Assembly: GCA_947247005.1 (NCBI GenBank)
Contig: OX365955.1
Coordinates: 19,139,322 to 19,203,321 of the forward strand
Source: Spisula solida
Taxonomy: Eukaryota; Mollusca; Bivalvia; Venerida; Mactridae
Length of the DNA: 64,000 nt
Direction: 5' to 3'
Shown: positions 1 to 64,000 of the stretch, one piece after another
How positions within the stretch are numbered: position 1 is the stretch's first letter
Layout: every line of letters starts with the position of its first letter
Position numbers and translations under genes: made by a program
The notes under the pieces: generated by a model
Told to the model about the DNA's origin: nothing
Databases searched by the model: none
What the model saw: only the letters and a program-made list of their open reading frames with translations

Positions 1-6
1 ACAAAC

Positions 7-163
7 TCATGTGTTAAACTCTCTACGTAATGCTTTCTGGTATAATGGTACAGTTACATCCGTCTGAAATAACAACCGTTTCATGTGTTAAACTCTCTAC
101 GTAATGCTTTCTGGTATAATGGTACAGTTACATCCGTCTGAAATAACAACCGGCTCATGTGTT
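7..163. repeat. 74-bp direct repeat, two copies plus a stub
   Basis: Two nearly identical 74-bp units (7-80 and 81-154) begin tcatgtgttaaactctctac; a third begins at 155 and diverges after a few bases. No coding sequence is seen. Given the gene to the right, this lies downstream of exon 640-759, in an intron or 3' flank of the ankyrin gene. Confidence 0.9.
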
Positions 164-407
164 TACAAACATAAACACCAACATCTTGTGGGAAACAATC
201 TATACTGTCATATAATACCGAGTATAATCATATAGACTTGACATTCGTTAAACAATACCCGGTAGTGAGTAAAACAATGATAAGACGACCTGTAGGTCCT
301 AGGTCCTTTAAAGCTGACCTTCTTATAAAGTTGGTATAAATATTAGGGCTGAATTAACAGAAAAATAAACTTGAATATTTGTTGCTATTATTGAGGTTGT
401 TGTATTA

Positions 408-577
408 TAGAGGTGGTCTCTATGAGATGTTTTACTGTAACTATCTGATTCCTGTGTTATTGTATAGAGGTGGTCTCTATGAGAGGTTTTACTGTAACTA
501 TCTGATTCCTGTGTTATTGTATAGAGGTGGTCTCTATGAGATGTTTTACTGTAACTATCTGATTCCTGTGTTATTAC
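408..577. repeat. 57-bp minisatellite, three copies
   Basis: Three units starting tagaggtggtctctatgaga at 408, 465 and 522. The period is a multiple of three, so a plus-strand frame stays open by chance over 379-696. That frame is not taken as a gene: it is only repeat sequence plus the antisense of a real exon. Confidence 0.9.
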
Positions 578-639
578 TGAAACAAAAAGTCATGAGAGAA
601 AACAAACAAACAGTAAAATATATAAAGGAGCAGACAAAC

Positions 640-759
640 CTGTTCATTTTCTCTGACTCTAACTTGAGCAACGTTAGCATTTTCTGCTACCAATAACTCC
701 ACTAGTTCATAGTTATTTGCTTCTATTGCATAACTTAATAAAGTTTTACCAATACGATC
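640..759 (-). CDS. Ankyrin gene exon (most 3' in window)
   Basis: Acceptor tatttccag, donor cag|gtttgt. It encodes 40 residues beginning DRIGKTLLSYAIEANNYELV, a canonical ankyrin repeat (TLLSYAIE, then ELVELLVAENANV). It starts and ends in phase 0. Confidence 0.8.
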
Positions 760-3700
760 CTGGAAATAAACAATTTCACAAATACCAAACATTTGTATCA
801 ATGACTGAATTATTAACATGGCAATATATGGCTGCCTGGCTATACCAGATGATAGAATGTTAGACTGCCCAGTAGGCAAAACTGGAAGAGGACCAATAAC
901 AAAACAAGACTGTGTTCAATAAACGCTTGTGGCTGGTGGATGCCAGTCGTCCATAAAGACAAGCAAAGTCAATCAGGGGCCATAATTCTGTTAAAATGTT
1001 GGATAGTGTTACATGGCTTTGACAATGTAAAGTGTTTACGATGGTTAACAAGTATACTAAGTTTGAAAGCAATGCCCTGATGGACTTTTAAAATACACAT
1101 ACAGTCAGATCTCGATATAACGACACCCGATATACTGACATATTCATTATACTGACATCAAATTTGGGAGCAAAAAGCATTAAAATGCTCTTTGAATCAA
1201 TTCAGTATACTGACATATTCGTTACAAGGACATTGTTATTGGAAACAAACAGCGTCATTGTACCGAGATCTGACTGTATTTGAGTTTCAAGAACTTTAAA
1301 GTTTTTGGTTACCATTTTTGGACGAAAGAACGGACGGACAAAAGGACGGACAGGACAATCACTATATGCCTCCTGCACCAGTAGATGCTGGAGCTAAAAA
1401 ACTTGTTAAACCAGACTGAAGAACTGGCTGTGTCATTAACAGTGTTATACTTCTTACATATTGATTCTCCAACTATTGACTGCTGGTTCCAAAGTGTTAA
1501 CTTGATATTTCCCTGACCATGGTGAGGAATCCTGTCAGTAGTTTAAGATATAATCCCATTATACATTTATATTATTACATTTGTATATGACTTACCCTGA
1601 ATCTAACATTCACTGACAAGCCTTTGTAATCTTGGAGCACTTGTTTAGCTAATGCCACATCCTCACACAGCACAGCATGTATTAATTCCTGCAAAACATA
1701 AAAATACAATATACAATATATATATACTTAGTACATGTAAGACATATATTATGAATCTATAACTCAAATATCAGCTTACAAGTTATCAGTATTTAATCTA
1801 AGAATTTTGTATTTGCCATCAACTTTAAAATGTACGTATAACACTGAAGTTTGATGTCAATACATGTATTTCAAAATATTCTGGTCTCTTAAATAGTTAA
1901 AAGTTAAAACACCAGTATGTGTCATAGAATTTCTAAAAAATGCAGCAGAAATGTTACTGCATAATTTGCAACAAAAAACAAAAACACTGTAGAATTGAAG
2001 AGAAGAAAGCCAGTCAAAAGACATAGAAACTTACACTGGTAGGCCTGTAGTCAGTGAGTAACCTGAAGGATTTTTTGGCCATGTCTTTGTCATTCTGTGA
2101 TTCTCCCAATGTCCACTCCAGTAAACTTTTATCCCCCTGTAAAGTCATTATAAATCTTGTAAAGTGAACCACCATACCAATATTAACTGTTGCCATTACT
2201 CTGATAGCTTTATCACTGTTTTAAACAAGTCGTAAAGAGTATGGTTAATTCACAGGAACTTGCATTTATAATTTGAAAAAAAAATGAAAAAAAAAATTGA
2301 ATTTTTTTTTTCACTAGGCCTACTGTACTATTAAAATATATATTTATAAATGCAAGTTCCTGTGGTTAATTTGATTAGCCATATTATGCCAACTATTGCC
2401 TTCAATATTACTATCAACCCGGAATTGTAACCAAACATTGATTGTGTTCTTTACACAGCTTAAGACATATTTTCCAAGTGTCTGATGGGAAAATATGGAA
2501 TGGCTTAATTCTTTTGTCATCTTTTCATGAATTTTGCATTGATCTATTCACAATTTTTGGCATCAGACTTTTGTCTTTTAATCTTCTCCCACTTAATTTT
2601 TACGTATGTTTAATACTTGGATGAATATGGCAGTGTTTTTATGAAAAATGACAATCTATTTTTAAACATGAAACTGAAAGTTTTGAATTCCACCGACATC
2701 ATGATGACCACAATACAAAGTCACCCACACACAAAAACTTAGCACTGTGTCGATGAGAATATTTAATATGATTAATGAGTATGAGAAAAACATTATGAGC
2801 AAATCAGTTTTAGGAATGAAATCATTGTAAAACTAAACGTAAAAAAACCTGTTATAATGCCAGCTAAAACATGTATTTCTTGAAATATTGAGACTACTCG
2901 GTGTGAACATCTTTCCTGATCTAAATGTAGTTTCTGCTAGATGATACTATCATAGTGGCAAGTGCAGTGAACTATCTTCAAGTGGACATTAAAGGGACTG
3001 CCTCACGTTTTGGTGTATTGCAAAAATAAAATTAAATTGTCAAATATTCATGTAACTTTGGTATAGTTTCCTGTATATGCAATAAACGACCACATTGACA
3101 TAAAAATAACTTGGGAAACATCGGCATTTTGTAGTAATTTAGCCTTTTTACACCCAAAATTCTATAGGGTATTAATACCCTATAGAATTAGCCCTACTAT
3201 CACTTAAATTGCCTGAAATTTGTTTTCATTCGATGAAAACGAATTGCGAAACAAATGAATACCTCACAGATGTTTCGGCTTTTAAGTTTGTTGAATTTAC
3301 AGTTTGATCATGTGTGAATTACATAATTCACAGAACATTTTTGAAGGAAACTGCAATATTTTCAAACAGAAAAATACTGAGTGCCAAATATCAAGAGTGA
3401 TTTAAATTGCTTATATGCCATAAATCTTTCATAAAGCAACCACCAGTGACTTTCTATTATATAAATACTTGGTTAGGAAGGAATATTACGTCATACAAAA
3501 ATTTTAGCCCGATCTGTGAGGCAGCACCTTTAAGTAAAAACTTAAGTCTGTTATAACAAGCTCAAGTACGAAGTTTTTTATTGCTCATTACTGTTGGATT
3601 TTCATGAGCTTTTCTTACTAAAAACACCTACTAAATAATTATTTAGCAATAAATACACAGTTTCTGGTATCAATCTACATCACAAGTCTAAAATTGTAGT

Positions 3701-5157
3701 CTTATAATAAATTCAAAATAACAGTCTCAGCTGAACAATAACTTAAGTTTTTTCGTGCAATTGGGGGCCAGGTCCAGTGTATAGTAAGCACTGAAATCTT
3801 ATATAAGCTTGTACTTGTATGGCCTGGCAGGGCTAACACTGCAGGTCAGCAACATCTTACCCTACCTTCACTTTGGTATGAACATTACACCAGCTCCGTT
3901 TGTAAAGTCGACTAAACATGTTGAATCGTGAATTACGTACGGCATTTGTCACAGCACTAATCACGCCAGGCTAAAACAAACACACAATCAAAATATAAAC
4001 GCACGCATTTATAAAAACTTATATAAGCTCAAGCAATCACACTTGATATGCTAAGGGTTTCTGCACATTGCAAATCACACAAATTCAAATGTTTTGTGAA
4101 CTTTCATGAATCTGGTTTTAACAGAATTCTTGAAAACTGTATGTAGCTCATCCTTTCATAACAATTAGGCTTGTGGAAACAGCAAATACAAAAGCTACAT
4201 CAAACATGCATGCAGATCAGAATAAAAGCCAGCCCATTGACTTGGCATTTGGCAATGGATTTATTTTAAGGCTGTGTCTCTAATACTGTGCCGTGATATA
4301 CATGGCTAACAGTTGACCAAACCAGTATTCCAGAAATTAGTTATGGTTGTCATTTTACAAGTAGATGTAATGGCCTTTCCAGATATGGAGGAAATGACGG
4401 TAGCCAATCTAACAGAACAAGTTATGACCAAATTCAGTCCATGTGATAGTCCAGTGATGCTCTACCGACTACATACGTTAATACTGACACAATGTAGAAC
4501 TTGGATCTAATATAGTATTATACTTCATGTGACCTCCCAATGTATTTTCCCCATAGGCCAGCGGGGTGATATTTTGTTCGATCACATAGTGATATTTTGT
4601 TCGATCACATTGCAAAAACGAGGCTGAGCTATTTATAGAAATATGTACCATTTGAGTCTGGAAAGCACCCTGCTAGAGAGTATCTGTATGCTATTTATAT
4701 AATTGTGTATATTTCACATGTTATTTTTAGTAAATCTTGTCAATTTCAACCATCAAATCATTAGAAGCTTATACGGGCTGAAATTGTACATGTAAAATTA
4801 TCATAACGGCAATCTTAGTGTTGCTTCAACCTTTGTTGATATTTAATTTTGTAATATGCTTGTAATTTTGTTTGGTATAATAAAATAAATAACACACGAC
4901 TGCTTTGGTGACAGTAAATAATACCAACCCTTGAATAGTCATATCACCAGAGGCGAAAGGCTTCGATCTCCTCGAGCGATATAACTATTTACTATCACCC
5001 TCGCAGTCATGTATTATTTATATATTACAACGCAGAAGTTATTTGTTTGTATTTTTTATAAAACAAGAACTTCGGAATAGTTTAATGAATCAATGTTTTA
5101 TCAGCAGCAAGTATTAAGCAGTATGTACGCAAAGATTGCAAATAACTCATGCAAAAT

Positions 5158-5203
<46 letters not shown>

Positions 5204-8200
5204 CGAATCAATCAATCCACTGCTAAAGAAGAGAGCATGCATTACGAGCATCAATCATGTACCTTACAAACACACCGAACATTACACCAATGTTTTATAA
5301 ATCTATACAACAAGTGTGTATGTGAGTCTGTCACAGCACGTACCAAACCAGGCTGGAGAATTCATCAAAAACATATTTAGTTGATATACATCATTACTGG
5401 TTTACAATAATTGTAATGCATTGCTACAAATGTACCTTGGATAAAACATTCAACGTACAGGTGTATTAAACTGTACAAAAATTAATAAAATTTGAAATAT
5501 AGGTAGATCTAATTAAACTGTACAAAAATTAATAAAATTTGAAATATAGGTAGATCTAAGCTGAATAGAAAAGGCTTATATCAAAACCACTGATGATGCA
5601 TAATTTGAAATTATACGCTGTTTTTTTAAATTTGGACCACAGGTACTAGTTACTGTATGATTGGTACAATTTTCATTCACAGAAATTGATATAAACTTAC
5701 TAACAGACGTATGAATTCAACCCAAAATAAAATCATTTTGATTTTATTATTTTTGCAATGATAAAGTTACCTGTAATTTACACCAAATGAATTTTAATTG
5801 ACAGGTTTTTGTCTGTACAAATGTACAGCTTGTAGGTTACTGTTTATATATAGCATGTGTTATTATCAAAGTTTACCTCAAATACTCTGAGGAAAGTTTT
5901 GATTGCTCCCTCTGCTTCATCTACAGGTGTCTGTCCCATCTATATCAATATAATAGTGTACACATAACAATAAGTTGCATACTGTTAAACAATTGATATT
6001 CAAGGGCAATCGGTTTCTTAAAAATTGTGCAGTAAAAATTTCCAACAAGATTCATGATAAAGCCTATAGATAGTACCTCAACAAATCCAGTTTCCTTTTT
6101 AACCAAAATACTGATATATTCCCCTTGCAACACACCCAGGACGCAGAAATGTTGCTAAGCACTCAAGAAGTATAAAAACAATTTCTTGGAAATCTGCAGC
6201 TATACAAAATTAAATAAATTCAAGATGGCTGCAAGTCGGCCATTTTAAATTTGATTAATGCAAAAATTATGACACACAAATAGTAATTGTGACTTAACAC
6301 AACATGTTGATACATAGTATGAAGTTATACAAAGAAGTAGCCAGAACTCCAAAAAAATCATTTCAAGTAGGCAAGGTGAAACAGTGATGTCACTCAGTAA
6401 TTGTCTCATATTGATTGTACGAAAACAGTTTAACATTATTTGACGAAATAAACACAAGCAATTTTGTAAAATTATCCTAGTATGCAGTATTTAATGTACA
6501 TGTATGTAGTTTAGACACTTTACCTTGTTTCTGAGTGTTAGGTCTGCACTACACTGTACGAGAGATTCAACAATATCAGCACGACTTTTCCTGACTGCTA
6601 AATGTAATGCTGTATCACCATTCTGTAACACATAAACTGATACAATTATACAATCATATCATTCAAAAGGATCCATTATCAATAAATTTTGACACAAGAA
6701 GTGATCTCCCTTATCACTAAAGTATGGACACAAAATAGTATTACTAGTATCTGGACACAATGAATTATCTCCCTTATCTCTTCAGTTCAGACATAAGAAA
6801 TGATCACTTAAATATGGACAGAAGAAATTATCACTAAGGCATGAACACAAGACATTGGTTTAATTACTTATGTTTGAACACAATCACCCCTATCACTAAT
6901 GACTAAAGTATGGACACTGGAATCATTGCATAAGTATTGACACAAGACATTGGTTATTACTTAATAATGGACACAAGGAATCATCACTTAACATGGACAT
7001 AATATCTTGGTTATTACTAAAGTATGAACACAAGGCAGTATCACTTAAGTATGGACACAAGATATTAGTAATTACTAAAGCATGGACAAAATGAATCATC
7101 ACTTAAGCATGGACACAAGATATTAGTAATTACTAAAGCATGGACAAAATGAATCATCACTTAAGCATGGACCCAAGATATTAGTAATTACTAAAGCATG
7201 GACAAAATGAATCATCACTTAAGTATGGACACAAGATATTAGTAATTACTAAAGCATGGACAAAATGAATCATCACTTAAGCATGGACACAAGATATTAG
7301 TAATAACTAAAGCATGGACAAAAGGAATCATCACTTAAGTAAGAACATAATATCTTGGTAATTACTTAATAATGAACACGAGTCATCATCACCTAAGTAT
7401 GGACAGGAGACATTGGTTATTACTAATTTATGGACACAAGAAATTAGAACACTTAATTAAGTATGGACAAAAGAAATTACATTAATTTTGTATACTAGTA
7501 TATATATCACTTATCACCGAATATGTGGACACCTTAAATTTTGTCCCTTATCACTTTTAAAAGTGTGTACATCATAAAACATGGATACATCACAGAACAT
7601 TCCCACTTACCATATCTTGTATGTTGACCGGTACACCACGATTAGCAAAAATATATGTATAGACTCGAGGTTTGTCTACACACCAATGTAACAATGTTCC
7701 ACCATACTGAAAATATACATAGATATAAGTATAGACTCTAGGTTTGTCTACACACCAATGTAACAATGTTCCACCATACTGAAAATATACATAGATATAA
7801 GTATAGACCCGAGGTTTGTCTACACACCAATGTAACAATGTTCCACCATACTGAAAATATACATAGATATAAGTATAGACCCTAGGTTTGTCTACACACC
7901 AATGTAACAATGTTCCACCATACTGAAAATATATCATGAAAGAAATGCAATTGAACACTTCATTTAACAGGCGTACCAAGTTCATAGCAGCCTCTACTAA
8001 AACACACAAACTGCAGTCCATGTTGTCTTGAAATCTTGTTTGTGGCAGATTTATGTTCAATGTGAAGTACTCCATAGACAAGATGTAACATGTGTTCCTC
8101 TGGACTATTATATTAATCAAGATACAATACTTTTCCAAACACTTATTTCTGGACATGTTATAAAATGTGTTTATACGAGAATAAATGTTCCTTCTAAAAC

Positions 8201-11200
8201 CAGAAAAAACATAGTTTTCTAAACAATCAATCATCCTGTACAGTATTAAATTTGGTCAAACTTTGTCAAATGTACAGCCAATCATTAATACAATACTTGT
8301 ACATGCAACAATGACAAGGCATCTCAACTCATAGATTCACTGTGAAATCTTTTTGTAGAGCATCTAATTAACTCACTGAACGTAATTGTAAATTGTATTC
8401 AATTGTATTCTTAATTAATTTAAAAAGTTTGTGATAGTTATAGCTCTAAAGATCAAGGTCCCACATTCAATTTTTTTTTGTATTTCCTACCTTGGTCGAG
8501 AATTTAATACCAAAACTCTCAAAATCTTCATGTGCCTTGTCTGCGTGTGTTTTCTCTTTCTTGTCAGGAACAAACCTTTGTTGATCAACCTAAAACAATC
8601 ACCATGTAAATACGTGTAGTTGGATTTTCTTCTTTATATGAACGGTAGACCACATTGTAAATCATTTTGTATAATTTGTATAATCTTAATGTGTCATCTT
8701 CTTTTAATAAATATATTATTATTAATATTAGACACAGTTTATATTGGAATTATATATGAAAGAAGATAACTTTGTCATTCAAGAGACAGTGTAAAAAGTG
8801 ATGTTGCAAAACCATTGAAATGAAAGTCTATATAGTCTACTCTAATAAATAGTCATGGCACATTTATGCCATCTATAATGAGTCTCTTGTATTTATCAAG
8901 GGATTCCAATATGAGAGATATATACCTAAAATTCCTTTTGAATTCTTCATTCCTTTCTTCATTTTCAAAATAAGTTTTAATTTTGCGTGTACGCTTTGCT
9001 TTGGTGTTGTTATTTTTAAAAAAAGTTTAACAATCTCAAGTAAATTGCTTGAATGCATACATTATACATGTTGTTTTGCTGTATTTATATAACCTACCTT
9101 ATCGTATACAGGTTTTTGTTGTCTAGCTGGTGGTTTGTGTGGTAAGAATTTCTCTACATTAGATTCAGATAATCCCTGTCCTGGCTTATATCTTCCTTGT
9201 TTGATTGCATCTATACGTAACTTCAGTCTCTCCATCCCTTTCCTCTCAGCATTCTTACAGCAGTCATATTGTTGAGGACATTTATCAGGGCCGTGATCCT
9301 TCCCACACCATTCATCACATACAGCTTTCTCCTCCTGTATAATGTACATGTGTCATGTTTTATAATCCTTAATAAATAGTGACTGATAATCATTCCAGTG
9401 TCATACTCACAGTGACGTGGAGACAGTGTCATACCGTCCACAGGGACACAGTGTCATACCGTCCACAGGGACACAGTGTCATATCGTCCTTAGGGACAGG
9501 GATACAGAGTCATACCATCCATGGGGACTGGAAGGCGGTGTCCTACCGTCCACAGGGACAGATAGGCGGTGTCATACCGTCCACAGGGACAGGGAGACAG
9601 TGTATTAATTAATGATATCTAGGGAACAGATTACAGAGCCAGAACTCATGGTTTCTATGTTGGTATACCTATATATATATATATCCACAGTCCCTCTATA
9701 CGAGGGATGATCGATATATAACAAGAAAATGCTTATAATTTGCTTATGATCCTTTCGATTTTTATAAATTTTCACTGGAAGTTATAACAAACATTAGCAA
9801 TGTTTCCCTGAATATTCATGATAATAGCGACAACATGCTTAAATCTTTGGTTGCTAAGGTTACCCTCAATACGCCCAGAAAAAAACTTGCACACAACAGT
9901 GTAATACATGTACAATGTTATTCAAATAGTTTGTTGGAAGGCATTCACATGTCATTTTTAGCTAAATCATTACGCGTATTTAGTAGGCTATATTTTAATA
10001 ACAAGAATACCTTACTAACCAGAAACCGTCACCTGCAATGACTACTGTATCAATATATATTATATGTGTGTTGTATCATGAACTATAGGGCGCGACCAGT
10101 ATATCGCTGGCTTGGAAGAAGAAGGTCGTAAGTACAAATTCAATATTTTGAGAAAACAAGAAAAAAATGTCTGAAAACTACTCTTTACTTATGGGGAAAT
10201 AAACTGTTCTAACTTCAGTTTGGTCAACATGACCAGTTCCGGTTTTCATAAGAAGCGCCTGTTGATGTAGATTCCAAATATGTATCAGTCTTATAAGTAG
10301 CATTTACGACCTTCTAGTTCTAAGTCAGCGATATCAGCTTTGTACCGAACTCAGAACCTAGACGCGTTCTTAGTAGCATGATTATAGACGTATGCATCAA
10401 TGCATGTGGCCTTGCAGTTTCAGAGAAGACTTTCAACGGACATCTGTTCCTGTATAACTCGATAGCAGTTAAGTGGCCCATTGCTGAGGTGAGCTCAATA
10501 CACGGCTATATACCTTTGACCAGTGACCGAAATACTTACCCAGTAAACATGATCTAAAGGAAATGCTTTCTCCACCAGATACAGAGCAATCTTCTCCTTC
10601 CTGTTGTCTATAGAGTAATTGATAACATCCGTCTGCTGGTCCAACGTCAGGAACTAAAATATATAATACAACACGATGAATGTATATGCAAGTTATGATC
10701 AATAGATGTTAAAACTTTTTGTACATGTACTTGTATACACATTTTGAAAGCTTGAAAAGTGTGTTTTAAATTTTTAGACGGTTTTCAATTGGGATACTAG
10801 CTAGAATTATAGAAGGCGACTGGATTGATAGTATGTACAGTGGAAAAATTAATGTACTACCATATTGTCTTCAAAGCCAAGCACATGAGCGTCTAAGACA
10901 GCGGATGTGTGTTAGAAACACAAGGGAACAATCGAACTACAGCAAGTGATATAATTATGATGTTCCTACTTTACTTAAACAAAGAAATAACACTTAACTT
11001 GTGAGTATGGACAATGAAGCAATTCTTTATAATGAGCCATCACTTCCAATTTGATCTGGGAATAATGCAGCAAACCTCCATGGGTATACCCTGATTGCTA
11101 GCTAGTTGGTGCTATGTGTTACACTGTAACTTATATCTCCGCAATTTCATAAAGTTTGCATTGCGCTGATATTCAAGAACTACATATGTGTATATACCAA

Positions 11201-14200
11201 CGTATCTTTAAATATAACGCCCAAAGGATGACGAGTTTGTTTCTGGTTCACTATTCAAAATTTATTAAAAATATATCCCTTGGAAGCAATTGATTGTCGA
11301 ATTGGAGCCATGTCAGATTTTATTCGGCATTCACACTGACTCGTTCGACCTAACAACCCTTTGAAACATAGTAATTATTCAACGTCATGATCAAGCTATA
11401 CGCAGGCATGTGTAATGTACTAGTATCAAGTTATGTATTATGGTTTAGAATATAAGTAGTAGTAGAGCACTGTATCTCTAGATGCCACATGTTTGCTACT
11501 CGGTTCGCCTGAGACAGTCGTGATTGCGTGGTTATTCGGTTCTTCCTGACTAATTGGCCAATGGCTTCCGGCTTCGAGGGAACTTTGTTAGAATGATTGC
11601 CCTTTATAAAAGCTTAGAGTTCTAAAGAAGTATGTTATTAGCTCAAAAAAAGAAACTTGTGGTCTAAGTACGAGTAGACTGTTAGAGCTGACACAATATC
11701 TCCCGAAACAACTAAATCTGAGCTCAATCTCAACTGAAATTTTGTCACCTATCGTTTGAGGTAGTTTCCATGCAAAATTGTACTCTAAATTGGTATAACA
11801 AAACAGAAACATTATTCTGAGTTTATTACAGCAACATTTTGAGAGTTCAAGATTCATATTTATCTCAAATTCAGACTTTGAAATTATCAAAATCTTAATT
11901 TGAGTTGAGATTTCTACTTGAGATGCTTCGGGAGATCGGGGCCTGGAATGACTTACCTCCTGGTCGATGGCTAGTATATCATTGTGATTGGAGATAGGTT
12001 CCAGCAATGTCTGTACATCTACCAGTCGTCCGTGTCGTATATGTCCTTGTAACTGAAGTGAACAAAATAATTTAAGTAGTTTATTAAAGGCTTAAATAAT
12101 AAAGCGACACGTCTCGGGATTAAAATTGACCTACTGTAAACTATACAGAGAATACAAAGTGACCATGGTCTTAAAGAGGATAGACATATATATCGCTGGC
12201 TTAGAATGAGAAGGTCGTAGTAATCGATATTTGGAGATAACAAGAAAAGCAGTATGAAAACTACTCTATAATTTTGGAAAAACAAGCTTTTTCAACTTGA
12301 CATGACCAGTTCCGATTTTTATGAAAATATGTGCATAAAAAGCGCCTTGTAATGCAGATTTCAAATACAAATTGTTTTGTATGTATGAGTCTTATGACGT
12401 TACGCTCGATGTTGGCGTACATTAGCGTAACCAATTCCGACGTTGTTGACGTTTTTAACGATTATTGACGTTACAAGACTTATTTGGGTGTTTCGAATAC
12501 AATTTTTCTTAAATTATGCCGTAAACCCCATATTTTTATTCGTCACATATTTCGCGATCGGTTTAAAAAATATTGTTGTAAAATTAAAATGGTTTTGAGC
12601 AACCCGCTTGATTGATAAGTGCATTTTTACGCAATATGTATGGCAGTTTTTAGATCGGCCATATGGCGAGGCGGAGGGGTAATTTTTAATGCGTTACTGT
12701 CGTACATTTTAATTAAACATACAATAGAATATACCAATAATACGCTGCGTATCGTTCCATACAAGTAGATGATTTACATTTTGCCGAGATATTAAAATAC
12801 ATGTACAAAAATGAGAAAGTAACTTAGAAAATACTACGAAAACCACGTCCCGACAAGTTGCGCTTTTAATACCGCTAAACTTACTATTTTAGACTAAAAC
12901 ACCATAATTACATAAACCCCACAGCTCATACTTCATTCATACAAAATTTCATTTAAATCTGCAGTACATCGACTCTTTTATTAAAACGGGTACGATTCTA
13001 CCGATCACGTAGACGTTGACGTTACGTTACTTTCAAGGGTGTGACATTATGGCTAGATTTGCCAAAATTCATAAATAAAATTAAAGCTATGTTGAATGTA
13101 AGACTTATTTATATCAAAATACAGACAATTATATGTACTTTTTGGTTGTAGTCGCTGTCGTTTTAATAAATGCATACTTCTTTAAATATTTTGAGGCATA
13201 GCAACATCACAATTTTAATTTGTGTACTTTTTGATGCGTGTGACATCGTGGCTAGAAAAAAGTATACCTATATTAAAAGCCTAATTCAAAGTCATAATCG
13301 TACAAATTATACCCAATTCAAAAGTAGGATGCATGTACTTTTTGTCAAAATAAAGATTATAGAAAGTCGACTTAAGTTATATAAAATACTGAAGTTTTAA
13401 CAAATCTTGTCGCGGAAAGAAATTAAATCTTACGTTTTCAGTTGAATATGTTTTTCGCTCACGGTTTGTTACTGGAAGTTTTGAACGGCACATAAATGAA
13501 ACAACGCGAAATAGAGTTGCCATCACGTCGCTGCATCTACTTTTTGGGCGGATAAAGATACTTATATGAATTTGCCGAGCTGCTAAACACTGCGCATTGG
13601 TCAATTGTGTTACATCTTACATGACGTTTTTGTGACGTTCTCCGTCATTCTATGTTTAATTTAATATATACTAATAATTAAACGTACATGCGGATCACAT
13701 TACTAGCATGGCGATTCTTTTATCAAAATATAAACAACCGTATTTCTAAAACGATTTTATGCAATATTGAAGTGTAAAAATGTTATAAATTGCCAATGTA
13801 CGCCAACAATGAGCGTAACGTCTTATAAGGTCGTAAGTAGCCCTTACGACATCCTCATTCTAAGCCAGCGATACGTGGACCAAAATGAAACTGTTGTCTA
13901 CTTCTGGAAAGTCGGTCTAATCCAATGGGTCACTCTGTCATGAAACTTCCACTGTCACGTTAATTTTTTATCGTAACTATATAAATTTTTGTAAGTTTGT
14001 GTGTCATTTTGTGTATGGACCGGATGCCTTTGTACAATAAACTTTGAAACAATCACACATTTTCCCGCCCTTATTTTTACCTTGTTTTTTTTTCAAGTTA
14101 CTAAGTTTACAAATTAACCGGCTGTTGGTAACTCATTTTAAAACTTTACATATCCAACTATTTGTCCCATTTGAATTCGCACATGTGACAATTTTTTTAC

Positions 14201-17200
14201 CATTGGAAGGCATGGGGACTCCACGTAAAATTGTCCATATGATAATAACTATTTGAGATATTTCTTATGTGCAAACATATTTTGTAGTTTGATATGTCTA
14301 CAATATAATGCACTAAATTTCATAGTTGTATCTTTATGGGATCAACCCCCTTTTTAAAGGTTTTTAACATGACTATCACTCACATTGAACAAAGAATGAA
14401 ATGAACGGATTTGATATCAAACTTGGTTACTTTCTTGTCCGTAGTTCTTTTGTTTCTCGGGGAATATATTTTGTGCAAACTTGATTAATAGTTTAATTTC
14501 TTCCCGTCAGATTGGTGTTTTGATATAAGAAATGTGATAATTAGATCTGCCCCCTTTTTACGGTTTTTTAAAACAGGTATCATTTTTTTTTTAGTAAAAA
14601 AGTAATACACATATTTAATTTGCACATTGTTAATTGTTTTATGACGCGCCCGCTGCGATTGTCACAGCATGTGGGGTAATAAAAGTGGTACATTCGCGTG
14701 AAGGGTTATAACCGCTATATTTCTATAACCGCTATATTTCCTGTATACATACTTTATTATGATTTTAGAGATTTGAAACTTTGACTTTATTGCCGATTTG
14801 GAAAGGAATACATGCATTAAAATAATTAAAAGTGAAATGTCATAAGCTCATGCATAATTTAAAATTATAATAATCGAACAGGTGGGACATAAAAATGAAG
14901 AATCATGTCATTCCTATGACACTTGTTAAATAAACTGGTTAATTGACACGTTGTACCACCTAATTGAATATATACGAATTGTAAAATGAAAATTAAACGT
15001 CAAAAAAAGGTGAGAAAAAATCCGTATACTTTTAGAGGCATGAATTCAGATGTTGAAATGAATGTTTTACATTAAGGCAGATTAAATACATGTGCATTAT
15101 AGCTTTATGGTTCATTTACAGTATACATGTACTTGATTATATATTGCTAATAATATGCGTATCTTTTAATGATAATCACTTAACTATAGCCCGGCTAGAG
15201 GAATAAAGCGCGTCTGCTCTGACCAGACAGATTACGAAGCCAGTTGGGATTCGAACATTCTATATATTAATTAATCATATATATTAGGTTTTTTCTCCTG
15301 AAAATTTATGTTTTCCATCATTGTTATTTGTTATAAGCATTGTTTTATGCTTCATGCAAAGTAAATTTTCATATTCGTATAATAAGTATCATAAATATTT
15401 TTTTATCATACATGTATGGTCGCATCGCTGATACCTATAACCACAATGTAAAAATAAAACAGTAAGTATCATTCAAGATGCGTTTATATAAAGTTTCTAT
15501 CTGCCTTCTTTTTTCATTTGTAGATACAGCCTTTGTGCTATAATAAGACAATACATGTATTCGTAAACAAACCCCTGTAACTTTTATTGCGGGTGTCACC
15601 GGAAATTCCACGGACATATAACGCATCATAAATTAAGCCACAGTCTACAGTCTATATATTATACATGTAACACGTCTGATAAAAGCACAAATTCATATTC
15701 AGATATAAATTGCCGATGTGATTAAATCCATTTTAAGTATTTTACTCATTATTTTAAAAAATCAGGATGATGAATTGACTAGCATGATTTAACAGTCAAT
15801 ATATTATCACAATATATTTCATAATCGGGGAGTATCACGAAGTAGCTCGAGATGTAATAGAAACACAAATTTGAAATACCGATATCGCACGACTTGCTTG
15901 CGGAAATTGATATTCATGTATTCAAAGCAAGAACCTTGTAATATAGTCTTGCATAAAGGTCAGGTTCAGGTCAAAATAGCCAAACTACATTTTGTGATAA
16001 CTTGAAAATGAATATATGACTTTTAGGCACGCATGTTAATTAACGTGCGTGCTTTTTTTTTGTTGGTTATATGATTGATGTTATGATTTGATTAAAACAA
16101 TGAAAACTGATTTAGTATTTGTTTAACACTTCAACTCTTTATAACTTTGAAAGCACTTGTCCAACATAAATAAGTTGAACAAATGTTTCATCCCGATATC
16201 TTCAAAAAATATAATATTTGTGACAATTAGAGGGAAAATTTGAGTTTTGTCGGGTCCGCAAGCGCGCGAATATTCTCCTATTTAATTCAAGAAAAAAACG
16301 CTCTATTTCACGAACTTAAAATTGTCATAACTTTTTTATTTTTCAAGATATTAAAAAACCAGTTCCATAAGTGTATGGTCTATGGCTCGAAGATGCAACT
16401 GAACAATCAACCGTACAACATACTTGAAAAATCAGCAGTGGTTGCTAAATTGCATTTAAACTGTACTTTGTGATATTGCACACATACTCAAGCATTGTAC
16501 AGTTACTAGTAACCGTTTATTTTTTTATCATCCATCGAATATGCATGATAATAAGTATACATATCGTGACATGTATTGCGGTTACTAGTATAACAAATGC
16601 ATAATTGTTAGATTCCTCACACATGATCAACGAATTCTGAATGATACCATGGAAGCATTTAAATGTTCCTGATGATACCTACCTTATGAACAAAATTTCA
16701 TAATGACAGAGATATGCCCATAAAAAAGATCCTGGTATGCATCATATACAAAATGTCAAAAATACCAAAGTGTAACTGAACGCACAAAACCCCTCCAGCA
16801 AATGATATACATTAATTTATACACTCCGACAACCCGCTGAGTTAGCATAGCGCGATTACGCAATCGAGATAAGATCGATCAGATTAAAACCGGTAACTGT
16901 GGTCGACTTGAAAACACATTCAATACAAATGGGACAAATAGTTGGATATGTTTACCAGCTCTTATTATAGTATTACGCGAAGAAATTAGAACCTATTATG
17001 ACAGCTATTCATATCTTCGCTAGTATCCGTGTGATATGAAATAATATTGATCATACTTAAAATGGAGTTGTTATATGTACATGTATTTAAAATGGTTTAA
17101 ACATATTATATCAAATGAGATGATTATAGGTGATACTGTTGGAAATAAAAACCATGCACATGGTAACGATTCTAAGTAAGTAATTTACAATTACATGTAC

Positions 17201-20200
17201 AATGTATCGAACACGACTGCATACTCAAAACACATAATTATGTTCAATAAAATATCAGAAAACTGGGAACTTTTGAAATCCTCCACATGTGCAATTAAAC
17301 TGTATTTATAGATGTGTAATAACCACTACGGGGGCTTCCGATATATTGTAGACATCAATAGACTTATATTGCGTACATAATTATGTAAATCTAAACTCCT
17401 ATTTGCATAATTTGATTATATTGGATCGATACACTCCAATTTATTTACCTTCGTTGGTAAATAGTTCATGTTATTCCTAGACTAACTGAGAGAAGCACGA
17501 AAACAATCATTGAATTAAAAACGGTTAATTGTGTACAACTATAACAGTTCAATTAAATTAATCATTACCATTATAATAATCGTCTACTTTACCATGTTTC
17601 AGCTCAATAATTGTACCAAATACTAAAGTAATGAACGTTCATTGTTCCATTAGCAGCGTTCAGTGATAATTATAAAGGTATCATTACATTCATCGACATA
17701 CGAGAAAAGTATGGCAACTTTATTAATGAACTCTTTAAATATTCATACGTTCCTATTATTAACGTTATTTTGAGTTTGTCTTCTTTTATTCCTATTTTCA
17801 ATTAAAAAATACACGAGTGCTTTTAATGCAAATCGGTATTGTTGAACCTCGACAAAATATCGGCTTTACTAAAGTGTCAAACAAGACTGGTAATGCCTCG
17901 AAAGTTTGAGATGTCGGCATGAAAACACCTTGATATCTATAAACGCAATACATTGTATATATTGGGCTTATACATGTATAAATGTATTCCGCTCATAGAG
18001 TTAGATGTTGCATTTATACTTGTAGAAATATTAATATACCTCAAAATATACATGTATACGGACAATGCCTCTGTTTATAAATTACCGTATACATATCGCT
18101 GGCTTAGAATTAGTAGGTCGTTAGTACAACATCAATGTTTTGAGAAAACAAGAAGAAACTGTCTGGAAACTACATTTGTATTCTTAACTTATGGAAAAAC
18201 AAACTTTTAACTTCAGTTGGGTCAACATGACCACTTCTGATTTTCATGAAAATAGGCTCTTAAGAAGTACCTTGAGATGTAGATTTTATATATGCATGAG
18301 TCTTATAATTCAAATTCTTCTAATTCTAAGCCAGCGATATATAATTATAATATGTGGCCTCCGTAGCTCAATGGTTAGCGCGCTTGCCGTCTAATCTGGC
18401 GACCCGGGTTCAAATCGGGTGGAGACACACATATATATGCCTGCCATATTTCAGCAGAAGGCTGACTGGCAAATAAAGGCTAAGCTCGGCATATACATGT
18501 AGTAGTCATTAAATCATAGTTATATTGCTTTATAGTGCAGTTAGACTTGTACGCGTGTTTAGGGGCGTCACCCATACCCTGCTATTGTTTTAATGAATTG
18601 AGCTAGACCTCATGTTTTATTAGATATTTAGAGGTTTACAAAGCGAGCTCTAAACACGACGTGTTTGCCTTGCAATTCAGAGTAACATGTTATCCCGATT
18701 TATAGTTATAAACAAGCAGATTGTACACAAAGTTGTCCAGCTATGTCAGGCTGAGGTTATTGATTGTAAGAATGTTTAATTGAATCAAACGATCGAACTC
18801 GATCATTGTTCAACTTCTCAGAGAAACCAATCTCAAGCACGCTCAAATAGATTGCCACGAATGCGGCACATTGAAGCTATTTCAAAACGCAAATATAATT
18901 ACATTTCTTCAACAATGACACGAGTTTAGATGATGAATATTGATGAAGCTGTCGATTTGATTCCTGTTGATCATTGACTATCGATTGAAATTTCAAGATC
19001 ACGTCGGTTACGTAACAAGTTCTTTAAATCTTACACGGCTCACTCTCTGGTTGCTATTCAGCATAATATGTGCTGATTTCATCGACTGTTAAGGCCAAGA
19101 CTCAACATCGCCCAATATGAAACCATTACCTTTGGAAGGAATCAATCGCTAGATATCCTCGTATGCTGTGACTCTACAAGATGTATTCAAGTACAGCAAG
19201 ATCGGCTAGTTCAGATAGTAGATCACTAGACATGCAGTCAGAGGGTTTATGTTCGATAGTTGATCACAAGACAGGCAGTCGGATGGTCTATGTTCGATAG
19301 TTGATCATAAGACAGGCAGTCGGATGGTCTATGTTCGATTATCGGGCTATGAGGGTTTCATGTTCTGGAGAGTTTTTGATATGGTCATGTTCTACATGTG
19401 TGGGGATCTAGCCAGTTGCTTTTGAAAGAGTAAATTATATCTGTTTTAGGACAACAAGTTAGACCAAACACGCCTTTGGTTATGACTAAATAAAGCATTG
19501 TTGACAACAAGCCGATGAAAAGAAGGAAATATGGTAAATGTGATGGTGCTCGGATCCATATCCAAACATAGGCTGTGTACATGTATAGCTACTCCTCGTC
19601 ACCTAGGTTACGTGTATAGGGCGAAGGTATGCTACAATACTCCACGATTCACTTCGCGTCTTAGACGTTTTAAGACATTTTCTTAGACGAAAAATACTTT
19701 TCTTAGAAATACAAAATCTCTAAATTTTTACCTTAAGCCTAGGTCCCACTGAACATGTTTTGCCTCGGCAGTGTACTCCCGATAGACATTCATGAGTTAT
19801 CAGGACATCGGGAGCAGGTCCATCGTGTGCTAGGGGAAGCTTTGGGAAAGTCATGAGACAATTTGTGACATAGGAAGGAATCGTGATGAATCGGGTGGTA
19901 TCGGAAGATATCGGGAGAACATCGCCGATGAGGAAATCTTCAGTGGGACATAGGCTTTAGATAATTCTTACTGTTTGATCAATAAAATACATAGACAAAA
20001 ATCTATCTTAGATAAAAGCTAAGATTGTTTCAGATATACCTTCGAAAATGAAGAAAATTAGTTATTCTTAGACAAAAATAAGTAAGGCGTTTTGTGAATA
20101 TGGTTACTTGTGTCAAATACATGTACAACGTGCTATATGTTCAACATTCTAGATAGAGATATAATGTATATAAGGTCATACAGCAACTGAATGTAAACGA

Positions 20201-21377
20201 TCATTATGACTCTAGGGTACGCAATGTCTAATCCTTCAATAATCATCCTACCCAATAAACTCTGCCTTTCAACAATACGGATATTAAGCGGATTGAAAAA
20301 TAATATTACAAACTCGATAAGCAAGACATGTACTTGCTATAAACAATTTTAAAAAGAATAATTAGTTATATCTGCTTTGAATGCGATGGATTTTCCACTG
20401 TGTGTCTAAAAGTATTTCGTACAAATACACCAATAAGGTGTCCATTCAACTAGTCGGTCAATATTAATAAAGTAAACAAAGAGGCCAGGGTTCCAATTTT
20501 ATGACGTTTTATCAAAATTTAAGAGTACTTGTTATTTTTATCACACAGAGTAAATATTGTTGCGTCGTTCAACCAATATATTTTATCAAAAGACTCAAAA
20601 CTTGTGATATACCATCAATAATTGTTTAATTAATTAATGTACTTATTCATAAATAATAAAATATAGGCATATACCAAATACAAAATGTACATACCGCATG
20701 TAAACGAATTGGGTCTATGAAATGTGTTCGGAAGATGGGTGAGATAATGTATTACATTTAAATCGACATTTTCTCGTGATATTATTCCAAACCCTATGTC
20801 TGACGATATCATGGAGTTTTATCATATTTTCAGTGCATGTATACCGTCTCTCACGGCCAAATGTTGGTTAGGTATCCAGTATGGGAGAAGGGGGTAGAAG
20901 GTTTGAATACCGGTAGGGGGTCGGTTCTGTTATGGTCGATTGATGAGTTGTCGGCAAGTTGTGTATGGATTCCCCATGGCCACTTCGCTGGCTTAGAATG
21001 AGAATATCGTCAGAACAAAATCGATATTTTAAGGAAAAAAGAAAAAACAGTCTGAAAACTACTGATTACTTATGGAAAAACAACCTTTTTCAACCTTAGT
21101 TTGGTCAACATGTGTCATATTATGACTTCTCATTCTAAGCCAGCGACTTGTCCTGCGAATAGTAATAAAAAGAGCGAGTCTTCGAGAAGCACATTGGTTC
21201 AGAAGGTATGTAGGCACACGTGTCATATATTTAGTCAACTTGGCTGAAAAATTGGATAGGATAACATATGTTCTATGAAGAACCCAACTCATTAATAGGA
21301 GGTAGTATAAGAAGAAGAACATGATAACTTACGTCAGTTGCAATATCGTGGCAATTCATCGTAATACGTTTGTCAAT
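640..21377 (-). CDS. Ankyrin-repeat protein, partial (12 exons; 3' end outside window)
   Basis: Exons in transcript order: 21377-21333, 12052-11957, 10653-10540, 9334-9098, 8589-8491, 7706-7611, 6622-6524, 5939-5877, 3970-3866, 2136-2035, 1688-1596, 759-640. Each has an AG acceptor and GT donor, is a multiple of three long and joins in phase 0, giving about 483 residues here. Ankyrin helices are clear in GGTLLHWCVDKP, NGDTALHLAVRKSRADIVESL, MGQTPVDEA and DRIGKTLLSYAIEANNYELV. Weaker repeats occur at both ends. Between the N-terminal repeats and the central block lies a charged linker with a Cys/His cluster (VCDEWCGKDHGPDKC then DCC). Ankyrin repeats are binding scaffolds; I do not recognise the specific family or its partner. 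No stop codon is reached, so the gene continues to the left. No certain initiator exon is seen; one more 5' exon may lie at 63744-63801. Confidence 0.8.
1102..1276. mobile_element. pogo/Tigger-like MITE, 175 bp
   Basis: Inverted ends cagtcagatctcg and cgagatctgactg are flanked by TA on both sides, the expected target duplication of the Tc1/mariner-pogo superfamily. It has no coding capacity. A close relative lies at 45331-45504. It sits in an intron of the ankyrin gene. Confidence 0.85.
1596..1688 (-). CDS. Ankyrin gene exon
   Basis: Acceptor tttgcag, donor agg|gtaagt. It encodes 31 residues beginning ELIHAVLCEDVALAKQVLQD, an ankyrin-like helix pair. Phase 0 at both ends. Confidence 0.8.
2035..2136 (-). 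CDS. Ankyrin gene exon
   Basis: Acceptor actttacag, donor agt|gtaagt. It encodes 34 residues beginning GDKSLLEWTLGESQNDKDMA and ending DYRPTS. The helical pattern fits a diverged ankyrin repeat. Phase 0 at both ends. Confidence 0.78.
2251..2364. repeat. Hairpin MITE with 20-bp perfect arms
   Basis: Arms cacaggaacttgcatttata (2251-2270) and its reverse complement (2345-2364) enclose an A/T-rich loop with long A and T runs. Both sides carry ttaatt, which may be a target duplication containing TTAA. Confidence 0.75.
2989..3533. mobile_element. TTAA-flanked MITE, about 545 bp
   Basis: Inverted ends ttaaagggactgcctcac and gtgaggcagcacctttaa match at 16 of 18 positions. The outermost TTAA may be the target duplication, as in piggyBac-like elements, but family assignment is only a guess. 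No open frame of note. It abuts another repeat fragment at 3534. Confidence 0.75.
3534..3772. repeat. Truncated copy of the 44.5-kb MITE
   Basis: About 240 bp, from aaacttaagtctgttata to ttttttcgtgcaattggggg, match 44728-44963 with scattered changes. The left inverted end is absent, so this copy is truncated or was interrupted by the neighbouring TTAA-flanked MITE. Confidence 0.8.
3866..3970 (-). CDS. Ankyrin gene exon
   Basis: Acceptor tttgttttag, donor aag|gtaggg (a second possible donor, gtaaga, lies 5 bp on but would break phase). It encodes 35 residues beginning PGVISAVTNAVRNSRFNMFS, basic and helical, and not a typical ankyrin motif. Phase 0 at both ends. Confidence 0.75.
4885..5025. 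repeat. Imperfect foldback repeat
   Basis: Outer arms taaataacacacgactgc and gcagtcatgtattattta are near inverted copies separated by about 100 bp. Probably a decayed MITE in the intron between exons 3866-3970 and 5877-5939. Confidence 0.55.
5159..5217. repeat. (AATC)n microsatellite
   Basis: About fourteen AATC units with one aacg interruption. The plus-strand frame through it is spurious. Confidence 0.95.
5467..5560. repeat. 46-bp tandem duplication
   Basis: The segment beginning ttaaactgtacaaaaattaa and ending gtagatctaa occurs twice in tandem, essentially identical, so the duplication is recent. Intronic. Confidence 0.85.
5877..5939 (-). CDS. Ankyrin gene exon (21 codons)
   Basis: Acceptor ttgatatag, donor gag|gtaaac. 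It encodes MGQTPVDEAEGAIKTFLRVF plus a final E, the end of an ankyrin repeat (G-x-TP motif). Phase 0. Too short to find as an ORF; supported by splice sites and continuity with NGDTALHL on the preceding exon. Confidence 0.8.
6524..6622 (-). CDS. Ankyrin gene exon (complete repeat)
   Basis: Acceptor tgttacag, donor aag|gtaaag. It encodes exactly one 33-residue repeat: NGDTALHLAVRKSRADIVES, then LVQCSADLTLRNK. This is the best match to the ankyrin consensus in the gene. Confidence 0.88.
6700..7480. repeat. Diverged 58-60-bp minisatellite
   Basis: Reiterated phrases such as atggacacaagatattagta and atgaatcatcacttaag. The core at about 7020-7320 is highly regular (period about 59); the flanks are strongly diverged, suggesting an old array with a recently homogenised centre. 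It fills the intron just 5' (transcript sense) of the 6524-6622 exon. Confidence 0.9.
7611..7706 (-). CDS. Ankyrin gene exon with reiterated acceptor
   Basis: The innermost acceptor (tattttcag at 7707-7715) and donor atg|gtaagt give 32 residues beginning YGGTLLHWCVDKPRVYTYIF and ending VNIQDM, an ankyrin repeat. The acceptor and first part of this exon are repeated three more times at 72-bp spacing (exon edges at 7778, 7850 and 7922). All copies are stop-free in this frame, so use of an outer acceptor would add 24, 48 or 72 residues. The innermost acceptor is preferred because it gives a normal ankyrin repeat. Confidence 0.82.
7635..7930. repeat. 72-bp minisatellite containing a splice acceptor and exon start
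   Basis: Four units. On the minus strand each reads pyrimidine-rich intron end, cag, then TATGGTGGAACATTG. The unit is 24 codons and stays open. The exon's 3' half (from ...TYIFANRG) is present only in the innermost copy, so the array spans the intron/exon border. Confidence 0.92.
8491..8589 (-). CDS. Ankyrin gene exon (charged linker)
   Basis: Acceptor ttgttttag, donor aag|gtagga. It encodes 33 residues beginning VDQQRFVPDKKEKTHADKAH and ending GIKFSTK, polar and charged with no ankyrin motif. Phase 0 at both ends. It links the Cys/His exon to the central ankyrin block. Confidence 0.72.
9098..9334 (-). CDS. Ankyrin gene exon (Cys/His cluster and basic linker)
   Basis: Acceptor acattatacag, donor aag|gtaggt. 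79 residues, the largest exon of the gene. Near the start is VCDEWCGKDHGPDKC followed by PQQYDCC; the spaced C, C, H, C, CC could bind zinc, but I recognise no named domain. Then come a basic helix (ERLKLRIDAIKQGRYKPGQG) and a proline-rich end (LPHKPPARQQKPVYDK). Phase 0 at both ends. Confidence 0.8.
9418..9605. repeat. Short-period minisatellite (about 26-33 bp)
   Basis: Repeats of cagtgtcataccgtccacag with spacing variants, about seven units. Open plus-strand frames across it are by-products of the repeat. Confidence 0.88.
10102..10333. mobile_element. MITE, tatcgctggcttrgaa family, copy A
   Basis: Ends tatcgctggcttggaa and ttctaagtcagcgata are inverted, with inner marks aaggtcgta and tacgacctt. 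The middle shares aacttcagtttggtcaacat with copies at 12191, 18094 and 20985. Non-coding, intronic. Confidence 0.85.
10540..10653 (-). CDS. Ankyrin gene exon
   Basis: Acceptor atattttag, donor tgg|gtaagt. 38 residues including TDVINYSIDNRKEKIALYLV and ending DHVYW, an ankyrin-type helix pair. Phase 0 at both ends. Confidence 0.78.
10654..11956. other. Intron, nothing recognised
   Basis: About 1.3 kb between two ankyrin exons. AT-rich, no coding-like frame, and no inverted or tandem repeat that I could identify. The minus-strand frame at 11588-12007 is read-through from the next exon. Confidence 0.6.
11957..12052 (-). CDS. Ankyrin gene exon
   Basis: Acceptor cacttcag, donor gag|gtaagt. 32 residues beginning LQGHIRHGRLVDVQTLLEPI and ending ILAIDQE, a plausible first ankyrin-like repeat. 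Phase 0 at both ends. Confidence 0.78.
12191..13873. mobile_element. MITE, tatcgctggcttrgaa family, copy B (interrupted)
   Basis: The left half (tatcgctggcttagaatgag) and right half (cattctaagccagcgata) belong to the family of copy A but are separated by a 1427-bp insertion at 12396-13822. Removing the insertion and one TTAT restores a normal-length copy. Confidence 0.85.
12396..13822. mobile_element. 1.43-kb TIR element inserted in a MITE
   Basis: Inverted ends of about 31 bp beginning gacgttacgctc (left) and ending gagcgtaacgtc (right), with tgttggcgtacatt inside. It is flanked by TTAT on both sides (12392-12395 and 13823-13826). The empty site is inferable because the host MITE is known from other copies. 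No transposase-like frame is seen, so it is non-autonomous. Superfamily not assigned. Confidence 0.85.
14150..16950. mobile_element. 2.8-kb TIR element, copy 1
   Basis: Ends catatccaactatttgtccc and its reverse complement form a TIR of about 28 bp. Flanking ttta on both sides (14146-14149 and 16951-16954) fits a 4-bp target duplication. It is nearly identical along its length to 53219-55985 apart from small indels. Only short frames are present and none resembles a transposase. It lies in the 9.3-kb intron of the ankyrin gene. Confidence 0.9.
15190..15263 (+). other. tRNA-like relic inside the 2.8-kb element
   Basis: A perfect 5-bp anticodon-type stem, gtctg/cagac (15212-15216 and 15224-15228), encloses a 7-nt loop, ctctgac. 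It is preceded by an A-box-like tagaggaataaagcg and followed by ggattcgaac. The acceptor and T stems do not pair, so it is not a functional tRNA. The same block is in the second copy near 54250-54325. Confidence 0.4.
16951..18090. other. Intron, nothing recognised
   Basis: AT-rich intronic DNA of the ankyrin gene. I found no exon, no RNA gene and no clear repeat boundary. Confidence 0.5.
18094..18339. mobile_element. MITE, tatcgctggcttrgaa family, copy C
   Basis: Ends tatcgctggcttagaatt and aattctaagccagcgata are perfect inverted copies. The interior shares the family's ttttgagaaaacaagaa and gggtcaacatgaccac. It lies directly beside a tRNA-derived SINE. Confidence 0.88.
18355..18495 (+). mobile_element. 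tRNA-derived SINE
   Basis: The tRNA-like head has an A box (tagctcaatggttagcg) and a B box (gggttcaaatcgggt), followed by a non-tRNA body ending ggctaagctcggc. The extra body argues for a SINE rather than a tRNA gene. Pol III promoter function is inferred from the boxes. Confidence 0.75.
19225..19345. repeat. 45-bp repeat, about three copies
   Basis: Units of the type gatagttgatcacaagacag followed by gcagtcggatggtctatg repeat around 19207-19340; the first is more diverged. Intronic. Confidence 0.75.
19735..19965. repeat. Low-identity repeat rich in tcggga motifs
   Basis: Recurring atcgggag, gaatcggg and tatcggga motifs bounded by taagcctaggtcccactgaa and cagtgggacataggctt, which are inverted relative to each other. 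The same motif set appears in reverse at about 61050-61900. Likely a decayed element; family unknown. Confidence 0.5.
20985..21147. mobile_element. MITE, tatcgctggcttrgaa family, copy D
   Basis: Ends cgctggcttagaatgaga and tctcattctaagccagcg are inverted; the interior has agtttggtcaacatg. Shorter than copies A and C, so internally deleted. It lies less than 200 bp from the 21333-21377 exon. Confidence 0.82.
21333..21377 (-). CDS. Ankyrin gene micro-exon (15 codons)
   Basis: Acceptor tgtttcag, donor gac|gtaagt. It encodes IDKRITMNCHDIATD in phase 0. It is short and so less certain, but both splice sites are strong and the phase fits its downstream neighbour. Nothing between here and 27.8 kb on this strand looks like the next upstream exon. 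Confidence 0.65.
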
Positions 21378-24300
21378 CTGAAACAAAACAAAAATGAATA
21401 TATTTTGTACACACACACTTCAAATGACACAATACTTTTATAGCCCATGTATGGCTTTGAATTGTCTCCGTCGATCCCTTCTTTTTATCCCAGCTACATG
21501 TTGGGCAACTGCTCTAATTCACTTTAAAAACAAGTTGTATGAAGTCAAATTTGAAGAAAACTAATATTTTCGGTAAAATTATATTCAAAATTGAAGGGGG
21601 GTTTTTTGACAAAATTTTCCAAAATTAACAAGATGCTCATAATTCACAAATTCGGTGTTTCAAATGATCAACTTACATATTTTGAATACAGATATTTTAT
21701 GTCCGTCATATTTCGACAACAATTCCCGTTTTAGATTCACAATTAAATTTTAATCCTCGATGTTTAGTCCGGTCCACGAACCCTTTATTTCTGAACACAA
21801 AGAACAGACACACAAACACACACACTCAATAAGTGACTCTCAGTTTTATATACTCGGAGTAAATAGTTACTTTACAATACGGAGAAACATTGTCCCGAGT
21901 GTTTCTTAACAGAATGCACAATTTATATTATAAAGGTTCGATATTTTAATGCAAGGTTTGAATGCAAACATTTGTGACCAAATATACCGACTGTAGATAA
22001 GTACGAATACAAATTGAATAAAATAAAGCTAATTATCTTAACCTCGAACGTTTGAAGGAAATCGTTATACAGTATTATAGTGTGAAGTAAGGGTCGACCC
22101 AAAACGTTCCAAACATTAACATTGCAGAACGTAACATATACGGCGTACAGATGTGTATTAATATTGAAATAATCCTTTTAAGTATTTAAACGTATTTGAA
22201 AGGCAAAACACTGCTCTATGAAATGCATCTCATACTTAGAAGATTATAATTTGAACTACAAATCTGAACTCATGATAATCGATTTTATTTGACTATATAC
22301 ATGTTTAAGTACATTTAAAGAACTGCCAGATGTTTAGAGTTTTAATCCAATAAATAAATTAACTATAAACTTAATATGAACGGTCTGATTGTTACGTATT
22401 GACCACGCGTGCTTGTACTGTGTGTATAATTTGTGATACTTCATGGTCATAAAAATAAATTCATGACCCAAATCAATATATCCCAATAAACAATAATGAC
22501 GACTTTATTAAAAGAGGCAGCACAGTCGGGTAAGGTCCAGTGTTACCCGTGTCTCTCTACTAAATACCATATTTGAATCAGCGCGGTTAGTAGAGTGCAT
22601 GAGTAAAGAGCTCGACTTTTATCCGGACAAGTGCGCCGAATGGTCCATATTCCTTGGTAAGAACTGCACGCTTTCGCTTGCATGGCCTTCGCGAAGAGGC
22701 ACTGTCTATTTGCACATGTCTGCGCAGTGGCTTCTAATTATTTCTGGATGAAAAGGCATTATTTTAAACTGAAAATGCCCAACTAACGAATATTAACAGC
22801 AAATATGTCATATTGGCTAGCTGCTGCAATCATATACAAAAATGTATAGATTTTACAGAATACTTAATTATAATCGAACATTCTAATTGCTAATGTAAGA
22901 ATGTAAGTATGTAAGTTCGTGACCTAATATTATAATACAGACACAAGAAGTAAAATGATTACAATATCTCACGGTCATTGTATGGACCTTATGTTCGATG
23001 TTTTTAATGGGTGGATTGATAACTTTATATACTGCCCAGTTTTTATTGAAACTGTCGTTGTTTACATTTGTCTCTCAGATAAACGTACCAAACATGGATT
23101 GTTAATGGCATAGTCTTTGTTTGATATTGATCTGAACCTATCTCCGTCATATTGAATACAGTACTGATGTGTATGATAGCAACTACTTATTAAAATATTA
23201 AAACCCCCTGGTTGATTCTATGCTGTAACAAAGTTACAAAGGGAGATTGGAGTAGAGCATGTCGATATTTCACCGTACCATGAAATGATCGATGGACCAG
23301 TTGGACATCAAACTAATTAATAAATGCACCAAGGGCAAGTACAAATGAATTTGTAATTACACATGTACAGTAAAACATCATGATAAGAGCAGTGAGACCA
23401 CATACAAATTACTGAGATTCTAAGAACACAACCTTCTAGTCCATGTTTTCAATTATTTGCTATTTGGTTCAACGACTAGTTTTCAATGATTATCATTGTG
23501 GTCTTGCTCTTGAGGTTTTATGTTGTTAGTAAAAATTGACGTCGCGCTCATGCACCTATCCATATTTTGCCCCAGAGGGGGTTAAACTATTGATAGGTGC
23601 TTATTTTAGCGTAAACGGCAACCGACGTAACCCCCACCCCCTTAAATCCACCCTTGAGCCGAACCCTCTGACAAAAATTGCCAGACTCTTGCACTAGCGT
23701 CACATGGCGTCATGCAATACAAGGGTGGGTTAAAGGGGTAGGGGGGTGATGGCGTACGACTCCTAAAATTGCCGGAGCATAGGTAATTTGTATTTTTTTC
23801 GTGCTCGCTTCGCTTACTTTCACGAAGTGTCACTCAACACATGTATGTGACCTGGGAAACCCAATTTAAGGACAATGTTAGGCAACGCATCTCAGACTTG
23901 TGTGACCTGAACGACACTGTCTAGAGAATGTCAATACGACATCTAGCGTACTGTTTATTGTATTTCTTTCAGTGCTGTGGTATGTACATAAGTTCAGATT
24001 CATTAACTTATTGGTTAATTAATTAACTTATTGGCAAACTGACTGACCGCACGATGACATGTTTGACATAATTACAATGTGCCAGCAATGTTCGAGACAG
24101 ATAAGAATAGTGTGTTTAACCTGCACACATTTTCCTCACCCCCATATGGACCGTTTAATGATTCTAAATTTTATATCACACAAAATGTAACCAAACATGT
24201 TCACTGCAGACTCGATACTGAATTACGGTTGTAAAGCAGGGTCATCAAAAACTGTCAAATAATACATGTACATCGTCATTGTAAAATGTTGTATTTAGAC

Positions 24301-24730
24301 ATGCAGTTGTAAACATACTGTTAAGAATTTTCCGTTACATTTATTCAATAAGTTTCGTAAAATTGAGCCTCAGTGTATCAAGTGTAGTGCCAAAATGGGC
24401 TACTAAAGGAGATCTTCCAAAGACGTTTTATTTGGCGCGAATCCGAAAATCATATATGCAGGCTGCATGCTTAATTCCGTATATAGCCATAACTTCACTC
24501 AGAATCTATACAACAATTTTAATTTACAGTGACAGTGACGATGCAGTTTATGCGTACGCAGAAGATAACAACCATTGTCTTAACAGGTAGAGCGAATATA
24601 GTATGTTAGTTTAGCATTGAAATTATAGTTGTTTGTTTAGTATAAGCCTTTATAATTGGTTTTACACCGTTATAGTGGACTCGACGGCTGCGTCACTGGA
24701 TTTTTACCCTGACTGGACCATAATGATGCC
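21378..24730. other. Non-coding stretch, nothing firmly recognised
   Basis: AT-rich DNA with no exon-like frame on either strand. A locally G/C-richer patch at about 23530-23800 contains acctatcc...gataggtgc, which could be part of an old inverted repeat. The region may be promoter/5' flank of the ankyrin gene or a long intron, depending on the 63.7-kb exon. Confidence 0.5.
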
Positions 24731-24734
24731 ACTC

Positions 24735-25025
24735 GTATAGGAGAGAGCATGTTTGTATACAAAGAGATTAGTACCACCAGCTAGCTATTGGTGAATGGGA
24801 GGTTTTTATTGTTCATTCATCCAATAGACTGCTGGTGGGCATTTTGCATATGAATACGATGATCTCTCCTATATGAGAGATCATGTTTGTATACAGAGGT
24901 ATTCATATGCAAATGTACTCACCGGCTAGCCATATAGGTGAATAACTGGGTTTTATTGTCAATTCATCCCATAGATTGCCGGTGGGAATTTTTCATATGA
25001 ATATTGCGATCTCTTCTATTCCCAA
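24735..25025. repeat. Two diverged tandem copies of a dyad repeat (about 145 bp each)
   Basis: Each copy contains gatcatgtttgtataca or a variant, a gctagc core, a ggttttattgt stretch, a caattcatcc-type stretch, then catatgaata and gatctctcct. Both copies share a partial dyad (caccrgctagc against gctggtggg). Confidence 0.7.
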
Positions 25026-26177
25026 TCGTCTTCAATACTGTTTAAAGAATTCTGATGAATCGGGGTTATATACAGGTCGAATACCCATCTAGCGGGTCAC
25101 GGGTGGTGAGTGCGGTACGAGGTTAAATACCCGTGTATGTGAGAGGTTGTGCGCGTGAGGGAGGGTTCTGTGAGTATACGTCCGTGGTTCGGTCAGGAAA
25201 GGTTGAGTACACTTTTTGCGACATAAACACAACACGTTACCTGGTAACAGAACAGTATATACCCTGATTATCTATCCCCATAGTACATTGACATATAAAC
25301 ATACCTACCCCCTACCCTCACTGTTTGTTAATTAATGCCCGTTAATAATACAAATACTGAAGTAAACTTACCTTTAATCTCATAAATCAGACAACAAAGT
25401 ACTCCATAAAGTCTCCCATTTACAAATATTAAAACACCAATATGTATACAATCATAAATTGACTTAAAAAGATAACACTTGACATACACTTTAATACATT
25501 CCCCCACCTTTTTGTCAGAGTTAAGTGTGTTTATATCGACCAGTTGGCATAAGTTACGTACATATTTTTATACATTTGTGTGACATACAAGACTTTATGA
25601 TTCAGTCTACTATATCTTTATATTGCCAATACCCAATCGTATGGTATTGGTTTACCAAATATCGTGTGGATTTAGTTAAGCCATTGAATTATCGACGTTT
25701 ATCATAAAACAAGCACATGCAGGTCGAGGTTGGAGTAGAGCAATATTTGGAAATTTGAGATATAGAATCAGATTATAGTTTAAATGCAGGTATTAAGCAA
25801 ATATTATCGATGAAGATTTTTATCGTCTGCAAATCGTATTTGAACAATTGTTCGGCATTGACTTTGAGTGAATTAAGATCATAATTATAACGTACGGAAT
25901 GGCTAATTATATACTGAAGCATTACATTAAAAGTAAATTTCAATTTATTATATTTAATGTATCAAGTCCATCTATAAAATAATTAACATAATTATTTTGG
26001 AAAATTTGAACATTTCGGCCTGTTTTTGTGGGTTTTCATAACCGATATACGTCATACATGAATTAGGCTTACAGAGAGGACTGGGCTTGCCAAACTGTGT
26101 TGCCTCTTTACATAAAATCGTTATTATTATTATTATTATTAGTGACCACTGACTGCTAGGGGTCTTCAGCTCATCGA

Positions 26178-26596
26178 TGATGACAGTTTTGAAAGCATGT
26201 TGAGGAACCATATGCATGCAGTACATAACTAATTGTAGTCGGGAACGTACATGATGAATAGACTTTGAAAGCATGTTGAGGAACCAGTACATAACTCATT
26301 GTAGTCGGGAACGTACATGATGAATAGACTTTGAAAGCATGTTGAGGAACCAGTACATAACTCATTGTAGTCGGGAACGTACATGATGAATAGACTTTGA
26401 AAGCATGTTGAGGAACCAGTACATAACTCATTGTAGTCGGGAACGTACATGACGAATAGACTTTGAAAGCATGTTGGGGAACCAGTACATAACTCATTGT
26501 AGTCGGGAACGTACATGATGAATAGACTTTGAAAGCATGTTGAGGAACCAGTACATAACTCATTGTAGTCGGGAACATACATGATGAATAGACTTA
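26178..26596. repeat. 66-bp minisatellite, six copies
   Basis: Units of tttgaaagcatgttgaggaa, then cagtacataactcattgtag, then cgggaacgtacatgatgaa. Copies are almost identical, so homogenisation is recent. The 66-bp period keeps two overlapping minus-strand frames open; neither is a gene. Confidence 0.95.
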
Positions 26597-27120
26597 AGTA
26601 ACTGATTAGCTAAGTCTGATATTTTATTGAAACATATTTTGTGGTGAAATGACTCAGATCATGCTGTATCTGCACTGGTAGAGGATGCACCTGCGCCCTT
26701 GTGGCTGCAACATGGGTAAAGTGCCTTTGAACGTGCGTTCGCATGAAAAGGGCGCTATATAAATCTGGTATATTTTTTTTATTTTTTTTATTAGTATATA
26801 AAAATTGTTTCATCTCAGGGAGATGCCAATTTATTATTTGCTTTCAATGGATTACGGAGATTTTTCAATGAAAATAACAGTGAAAATAACAGTGAAATTA
26901 CCACTTTGTTATTTTCACTGTTTTAGAAGCTGGTTCCAGTATCGTTCAGAAAAAGAAACGTTACGTCAACGGCACCGGGCTTCAAAATGTACGTTACGTC
27001 ATCATGACGTCATAATTGTCACGCCGTGCCGTTCCAATTTCGACGTGATTTTTCCAATTAAGCCAATTACGGTACACTTTTAAGAGAAATTAAAGCATAT
27101 AATAAACAGAAAATTTGTTT

Positions 27121-27230
27121 ATTTTTGGTGAAAGATCAATTTTATTTCACTCGTGATCACACAAAAATATATTGATTTTCTGTGATCACTCGATGAAATA
27201 AAATACGATCTTACACCAAAATCAACAAAT
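27121..27230. repeat. Foldback repeat with about 45-bp arms
   Basis: tttttggtgaaagatcaatt through cgtgatcacacaaa is mirrored by tctgtgatcactcgatgaaa through cttacaccaaaa around a short A/T loop. Intact enough to extrude as a hairpin. Located about 0.6 kb upstream of the ZXD gene's first exon. Confidence 0.8.
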
Positions 27231-27806
27231 ATCCTCTATTTAATGCAGCAATAAATAGAAAGTCTTGTTCTACAGAAATTGTTTAATGTTTATGTATTAT
27301 ATTTGTGGTTTCAGGGCAATTTAAGAATGCCAATTAAAATTATTGACCAATGTAATAAGTCGGGTTGCCATGGTTACAAACTTCACTACCGTGTATACAT
27401 TATTGTGGTCTGCGTTGTTTTTTTTATGTTTTCTGTGCTCAGCTGTTTCAGTTGAGTGCTGCGCCTTCCCTGTCCGATTTATTACTATCCTTCCCCATGT
27501 AAATGTTTTCATTTTATCGTGAGAAAGTATCAAAACATAATCAAATGCTTGCTGTTTTCATTTCTTAATTTAGTTTTTCTTCCAATAAACTTTATTAAAA
27601 CGACCAGCTTTAATTAAAAAAATCAACTTCGTGTTGAAACTTAATCAGAGACAATGGCTAGTTGTCGATAGATCTAGCTAGTCACATTTGCTGCAGTAGC
27701 ATACCCAATAGACCTGTACATTCTAAATTTGTCTAAATCACGCAGTACCATTACAAATTGTAATAAAGGGATCTTCAGTATTAACAATGATTTAGTTAAA
27801 ATTAAC

Positions 27807-27818
27807 ATGCGTGTCTAA
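27807..27818 (+). promoter_or_regulatory. Possible upstream ORF of the ZXD gene
   Basis: A three-codon frame, ATG CGT GTC TAA, lies 166 bp before the first in-frame ATG of the main coding sequence. It would act only if the transcript starts upstream, which the sequence does not show. Confidence 0.3.
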
Positions 27819-27972
27819 ATTTATTGTAAAAAGAAAAACTCCAAGGGAGATAAGTGTGGGTAAACCGACTGCTCGCCGTGTTCAATTGATCGCGCACTTG
27901 CTTTATGACGTCATTGTAAAATCTTTGAAGGCAAATGGCGAACCCCTCGTTGGAAAACCAGACGGGGCTGTA

Positions 27973-29125
27973 ATGTCGCTGAGAGGGGTGCTTGAAACCA
28001 AAAAACATGGCGGCGCCCATGTTGTAAAACATGATCGGAACGGAGACTCGTGTGTGCCCCTCTCTGAGAGCTTCCTTGTCATACAATCACTCACTGATGA
28101 GGATACTACCGCATGTGACGAGGTGAGAAATCAAGATGGCCACCAGAAGATGCATGAGGGCGATGAAAATGGTCTCGGGGAAAATTTACCTTTCTTGCCT
28201 GAGCTCGGGACAGACTGCTTGGACAGTTACGATAGTGCTGTTGTGGAGAATAATACCGAATGGTTAAAAGCCAGATGTAAGAACTTCAGTCAGGTGGAGT
28301 TTGATATCACACCGCAAACAACGGGTGATGAAACCCTCGATTTTCCTGGTATTTCAATAGACAGCAGGGCTATTCTTCAAACAGAAGGCGACACTCATAG
28401 TTTTCCTACAGGTTCAGATGTGTCAAACAATTGTATCGATGAAAATCCAAAGATAAGTGCAGATGACAATAAAGTGCACATTAAAGGCAATGCATACGCT
28501 ACCCCGTATCTAACCTTGCCTGCTGCCCAGACACCAGAACACTCGTCTGAGAACACCGGTGTGAATAACACAATGACATTACGGCATTCAATGGATACTT
28601 CATTAGAAAATGTCATAATGCATGCCGTAGGAGGACAAAGTTCTGGAGAATTATACGACGGCTCAAATGGTATTTTAGTTCAGTGCGATTCAAGTAACTT
28701 ACAATCCAAACTTGTCTTGACTGAAAATGGTTTGCTTACGGTTGTGCCAAGTTTATCAGGAACAGTTTCTAGTCAGGAAAATAATGTGATTACTCAAGCA
28801 ATTACAGCACCAAGTCAGGAGACGATGCCAATAAAACAAGAGACATTATTGAACTCCAATGTACAGACTGTGGTGTCAGATCAACAAAATATTGGGGAAA
28901 ACCTCGCACTCACGACTATCTCCATTGCAACAGATAAAATGAGCAATTTAACCAAGATTCTTGTGAACACAAGTCAAGGTCAACAAATGTATCATCTTAA
29001 TATATCGGACCTAACCAGAGCTCAGACTGCGGGTACTGTCAATGATAAGGAGGAGTCTAAGCCAGTGTCCCTGGTCTCTATGCCTATGGTCACACCGATG
29101 TCAGTGACGCAAGCATCTAATCAAA
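27973..29125 (+). CDS. ZXDC: ZXD exon 1 (N-terminal disordered region)
   Basis: About 384 codons from [16 protein letters not shown] to ASNQ. The open frame begins 162 bp earlier but has no ATG there, only GTG at 27811. The donor is at caaa|gtaact: it gives phase 1, which exactly fits exon 2, whereas the frame's stop at 29182 lies inside a SINE-like sequence. Acidic and Ser/Thr-rich (for example [12 protein letters not shown]), with MPIKQE as a possible SUMO site. No known domain. Confidence 0.8.
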
Positions 29126-32100
29126 GTAACTACAATACACTGTTTTTAGCTGTGGTCCAGTGGGCTGGAATTGTTTCCCAGTAATCTGGGTAACGGTTTG
29201 ATTCCCTGTCGCGGCATGTCAAATATCCTTCCATGAAAATTTGACAACTTTGTTGCTTTTCTCCAGATTTCAAGAACTAACTAACCAGTGCCTAGTGGAA
29301 GGGTATAAAGTGAGTACTGGCCATCCCAGGAAAACTGGTTTGGGTGAATTGGCTGCTGTACATACATTATAACTGAATTTTTTTTGAGAAATAGCGATAA
29401 ACCAGAAAACATTGATATAGGGATGATTGGTGAATGTTTGTTCATTTGCTTAAAAACCAAGATTTGCAATTCTATGAAATCATTATTTGACTGAACCGAC
29501 TTCAAGGCCTAGCTACTATAATAAAGGTTTTTAGCCTTAAACAAATTGATGTCAGTATGTGATGGTTGGGTGACATGGGTTTCAGTTATCCTATGGCATC
29601 CACATGTGGGAGGTTGTCAGTGACCTGATCGTGAAGTAGGTAACTAGGTTGTCAGCGATCTCATCGTGAAGTAGGTAACTAGGTTGTCAGCGATCTCATT
29701 GTGAATTAGGTAACTAGGTTGTCAGCGATCTCATCGTGAAGTAGGTTGTCAGCGATCTCATAGTGAAGTAGGTAACTAGGTTGTCAGCGACCTGATCGTG
29801 AAGTAGGTAACTAGGTTGTCAGCGATCTCATCGTGAAGTAGGTTGTCAGCGATCTCATCGTGAAGTAGGTAACTAGGTTGTCAGCGATCTCATCGTGAAG
29901 TAGGTAACTAGGTTGTCAGCGATCTCATCGTGAAGTAGGTTGTCAGCGATCTCATCGTGAAGTAGGTAACTAGGTTGTCAGCGATCTCATCGTGAAGTAG
30001 GTTGGCAGCGATCTGATTGTGAAGTAAACATTCTTCCTCATTATGCAAAAATTGTTTTTATAAATAGATCTAATTGGGTAGTGACTAGTCAGTAGTGGAC
30101 TGGTTGTTAATTAATTCTAGGATGTATTTTAAGAATAAGAGGTCTTGAATGGCCACTGTATGTATATGACAGGTCACAGAAATTGTTGAAAGATGGTATA
30201 AAACATGATGAACCCAACACATGTAACTATGACTTTCTCAAGGTTTAGAATCACATGTGCTTCACAATCTTGTGTTTGTAATCTTTCAGATGTGTTGTTA
30301 TTACCTGTAAAAGGTGAAAGTAATGGTTTGGTGACGTCCCCGGTGAAGGTGAGTTTGTGAAGTCTTATTCCCAGTATTGACAGGGTTGCCACAGACTCTG
30401 GAAAACAGGGAAAATGCCAAAAACAAATTTCCTGCAGGGAATTTCAAAATTGAATAAAAAGCAGGGAATTTAAAAAAAATGGAGGATACATGTGTCTACT
30501 GGTAGCTTGTCTTCATGATTTTATTAAATAAATGTATTTCTTCAAACAGACTGTAAGTAACATGTTATTATTATAAGATATGAATAAATAATGAGTTTGG
30601 TGGTGAAGATACATGTTTATAAGAGGAGAATTCAGGTAACTTTTCAGCTGTATCTGAAATGCAAACACCGCTAACAGTCAGGAAAGAGTCCGGGAATTTC
30701 ATGCTTCATTTTCTGTGGCCACCCTGATTGAGTATAAATTAAGTGACATCCTGTTAATCTGGAGATATTTCAAATTCATTGATCTGTAACAGGGTTTAGA
30801 TATATATAAGAGCTCTTTGAGAAAGCTAACATATTCACCACTCCAGGGGTGAAGTAGGGGCTTCTCTAGAGGCTGAATATCAAGGTTCATTTTGATCCAG
30901 TTTCTACTTGTTTTTACCATTTATTAGCTTAAATATCTATAATGTATAAATACCCTTCTGTCAGCATTGCAAAAAGTATTTGATTAATTGAGCCTAGAAG
31001 ATATAAATATTGATGACTCGGTGTTGTGGGAAGTGTTGTAATACTATATGAAGATGTACTAACTTGTCTGACTACTATTTCAGGATGGCAGTGTGACGGG
31101 TAAGGAGAAGGGGAAGGAACAGTTATATCTCTGTAGTTATGAACAATGTGGTAAACTCTTCAAAACTCTCTCCAAGCTACAAGTACATAACATGACTCAT
31201 ACAGGAGAACGACCATATAAGGTTAGATGCTAGCTTCAATTTACTCAATTCTTCGAGGTTTCTTTTGGCCCTTAAAATGGTCCATTGATCACTGAATTTC
31301 CCTAAAGCTACATTTAAAACTGGTATAGACTCTAGGTGCAGCATTGTTTCAGGTCTTGTGGCAAGTCTTCTCATGGAAACATGACTCATCAATTATTTAC
31401 TGACAGAACAAGTCCAGACTGTTCAGAGAGTTGACCACTCTACGGTTACGTGGACAAATTAACCTGATGTGTTAACATTATATTTAGTCCCCTACCGGTT
31501 TTTGACCAGCGTGGACTATAGGTTTGCCGTCTGTCATTCCGTCAAAAAATCTGGATTCTGACATTACTTAAACAGTTTCCAAGCTAGGTTTATGAAACTT
31601 GGTATGTGGATAGGGGACAATATGGGGATAATGCACGTCCAAACACATTTTGATTCCGACCAAAATTGTGGTTGCTATGGCAACAGAAACATTAAAACCG
31701 GTAGGGGACTTCTGTATTGCTTGCAATTCTTAATTACTTGTTTATCTTTGTCCTTCTATTTTATTTGTGGTATTTTAAGTGTGCACAAAATATACTTCAT
31801 TATGTAATGTGATCATCCATTAAAAGGGCCGATATTGCTTTATTTTTTCACTGAAATTGATATATTCTTCATAGGACCTTGTAATATATTTATGCATAAA
31901 GGTCAGGATCAGGTTTAATCCGTTTATACAAAATATACTTCTGAACAAAATCAATAAAACAATGTGTACATGTAGGAGCAAAATAGGTTCTTCATACCTT
32001 CATTGTAGAGCTTAGCTGCTAGCAGAATGTCATTTAGCACATTCAGGTTATGGTTAGTGTTTGTTAGAGCATGAATGATGTATATCTACTGTATGTGTTC

Positions 32101-35100
32101 CAGTGTTCAGAACCAGGCTGTGATTGGGCATTTACCAAGTCATATAAACTAAAGAGACATGAGGAATCTCATAAAGGCAATAAAGACTATGTGGTATGTA
32201 TCTGACTTCTTCCTGCCTTATCTTGAACTCTTTACTCCATAGGGATGTGTAGTGTTCGTATTCAATATTTGTATATTTGACTTTGTACATTGAAATTTTG
32301 AACATTGAAATTTTGTTTGTCAAAGGCCCATATTATAGAAGATTGCATTATTGTAAATATGTTAACCTCGTAAAATAAATACTTTACTTACTTATGTACC
32401 TTTGAAAGCAACATAAATGAATGTGATTATTGACACATAAAAGGTACATTAAGTTGCATGTGTTGTCATAGTAACTTGTGATATATGAATCCATAATTGT
32501 TTGTATTTAACATACAAATATATTATATTATTTTGGTATTGTATACATCAGCGAAATAAAATAAACACTAATGCATTCAGCTGCTGAAAGTACCTTGATT
32601 AGGTTCTCAGGCGAGGAAATACCATTTTCAATGTGGCGGTTGATTCTATTTCAAACAAATGATTAGCCGGTTTCAGAATATTGAAATAGTCGCGGTCCTA
32701 ATCTTGTGTTTATATTTTAGTGTCAGTTCTGTATGAAGAAGTTCACTACAGTGTATAACTTACGTACTCACGTCAAACAACACAGTAGACCTTGTACTGA
32801 AGAATGCCCAGCCAAAGATTGTGGTCTCAAATTTCAAACAAGACGAGAACTCGACAGACATATGAAAACTCATGAAGGCATTGAAAAAACTTACAAGTAG
32901 GTTAAGTTTGATCTTGTATGGACGTATATGTGAAGGAAAGTCTGGCTGATTGCAACCTGGATTATTATACCCGCAGATACAAAGTTTATGGCAGCTATGT
33001 TGGAGTCATGCTTGTGGTTTGTTGGTTGGTTCATCCAATTTTGTCCGGGCTATTTCTCTGTAACCATTGGTCGGATTTCAACGAAACTTTGCATGACTCT
33101 TCAGCTCCAAGCCTAGTTGTGCAAAGACAAAAACACATGATTGTAAACGAAAATCAAACTTCAAACCAAAATCTTGTGGGTTAAAATGTGGCTTTGTGGA
33201 AATTTCAAGGGTCAAAACCCCTACTCCCGAAGCAAATAGAACCCATGCCACCACCATATCACAATGACCCACATGCCACAGCAGAATGTTTGGTTAAGGG
33301 AATGTTTTGATTGGTTAAGATATTCCCTCATTGTAGCACTATATTTGATACTGAGTTATTGTACTAGATTATGTTGATATGTTACAGATGTCCGTACGAA
33401 GGATGTAACAAGTTATTGTACTAGATTATGTTGATATGTTACAGATGTCCGTACGAAGGATGTAACAAGTTATTGTACTATATTATGTTGATATGTTACA
33501 GATCTCGTACGAAGGATGTAACAAGTTATTGTACTATATTATGTTGATATGTTACAGATCTCGTACGAAGGATGTAACAAGTTATTGTACTAGATTATGT
33601 TGATTGGTACAGATATCCGTACGAAGGATGTAACAAGTTATTGTACTAGATTATGTTGATATGTTACAGATGTCCGTACGAAGGATGTAACAAGTTATTG
33701 TACTATATTATGTTGATATGTTACAGATGTCCGTACGAAGGATGTAACAAGTTATTGTACTAGATTATGTTGATATGTTACAGATGTCCGTACGAAGGAT
33801 GTAACAAGTTATTGTACTATATTATGTTGATATGTTACAGATGTCCGTACGAAGGATGTAACAAGTTATTGTACTATATTATGTTGATATGTTACAGATG
33901 TCCGTACGAAGGATGTAACAAGTTATTGTACTAGATTATGTTGATATGTTACAGATGTCCGTACGAAGGATGTAACAAGTTATTGTACTATATTATGTTG
34001 ATATGTTACAGATGTCCGTACGAAGGATGTAACAAGTTATTGTACTAGATTATGTTGATATGTTGCAGATGTCCGTACGAAGGATGTAACAAGTTATTGT
34101 ACTATATTATGTTGATATGTTGCAGATGTCCATACGAAGGATGTAACAAGTTATTGTACTACATTATGTTGATATGTTACAGATGTCCGTACGAAGGATG
34201 TAACAAGTTATTGTACTACATTATGTTGATATGTTACAGATGTCCATACGAAGGATGTAACAAGTTATTTCTCTCACCTCACTGTTTGGGTTCCCACCCC
34301 AGAGTACATCAAGCAGAACCTCAGGATTTAACCTGTCAATACGAGGGCTGTGGTCGCAAGTTTGATAAGTTATGTCGTCTCAAACAACATCAACGAACGC
34401 ACACGGGAGAGCGACCATATGCATGTCACTTTGCGGTAAATATAATATTCTACTTGTTGTCTTTACAGAGTTGAGATATACGAGTAAATATATGGGTTAA
34501 GATACTTTACATACATTTCAACTATAAACTGCACATTGTCAAGTTCAGTTTTGGCCCTGATTGAGATCAATATAATCCTATATAGGTATTTACAATTATT
34601 AGTAACTTCAAAGAAGTAAAATAATGTACATTGCTATCTGTAGTTTATAGTTCAAATTAATGTAAACATACCTAACCTAGATATATAGTATGGTTTTATG
34701 AAAACATGGGTATGACTAGGGTCTAGGGTCAGTTTGATAATTTATCATTTCTTAGCCTAATGTAAGCCAAAATGCCAATTTGTGAGTGTGACGAAAAGTG
34801 TCAATATGGTGTTGATGTTATACATCATGTGCAATTCTATATTTACAAATGTTATATTAAATCAGCCCAGCTTATGCTTATAAATGTAGGACAGTTATCA
34901 GACTTGTGTCTGTATCATTAGTTGTCATACAGCATTGTGGGCAATATTAACATGGATGACCTTTGGTTAACCTCATGTTGACCTTTGGTTACCATAGCAA
35001 CACTCCAGGGCCTCCTGTTTGTAAGGCTAAATAGAGAGGTAGTATTGTGTGTTGTACAATAATGATTAATTAAATATAAATGTATTATATCTTTAGAATA

Positions 35101-38100
35101 TTTAGCTTGTCTGTTTTAAACATATTTTGATTTGTTGGTAGGCAGATACTGTAAACCAATTTACTTTGCAGTCTAACTTTCACGTTTTGCTGAGTGTCGG
35201 CCCTGTGCCCTCGTATGCAAACGTAGGACAGTTATCCGACTTATGTCTGTATCATTAATTGTCATACAGCATTGTGGGCAATATTAACATGGATGACCTT
35301 TGGTTAACCTTGTGTTGACCTTTGGTTACCATAGCAATGCTCCAGGGCCTCCTGTTGGTAAGGCTAAATAGAGAGGTAGTATTGTGTGTTGTACAATAAT
35401 GATTAATTAAATATTTAGCTTGTCTCGTTTTGAAAACAAAGTCTTTATTATATATCTTCCATTCAGTGGAAGTTGAGGTATATTGACTTGTTAGTAGGTA
35501 GTTACTATATAATCATGCTATACATGTGTTAATTTATTCGTCTAGTCGTCTGATCTTGTTCGAACCATAGCTTTTTATCTTTTGTGGTACTTAAGAATAG
35601 CTTGGCATATTTGTTTACCTCCGTGAAACAAGAGTGCCACTCTCAAAAACCATGTAAATATCTCAAAAGTCAAGGTCACATTGTCTGGACCGAAGTTTTT
35701 TACTGTCTTGTGATTTTGTTGACAGGCATCTAGGACAAATGTCACACCGTACTGTGGGCAATCTTAACATGGATCTCTGTTGTGGAAATTTAATACCATG
35801 CTGGTATACAAGAGATCCATGTTGTGGAAATTTAATACCATGCTGGTATACATTTCAGCCATTCTCCAGGTAAACCAGGCTTAATGGCCAAATATGAAAA
35901 TCATGATAAACGAACGTTAGAAAGGCATGACTCTTATGAACAGTGTCTGAAAATGTCAGCAAAATATAACATCCAATTACAAAGTTACAGATCTTTAAGA
36001 CTAACCACATCCGACTTCTTTTTGAATGTCATCACAAACGTAATTTGACATAACGTTAATAAGCATTTCAAACAGACATTAATTGATAAATTCTTGACAT
36101 AAAATTTTATCATGTTTAAGACTTATATTCTTATTTCAATTAACATAAAAAATGTGAATATTTGCTTTTAGAGAAAAGTGGTACATGTAATTGTTTTTAA
36201 CAATTAATCCCTCTTTTTTCTCAATATGGGTATTTGTCAGAAAGGGTCACCATAGCAACGACAGAAGATATTTTAATATAATTCACAAGAATTAATAATT
36301 CTAGACATAGAACATTATTTTACAAGTACTTTAAATTAATCCAAAGAGCATGACTCTTATTTTCCACATTTAGGAGCTTTTCTATACCTAATTACATAAT
36401 TACAATATAATGTCACTAAGCCCAGTTTTCCTGGAAAACGGCTCATTGATATGTACTAATGTTACTTACTTCAGCCCAGCGCCCTCGCATGCTTATGTAG
36501 GACAGTTATCAGACTTGTGTCTGTATCATTAATTGTCATACTGCATTGTGGGCAATATTAACATGGTTGACCTTTGGTTAACCTTGTGTTGACCTTTGGT
36601 TACCATAGCAACACTCCAGGGCCTCCTGTTTGTAAGGCTAAATAGAGAGGTAGTATTGTGTGTTGTACAATTATGATAATGTACGTTTTTGTAATAACTG
36701 CAATATTTTGTTTGTAAATAAGTCTGTGTTATACACTTCATGACACTCCCAATGCAACACCTATATTCTTCATGGTAGATTAATAAATGCATAGTTAACT
36801 GATGCTTCCCTGCAATATTTTTACATGAAGTCATTTTTGTGACTTTTTGATTTACAGTGATGCTCATTATTTGGTTTTATTGTTATCTTTCAATTAACTG
36901 ATTTGCATATAAATTCTAGAAGGCATGCAAAGAATATTATTTCATTCACATTCCAAATTATAACTTAATATCTATTGATTAATAGTTGAACTCCGGGAGT
37001 GTGATTAAGTGTATAATGTCTGTCTATGTTAGAGATATATGTGTTAATGGTTATTACTGTTGTATATTAAATCTAGGGTTGTACCTGGGCATTCTCCACG
37101 GCCAGCAAACTGACCAGACATATGACTAAACATACAAACAAACGTAAATGGGTGTGTAATGAGTGTGGGAAGGCATTTCTACGAGCAGAACATCTCAAGG
37201 GTCACATGATTACACATACTGGGATACGACCTTTCAAATGTCCTGTAGAAAGTGAGTACATTATAACAAGGCATCTCCTTGTCACTTTCTTCTATTCATG
37301 CTTTTACTGCAGTTAGCTTGCTGTCTTATTGTATCATGAACTGAACAGGGTTTTTTTGCATGTGCACAGTTATTTGTTGACAAGGACATTTTATGTCCTT
37401 TAGTTTTAAAGATGAAATAAACACATGAACATCTCGTCTTTTTGTATGTATACTTCAAAAACCATGGCTCGAAAACAATTGTTAATTTCCATCATGCAAC
37501 CATTTTGTATAGTGGCCTTCACCTCTATGAACAAATGAAAATGTTATCATCAGAATTGTCAATTCTGATTGGTTAGTCTATAAATAGCATTCCAGAAATC
37601 TCCTCTTTCTATTGGTTCACAAAGAAATTTCATAGGGGGTTTTTCCCATCAGATGTGCAGAAAATGGCGGACATCTGTTTCATTCATTCTGTTGCAATAA
37701 ACTTTAATCATATGTAAAATGTAAACACATGTCAGTAATGTATTATATTGTCTGTACAGAATGTGCTCAGAAGTTTGTATCCAAGAGCAGTGTGTATGTT
37801 CATCTAAAAAAGCATGAGAAGGCGGACCGTGAAGTTACGTACCATTGTCCAATGGATTCCTGTGATAGAAAGTATAACACTAAGGCTAAACTACGTCAGC
37901 ATATACTCAAACATTTCCCGGGTACCCTGAAACCTGAAGATGCTACCAAGATTGATATTGTACCATTGTTCAAGAATCAAGGTCAGGAACAGAAGAAGTC
38001 TGAGGAAACGATTGTTACACCTGTAGCTGTCAATGTGAAAAGTATGTATTCTATAATTATTCTGGGTTGTGGTTCCAGGGCAATGTTTTACTGTAGATCT

Positions 38101-41100
38101 TATGCTAGTGTAACGGATGAGTTTTCTATAACTTCTCTGTATATTGATTAGTAAGAGCTTGGTTTCAGACAAAATCACAGACATCTAGTAGACTGTGTAC
38201 AAGGCAGGTGTACAATGCTTGTACAGCTGTCTCAAAAACGATTTCAGAAAAATTGCTATCTGTAGCAAAGTCAACATCGAGAATTTGGTTTCCGGCATTG
38301 AGTTCATCTTTAAGCTTTAAAATGTTGTAGACCAGTCATTCTTCAATCAATTGACAAAAACACATTTCTGAAAACGTTGTCCCAAAAAAGTGATCATGGA
38401 CATACAGATATTTAGCAAAATTATTGAGCCATAAATTAACAGGGGTTCCATTTGATTCGAGAGTAGGTATTTGAGTCGTTTGACCCTTGAAATTTTCAAA
38501 AAGCCACATTTTGACACTTAAGATTTTGGTTTGAAGGGGTTATTTTCTCTTAAAATTATGGGTATTATGCCAAAAGTATAAAAATGACTCTTCAGATTCA
38601 GAAGCTACTGGAACCCCATAATTAATGTCAATTGTGTGTTACTGTAATTATCTAGTGAAAGATTTTCATGACTAAAATCCATGTTTCACTTTTAGCGGCA
38701 CAAGATGGTACCATTATGAACATTGATCCACTTGAGTTCATGGCAACAACAGGTAAGTCAGATATATGCTACTGTTAATTCAGGGGTCCTATTATTCCGG
38801 AATATTCCTAAAATCCGGATTTGGTACACTAGAAATAATGATTTTTTCTGCAGAAAATCAAAGTTATTTGATGAAAAATTCAAAGTTTTGACAAAGTTAT
38901 GGTCATTGGAAATTTCTCATACACAATTTTAGCAATACATGTAGAACAATGTTTGAAATGCAATTTGGTGTTTTGATGTGTATAATTTCACCCGAAACAG
39001 ACTTGCGCCTTGTTTTCAGGATTGGTCATTAGGCCTCAGTAGGACCCCTAATATCATTATGTTTTTGTGCAGGTTTGTATTTTATGGTGAACTTCAAGTC
39101 ACCATTATAAGTATGAAATCTTCACATTTACAAATACATGACATTGCTTTTACCGTAACTAATTTCTAAAAAAAATCTTACAAATTTAAAGTGATTTATT
39201 TAAAGTATTAAGTTAGTTATGCCTCCCTTCGAAGATCTGTCAATATGTGCTTAATGTGAATCGCTGTGACCACTGACAAGGGCTGGGTACCGCCAGGAAA
39301 AAGATACCAGGGTATACCACGTTTTTTCCTCAAATACCAAGGTATACCACCGACATTTTAATAACTTTTTAAGACTAGTGGTCTGAATATTATGGCAAAC
39401 TTTCTGTCAAGCTATTTTTTGAGACTCATCACCTGAATGATAAGACTATGTAAATTAAATAATTGAATTGAGAAGGAACGTTTCATCCTTGACTGCATAG
39501 CAAGCAATTACAAGAAAGTAATTATAGTACAATGTAGCATAACAATGTCAATGGGGAAGTATGTATGCTATAGTTTGCTGTTATTGCTGGTAACTTCAAA
39601 ATAATTAGAAGTAGGGAAAGACCGACACTTCGTATGGTACCGCGGTATCGTACTGTGGGAAAATGATACCAAGGTTACCTTTAATACCGCACACCACTAT
39701 GCCTGTATTGACTTAAAAATATAATTCATTGTGTATGTTTGATTCTAGTTGATCCGAAGGATGGGAATGTCACTACACATATACAGAATCAGTTTACAGC
39801 TGAACTGACAGCAGAACTTACAAGCATGGTGGCCAATAATGTGGTAGTTACAAATACTGAACCAGAGAAATCTATACAACCACGACTTACTGGCAAGAAA
39901 TCCCAATCTGCACAAGGTAAACATCAGTGGACTGTTTGTTAAACTATCATATGAAACATTGACAAACGTTTCACTAACACCTTTTCACAATCCAAGTTCG
40001 AATAAATTTATGCAAGTTATATACCTGTCATGGGAAGCACGGTGGCCGAGTGGTTAGCCCCCTTGACTACCAATTTGTATGCCCCTAGTTTGAATCTCAG
40101 CCGGAGCTCTGGAAATTTCAGAAACACTTCAGTGTTTTCTACCCAACTAGAGATGAACTCGTTGATAACTCAAAGGCTTTGGGTTAATGGTACTATACAA
40201 TGGGCATGTTTAAGAACCAAGGAGTTTATTTGGAAACAGCCAGGGTAGCGCACAAACTTTCGGTCTCTTCCCTCGAAGCCTGAGGTTATTGGCCATTTAG
40301 GCAGGGATAAAACCAAATGGCCTAACACTACAACTGTCTCAGTCAAACGCAAAAACAATTACCTGTCATGAAGATAAAATAAAATAATGCAAATTATTAT
40401 AAAGTTGATGGAAATTTATTTCTCCAAACTGTGGAAAGCCTGTCATTGCTGTAAATATAACGGTAGTAAATTAACAGTTGTTGACTTTGGTCAGGATTCA
40501 GTCTGACATTGTACAATTAAGCCTGAATGGTGTTTATGCCATTGATAGTCGGTGGCTTCGTACATTTATAGAGACCAATAAGATAGAATGTACTGTAAAA
40601 TCATTTAATTTCAATGGAACATAATTTCTTGGTTTTGGTGAAAAAGACAATTTCGTAGGGACATAATTTTAAGGATTTCGGAGTTCATGAAAATTGTCAA
40701 GGTCAAAATTCACACAAATTATCAGAAGTCATTCAAACTTCAAAAAGATATAATAATTGTTTTTATGCCCCCCTATCGATAGATGGGGAGGCATATAGTG
40801 ATTCACCTGTCCGTCCGTCCGTTCGTCCGTTTGTCCGTCCTGGTTAACCCAAATTGACCGTTTCTTCTAGCATTAATATGGCTTGCTACAAAGCTTTCAT
40901 ACTTGCATGGATGTTGTGTATGAACACTCTCCACACGCCTGTATCACCTAACCCCATTTTGACCTTCACCTTGACCTAATTTTGGACTTAGACTTATTTA
41001 TGGACAAGGCTTCCACAGGGGGCATAAGCGTTTATTGAACGCAGTCTTGTTTACATGTTGATATAGGCAAGTAAACCCAGTCTTATACCTGACTGAATTT

Positions 41101-43540
41101 GAAAGCAAGTATGGCAGCCCCTGTAAACTTTACATATTTATTGGTGTATTGTTCATTTATTCATTGGGGATTTAATTTCGTGTTTAAGGTCATCCTTGAA
41201 ATCCATGAAATTAAGTCCCCAATGAATATTAATGATTTTTGAGTATGATGATATATGATGTAATGTTTGTAGATAATGATCGTGGTGGTTCGGCACGTAC
41301 AGACTATCATAGCAACAAATTGTTGAGTGAACGAGCAAGAAAAAGACGGAACTTATTACGAGAGAAAGCGGAGGGCAGTTCAGTATCAGAAGGTCAGTAT
41401 TCAGTATACTGGGTTATCATATCCTTCACACCTTTCGTTCACCAAGTTTTCTATTGGAACAAATAGGTATTAGGCTAATGGTGCTAGCTTTCAGGTATAT
41501 ACCTGATTTCAGGTTTTTGAGTGTATCAAAAAGTATGGTTTTCTTTATTTTCTCTATAAATTGACAATTTTATAGGATTTCAGGTCTTTCAGAATTTATT
41601 ATGTGCACTTGTGTAGGTTGGCTTAATGGAAAGCTTAATCTTTTAGTAAAAAAACTTTTAAAAATTGATGTTTATATTCACAGTTCACTAGCTAACAGCA
41701 AAAAGTTGAAGTATAGAATGTATTAATTTAATTGAGTTCTTGCAGCCACAAAAGAAACACTATACTATAAAGTAGATGTTTTTTCTGTCTGGTCTATGTT
41801 TATGCCTTCCATAAAAAACACAGATTGTTTTATTTTTTGGCAATGCTTGTCGCCTTCATAAAAACACAGATTGTTTTTGTTTTAGTTTTTGGCAATGCTT
41901 GTCGCCTTCATAAAAAACACAGATTGTTTTAGTTTTTGGCAATGCTTGTCGCCTTCATAAAAAACACAGATTGTTTTAGTTTTTGGCAATGCTTGTCGCC
42001 TTCATAAAAAACACAGATTGTTTTAGTTTTTGGCAATGCTTGTCGCCTTCATAAAAACACAGATTGTTTTAGTTTTTGGCAATGCTTGTCGCCTTCGTAA
42101 AAACACAGATTGTTTTAGTTTTTGGCAATGCTTGTCGCCTTCATAAAAAACACAGATTGTTTTAGTTTTTGGCAATGCTTGTCGCCTTCATAAAAACACC
42201 GATTGTTTTAGTTTTTGGCAATGCTTTTCGCCTTCATAAAAAACACAGATTGTTTTAGTTTTTGGCAATGCTTGTCGCCTTCATAAAAACACAGATTGTT
42301 TTAGTTTTTGGCAATGCTTGTCGCCTTCATAAATCACAGATTGTTTTAGTTTTTGGCAATGCTTGTCACCTTCTTAAAAACACAGATTGTTTTAGTTTTT
42401 GGCAATGCTTGTCACCTTCATATTCTCCAGTTAATGTTATATAAACACTTGAAGTACATTTTGAAGCAATGTCCTCTGGTGTGTAAGTGCTCTGTTTGGC
42501 AGTAAATAAAGTTGACTGACCTTATTATATAACTTGTATGTATGCTGTTATATATTGTGTTTATAGATATAGCAGAACAAGAACAGAATGGTTTATCATC
42601 TGATCAATCAACTTCTAACCAGCTCAGTTCACATGGTATAACATTTAGAGATCCTGAAACAGGAGTTCTTTATGTACAGATGCAGCTTTTACAGGTAATT
42701 TCATTATTTTATCACATGATTTCCTTATATCCAAGTTAGTATACCGACACTAGTGTAGCTAATATGACGTCACTTCATCTCCTAAATGACGTCATTATAT
42801 CCCGTAAACGGTAAATGATGTTATTTTTGGCTTCGTTTATGTAACCGGCTCAGTTTTTTCAACAGAAAGATGTGTATTTTTGTGTTATTAGTGTCTTATG
42901 ATTAAAAGAGTTTAACTCTTGTTGTCAATTGATACAAACTTATTCAGGAAATAGTATAAAGCTCATCACACTTACACTTCATTATCACGAATACAGGCCA
43001 AATTGCACAGTGGAATACAATGCAACAGAATTCATTTTCTGTATCATACATGTCTGGTTTTCCGTATCCGTATGATGCATGTCTGATTAGCTATATGTTG
43101 AACATATGCCAACATTATGGCTTAAACATTTACCCTTTATGAATAGATGTTGCATTGTATGCCAAAAATATGCTGACGTTCATGACGTCAATTTGCAGGC
43201 TCTGCGAAAAGTTTTTAAACTTGTCAGTCAAAATTGGTAAAATGATTGAATGTGCCTCTTTGTCTATTAGACCTAATACAGGCTTTTCGGTTGGTCAGAA
43301 TCCAAATTGTCAGTCACGACTTGACGACTGACAGTTTGCGTGGAGCCTGATTTGTAAAAAGAAACTATGTTTTAATTACAGGATGACCCGCCGCACCCTG
43401 ACCTGTATGGGGAAGATAACGTTCTCAATGGACATCTAGATATATCGCAGGCTTCTAACGATTCCGATATGGAAGATGAAGATGATGATGATACACAATT
43501 TGTCGGATCTACCATTAATCTACAGGATCTTGTCGGATGA
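27973..43540 (+). CDS. ZXDC: ZXD-family zinc finger transcription regulator (13 exons, complete)
   Basis: Exons: 27973-29125, 30290-30348, 31084-31221, 32104-32193, 32721-32896, 34240-34435, 37077-37251, 37760-38041, 38696-38752, 39749-39916, 41273-41392, 42567-42694, 43382-43540. They sum to 2901 bp (966 residues plus stop) and every junction keeps frame. The N-terminal third is acidic and Ser/Thr/Gln-rich with no folded domain. Ten contiguous C2H2 fingers follow, many with the extra residues of the C-x4-C type (CSYEQC, CSEPGC, CPYEGC, CQYEGC, CPVEKC, CPMDSC). The C terminus is polar then acidic (MEDEDDDD) and ends NLQDLVG. Ten fingers of this form are the hallmark of the human X-linked duplicated ZXDA/ZXDB/ZXDC family, nuclear proteins known to cooperate with CIITA in MHC class II transcription. 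That role is vertebrate knowledge and may not apply here. IKQE in exon 1 fits a sumoylation consensus. First in-frame ATG chosen; an upstream untranslated exon is possible. Confidence 0.87.
29145..29285 (+). mobile_element. SINE-like tRNA-derived fragment
   Basis: ggtccagtgggctggaattg followed by cccagtaatctgggtaacg and ggtttgattccctgtcg resembles a decayed tRNA head with A- and B-box positions. It begins about 20 bp after the exon 1 donor. No target duplication found, so only moderately sure. Confidence 0.5.
29600..30027. repeat. 36-bp minisatellite with shorter variants, about 13 copies
   Basis: Units ggttgtcagcgatctcatcg + tgaagtaggtaacta, with shortened units lacking ggtaacta interspersed, in intron 1 of the ZXD gene. 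The higher-order mixture of long and short units suggests several duplication rounds. Confidence 0.93.
30290..30348 (+). CDS. ZXDC: ZXD exon 2 (59 bp)
   Basis: Acceptor taatctttcag, donor aag|gtgagt. It enters in phase 1 and leaves in phase 0, encoding [19 protein letters not shown] after the split codon. The only role visible is as linker before the fingers. Confidence 0.8.
31084..31221 (+). CDS. ZXDC: ZXD exon 3 (zinc finger 1)
   Basis: Acceptor tatttcag, donor aag|gttaga. A lysine-rich lead (KEKGKEQ) then finger 1: [19 protein letters not shown] followed by NMTH and the linker TGERPYK. Phase 0 at both ends. Confidence 0.9.
31486..31745. repeat. Dispersed repeat bounded by cctaccggt
   Basis: Begins tagtcccctaccggtttttg and ends accggtaggggacttctg, an inverted pair; the rest matches a longer copy at 47820-48240 (gacttctgtattgcttgcaa shared exactly). 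In ZXD intron 3. Its plus-strand frame is incidental. Confidence 0.8.
31815..31925. repeat. Diverged fragment related to the 2.8-kb TIR element
   Basis: ccgatattgc...aaattgatatattc...accttgtaatat...tgcataaaggtcagg parallels the segment at about 15880-15970 of copy 1 with many changes. No TIRs here; an old fragment. Confidence 0.5.
32104..32193 (+). CDS. ZXDC: ZXD exon 4 (zinc finger 2)
   Basis: Acceptor gtgttccag, donor gtg|gtatgt. Finger 2: [19 protein letters not shown] then EESH, followed by KGNKDYV. Phase 0 at both ends. Confidence 0.9.
32721..32896 (+). CDS. ZXDC: ZXD exon 5 (zinc fingers 3 and 4)
   Basis: Acceptor tatattttag, donor acaa|gtaggt. Finger 3 is [20 protein letters not shown] then H; finger 4 is [20 protein letters not shown] then KTH. 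It leaves in phase 2, so the next exon's first base completes the Lys codon before CPYEGC. Confidence 0.9.
33155..33246 (-). repeat. Inverted partner of the intron 8 repeat
   Basis: About 90 bp (ttcaaaccaaaatcttgtgg through ctactcccgaagcaaat) is the reverse complement, with modest divergence, of 38447-38540. The two lie in introns 5 and 8, on either side of exons 6-8. Confidence 0.75.
33358..34264 (+). repeat. 57-bp minisatellite containing splice acceptor and exon 6 start, about 16 copies
   Basis: Each unit reads ttatgttgatatgttacag, then atgtccgtacgaaggatgta, then acaagttattgtactagat or a variant: intron end, AG, and the first 25 bases of exon 6. Copies 3 and 4 carry a 2-base deletion; copy 5 is shorter. 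Units before 34050 often contain tactag (an in-frame stop); the last three have tat or tac instead, so the frame is open from 34052 into exon 6. Confidence 0.95.
34240..34435 (+). CDS. ZXDC: ZXD exon 6 (zinc fingers 5, 6, start of 7)
   Basis: The acceptor is the last of about 16 repeated ones (gttacag at 34233-34239); donor gcg|gtaaat. Finger 5 is [19 protein letters not shown] then PRVH; finger 6 is [19 protein letters not shown] then QRTH; finger 7 begins CHFA. The last acceptor is chosen because it gives a normal finger 5 with the TYKCPYEGC junction. Acceptors at 34069, 34126 and 34183 would also keep frame but add 57, 38 or 19 residues. Confidence 0.88.
34860..36690. repeat. Three dispersed copies of a 190-210-bp repeat in ZXD intron 6
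   Basis: Copies at about 34866-35075, 35200-35415 and 36474-36680, same orientation. Each contains gtaggacagttatcagac, catacagcattgtgggcaat (or a near variant), cctttggttaacc and ctccagggcctcctg. Identity is high except in the tails. The first two are about 340 bp apart, the third about 1.3 kb away. Confidence 0.9.
37077..37251 (+). CDS. ZXDC: ZXD exon 7 (zinc fingers 7 to 9)
   Basis: Acceptor taaatctag, donor gaaa|gtgagt. It completes finger 7 ([19 protein letters not shown]), encodes finger 8 ([18 protein letters not shown] then ITH) with linker TGIRPFK, and begins finger 9 (CPVE). Enters phase 0, leaves phase 1. Confidence 0.9.
37760..38041 (+). CDS. ZXDC: ZXD exon 8 (zinc fingers 9 and 10, then linker)
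   Basis: Acceptor gtctgtacag, donor gaaa|gtatgt. Finger 9 finishes as [18 protein letters not shown]; finger 10 is [19 protein letters not shown] then ILKH. Then [18 protein letters not shown], a segment after the last finger that is likely conserved in the family, and a Lys/Glu-rich stretch. Confidence 0.88.
38447..38540 (+). repeat. Intron 8 repeat, inverted relative to intron 5 copy
   Basis: ggttccatttgattcgagag through cacattttgacacttaag matches the reverse complement of 33155-33246. See that entry. Confidence 0.75.
38696..38752 (+). CDS. ZXDC: ZXD exon 9 (57 bp)
   Basis: Acceptor cacttttag, donor acag|gtaagt. It encodes [18 protein letters not shown] between two split codons. Hydrophobic/acidic motif NIDPLEF, which could be a co-regulator contact (inference). 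Confidence 0.82.
39272..39705. mobile_element. Candidate hAT-like MITE
   Basis: The left edge agggctgggtaccgccagg and right edge ataccgcacaccact are roughly inverted, and gataccaaggttacc-type motifs recur inside. No clean target duplication was found, so boundaries are approximate. In ZXD intron 9. Confidence 0.45.
39749..39916 (+). CDS. ZXDC: ZXD exon 10
   Basis: Acceptor tgattctag, donor caag|gtaaac. It encodes [20 protein letters not shown] and ends KKSQSAQ. Polar; the repeated TAELTAELT is helix-favouring. Phase 1 in and out. Confidence 0.83.
40033..40360 (+). mobile_element. tRNA-derived SINE with 10-bp target duplication
   Basis: Head ggtggccgagtggttagccc (A box) and cctagtttgaatctcag (B-box position) resemble a Ser/Leu-type tRNA. 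The body runs to aaaaacaatt. The perfect duplication acctgtcatg at 40023-40032 and 40361-40370 defines both ends. In ZXD intron 10. Confidence 0.88.
40765..41045. repeat. Dispersed repeat with (gtcc/gtccgtcc) stretch
   Basis: Begins ttatgcccccctatcgatag and ends near ccacagggggcataagcg; the outer ttatgcccccc and ggggcataa are inverted. Contains a ccgtccgtccgttcgtccg run. Probably a decayed TIR element in ZXD intron 10. Confidence 0.65.
41273..41392 (+). CDS. ZXDC: ZXD exon 11
   Basis: Acceptor aatgtttgtag, donor gaag|gtcagt. It encodes [20 protein letters not shown] then [15 protein letters not shown]. The RARKRR cluster is a plausible nuclear localisation signal. Phase 1 in and out. Confidence 0.85.
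41815..42425. repeat. 45-47-bp minisatellite, about 14 copies
   Basis: Units cacagattgttttagttttt + ggcaatgcttgtcgccttc + ataaaaa with small length changes in the A run. In ZXD intron 11. Open frames over it are by-products. Confidence 0.95.
42567..42694 (+). CDS. ZXDC: ZXD exon 12
   Basis: Acceptor gtttatag, donor acag|gtaatt. It ends [20 protein letters not shown]; the [11 protein letters not shown] segment reads like a conserved structured motif, upstream of which is a Ser/Gln-rich linker. Phase 1 in, phase 0 out. Confidence 0.85.
43382..43540 (+). CDS. ZXDC: ZXD exon 13 (C terminus)
   Basis: Acceptor tttaattacag; stop TGA at 43538-43540. It encodes [20 protein letters not shown], an acidic run MEDEDDDD and the end [10 protein letters not shown]. 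An acidic C terminus fits an activation role. Its last 20-odd bases are the founder unit of the repeat that follows. Confidence 0.87.
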   Translation, partial: DDPPHPDLYGEDNVLNGHLDISQASNDSDMEDEDDDDTQFVGSTINLQDLVG

Positions 43541-43905
43541 ATATTGTGCATGGAATCTACAGGATCTTGTTGGATGAATATTGTACATGGAATCTACAGG
43601 ATCTTGTCGGATGTATATTGTACATGGAATCTACAGGATCTTGTCGGATGAATGTTGTACATGGATCTACATGATCTTGTTGGATGAATATTGTACATGG
43701 AATCTACAGGATCTTGTTGGATGAATATTGTACATGGAATCTACAGGATCTTGTTGGATGAAGGTTCTCAGCGAAATCTACAGGATCTTGTCGGGTGAAT
43801 ATTGTACATGGAATCTACAGGATCTTGTCGGATGAATATTGTGCATGGAATCTACAGGATCTTGTCGGGTGAAGGTTCTCAGCGAAATCTACGATCTAGC
43901 TGCTG
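43520..43905 (+). repeat. About 38-bp minisatellite founded on the ZXD stop-codon region
   Basis: Ten or so units aatctacaggatcttgtcgg + atgaatattgtacatgg. The first unit is coding (NLQDLVG then TGA); the others lie in the presumed 3' UTR. Two units carry the variant tgaaggttctcagcga in place of tgaatattgtacatgg. Confidence 0.93.
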
Positions 43906-44530
43906 GTAATGTTGGATGAATATTGTGTATGGAAAGTGGAAAGATTGTGAAACTGTGTCAACTAGTTTTACACATTGAGCATGAAAAGTGAAACACACGA
44001 TGTTAATTAAAATAGCGCATGTGTATAGACTGTTTGATACATGTGCCAGTAGTCAATTACCAGTACATCAATACTGTGGCTTGTACACAATGTTATTTTA
44101 TTACTGCACAAACTATTACTGGGCAGTTTATGGACAGGTCAGTGCCAGTTTTACATTTCTATTCTACATGTATGCCAAAGAAGTAGGCTATGTCCCAAAT
44201 TTAGGAGGGACACTGATTAGAGGTCAAAAAACTATTTACATTATATGTAGTTTGTATATAGTTGATTGAAGAGGACCGAATCTCTGGTACTGTAAATATG
44301 TGGCTGTCTATGTATGGACTCACAGATGATACAATGGCATTCATACAAATCTGGTGCTAATAATATCAATAATATTACTGGTAGCAGACTTATTAACAAT
44401 TTTACATGTCGTGTATTTTTATTGAACAGGGTTTTCCAACAGTTGTCAAGAGTGTGTATTGTATTTACATTGTTATAAGTACTTGTGTAACGTTACAGGG
44501 TTGTATCTCAACATGTGATGTTGTGCATCA

Positions 44531-44963
44531 GGCCCCAATTCCACGAAAAAACGTAAGTTTGTGCTTAGCTAAGACTGCTATTACAAAAAATAAAATGTTG
44601 ACTTAATTACTCAAATGTACACTACCGGGGTAGTATATATTGTTTCATCTTGGTGAGATGCCAATTTGATAGAGCAAAATAAGGCTGTTTTTACTGAAAA
44701 TAGTGTTTTAAAGTTATAAACATCTAAAGTAAAAACTTAAGTCTGTTATAATACGCTTAAGTAGGAAGCTCATTATAGTGTTCATTATGTTGGATTTCCA
44801 TGAGCATTTCATACAAAAATCACCTACCATTTGATTGTTTAGCAATAAATTCACAGTTTCTGGTATCAATCTACATCACCAGACAATAATTGTAATCATA
44901 TAATAAATTCAAAATGACAATCTTAGCTAAGTCATATTTGAGTTTTTTCGTGGAATTGGGGCC
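44531..44963. mobile_element. MITE with 22-bp perfect inverted ends, 433 bp
   Basis: ggccccaattccacgaaaaa(ac) at the left is exactly mirrored at 44942-44963. The interior has a second inverted layer (cttaag motifs). A truncated relative lies at 3534-3772. No clear target duplication. Contains aataaa at about 44588, a possible poly(A) signal for the ZXD transcript. Confidence 0.88.
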
Positions 44964-45330
44964 ATCTGTTTTATTGCTGGAATCCAGTGTCAGAGTTACA
45001 GCCCTTGTTAGATAACATGGTTTGTGTGTTATGTCTATGTTACATACTCTATGTTTACTATATCAATTATAGTTATATACACATGTACATGTATTGTCTG
45101 ATTGTGCTTTTGTCATTGTGTGTTTTGGTTTTGTTATTGTTTGAACTACTGCATTTGTTACATAGTAAATGAATATGATTGGTAATTTGGTATGCAGTTA
45201 ATGCTTGCTTTATGTGTGGGCAATTTTCAATACCAAAGTCATAGACTTGACCCTTTATTACAAGTATTAATTTTCTTTGAATCCTTCTATAAATGGGTAT
45301 GTACATACAGGACTCAGCATATCTTGTATA

Positions 45331-45504
45331 CAGTCAGATCTTGATATAACGACATCCGTTATACTGACAAATTCATTATACTGACATCAAATTTGGGGAC
45401 AAAAGTATTAAAATGCTCTTTATATCCATTCAGTATACTGACATATTCGTTACAACTACAGTTTTCTTGGAAACAAACAGCGTCGTTGTATCGAGTTGTG
45501 ACTG
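45331..45504. mobile_element. pogo/Tigger-like MITE, 174 bp
   Basis: cagtcagatcttgatataac at the left, gtatcgagttgtgactg at the right, TA flanks. Same family as 1102-1276, with shared interior gacatcaaatttggg and ggaaacaaacagcgtc. Confidence 0.85.
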
Positions 45505-45543
45505 TATATGTTATCAGTCTATGCTAGCTTTTAAATGTTGCTA

Positions 45544-46266
45544 CAGTCCACTCTCGTTATCTCGAACTTGCTTATATCGAATTTTCCGTTATGTCGAAGT
45601 TTTTTTCTAGTCCCGAATTTTCTCCTTCTTTGTCTATATGAAATCTCAAGACCTATCTCGAAGTTTCGGCTCGAATTCGGCTTGAATTTTTTGTTATGTC
45701 AAATTATTATTTTGGTCCAGATTAACTAATTTGCACTTTAAATCTGTTGTTCAACAAATATTTGTTTGCAAGAATTTGCACAAACATGTCATACAGATTC
45801 GAGTTATGTCCAAAAATCAATAAACATGTCATCTCGAACAGTTGTTTGTAAAAATAATAATAAAAAAACGCAAGATGTTAAAACATGTCAAAATGAGCGA
45901 TTGCTTTAAACGGTATAAATATTCTTAACAACCGGCATTAGATCTCAATTCAATATGAATGATGAAAATATAAGTATGAATGTACAAAACAATGTCGAGA
46001 AATTCAGTGAAGGACCCGGAATAGATACCGGGGGATAACTGAATCGGCACAAGCGAAAATGAATAAAATGCATTTTCTCAAGGAGGAATACATGTACATA
46101 AATATCAAAACAAACAATTTTCACGAATATGTCGCTCTTACGACTAAATATATGGCGGCGTAAAATGACAGAAACTAGAAAACTTGCAACTTAGATGCCG
46201 AGAATTTTCGTTAAGTCGAAGTAATTTCCACGGTCCCGTGAAATTCGAGATAACGAGAGTTGACTG
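45544..46266. mobile_element. pogo/Tigger-like MITE, 723 bp
   Basis: cagtccactctcgttatctc at the left, gagataacgagagttgactg at the right, TA on both sides. A different family from its neighbour. No transposase frame. Confidence 0.87.
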
Positions 46267-46929
46267 TATTTGTGAATTGGTGTTTTACAAAGTTTCAGTT
46301 CCTGGCTCACCGGTTGTTCATTTAATGTTTAGTTGTCTCTAGAGAGATACGAATCATTGATAAATAGAGCTGTATACATGTATGTCGGATCTTATTTTAT
46401 GGAAGAGTATATTTTGTGATGTCATCGTGCAATGTCCATTATTTTTGCTAGGATTTATGAGCATGTTTAGATTTATCTATTGAACAGATTATATTAAACA
46501 AAAATGCACTTCTGTGCTACATAAAAAAACTTGAGCACATTGCCTAAGGCTCTACTGAGGGCTTTTTGGTAGTACTTTACTTCGTCTATGCAATGACACA
46601 CAAGCTAGCATAGCAGTGCTTGCGATTAGCACACCGTTTCTCAGCACTTTGCTAGGCGAGCGCTTTCTTATGCAAATGACAGCTTCGCCGGTAGCTTATA
46701 TTGTTTCGTTCAAGCGCTTTTTTTGAAGCAAGCCGTTTCCTAGCATAGAGCTCGGTAGTGGTTTTGTTAGGCAACGGAATCCTGGTTCATGTAATGCAAC
46801 TGCCCTGAACTGAATATCAGACTGAATCAAATTGTCTTATTGATTCTTTATGGGAAAAAAATACTTCTCATTTACTGAAAAGATTTTATTGTAATAGGTT
46901 AATTTTATTCATTTTCACCTGTTAAAATA

Positions 46930-47724
46930 CAGTAAAACCTCGTTATTTCGAGGACCCATCGGGACAAGCCAAATGCTCGAGTTAAGCCAGTTGCTCGAAT
47001 TATCCGAATTGTATGATGAATTGTTGTTAAGACTATTCACTAAGTGTAACTGTGTTTTACCACCGTGTTTGGTGCGCGTATTTGGTTGCAACTACGAATA
47101 TCGTCATTGTTTATCGAGTCTACACGCATTTTGAGTCGTGCAAGCATTCGTTGAATGTTACCTTTGTAGGTGAAATCATGCATAATGTTCTATTTTAGTT
47201 GATTTACGACCATTAAGTGATCAAATATTCATTGTTTTGTGATTGTTTCTCTGACTTGGATAAGGTTAACATTTAGATCGGTGAATCATAAGAGTTGCAC
47301 GCGGCGTGAACATTACCGGTACTTTCACAATAACAAGATTTTTATTATTAAATCTTGCCCTTTGACACCTTTATCGTAGACAAACAACCGATTTTAGTGT
47401 TGGGGGTTACGCTATTGTCATAAAATGTGATAATCACGATGTGTGAAAATCACGAACCGCAGCAACATTAAATCTGACAATTTTTCGGAGGTGTGAACTT
47501 TCGCTCGGATGATTGCCTCGAGATAAAGTAACTAATTATCATTGTAAATTGTTGAATGGACCGACACCTGCGCTCGAATTAGACCGGATGCTCGTAATAA
47601 CATTACTCGAATTAGAGGGATAAATTAATGTACAATATGGAGCAAATTCGTCGGGACTTTGAAATTTGCTCGAATTAGGCCGGTTGCTCGAATAATCGCT
47701 GCTCGTATTACCGAGGTTTTACTG
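46930..47724. mobile_element. pogo/Tigger-like MITE, 795 bp
   Basis: cagtaaaacctcgttatttc at the left, taccgaggttttactg at the right, TA on both sides. Internal sub-repeats gctcgaatta and ggttgctcg recur near the right end. Third such element in 2.4 kb. Confidence 0.88.
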
Positions 47725-47819
47725 TATATCAGAATTTTTTAACTACAATAATCATTAAATTTTGCAATGTTACAACGTTTGTCTTCGAATGCTTACAACA
47801 TAATAATTAGATAGTTTTA

Positions 47820-48240
47820 TTTGTCCCCTACCGGTTTTTGACCGGAGGGGACTATAGGTTTGCCCTCTGTCCGTCAAAAAATCTGGATCCTGACATAACT
47901 CGAACAGTTTGCAAGCTTGGTTTATGAAACTTGGTATGTGGATAGGGGGCAATAAGGGGATTAATCAATATGCACGTCTAAAAATATATTTATTCAAACA
48001 AAAATTGTGGTTTCTATGGCGACAGAAAGAGTGAAAATATGCCCAAATCTAGATCCTGCCATAACTCTTAAGTTTCCAAGCTTGATATGTGGATAGGGGG
48101 CAATAAGGGGATTATGCGCGTCTAAAAATATTTTGAGTCTGACATTAATTGTGGTTGCCTTGGCAACAGAAACATTGAAAATGGCTTCAAACCGGTAGGG
48201 GACTTCTGTATTGCTTGCAATTCTTAATGACTTGTTAAAA
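47820..48240. repeat. Dispersed repeat bounded by cctaccggt, long copy
   Basis: Starts ttgtcccctaccggtttttg and ends aaaccggtaggggacttctg with ctgtattgcttgcaattctt after it. Internally duplicated (gatagggggcaataagggga appears twice), explaining why it is longer than the copy at 31486-31745. Confidence 0.85.
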
Positions 48241-48887
48241 TTAATTAATAATTAGACTGGGGTTTTTTGTTGATTGATTTTTCATGATTTTTGTTATTTG
48301 GATATCCTTAGTTAGGTGATATTTGTTGCATGGATGTAATGTATAGTACGTAAGTGTATGTGGTCTTTAAGGATTTGTGTTCATTATGAAACCTTCGTGT
48401 TCAATCTTACATATAATCTCAACACATAGTGTTCACCATTTCCTGTCACTTAGGTAGCTAAACACAGGTAGTTGTTTAATACAGGTGACCACTGATGTGG
48501 AAAGCTTTGACCTTTGTATTCACCTAGTGACCTATATGTACTTGGCATTTCTTAAAGTACAGGCATCAAATTTCGACCACATGCATTTTGTTGTTCCATA
48601 ATTAACTTTGACCCAGTGACCTACTTCCTGTCATTGATCTTGTGGACTGATTACTATGGTTACCATAGCAACCTCTTGTTTTCGCTCCCTCTTGTTTTCG
48701 CTTATATGACTTTGATCTGTCTTGTTTTTGAACACTTAGTACATTTAGTATCATCCAAAATAAACCACTGGTCACTTCTTTTTCCTTTAAATATAATTTA
48801 TAAAGTATGGACCATATGTACTGTTCTAACACTCAACATTCAAATAAAAAATTTAAACTGTCATACTTATTCCAACTGTATATTTAT

Positions 48888-49401
48888 TTGGGGTGGGCCG
48901 ATGTATCGAAATATCGATGCATTGCGATCCCGAGTGTCCCGATAGTATGGATCGATAGTAAAAGTCTCGATCCAATAACTATCGCCGATAGTTAGCTAAA
49001 CTATCAATAGTTACGATAGTTTCCTTTTTATAAATAAAGTTTATTATTGATTTAAAACAATTTCCGTTCTCGTTATAAACACTAATTGTTAATAATCCCA
49101 CGCATCAAAACTGCCACAAAAGACCAATGTCGCACTATTTAGTTGAATTTTATTAATCTATTTTTGTCCAAATCATTTTAAATAATTTCCACAAATAGTA
49201 GATTTATATGTTGTATAACAAAGTGATATCTTACACAGTGCAAATTTGCATTTACAAGTTAATCTCTGGGTTTCAAATCTTGGCAATAACTATTGCAATA
49301 GTATCGCAATAGTTTCCAGCAATACAATAGTATCACAATAGTACTTTCAGCAATATCAATAGTATTGCAATAGTCAAAAATGGACTCAATAGTCACCCCT
49401 A
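48888..49401. mobile_element. hAT-like MITE, 514 bp, 8-bp TSD
   Basis: Ends ttggggtgggccgatg and gtcacccctaa are inverted (ggggtg/cacccc). The perfect 8-bp duplication atatttat at 48880-48887 and 49402-49409 is diagnostic of hAT transposition. Interior is rich in atcgatagt/actattgcaatag motifs; no transposase. Confidence 0.9.
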
Positions 49402-49721
49402 ATATTTATGGATAGAAAGTAGTTTGTAAATGGTGAAGACTGTTTGTTGAGATGTAACATTCCTCGCTGAATATAATGGCAATTACCAGACAGAATTATT
49501 GTTATATTTCTCTCTACCTATATTGTTGTAACTGATTCAGACTCTGAAATCAGGAATACCATATAGGACAGCATCATGCTATAGTCTGTGTCCGATCATG
49601 ATGTAATAGTACATCAATATAAACTGTCATCATTACATCTAGATGTTGTTACTATTAATGGTTGTTATTTTAATATAAAATAAAAAAAGTACACAAATTT
49701 AGTTAACTTTGTTGTGATCTT

Positions 49722-49727
49722 TTTATT
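49722..49727 (-). terminator. Candidate poly(A) signal of the TRIM-like gene
   Basis: AATAAA on the minus strand, about 165 bp after the stop codon at 49891. Position fits a short 3' UTR; cleavage site not determinable. Confidence 0.45.
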
Positions 49728-49890
49728 AACACCCACTTGCTCCCTGGTTCAGCATCTATAAACAAGCATAGCAGTACATACCTTATGTTTACAAAGTTTA
49801 TCAAGTACATTAACCGGTCACAATGGCTACTATACTATACGGCTAGTGTTTGGATAGATTATGTCATGTCATGAATTTGCTGTTCATGGT

Positions 49891-51241
49891 CTATGGTGTA
49901 TTGGTATGTTTTATATTGTACACGATAGCAGTTTTCGAATCTCTCATTGTGCATATGAGAGAACACCGTAACCAGTCATAGTACATAGTGTGTAAGTTAC
50001 GTATGCCATCTTCCTTCTCAAGCAAAGACCTTACATAATGTCCTTGTTCAGTCAGTGCAAACACATTATGTGAGCTCCAACCACCAAGGAAGATTTGTCC
50101 CTCAGGACCATCACTGACAGACATTGGATTGATCATGTGGGTGAAGTTACAACACTTCAGACATGTTCCATTCAGGTCAAACACGACTAAGTTACTGATA
50201 CTATCTGCTACATACAATCGTGATCTTGCCACCACAACGTGTCCAGGGTAGGACAAATTCTCAGAGAATAGTTTTAATGGTTCACCAGATTGATTGTAAA
50301 CCTCTATATGACCCATACCTTCTTTCTTCAACCTATTACCACCACAAGCCACATAAAGCAACTCTCCATAGAAAGATATACCTCGACATGCATCTCCTGT
50401 TTTAAACGATGATGACAAGGTCAAGTTGCCTTGAATGTTGACATATTGTACGGAACGACTATTGGTTATAGTAACAGCGACCTTATAGTCGTCAACACTG
50501 CATACATCATACGGATGATCTGGTAAATATAGATTGTATTTCACTTTATATGCCTGGTTGAAACATTTTAAACTTGAATTCTCCCAATCAGTCATTACAA
50601 CAAGTTTATTGTTCAGCATACAAACACCACTAATGGTTGGTACAACACGGTCTATCGATAAACAAACATTGATCACTTCTTTTTCACCCAATATTGGACA
50701 TGACGGTTCGACGACAATACTTCCAATGCTTTTAATGCCGTCAATACATGCTACGGTTGATGTATCTGGACGAAAGTATACGTGCCCGGCTGTTCCCGTG
50801 TTAACAGATTCCTGTAAACCTCTCACTTGAGTTATTGTCATTTCTGCCAGCTTGGCCTGGACAAACTTTGATGAATCGTTTCCATCCCTCATAATGGTCG
50901 TTAGGTCGTTCTCTTCTTTTCGTAGCATTGTCACAGCCTCTACAAGAACACGTTTGTCACCATCGATTACTGTCTTAGTTGTTTCAAACTTCTTGTCCAG
51001 GTCACTTAGAAGACGTTCCTGTAGTACATCTAGACGTTTGTTTACCAATTGGCGTATTGTATCAAATTTATTATGAATTTCAGCTTTTTCTGCTTGCAAC
51101 GTGTCTTCAGCCTGTTCTTTTTTCCTAATGCCACGTTCGAATGACTTTTCTAAGGTAGTTATTCTCTGGAGAATATTCCCAGTGGTATGACTGGATTTAT
51201 GTTCAAAGAAATTCGGAATGTATATCATCTGCGAACACCGA
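49891..51241 (-). CDS. TRIM-like exon 2 (coiled coil and propeller)
   Basis: Acceptor gtatttcag at 51242-51250; stop TGA-side end at 49891. The open frame extends 32 bp further to an internal ATG (51273), but splicing at 51241 joins the B-box: CAT TG|T CGG gives HHCRCSQMIYIPNF, completing the zinc ligands. Single exon for all of the coiled coil and propeller, usual for this group. Confidence 0.85.
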
Positions 51242-51768
51242 CTGAAATACAAACCACACTGAAATGATAGCATGCTCTAACATTGAACTATGAAGGTATG
51301 TGGCTATTTGGCATGTTCTGCGTATATAATTAGGTGATATAAAATGGTGGGATGTAACTTTAATTTACTATGTTAGGAAAACATTTAATGCCATTTACAT
51401 GCAGTGTCATATACCGTAATGTCAGGCATATAACCGTTAGAATAGCTGGTGGCTCGTCAACCAGCTAACAGAACGGACGCTTTCCTGGAACCTTCCAAGA
51501 CCACCCAGGCCGACCCCCTTACCACTCAACTAACATGGTCCTTAGACTCATTACTAGTATCCGATACCATAAACCTATCCATGAACATAGTTTTACTAGT
51601 ATATTATGTGTATGAATGGTATTGCGATACTTACCAATGGTGAACAGCCACGCAGACGACACAGCAAACCTCATCATGTTGGGGACAGTACATCTCTAAT
51701 AGTTTACCTTCATGTATAGAACACCTCTGTACGGGTAAACCAAGCCTCGTCTGAAATACGTGCACCAT
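49891..51768 (-). CDS. RING-less TRIM-like protein: B-box, coiled coil, C-terminal beta-propeller
   Basis: Two exons, 51768-51635 and 51241-49891, 1485 bp, about 494 residues. From the N terminus: a B-box-2 zinc site with CSIHEGKLLEMYCPQHDEVC, then CVVC and VAVHHC. Its last ligands come from exon 2. Next comes a long coiled coil (TTLEKSFERGIRKKEQAEDT to about residue 200, with NKRLDVLQERLLSDLDKKFE). The C-terminal half has propeller-like blades: LYVACGGNRL, GHVVVARSRLYVADSIS, NLVVFDLNGTC, GPEGQIFLGGWSSHNVFAL. Such proteins are related to TRIM56/TRIM71-type E3 ligases, and RING-less forms are abundant in bivalves, often thought to act in innate immunity (family knowledge, not shown here). ATG at 51766-51768 is chosen: it is in frame nine codons before the first zinc-binding Cys, and no RING-like sequence lies upstream. 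Confidence 0.82.
51635..51768 (-). CDS. TRIM-like exon 1 (start and B-box)
   Basis: ATG at 51766-51768, donor attg|gtaagt at 51634. It begins MVHVFQTRLGLPVQRC and carries the B-box Cys/His ligands. A possible acceptor (tatttcag) at 51751 could instead receive an upstream exon, which would remove MVHVFQ; no such exon was seen. Confidence 0.78.
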
Positions 51769-51769
51769 T

Positions 51770-52435
51770 ATATACACAACATACACCTTACAATGGTAAA
51801 GTTATGCATGAAGAACAGGTTCAGATGATAATAATACTAGATTTCGAGCATGTTTTAATCAAAATATAATGTACGTTTTGTCGAGGTTTTACAATTTATT
51901 ATATACCTAGCAATGTATCGTCACGAAGACAGGCCAAATCGTACAGGGGAATACATAAATTATTCCGTGTAAATATTTTACTCATAACACGAAAACTTGT
52001 CATGGAATCTTCGACGCTAAATCATAAATACGTGAAATAGATATGTTACCGAAATTCGCGAAATAAAAATCACGCGAATATATTTTAGTGATTACAGTAA
52101 CGTGTTAGAACTACTATTATCATCTCGATGCCCTAGGTTATAGTCGGGAGTCCATACGGAGAAAATATGACGAGCCATGGCATCGGAGAGTAGAATGTGG
52201 CATCCATGCTATATGTTATCTTTGATATGTGTGCAATCTGAAACGGCCGGATGCCATCCGTGATTTTGCCTCGTTTTCTCAGAATTAGGTCAAAGGTCAA
52301 ATGAGTGCATTTTTTTATATATCTCCCTCGAAATATCATTATATCTCTGTCAGTTTTCGGTCAAAAATTTTACAAATGGTAATATGAACTAAGGCATTGC
52401 CTAAAGGGGATTCAATCATCCATTGATACTATATC
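51770..52435. other. Upstream flank of the TRIM-like gene, nothing recognised
   Basis: No RING exon, no repeat boundary and no clear TATA element that I would defend. It should contain the promoter if the start at 51768 is right. Confidence 0.5.
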
Positions 52436-53002
52436 AAAATAACTCATTACAGTTATTAGTGAGGGGCATCTTCATTCATACAGTTTGTATTTATTCTACA
52501 TTTCATGAAATTCAGATAGAATTTTAATAACTCAAGGAAAATTGACTAATACAACAAGAGGACCATTGGCTCTAAAGCGCTCACCATATGACCAGCAGTT
52601 TAGGCAGAATCAGTGACCTGGTGACCTAGTTTTTGACCCCAGATGACCTAGTAACGAACTAGACCTAGATTTCATAAAGCTACACATTGTGGCCAAGTGT
52701 CATTAATATAACATAAAAAATGTAAACAATGTTTAAAATTGATGTGACCTAGTTTTTGACCCAAGATGACCCAGTTACACACTTGACTTAGATTTCAAAG
52801 CGACAAACATTGTGTCCAAGTTTCATATAGATTAGGTAAAAATGTGACCTCTAGAGTGCTAACAAGGTTTTTCTTTGATGTGACCTTGTGACCTAGTTTT
52901 TGACGTCAGGAGACCCAGTTACCCAGATACCTAGATTTCATAAAGCTACACATTGTGGCCAAGTGTCATTAATATAACACAAAAAATGTGACCTCTAGAG
53001 CG

Positions 53003-56000
53003 TAGTGATGTACCGATTATCGGATAACATCGATTTAATAGTGGTGTGCAGAAGTCAGCCGATTTCGATGATCGATGTCATTCATCCATAATCGATCATC
53101 GGATAAATATAACAAAATGTTAAACAAGACTTATTTAATCAAAAATTTCTAGGAAAATTTCAAAGCATGGAAGTTTGAACCAATTGGATGCCTGTTAGAA
53201 CCAATTCAAAGAATTTGTCATATCCAACTATTTGTCCCATTTGTATTCGCACATGTGACAATTTTTTTACCATTGGAAGGCATGGGGACTCCACGTAAAA
53301 TTGTCCATATGATAATAACTATTTGAGATATTTCTTATGTGCAAACATATTTTGTAGTTTGATATGTCTACAATATAATGCACTAAATTTCATAGTTGTA
53401 TCTTTATGGGATCAACCCCCTTTTTAAAGGTTTTTAACATGACTATCACTCACATTGAACAAAGAAGGAAATGAACGGATTTGATATCAAACTTGGTTAC
53501 TTTCTTGTCCGTAGTTCTTTTGTTTCTCGGGGAATATATTTTGTGCAAACTTGATTAATAGTTTAATTTCTTCCCGTCAGATTGGTGTTTTGATATAAGA
53601 AATGTGATAATTAGATCTGCCCCCTTTTTACGGTTTTATTAAACAGGTATCTTTTTTTTTTAGTAAAAAAGTAATACACATATTTAATTTGCACATTGTT
53701 AATTGTTTTATGACGCGCCCCGCTGCGATTGTCACAGCATGTGGGGTAATAAAAGTGGTACATTCGCGTGAAGGGTTATAACCGCTATATTTCTATAACC
53801 GCTATATTTCCTGTATACATACTTTATTATGATTTTAGAGATTTGAAACTTTGACTTTATTGCCGATTTGGAAAGTAATACATGCATTAAAATAATTAAA
53901 AGTGAAATGTCATAAGCTCATGCATAATTTAAAATTATAATAATCGAACAGGTGAGACATAAAAATGAAGAATCATGTCATTCCTATGACACTTGTTAAA
54001 TAAACTGGTTAATTGACACGTTGTACCACCTAATTGAATATATACGAATTGTAAAATGAAAATTAAACGTCAAAAAGGGTGAGAACAAATCCGTAGACTT
54101 TTAGAGGCATGAATTCAGATGTTGAAATGTATGTTTTACACTAAGGCAGATTAAATACATGTACATTATAGCTTTATGGTTCATTAACAGTATACATGTA
54201 CTTGCTTATATATTGCTAATAAGATGCGTATATTTTAATGATAATCACTTAACTATAGCCCGGCTAGAGAAATAAAGCGCGTCTGCTCTGACCAGACAGA
54301 TTACGAAGCCAGTTGGGATTCGAACATTCTATATATTAATTAATCATATAAATTAGGGTTTTTTCTCCTGAAAATTTATGTTTTCCATCATTGTTATTTG
54401 TTATAAGCATTGTTTTATGCTTCATGCAAAGTAAATTTTCATATTCGTATAATAAGTATCATAAATATTTTTTTATCATACATGTATGGTCGCATCGCTG
54501 ATACCTATAACCACAATGTAAAAATAAAACAGTAAGTATCATTCAAGATGCGTTTATATAAAGTTTCTATCTGCCTTCTTTTTTCATTTGTAGATACAGC
54601 CTTTTTGCTATAATAAGACAATACATGTATAAACAAACCCCTGTTACTTTTATTGCGGGTGTCACCGGAAATTCCACGGGCATATAACGCATCATAAATC
54701 AAGCCACAGTCTACAGTCTATATATTATAACAAGTCTGATAAAACCACAAATTCATATTCAGATATAAATTGCCGATGTGATTAATTCCATTTTAAGTAT
54801 TTAACTCATTATTTTAAAAAATCAGGATGATGAATTGACTAGCATAATTTAACAGTCAATATATTATCACAATATGTTTCATAATCGGGGAGTATCACGA
54901 AGTAGCTCGAGATGTAATAGAAACACAAATTTGAAATACCGATATCGCACGACTAGCTTGCGGAAATTGATATTCATGTATTCAAAGCAAGAACCTTGTA
55001 AAAATAGTCTTGCATAAAGGTCAGGTTCAGGTCAAAATAGTCAAACTACATTTTGTGATAACTTGAAAATGAATATATGACTTTGTTGGTTATATGATTG
55101 ATGTTATGATTTGATTAAAACAATGAAAACTGATTTAGTATTTGTTTAACATTTCAACTCTTCATAACTTTGAAAGCACTTGTCCAACATAAATAAGTTG
55201 AACAAATGTTTCATCCCGATATCTTGAAAAAATAAAATATTTGTGACTATTAGAGGGAAAATTTGAGTTTTGTCGGGTCCGCAAGCGCGCGAATATTCTC
55301 CTATTTAATTCAAGAAAAAAAACGCTCTATTTCACGAACTTAAAATTGTCATAACTTTTTTATTTTTCAAGATATTAAAAAACCAGTTCCATAATTGTAT
55401 GGTCTATGGCTCGAAGATGCAACTGAACAATCAACCGTACAACATACTTGAAAAATCAGCAGTGGTTGCTAAATTTCATTTAAACTGTACTTTGTGATAT
55501 TGCACACATACTCAAGCATTGTACAGTTACAAGTAACCGTTTATTTTTTTATCATCCATCGAATATGCATGATAATAAGTATAGATATCGTGACATGTAT
55601 TGCGGTTACTAGTATAACAAATGCATAATTGTTAGATTCCTCACACATGATCAACGAATTCTGAATGATACCATGGAAGCATTTTAAAAATGTTCCTGAT
55701 GATACCTACCTTATGAAGACAGAGATATGCCCATAACAAAGATCCTAGTATGCATCATATACAAAATGTCAAAAATACCATAGTGTAACTGAACGCACAA
55801 AACCCCTCCAGCAAATGATATACATTAATTTATACACTCCGACAACCCGCTGAGTTAGCATAGCGCGATTACGCAATCGAGATAAGATCGATCAGATTAA
55901 AACCGGTATAACACCAGTCAAGGGAAGGTAACTGTGGTCGACTTGAAAACACATTCAATATAAATGGGACAAATAGTTGGATATGTCAAACTCAGATAGT

Positions 56001-56184
56001 AAAACGTCTACCGAAAATCATTGTTTTTCCCTTTGTCACCCTTTTTCGCGACTTGGGAAGTAGGAAAACATGCATTATATTCAGTCCCTGTTCTGGCGAT
56101 TATTAATTGGGAAAATCGCATTGGAAGTGCCAGTCGATTCTAGCTGATGATCGATTATGATTTGCAACCGATGTCCCATCACTA
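53003..56184. mobile_element. hAT-like element with 8-bp TSD, carrying a nested insertion
   Basis: Starts tagtgatgtaccgattatcg and ends accgatgtcccatcacta. The perfect 8-bp duplication ctagagcg at 52995-53002 and 56185-56192 plus tagtgatg/catcacta ends identify hAT. Without the inserted 2.8-kb element it is about 415 bp, hence a non-autonomous MITE. Confidence 0.9.
53219..55985. mobile_element. 2.8-kb TIR element, copy 2
   Basis: Same orientation and near-identical sequence to 14150-16950. Differences include loss of the aggcacgcatgttaattaac stretch (near 55085) and gain of taacaccagtcaagggaagg near 55908. The TIR is intact. With the catatcc/ggatatg ends no 4-bp duplication is visible; tgtca at 53216-53220 and 55984-55988 would be one only if the ends were tatcc/ggata. 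Confidence 0.9.
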
Positions 56185-57205
56185 CTAGAGCGTAAACAAG
56201 GTTTTAATTTGATGTGACATAGTTTTTGACCCCAGATGACCCAGTTACGCACTTTACCTAGATTGCAAAGCGACAAACATTGTGACCAAGTTTCATGTAG
56301 ATTAGGTAAAACATGTTCACGAGTGCTCAGGTGAGCTAAAAACTTGACGGACATCATCACAGTATGAGCGTTCCTATTCATTTTATGTTTCATGAAATCA
56401 TACCAGCAGCCAGCTATTTACAAAGAAATGAATGTGAATGGACGGGCAGAGTGAATTATTCATTAAATCAAGGGCAATAACTCTAAAGAAAATTGTCCAA
56501 TAACAAAACTTGACTGGCATCATCTTAGTGTGAGCATTCATTTTCGTTTAAAGTTTCATGTAATTTTACCGGCTAGTTACAAAGAACTGACTAGGAAAGG
56601 ACGGGCGGAGGTAATTCTTCAATAAATCAAGGGTGACACCTCAAGAAAATTGACACACAGAATGTGTGTTCATATTCATTTTAAGTTACATGAAATTCTT
56701 CCAGCTAATTACAAAGAACTGAATGCAAATGGACTGGCGGATGAAATTTTTCAACAAATCAAGGGCAATAACTCTAAGGAAAATTTACCAATAATGATAA
56801 CTTGACAGTCATCATCACAGTAATTGGGTGCTCATATTCATTTTATGTTTCATGAAATTCTACAAGCTAGTTACAAAGAAAGGAATGCGAATGGACGGTC
56901 AGAGTGAATTATACTATAAATCAAGGGTAATAACTCTTAAGGAAAATTGACCAACTTAAACAAACTTGACGGGCATCATGACTTTTTTTATTTTAAGTTG
57001 CTTAAAAATGTACCAGTTAGTAGAAAAATGGCTGCAGACGGTAGGACAGACAGAAATATTTAATAAATCAAGGTAAATGACTGTCAAAGGAAAAACACCT
57101 GACAGGCATCATCAAAGTACTGTATAGTTGTTCATATTTATTTTGATTAAGTTCCATGAAATTCTACATGCAAGTTACAGAGAAATGGCTGTTGATGGTG
57201 ATGCG

Positions 57206-59960
57206 TCTTTGTAAGCCGTATGGCCAGTCCACACGCACATTACCCCAAGTGCCGGAGTAAAAGTTAAGCATTACATAAGTTCAGTGAGTCACAATGTAAC
57301 TATATAGACTTCACATAATCTTCCTTTTTTGCAAAAATAATCGTGATTATTGTACCTAGTTGCTCTATTCGCTTAATGCAGCCACCCCCTGTCAAAAAGT
57401 ATTAGATTCAGAATTTCTGGCACATTGCTGTTAAATTAATTCTGTTATACTGGAAAACGAGTTTTATCCTGTAATGTTGATATGGTCAGTGACAAACCGT
57501 ATCTGCAGTTATAACTGAACTACCTTTTAGGAGACCCCTAAGGAATCAAAATGATAATGAGCCAGAATATGGTTTTAAGAACAGTGTGTTTTTAGCGTTT
57601 TCTTGAATGACGACTAGAGCTGTCATTGATACGACCCAAGGCATATCGATGATTCCAATATATAGGAAGACAAGCATCGGCGATACATCGTTATACAGTT
57701 ACACATATAGACAGGGTTCTCGGTAGGATTTTGAAGTAGGAGTCCCAGGACTCCTTCTTAGCAAAATGTTGGAGTCCTATAATAGACGAACAAGAAACAG
57801 GCCTTTCAGTCAATGATCCCTTTTTAGCCATTCTACAATGTACATGTTGGGTATATATTCAGCTTTGAGATAGCACCTTTGGTTAGAGTTTAGACTTGAC
57901 CCATTTTTACAATTTGTGAATTTACATTTTAACAGAGGGACTGTTTTGTGCAGGAAAAGGATTTTTCGGTGGTTCCATTCATTTACCCAGGTAGCGGTTC
58001 TCGATATCGACATTACTCGGTAATTTAAAATTTTCTGGATCCGGAATTTCACGATCAGGGGGTTAGCGAGCAATAAGCGGTATAGTGGGAGTGTATATTT
58101 TTTTCTTTTTCAACGTTTAAACATGAAAAACATATAAAACAATGATTGCACATTATCATTAAACATCTTAATTTTATAAACTTTAGCAAGAACTATCTGA
58201 AAAAATGTTCAATATTTGAAATATTGCATTTTATTCTACACTGTCGCTTTCGAAGCTCGATACCGATGGTGAGAAAATATATGCATTTTTCAAGTTAAAC
58301 ATATTATTGAGGCAAAAATATTGTCAGCGAGGTCGTAAAATAATGTTGTCAATGTGTTCAAGTAAGACTTTATTCAAATTCTTATCTTTTGGCTAAAATA
58401 ATCGCGATTTTTGTACCTAGTTGCTCTATACGCTATATCAGTTTCCCCCCTGACGTACATTCAGAATATCTCGCACATTATCGCTCAATTAATTCCGTAA
58501 TCCCAGACAACGGGTTTTAACCAGTAATGTCGATATGGTGAATATTCTAAAATGTGAATCGATAATCGATTGGTTAAAATATTGTTGATACGCTTAGGTC
58601 AATGACAGCTCTTATGATGGCATCACACCGGAGGTCACATGGCAGCTACATACTGTAATGGACAGTCACAGCAGAGCGACAGATGAATACCGATCAACAC
58701 GACAGAAACTTTGTTAAATGCGGGTCAACCAACACAGACCTTCGGCATCTCGATTAGAATCCCTATTAAAATGAAGCTAATGCACTGGGCTATTAATAAA
58801 AATAACTTTTTTAATTCATGCATTTGTATACTCGTGAATATTGATGAGAACACCTAAAATTAGCAATATTTTTCATAAAAATTCGACGTGTGTGAACCAT
58901 CTATTTGTTATAATGTCGTCATTTTTGCTATTTGAAAGCCTAAATGATTCTTATTTAATGGTGAGATACTAAGCTATTGATATGTTAACTTGACACTAAC
59001 ACCTTCTCAATGATTTAAGGGCACACGTTTGCTTAAAGTGGATGGGGGTTAAAATGACACATGAACACAAACTAACATAATAGCGTCAACAGTATTATAA
59101 ATAAGTAATTATTGTGTTTGCATTGATTTAAATGGGATTACAAGTAACAACTATTATAATGGTTTTGAAATGTACCAATTCATTTAAAATATGTCAACAT
59201 TCGTTTAAGGAGGAATGAGCTACCTAAACGTAGGCATACACGTGAGCTGCAATTAGTATTTTCGAGTTTAGTATGATAAAGTAGAACAAACATAAAACTA
59301 GGTTCAAATTATGCTTTAGGAATATAAAAAGATGATGATAATCAAAATGATATTGCAAATTGTTCATACACTTTTACTTGTTCCTTTGTAAAAGCTCAAA
59401 ATAGGTGGGGAATGGTTCATTTTAAAGCATGAATACTGTTACATTATATTATATTTCCATACAGCACCAGGTTGATATTTTAATTCATGTCTTGTTTAAA
59501 TTAGAATGAATATAGAGTTAAAGCATGCCTTTCGTGTTATAACATCTACAGAGTACCAAGAAACAGCAGGTACCAATGCCCGTCCGTGGGAGCTTTGATC
59601 ATTAATCACCGTGAAGGTGCATATACCCCCTTAAGTGCTTAAGACAATAACGTTCTTGGCAATTTTAAACTATGAATCTATACAGAAAACGCCACAAATC
59701 ATTCATGAAACAATAGTGTATATATGTACAAATAAGACAAGTTACAATGACGCTGTTTAGTTTTAGATTGATTGTGAACATTTACTGTGGATATATTAGC
59801 ACGTGAATTTACAAACACCTTCTCAGTTCAATGCAAGTAGTATGAAGAATTAGTAGATCACGTCTTGATTTCTGTATTCATTATGGATGCATCGCGGCTT
59901 GTATCCGTATACAAGTGCCTGGTTGGTAGTTTGCTCTTGCGGTGTGCAGTTCGAGCGCAT
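57206..59960. other. Non-coding DNA with one candidate hAT-like element
   Basis: 57616-58613 is bounded by agagctgtcattgatacg and gtcaatgacagctct, an inverted pair, with cgatattcg-type interior motifs, but no matching target duplication, so it is only a candidate. The remainder shows no gene, RNA or repeat I can define. Confidence 0.45.
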
Positions 59961-59971
59961 CACTTCACATT

Positions 59972-60310
59972 CACTGGGGGAGCAGTGACCTAGAGGTAGG
60001 GAGGCGTGCTTCGGGTCGAAAGGTCCCGTGTTCAATCCCCGTCTCGACCACTGCTCAAATTTTCTGAGCAAGAATAACCCACATGCTCCACTCAACCAAG
60101 GTGTGAATTGATGCCTGTTAGGGCGATGTCTATACACGTTCGACAGTTCTGGGCGCCGCTGATAGATGTTGGCTGCACACTCACCAGGAGAGAAGTAGTC
60201 TCCCCAGGGAAACTCGAACACAGAGTTCCTTAGGTGGCCCAATGACCAGGGAAGTTAAAATGTCAAAGGGTGGCTGAACAGCTGAACTGCTGAAAGCAGC
60301 CCTCGAATAT
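59972..60310 (+). mobile_element. tRNA-derived SINE (long body)
   Basis: The head agcagtgacctagaggtagg (A box) and cccgtgttcaatccccg (B box) within a tRNA-like block 59975-60055 is followed by a body of about 250 bp ending near gaaagcagccctcgaat. The minus-strand frame across it (59850-60242) is spurious. Confidence 0.72.
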
Positions 60311-63300
60311 TAGTAACTTCTTTTTTAACTTCTTGGCGGAAGTATTTCAAGCCTTGTTTATAGAGCTTTAACAAACAGGAGTCATTAACAAGTTTGTACA
60401 ACTCTCTGTCTCATCTGAATGTACGTCTCTTCTAATATCCAACAGAAGTTCATATCTTTTCAAGGAGAATAATAGTTTCACATCCCGTCAAAGAGAGAAA
60501 CCCAACAATGATACGGTAGTCGTTTGGGGACATGTTCTGAGAATTATATGTACAGTACACAGTTTGGTTTTCTTTGATGGCACAACTTCATACAGACTTG
60601 AATATTTGAATGTCCCAGATGGTGATTCTATAAACATCTATATCATGCCATCCGATAATTATTTTAATACCCTTCATACTCTTCTTTAGCAAGTATGCAA
60701 ACTAGGTTTGACTACAAATCAACACCAGAGAGACACAAGTCATACTTCAGACCTTTGCTGAAGACTTATACATTGATCAGGTTGACAACATTATTAATAG
60801 ACAAACATAGCGAACCTTTTTTGATCAACATTATATAGATTACGTCAAATTTGGAAAATCTAAACAGTACAACCAAACAACAAAGTTGCGAATCTGCGAA
60901 TATATCAAGCAAATTTAAGCTAACATGAAAATACTCATGTCAAGTTTCCACAACGGCTACCTACGACAAATCTCAAACATATTTTGGCCCAAATATTTTT
61001 AACATATTATATCTTGACAAATTCTACCTGTCTCATTCAACTATTATCAGACGTAGGCTTCCGGTAACTGGGACAATTCCCCAGAACATATGTCGGGGCT
61101 ATGCCAAGGTACACGATGCGAACTTATCAGAGATAAGGAATTACACATTTGTCTATGTCTCTCGATACTACCGATTTACTTGCAGAACCTGATCCCAACA
61201 CATCCCGAAGTCCCTAATTTCCATCGAGAGTAAATCATCGAGGCAGTTGGACAAACGTATAACTTCAGGACAACTCGGGAGTCATCCGATGTCTACCGAT
61301 ACCCCCTCCCGATTACTCACGATGACCCAAAATGTCTCATGACATACCCGAAGTTTCCATTCAAAATTGTAATCCCGAGACCGAGAATGTGTCCCAAATA
61401 TCACTAGGATGCCTAGCGCATAAGTTAACATGGTAACTGGTATTCCCGAGTCTCTGGTGCGCTTCTGGGGTGCCTTCCCGGGTTATTCCAGACATGACAG
61501 CGCGAATACATCGGGTAAAAATATGCATGCATTGAATTTCCCTGACGTATGTACATGTACTCGCGTTTTCACAAGATGTCTCCAGATTCCCCAAAACATC
61601 CATGAAGCTTACCCGAGACACCGGATGCCTTCTCTGGGATAAATGGGATCATAGACGCCTGCTAAGCTCTTAATATATCAGAAGTACATCCCCGAGAAAG
61701 AGGAATTGACGCATAACGTTTCGAGCACATCGAGAGTTTTTGCAATGCACCCCGATACTCCTTGATCATCATGATTCCTCCTGATGTCACAACTTGTCTG
61801 ATGACCTCCCATATACTTCCCCTAGACCACAAGCAACCTGTTTACGATGCCTCCCAAATCCATATTGGGAGTTCATCCCCTAGACAAAGACATACGCAGT
61901 GGGAAATGTATATGCTTCAAGCGTCTCAATTGATACCTCGTGGCATTAAGAGACCGAGAACAAGACTGAAAACCGCAAGGCGAAGAACAGTAGAGGCCGA
62001 ACCTGAGGAAAAACGGAATCAATGAAGAGAACTGAATAAGAAATAAGTAAGGCATCCTTCGCTTGAAGCACCCAAAGCATAAAATGACCCTCGCATCTTT
62101 TGATGGCATTTGGCAAACTTCGCGTCTTTTCGTTGTCTTCTGTACATTGTGGTAGCTTTCTCTTACAACAAGCTCGTTCTTTCTTAGTAACGTCTCTGAC
62201 TTTGTTAGCAAACTAAAGGAAAGTAACTTAGCGAGTATCGACTTCGGTTTAACTCATTAGAAAGATATAATCGTTTGATTGTGGCATGGGTATACTAGTA
62301 TCAGGACCAGATATAATTCGACGCATCGGGCGCCTTTTTCTATCTTGTTTGAATCCAAGTTGTGTAGTCTTTATTGATAAGCTTATGATTTGTAAAGTAA
62401 CAATAGAAACGTTCAAAAAGGAAATTACTCATATGTGCATACTAAACCGTCCTAATCATCGTTACTTACTACATATTGCTACTGATTAAAATAGCAACAA
62501 ACTGTATCAACTAAGGCTTTATAAACATTGTGAAAGTACGGACAAGTCAGGGTACGAAAGAAATGAACTGCAATTGGCTAAGAATAACGTTTTCTTGTTC
62601 TCCAATACGACTCTATACATGCAACTAAAAGGAAATACGCATACCCGGTAGTTTGTTAAAAATACCAACTTATTAATTAAGAGGTTAATATACCAGGCGA
62701 CATTTTACGTTGACGGCACTACATGTTTTCTTTGATTGGAATTGGTATAATTTGTATAATAACGGTAGAAACTACTGTGGTTTGCCGATGATTATAAGAA
62801 TAAATAATACAGTTCTACATGTCAGGTACAAACATATATTGTGTATTGAGACATACGTGTTGCATTTTGTATAATTATTAAAAGGCACTGCTCGTTTATC
62901 ACTCAGATATAGATCCTTATTTTGACGCTATTTGTCATACATGTTCAATACATTATCAATATTCATAAATATGCAAATGAGTTAATTAGCATAATATTTA
63001 AGTAAGTTAAAATAAATTTCCACGAATAAATCATATTTTGATATAAGGAATATGTTTAATGAGTGTTTAATGTTGATTCTGACTGTATTGAGATTTTTAC
63101 GTTCTGTTTTAAATTTACCCCCACCCACCTTTGGCCGTTATTCTCGGTGGAATTAAATTATATTTATCTATAAAAATATACATTTAACGAAAGCCCTATG
63201 TCTTCACATGATTTTGGTACAATTCGGATCTTTAAATAATAGAAATAAGGAAGATATGGCATATATTTGTCAACTATACTAGTAGATTTTTAACGAAAAT

Positions 63301-63740
63301 TTACAAATTTTTGACTTGTTCATTAATATTCATGAGTATGCAAATGTGATAATTTGCATAAAATCATTGCAAATGATGAACCAATTCATTAGCTTCATTT
63401 TGATACCATTTCGACCATTCTACCTGTAGAATTGACCAAGATATGGTGCAATTTCAAGTTGATGTATGCTATATGCACTTAATTGACCTTTGACCTCATT
63501 TATGACCTTCACAGAGGGTTTTGCGCGTGGCATCCACCCATACCATATACAACTGGTAATGGGCAATTCAAATATGGTATTGAAACACTTCTACTAAAAA
63601 ATGCCATGGACCATGAAAAATAAGCGACTTTTGTGCTGATGGACTCCCAACTATTATCGCGACAGTTGCACGAGAACTGGTTGTTGTACATGTATAGCAC
63701 GGCGTTTTAAAATAGGTATGACTAATTTAAGTAAAACATT
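60311..63740. other. Non-coding DNA, mostly old repeats
   Basis: 61050-61900 is rich in cccgag/ctcccgat motifs and is related in inverted orientation to 19735-19965. 62945-62995 and 63320-63365 share tattcatraatatgcaaatg-like words, a short dispersed motif. No coding-like frame or RNA gene recognised. Confidence 0.45.
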
Positions 63741-63743
63741 TAC

Positions 63744-63801
63744 CTTCTTGGTGAGTTGTTTGTCTTTATCTACTACGTCATGATCTTTCATTAAATCAAA
63801 C
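63744..63801 (-). CDS. Candidate 5' exon, possibly of the ankyrin gene
   Basis: Acceptor cttttctag, donor aag|gtaaat. It encodes FDLMKDHDVVDKDKQLTKK, charged and helical, entering in phase 2 and leaving in phase 0. The exit phase fits the 21333-21377 exon, and the joined DKDKQLTKKIDKRI reads as one amphipathic helix. It could equally belong to a separate gene that begins to the right of the window. No transcript evidence is available. Confidence 0.5.
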
Positions 63802-64000
63802 CTAGAAAAGAACCAAAGTGTTGGTTTAGCGGTGAAACAAATATACGAACATGCATATATAAGTCATATTCATATATAAAAGTGAATACATTTCTCCTGA
63901 AATGAATGTTAAAGTGAAAACGATACATGTATTGGTTACCGCGTGATCGTAATTGTAATGTTGAAGCAGACGCAGAGGTTTCTACTTTTATATTGGAGAG

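What the first reader, a model, noticed from the sequence alone, without database searches (positions are those of the whole stretch)
33358..34435. Sixteen tandem copies of a splice acceptor plus exon start in the ZXD gene
The 57-bp repeat spans the intron 5/exon 6 border, so each copy carries a complete pyrimidine-tract/AG and the first 25 bases coding for CPYEGCNK. The period is 19 codons. The three copies nearest exon 6 have lost the TAG found in many outer copies, leaving an open frame from 34052 into exon 6. Acceptors at 34069, 34126, 34183 and 34240 would therefore give proteins differing by 19-residue blocks inserted before finger 5. Outer acceptors would meet stops. The array could be a tunable acceptor or merely tolerated slippage; the stop-free inner copies are the hint of selection.
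Basis: partly seen in the sequence, partly recalled or inferred. Interest (0 to 1): 0.85.

Follow-up and report, generated by a model that had tools for sequence, protein, structure and literature searches.

The report
Minisatellite spanning a clam splice acceptor
In a clam zinc-finger gene a 57-base stretch that holds the end of an intron and the start of the next exon has been copied sixteen times in a row; it looks like a young, probably tolerated repeat expansion rather than an evolved switch, but it is a good natural test of how cells choose among near-identical splice sites.

Summary
Sixteen head-to-tail units (13 of 57 bp, three of 56 bp) lie at 33354-34262; each carries the acceptor AG and the first bases of an exon of a ZXD-like zinc-finger gene. 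Acceptors 13-16 read open; 1-12 hit stops. The "hint of selection" fails: TAG is in 7 of 16 units, and three TAG-free inner units have P = 0.15. Best reading: a young minisatellite, founded on a 7-bp AGTTATT lying by chance in intron and exon 57 bp apart, captured the splice acceptor, and the innermost acceptor still makes the normal protein. Of 253 retrieved proteins 26 matched a pattern for this junction and 25 have no insert; none of the 253 has the block's marker words. Such arrays cover about 6% of the window and of 190 kb sampled from its genome, which chromosome sizes suggest is Spisula solida, so one on a splice site is unsurprising. Donor-side counterparts are known in human (IFI6, ABCA7); my eight topic searches listed no acceptor-side array. 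Which acceptors are used is untested: no RNA data could be reached.

The parts
33354..34262 (+). minisatellite: 16 units (13 of 57 bp; units 3, 4 and 5 of 56 bp); a 57-bp unit = 34 bp of intron end + 23 bp of exon start
   Evidence: single locus in the genome
33354..33360 (+). left AGTTATT, proposed founding microhomology (intron side)
   Evidence: 7 bp or more at 57-bp spacing at 313 of 186,186 random places
34263..34269 (+). right AGTTATT, proposed founding microhomology (exon side)
34240..34435 (+). exon 5 from the innermost (canonical) acceptor; fingers 5 and 6, 196 nt
   Evidence: junction TYK|CP as in 13 of 13 aligned relatives
34069..34239 (+). stretch from acceptor 13 to acceptor 16: acceptors at 34069, 34126 and 34183 would add 57, 38 or 19 residues in frame
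34046..34048 (+). TAG of unit 13, the innermost in-frame stop
33388..34068 (+). stretch read first by acceptors 1-12, which lead to stops after 12-50 residues; units 3-5 carry one-base deletions
32721..32896 (+). exon 4 (fingers 3 and 4) with donor CAA|GTAGGT, phase 2
   Evidence: an ORF from another record (P0121) leaves the finger-4 homology at the same KTYK
27973..29103 (+). coding part of exon 1 from a proposed start codon; the 3' border is not settled (29103 is one of several GT candidates)
31084..31221 (+). exon 2 (finger 1)
32104..32193 (+). exon 3 (finger 2)
37077..37251 (+). exon 6 (fingers 7 and 8), donor AAA|GTGAGT, phase 1
37760..38041 (+). exon 7 (fingers 9 and 10), donor AAA|GTATGT
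   Evidence: read from the sequence; the end printed (38039) is two bases short

Best explanation
A young minisatellite has captured the 3' splice site of intron 4 of a clam ZXD-like gene. Step 1 (inferred from sequence): a 7-bp AGTTATT present by chance in the intron and, 57 bp on, in the exon let slippage or unequal exchange duplicate the segment between them, which contains the acceptor and the first 23 exon bases. Step 2 (inferred): the pair expanded to 16 units by the same process, with local copying of variants. Step 3 (inferred): the gene still works because the innermost acceptor, next to the true exon and 196 nt from the next donor, makes the normal protein. The next three acceptors can make minor isoforms with 19, 38 or 57 extra residues before finger 5, and the outer twelve make mRNAs with early stops, which nonsense-mediated decay should remove. 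The array is tolerated, not selected.
For: Shown: array anatomy and the 7-bp repeat at both borders (313 of 186,186 random places match as well). Units outside the last stop are as well kept as those inside: units 1, 2, 6, 8 and 11 equal the majority sequence of the thirteen 57-bp units, while each of units 13-16 has one to three changes. Neighbours share variants (3 = 4; 13 and 14 share G31; 15 and 16 share C14). Minisatellites are common here: 10 arrays, 6.3% of the window, and 20 arrays, 6.4%, in 19 stretches of 10 kb of the same genome, though 10 of those 19 have none. With 557 bp of founding units and 16 assumed splice sites about 0.14 hits per such window are expected by position alone. 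13 of 13 aligned relatives, and 25 of the 26 proteins of 253 that matched a junction pattern, join TYK to the finger-5 cysteine without insert. None of the 253 has the block's words LLYYI or YYIML.
Against: No RNA evidence: use of acceptor 16 is argued from relatives. One relative, a predicted Pinctada imbricata protein (P0032), has 20 unrelated residues at exactly this junction, so inserts there may be real and tolerated, unless it is a gene-model error. The ancestral intron flank (TTGAT and CTGAG at about -40 and -34) now sits next to unit 1 only, while unit 2 and unit 16, the two others examined, have exon-derived GTAAC at about -37; a strict yTnAy scan of three inner units finds only TTGAT 10 nt from the AG. 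So the outermost acceptor may keep the best branch-site context, contrary to step 3.
Confidence: 0.72

Rival explanations
1. Tunable acceptor: the four open acceptors are used in regulated proportions and give ZXD isoforms with 0, 19, 38 or 57 extra residues before finger 5, with copy number under selection.
For: Four consecutive acceptors open and in frame; period is 19 codons in 13 of 16 units; a predicted Pinctada protein has a 20-residue insert at this junction.
Against: P = 0.15 for the stop-free inner run; none of 253 retrieved proteins has the block's marker words; the block has three or four cysteines and no histidine, so cannot form a C2H2 finger by itself; periods divisible by three in 4 of 10 arrays of the window, about what chance gives. 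Pfam is no test here: in the long exon it matches only finger 6, below its cut-offs, and not even the genuine finger 5.
Confidence: 0.08
2. Decoy ladder: outer acceptors are used often, because they are transcribed first and the outermost keeps the ancestral branch region. Copy number therefore lowers ZXD protein through nonsense-mediated decay, and the long allele is a mildly harmful variant segregating in the population, masked by the other haplotype.
For: Twelve of 16 acceptors give early stops; the 20 bases before the exon are identical in 13 of 16 units, so position must largely decide; the ancestral flank adjoins unit 1; the assembly that matches by size represents one haplotype of one animal (passages of PMC11101916); in human ABCA7 VNTR length goes with lower expression and more exon 19 skipping (passages).
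Against: No expression or haplotype data. Acceptors 1-12 need internal exons of 424-1048 nt, longer than usual (recalled rule). In ABCA7 retention of one repeat unit did not change with VNTR length (passages), which speaks against a simple ladder effect.
Confidence: 0.15
3. Assembly or sequencing error in the copy number.
For: Tandem arrays can collapse or expand in assemblies (general knowledge).
Against: The array is 0.9 kb, shorter than HiFi reads usually are (recalled); the assembly that matches by size was built from 31-fold HiFi data (passages); unit variants give distinct landmarks. The reads were not seen.
Confidence: 0.05

Closest known systems
IFI6 (6-16) minisatellite, human
   Same: Repeat units at an exon border that serve as extra splice donors and give several mRNAs (one passage of PMC4526556; the word minisatellite is from the title of Turri et al. 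1995, seen only in reference lists).
   Different: Donor side, not acceptor side; usage is reported there, untested here.
ABCA7 intron 18 VNTR, human
   Same: 25-bp VNTR that starts at the splice donor of exon 18; one isoform retains exactly one unit by a donor in the next unit; VNTR length goes with exon 19 skipping and lower expression (passages of PMC5954066).
   Different: Donor side and intronic; a 25-bp unit breaks the frame whereas 57 bp keeps it; there unit retention did not depend on VNTR length.
Polyubiquitin UBC and VCX3A dual-specific splice sites in tandem repeats, human
   Same: Splice sites repeated with each tandem unit, so that varying numbers of units are spliced in (passages of PMC10809524, which counts 792 introns in 262 tandem repeats).
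   Different: There one motif serves as both donor and acceptor inside the array; here the donor is outside the array and GT motifs in the unit look weak by eye.
NAGNAG tandem acceptors (recalled)
   Same: Adjacent alternative acceptors that add whole codons.
   Different: Spacing 3 nt, two sites; here 55-57 nt and sixteen sites.

Membership tests
ZXD zinc-finger proteins | ten consecutive C2H2 fingers in the ZXD order | tested here: met
   Ten finger units read by eye across exons 2-7; Pfam counts 9 stretches of PF00096; among the best-listed relatives several are named ZXDC or ZXDC-like, such as Mercenaria 77%, Haliotis 55-56% and Lingula 52%. Ten as the family number is recalled.
ZXD zinc-finger proteins | one gene, distinct from the other C2H2 genes of the genome | tested here: met
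   The gene's own two exons match at 98% and 97%; every other listed place is at most 54% identical; 150 of 2085 candidates were scored and not all 235 matches are listed.
minisatellite | near-identical tandem units of roughly 10-100 bp | tested here: met
   57-bp period, 16.1 copies, 97% matches; one locus.
minisatellite (VNTR) | copy number differs among individuals | not testable with these tools
   One assembly held.
splice-site-bearing VNTR (IFI6, ABCA7 kind) | each unit carries a splice-site consensus | tested here: met
   16 of 16 units have CAG|AT; the 20 bases before the exon are the same in 13, units 13 and 14 have one change and unit 5 a deletion. The tract is weak.
splice-site-bearing VNTR (IFI6, ABCA7 kind) | more than one unit's site is used in RNA | not testable with these tools
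   No RNA reads; no protein with the block's words among 253 retrieved.
dual-specific splice-site repeat | unit holds a usable donor as well as an acceptor | tested here: inconclusive
   Seven GT sites listed over one unit and its border, the most donor-like by eye GAT|GTAACA; no donor score was computed.
NAGNAG acceptors | acceptors 3 nt apart | tested here: not met
   55-57 nt apart.

The most novel reading that the evidence does not exclude
A copy-number-set splicing rheostat on the acceptor side: each added unit adds a decoy acceptor ending in a stop, the innermost four give graded insertions before finger 5, and the number of units in an animal sets both how much ZXD protein is made and in what mix of lengths.
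Probability: 0.1. Interest if true: 0.75.

Novelty: new variant of a known kind. Interest (0 to 1): 0.4.

Why it matters
Sixteen near-identical acceptors in a row at one intron are a natural version of a duplicated-splice-site experiment: sequence is nearly constant, so position, branch-site context, exon length and quality control must decide which is used. If several are used, one repeat would change protein length and dosage of a likely transcription factor among individuals. If only the innermost is used, it shows how strongly position protects a gene from repeat expansion across a splice site.

Tried and rejected
Selection on the stop-free inner units: rejected, P = 0.15 by counting and 0.149 by shuffling.

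RNA hairpin hiding the acceptor: TGTTACA before the AG pairs with TGTAACA in the exon part. The 37-nt piece folds somewhat better than shuffles (z -1.90 to -2.25 for the four units given of 16), and the whole array has z -2.84 with 0 of 20 shuffles as good, but the piece was chosen after seeing the pairing and the circularised unit gives z 0.11. Not used as evidence. Hairpin potential as a general driver of arrays in this window: 1 of 10 arrays is below 0.05.

Structure prediction of the long form of exon 5: single sequence, mean pLDDT 51.5, uninformative; no fold search was made. Pfam on that form: only sub-threshold matches at finger 6, so it cannot tell whether the blocks fold.

Retrocopy that would reveal the spliced form: none seen; apart from the gene's own exons every listed place is at most 54% identical (150 of 2085 candidates scored, list cut short).

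Unlisted matches were not inspected.

A first translation of the junctions was one base short at the exon 4 donor and gave false stops everywhere; one search replaces it. In one search six relatives print an insert of 74 because the pattern began at an earlier K-x-YK; their printed strings show TYK next to CP, and I count them as having no insert.

Literature: eight topic searches and two for the species. Only the listed rows were seen (at most 20 of up to 1,407 papers). They led to donor-side arrays and no acceptor-side one. Passages of PMC7556508 (rodent and rabbit seminal genes), PMC7536079 (prawn lectins) and PMC3618361 show no acceptor repeated with each unit. The original IFI6 paper (PMC306954) is not held. 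The library is open-licence papers only, so absence is weak.

Full report
Observation. Tandem Repeats Finder reports a 57-bp array of 16.1 copies at 33354-34269, 97% matches. Cutting at each AGTTATT gives 16 full units, 13 of 57 bp and three (3, 4, 5) of 56 bp, and a last AGTTATT that runs on into the exon. A 57-bp unit is 34 bases of intron end, closing in TTACAG (TTGCAG in units 13 and 14), and 23 bases of exon start; unit 5 has lost an intron base, units 3 and 4 an exon base. The array is a single locus: the query matches 17 times in the 932-Mb genome, each time inside it.

Gene. Exons 2 to 7 carry ten C2H2 fingers by eye, with nine PF00096 stretches called. The closest proteins are from Mactra antiquata (81% over the query; 90% in the alignment), Ruditapes philippinarum and Mercenaria mercenaria; several of the best-listed relatives are named ZXDC or ZXDC-like. 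The genome has 931,988,947 bases in 36 contigs, and its longest contigs met (69.03, 65.06, 64.99, 58.71, 58.36 Mb) come close to the chromosomes printed for Spisula solida (69.04, 65.07, 65, 58.72, 58.36 Mb; 932,108,243 bp in 38 scaffolds; passages of PMC11101916). S. subtruncata does not fit (longest 75.87 Mb, 151 scaffolds; passages). The match is close, not exact, and the species name is an inference.

Frame. Exon 4 ends in ACTTACAA|GTAGGT, phase 2. Joined to each acceptor in turn, numbers 13 to 16 (34069, 34126, 34183, 34240) read open to the end of exon 5, and numbers 1 to 12 stop after 12 to 50 residues. One added unit inserts 19 residues that hold the two cysteines of the finger start, one or two more from the intron part, and no histidine. 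Pfam says little: in the long exon it matches only finger 6, below cut-off, and misses the genuine finger 5.

Is there selection? The TA codon is TAG in 7 units, TAT in 7 and TAC in 2. Three TAG-free units at the inner end have P = 0.15. Outer units that can only give stops are at least as well kept as inner ones: units 1, 2, 6, 8 and 11 equal the majority sequence, units 13-16 each differ from it. That is what recent copying gives. The three units with a one-base deletion are all outer ones, as a constraint on inner units would also predict, but units 3 and 4 are identical and probably one event, so there are two events among twelve, too few to test.

Origin. Both borders carry AGTTATT: in the intron as ACTG-AGTTATT-GTAC and in the exon as AACA-AGTTATT-TCTC. 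A match of 7 or more bases at 57-bp spacing occurs at 313 of 186,186 random places outside arrays. The simplest account is that this chance repeat set the unit, so that it straddles the splice site for no functional reason. Variants shared by neighbours (3 = 4; 13 with 14; 15 with 16) fit local duplication.

Background. The window has 10 arrays with period 25 or more and at least 2.9 copies, 6.3% of its bases. Nineteen stretches of 10 kb taken from the same genome at round coordinates have 20 such arrays, 6.4% of bases or 6.7 arrays per 64 kb, unevenly spread: 10 of the 19 have none. The ten founding units of the window sum to 557 bp; against 16 assumed splice sites of this gene (eight acceptors found, eight donors supposed) about 0.14 hits are expected per window by position alone. 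Across a genome of this size many arrays should therefore touch splice sites unless selection removes them; that extrapolation is mine.

Splicing. The acceptor is weak: 10 of 18 pyrimidines, longest run 2, the shortest run of eight acceptors scored though not the lowest fraction. Units are nearly alike, so choice must depend mostly on position. Two forces pull apart. Exon definition (recalled, not tested) favours inner sites: exon 5 would be 196 nt from the innermost acceptor and 1048 nt from the outermost. Branch context may favour the outermost: unit 1 has the ancestral flank with TTGAT and CTGAG at about -40 and -34, whereas units 2 and 16 have exon-derived GTAAC at about -37, and a strict yTnAy scan of three inner units finds only TTGAT 10 nt from the AG. 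No branch site was mapped. Which force wins is the open question.

Relatives. In an alignment with 13 relatives, 13 of 13 join TYK to the finger-5 cysteine directly. Of 253 proteins held, 26 matched a pattern for this junction; 25 have no insert and one, a predicted Pinctada imbricata protein (P0032), has 20 unrelated residues there. None of the 253 has the words LLYYI or YYIML of the block. A 111-residue ORF from another record (P0121) loses its homology right after the same KTYK, which suggests that the intron position is old.

Comparison. In human IFI6 repeat units serve as extra splice donors (one passage of PMC4526556). Human ABCA7 has a 25-bp VNTR that starts at the donor of exon 18, with an isoform that retains one unit; exon 19 skipping rises with VNTR length, but unit retention does not (passages of PMC5954066). 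Polyubiquitin and VCX3A splice through sites repeated in each unit (passages of PMC10809524). New introns with weak sites can be hidden from selection by nonsense-mediated decay (abstract of PMC2809761), the kind of shelter proposed here for the outer acceptors. The clam case is the acceptor-side form, with a unit that keeps the frame. The listed rows of eight topic searches showed no acceptor-side array, in a library of open-licence papers only.

Verdict. RNA data would settle it.

Noticed in passing
window 29611-30026 and 41804-42422: Two further minisatellites at the same gene: one between exons 1 and 2 (35/62/97-bp periods), one downstream of the exon that starts at 41273 (46/47-bp periods).
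   Followed up: partly
window 34860-35079, 35197-35416, 36471-36690: Three direct copies (two of them 87% and 90% like the third) of a 220-bp sequence in the intron after exon 5, perhaps a dispersed or locally duplicated element.
   Followed up: no
window 14707-14740 and 53777-53810: The same 17-bp sequence TATAACCGCTATATTTC occurs as a perfect tandem pair at two places 39 kb apart, which hints at a dispersed repeat.
   Followed up: no
window 49891-51276 (-): 461-residue open frame with one sub-threshold NHL repeat match (17.2 bits against a cut-off of 20).
   Followed up: partly
window 31057-31083: The exon 2 acceptor has a perfect TACTAAC before a better tract, in contrast to the weak acceptor captured by the array.
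   Followed up: no
P0032 (Pinctada imbricata): A predicted ZXD-like protein has 20 unrelated residues at exactly the junction where the clam array lies: a gene-model error, or a second case of an upstream acceptor in this intron.
   Followed up: no
window 33354-34262: Units hold TGTTACA and TGTAACA as inverted arms that can pair around the exon part or the intron part; strength not clearly above chance.
   Followed up: yes
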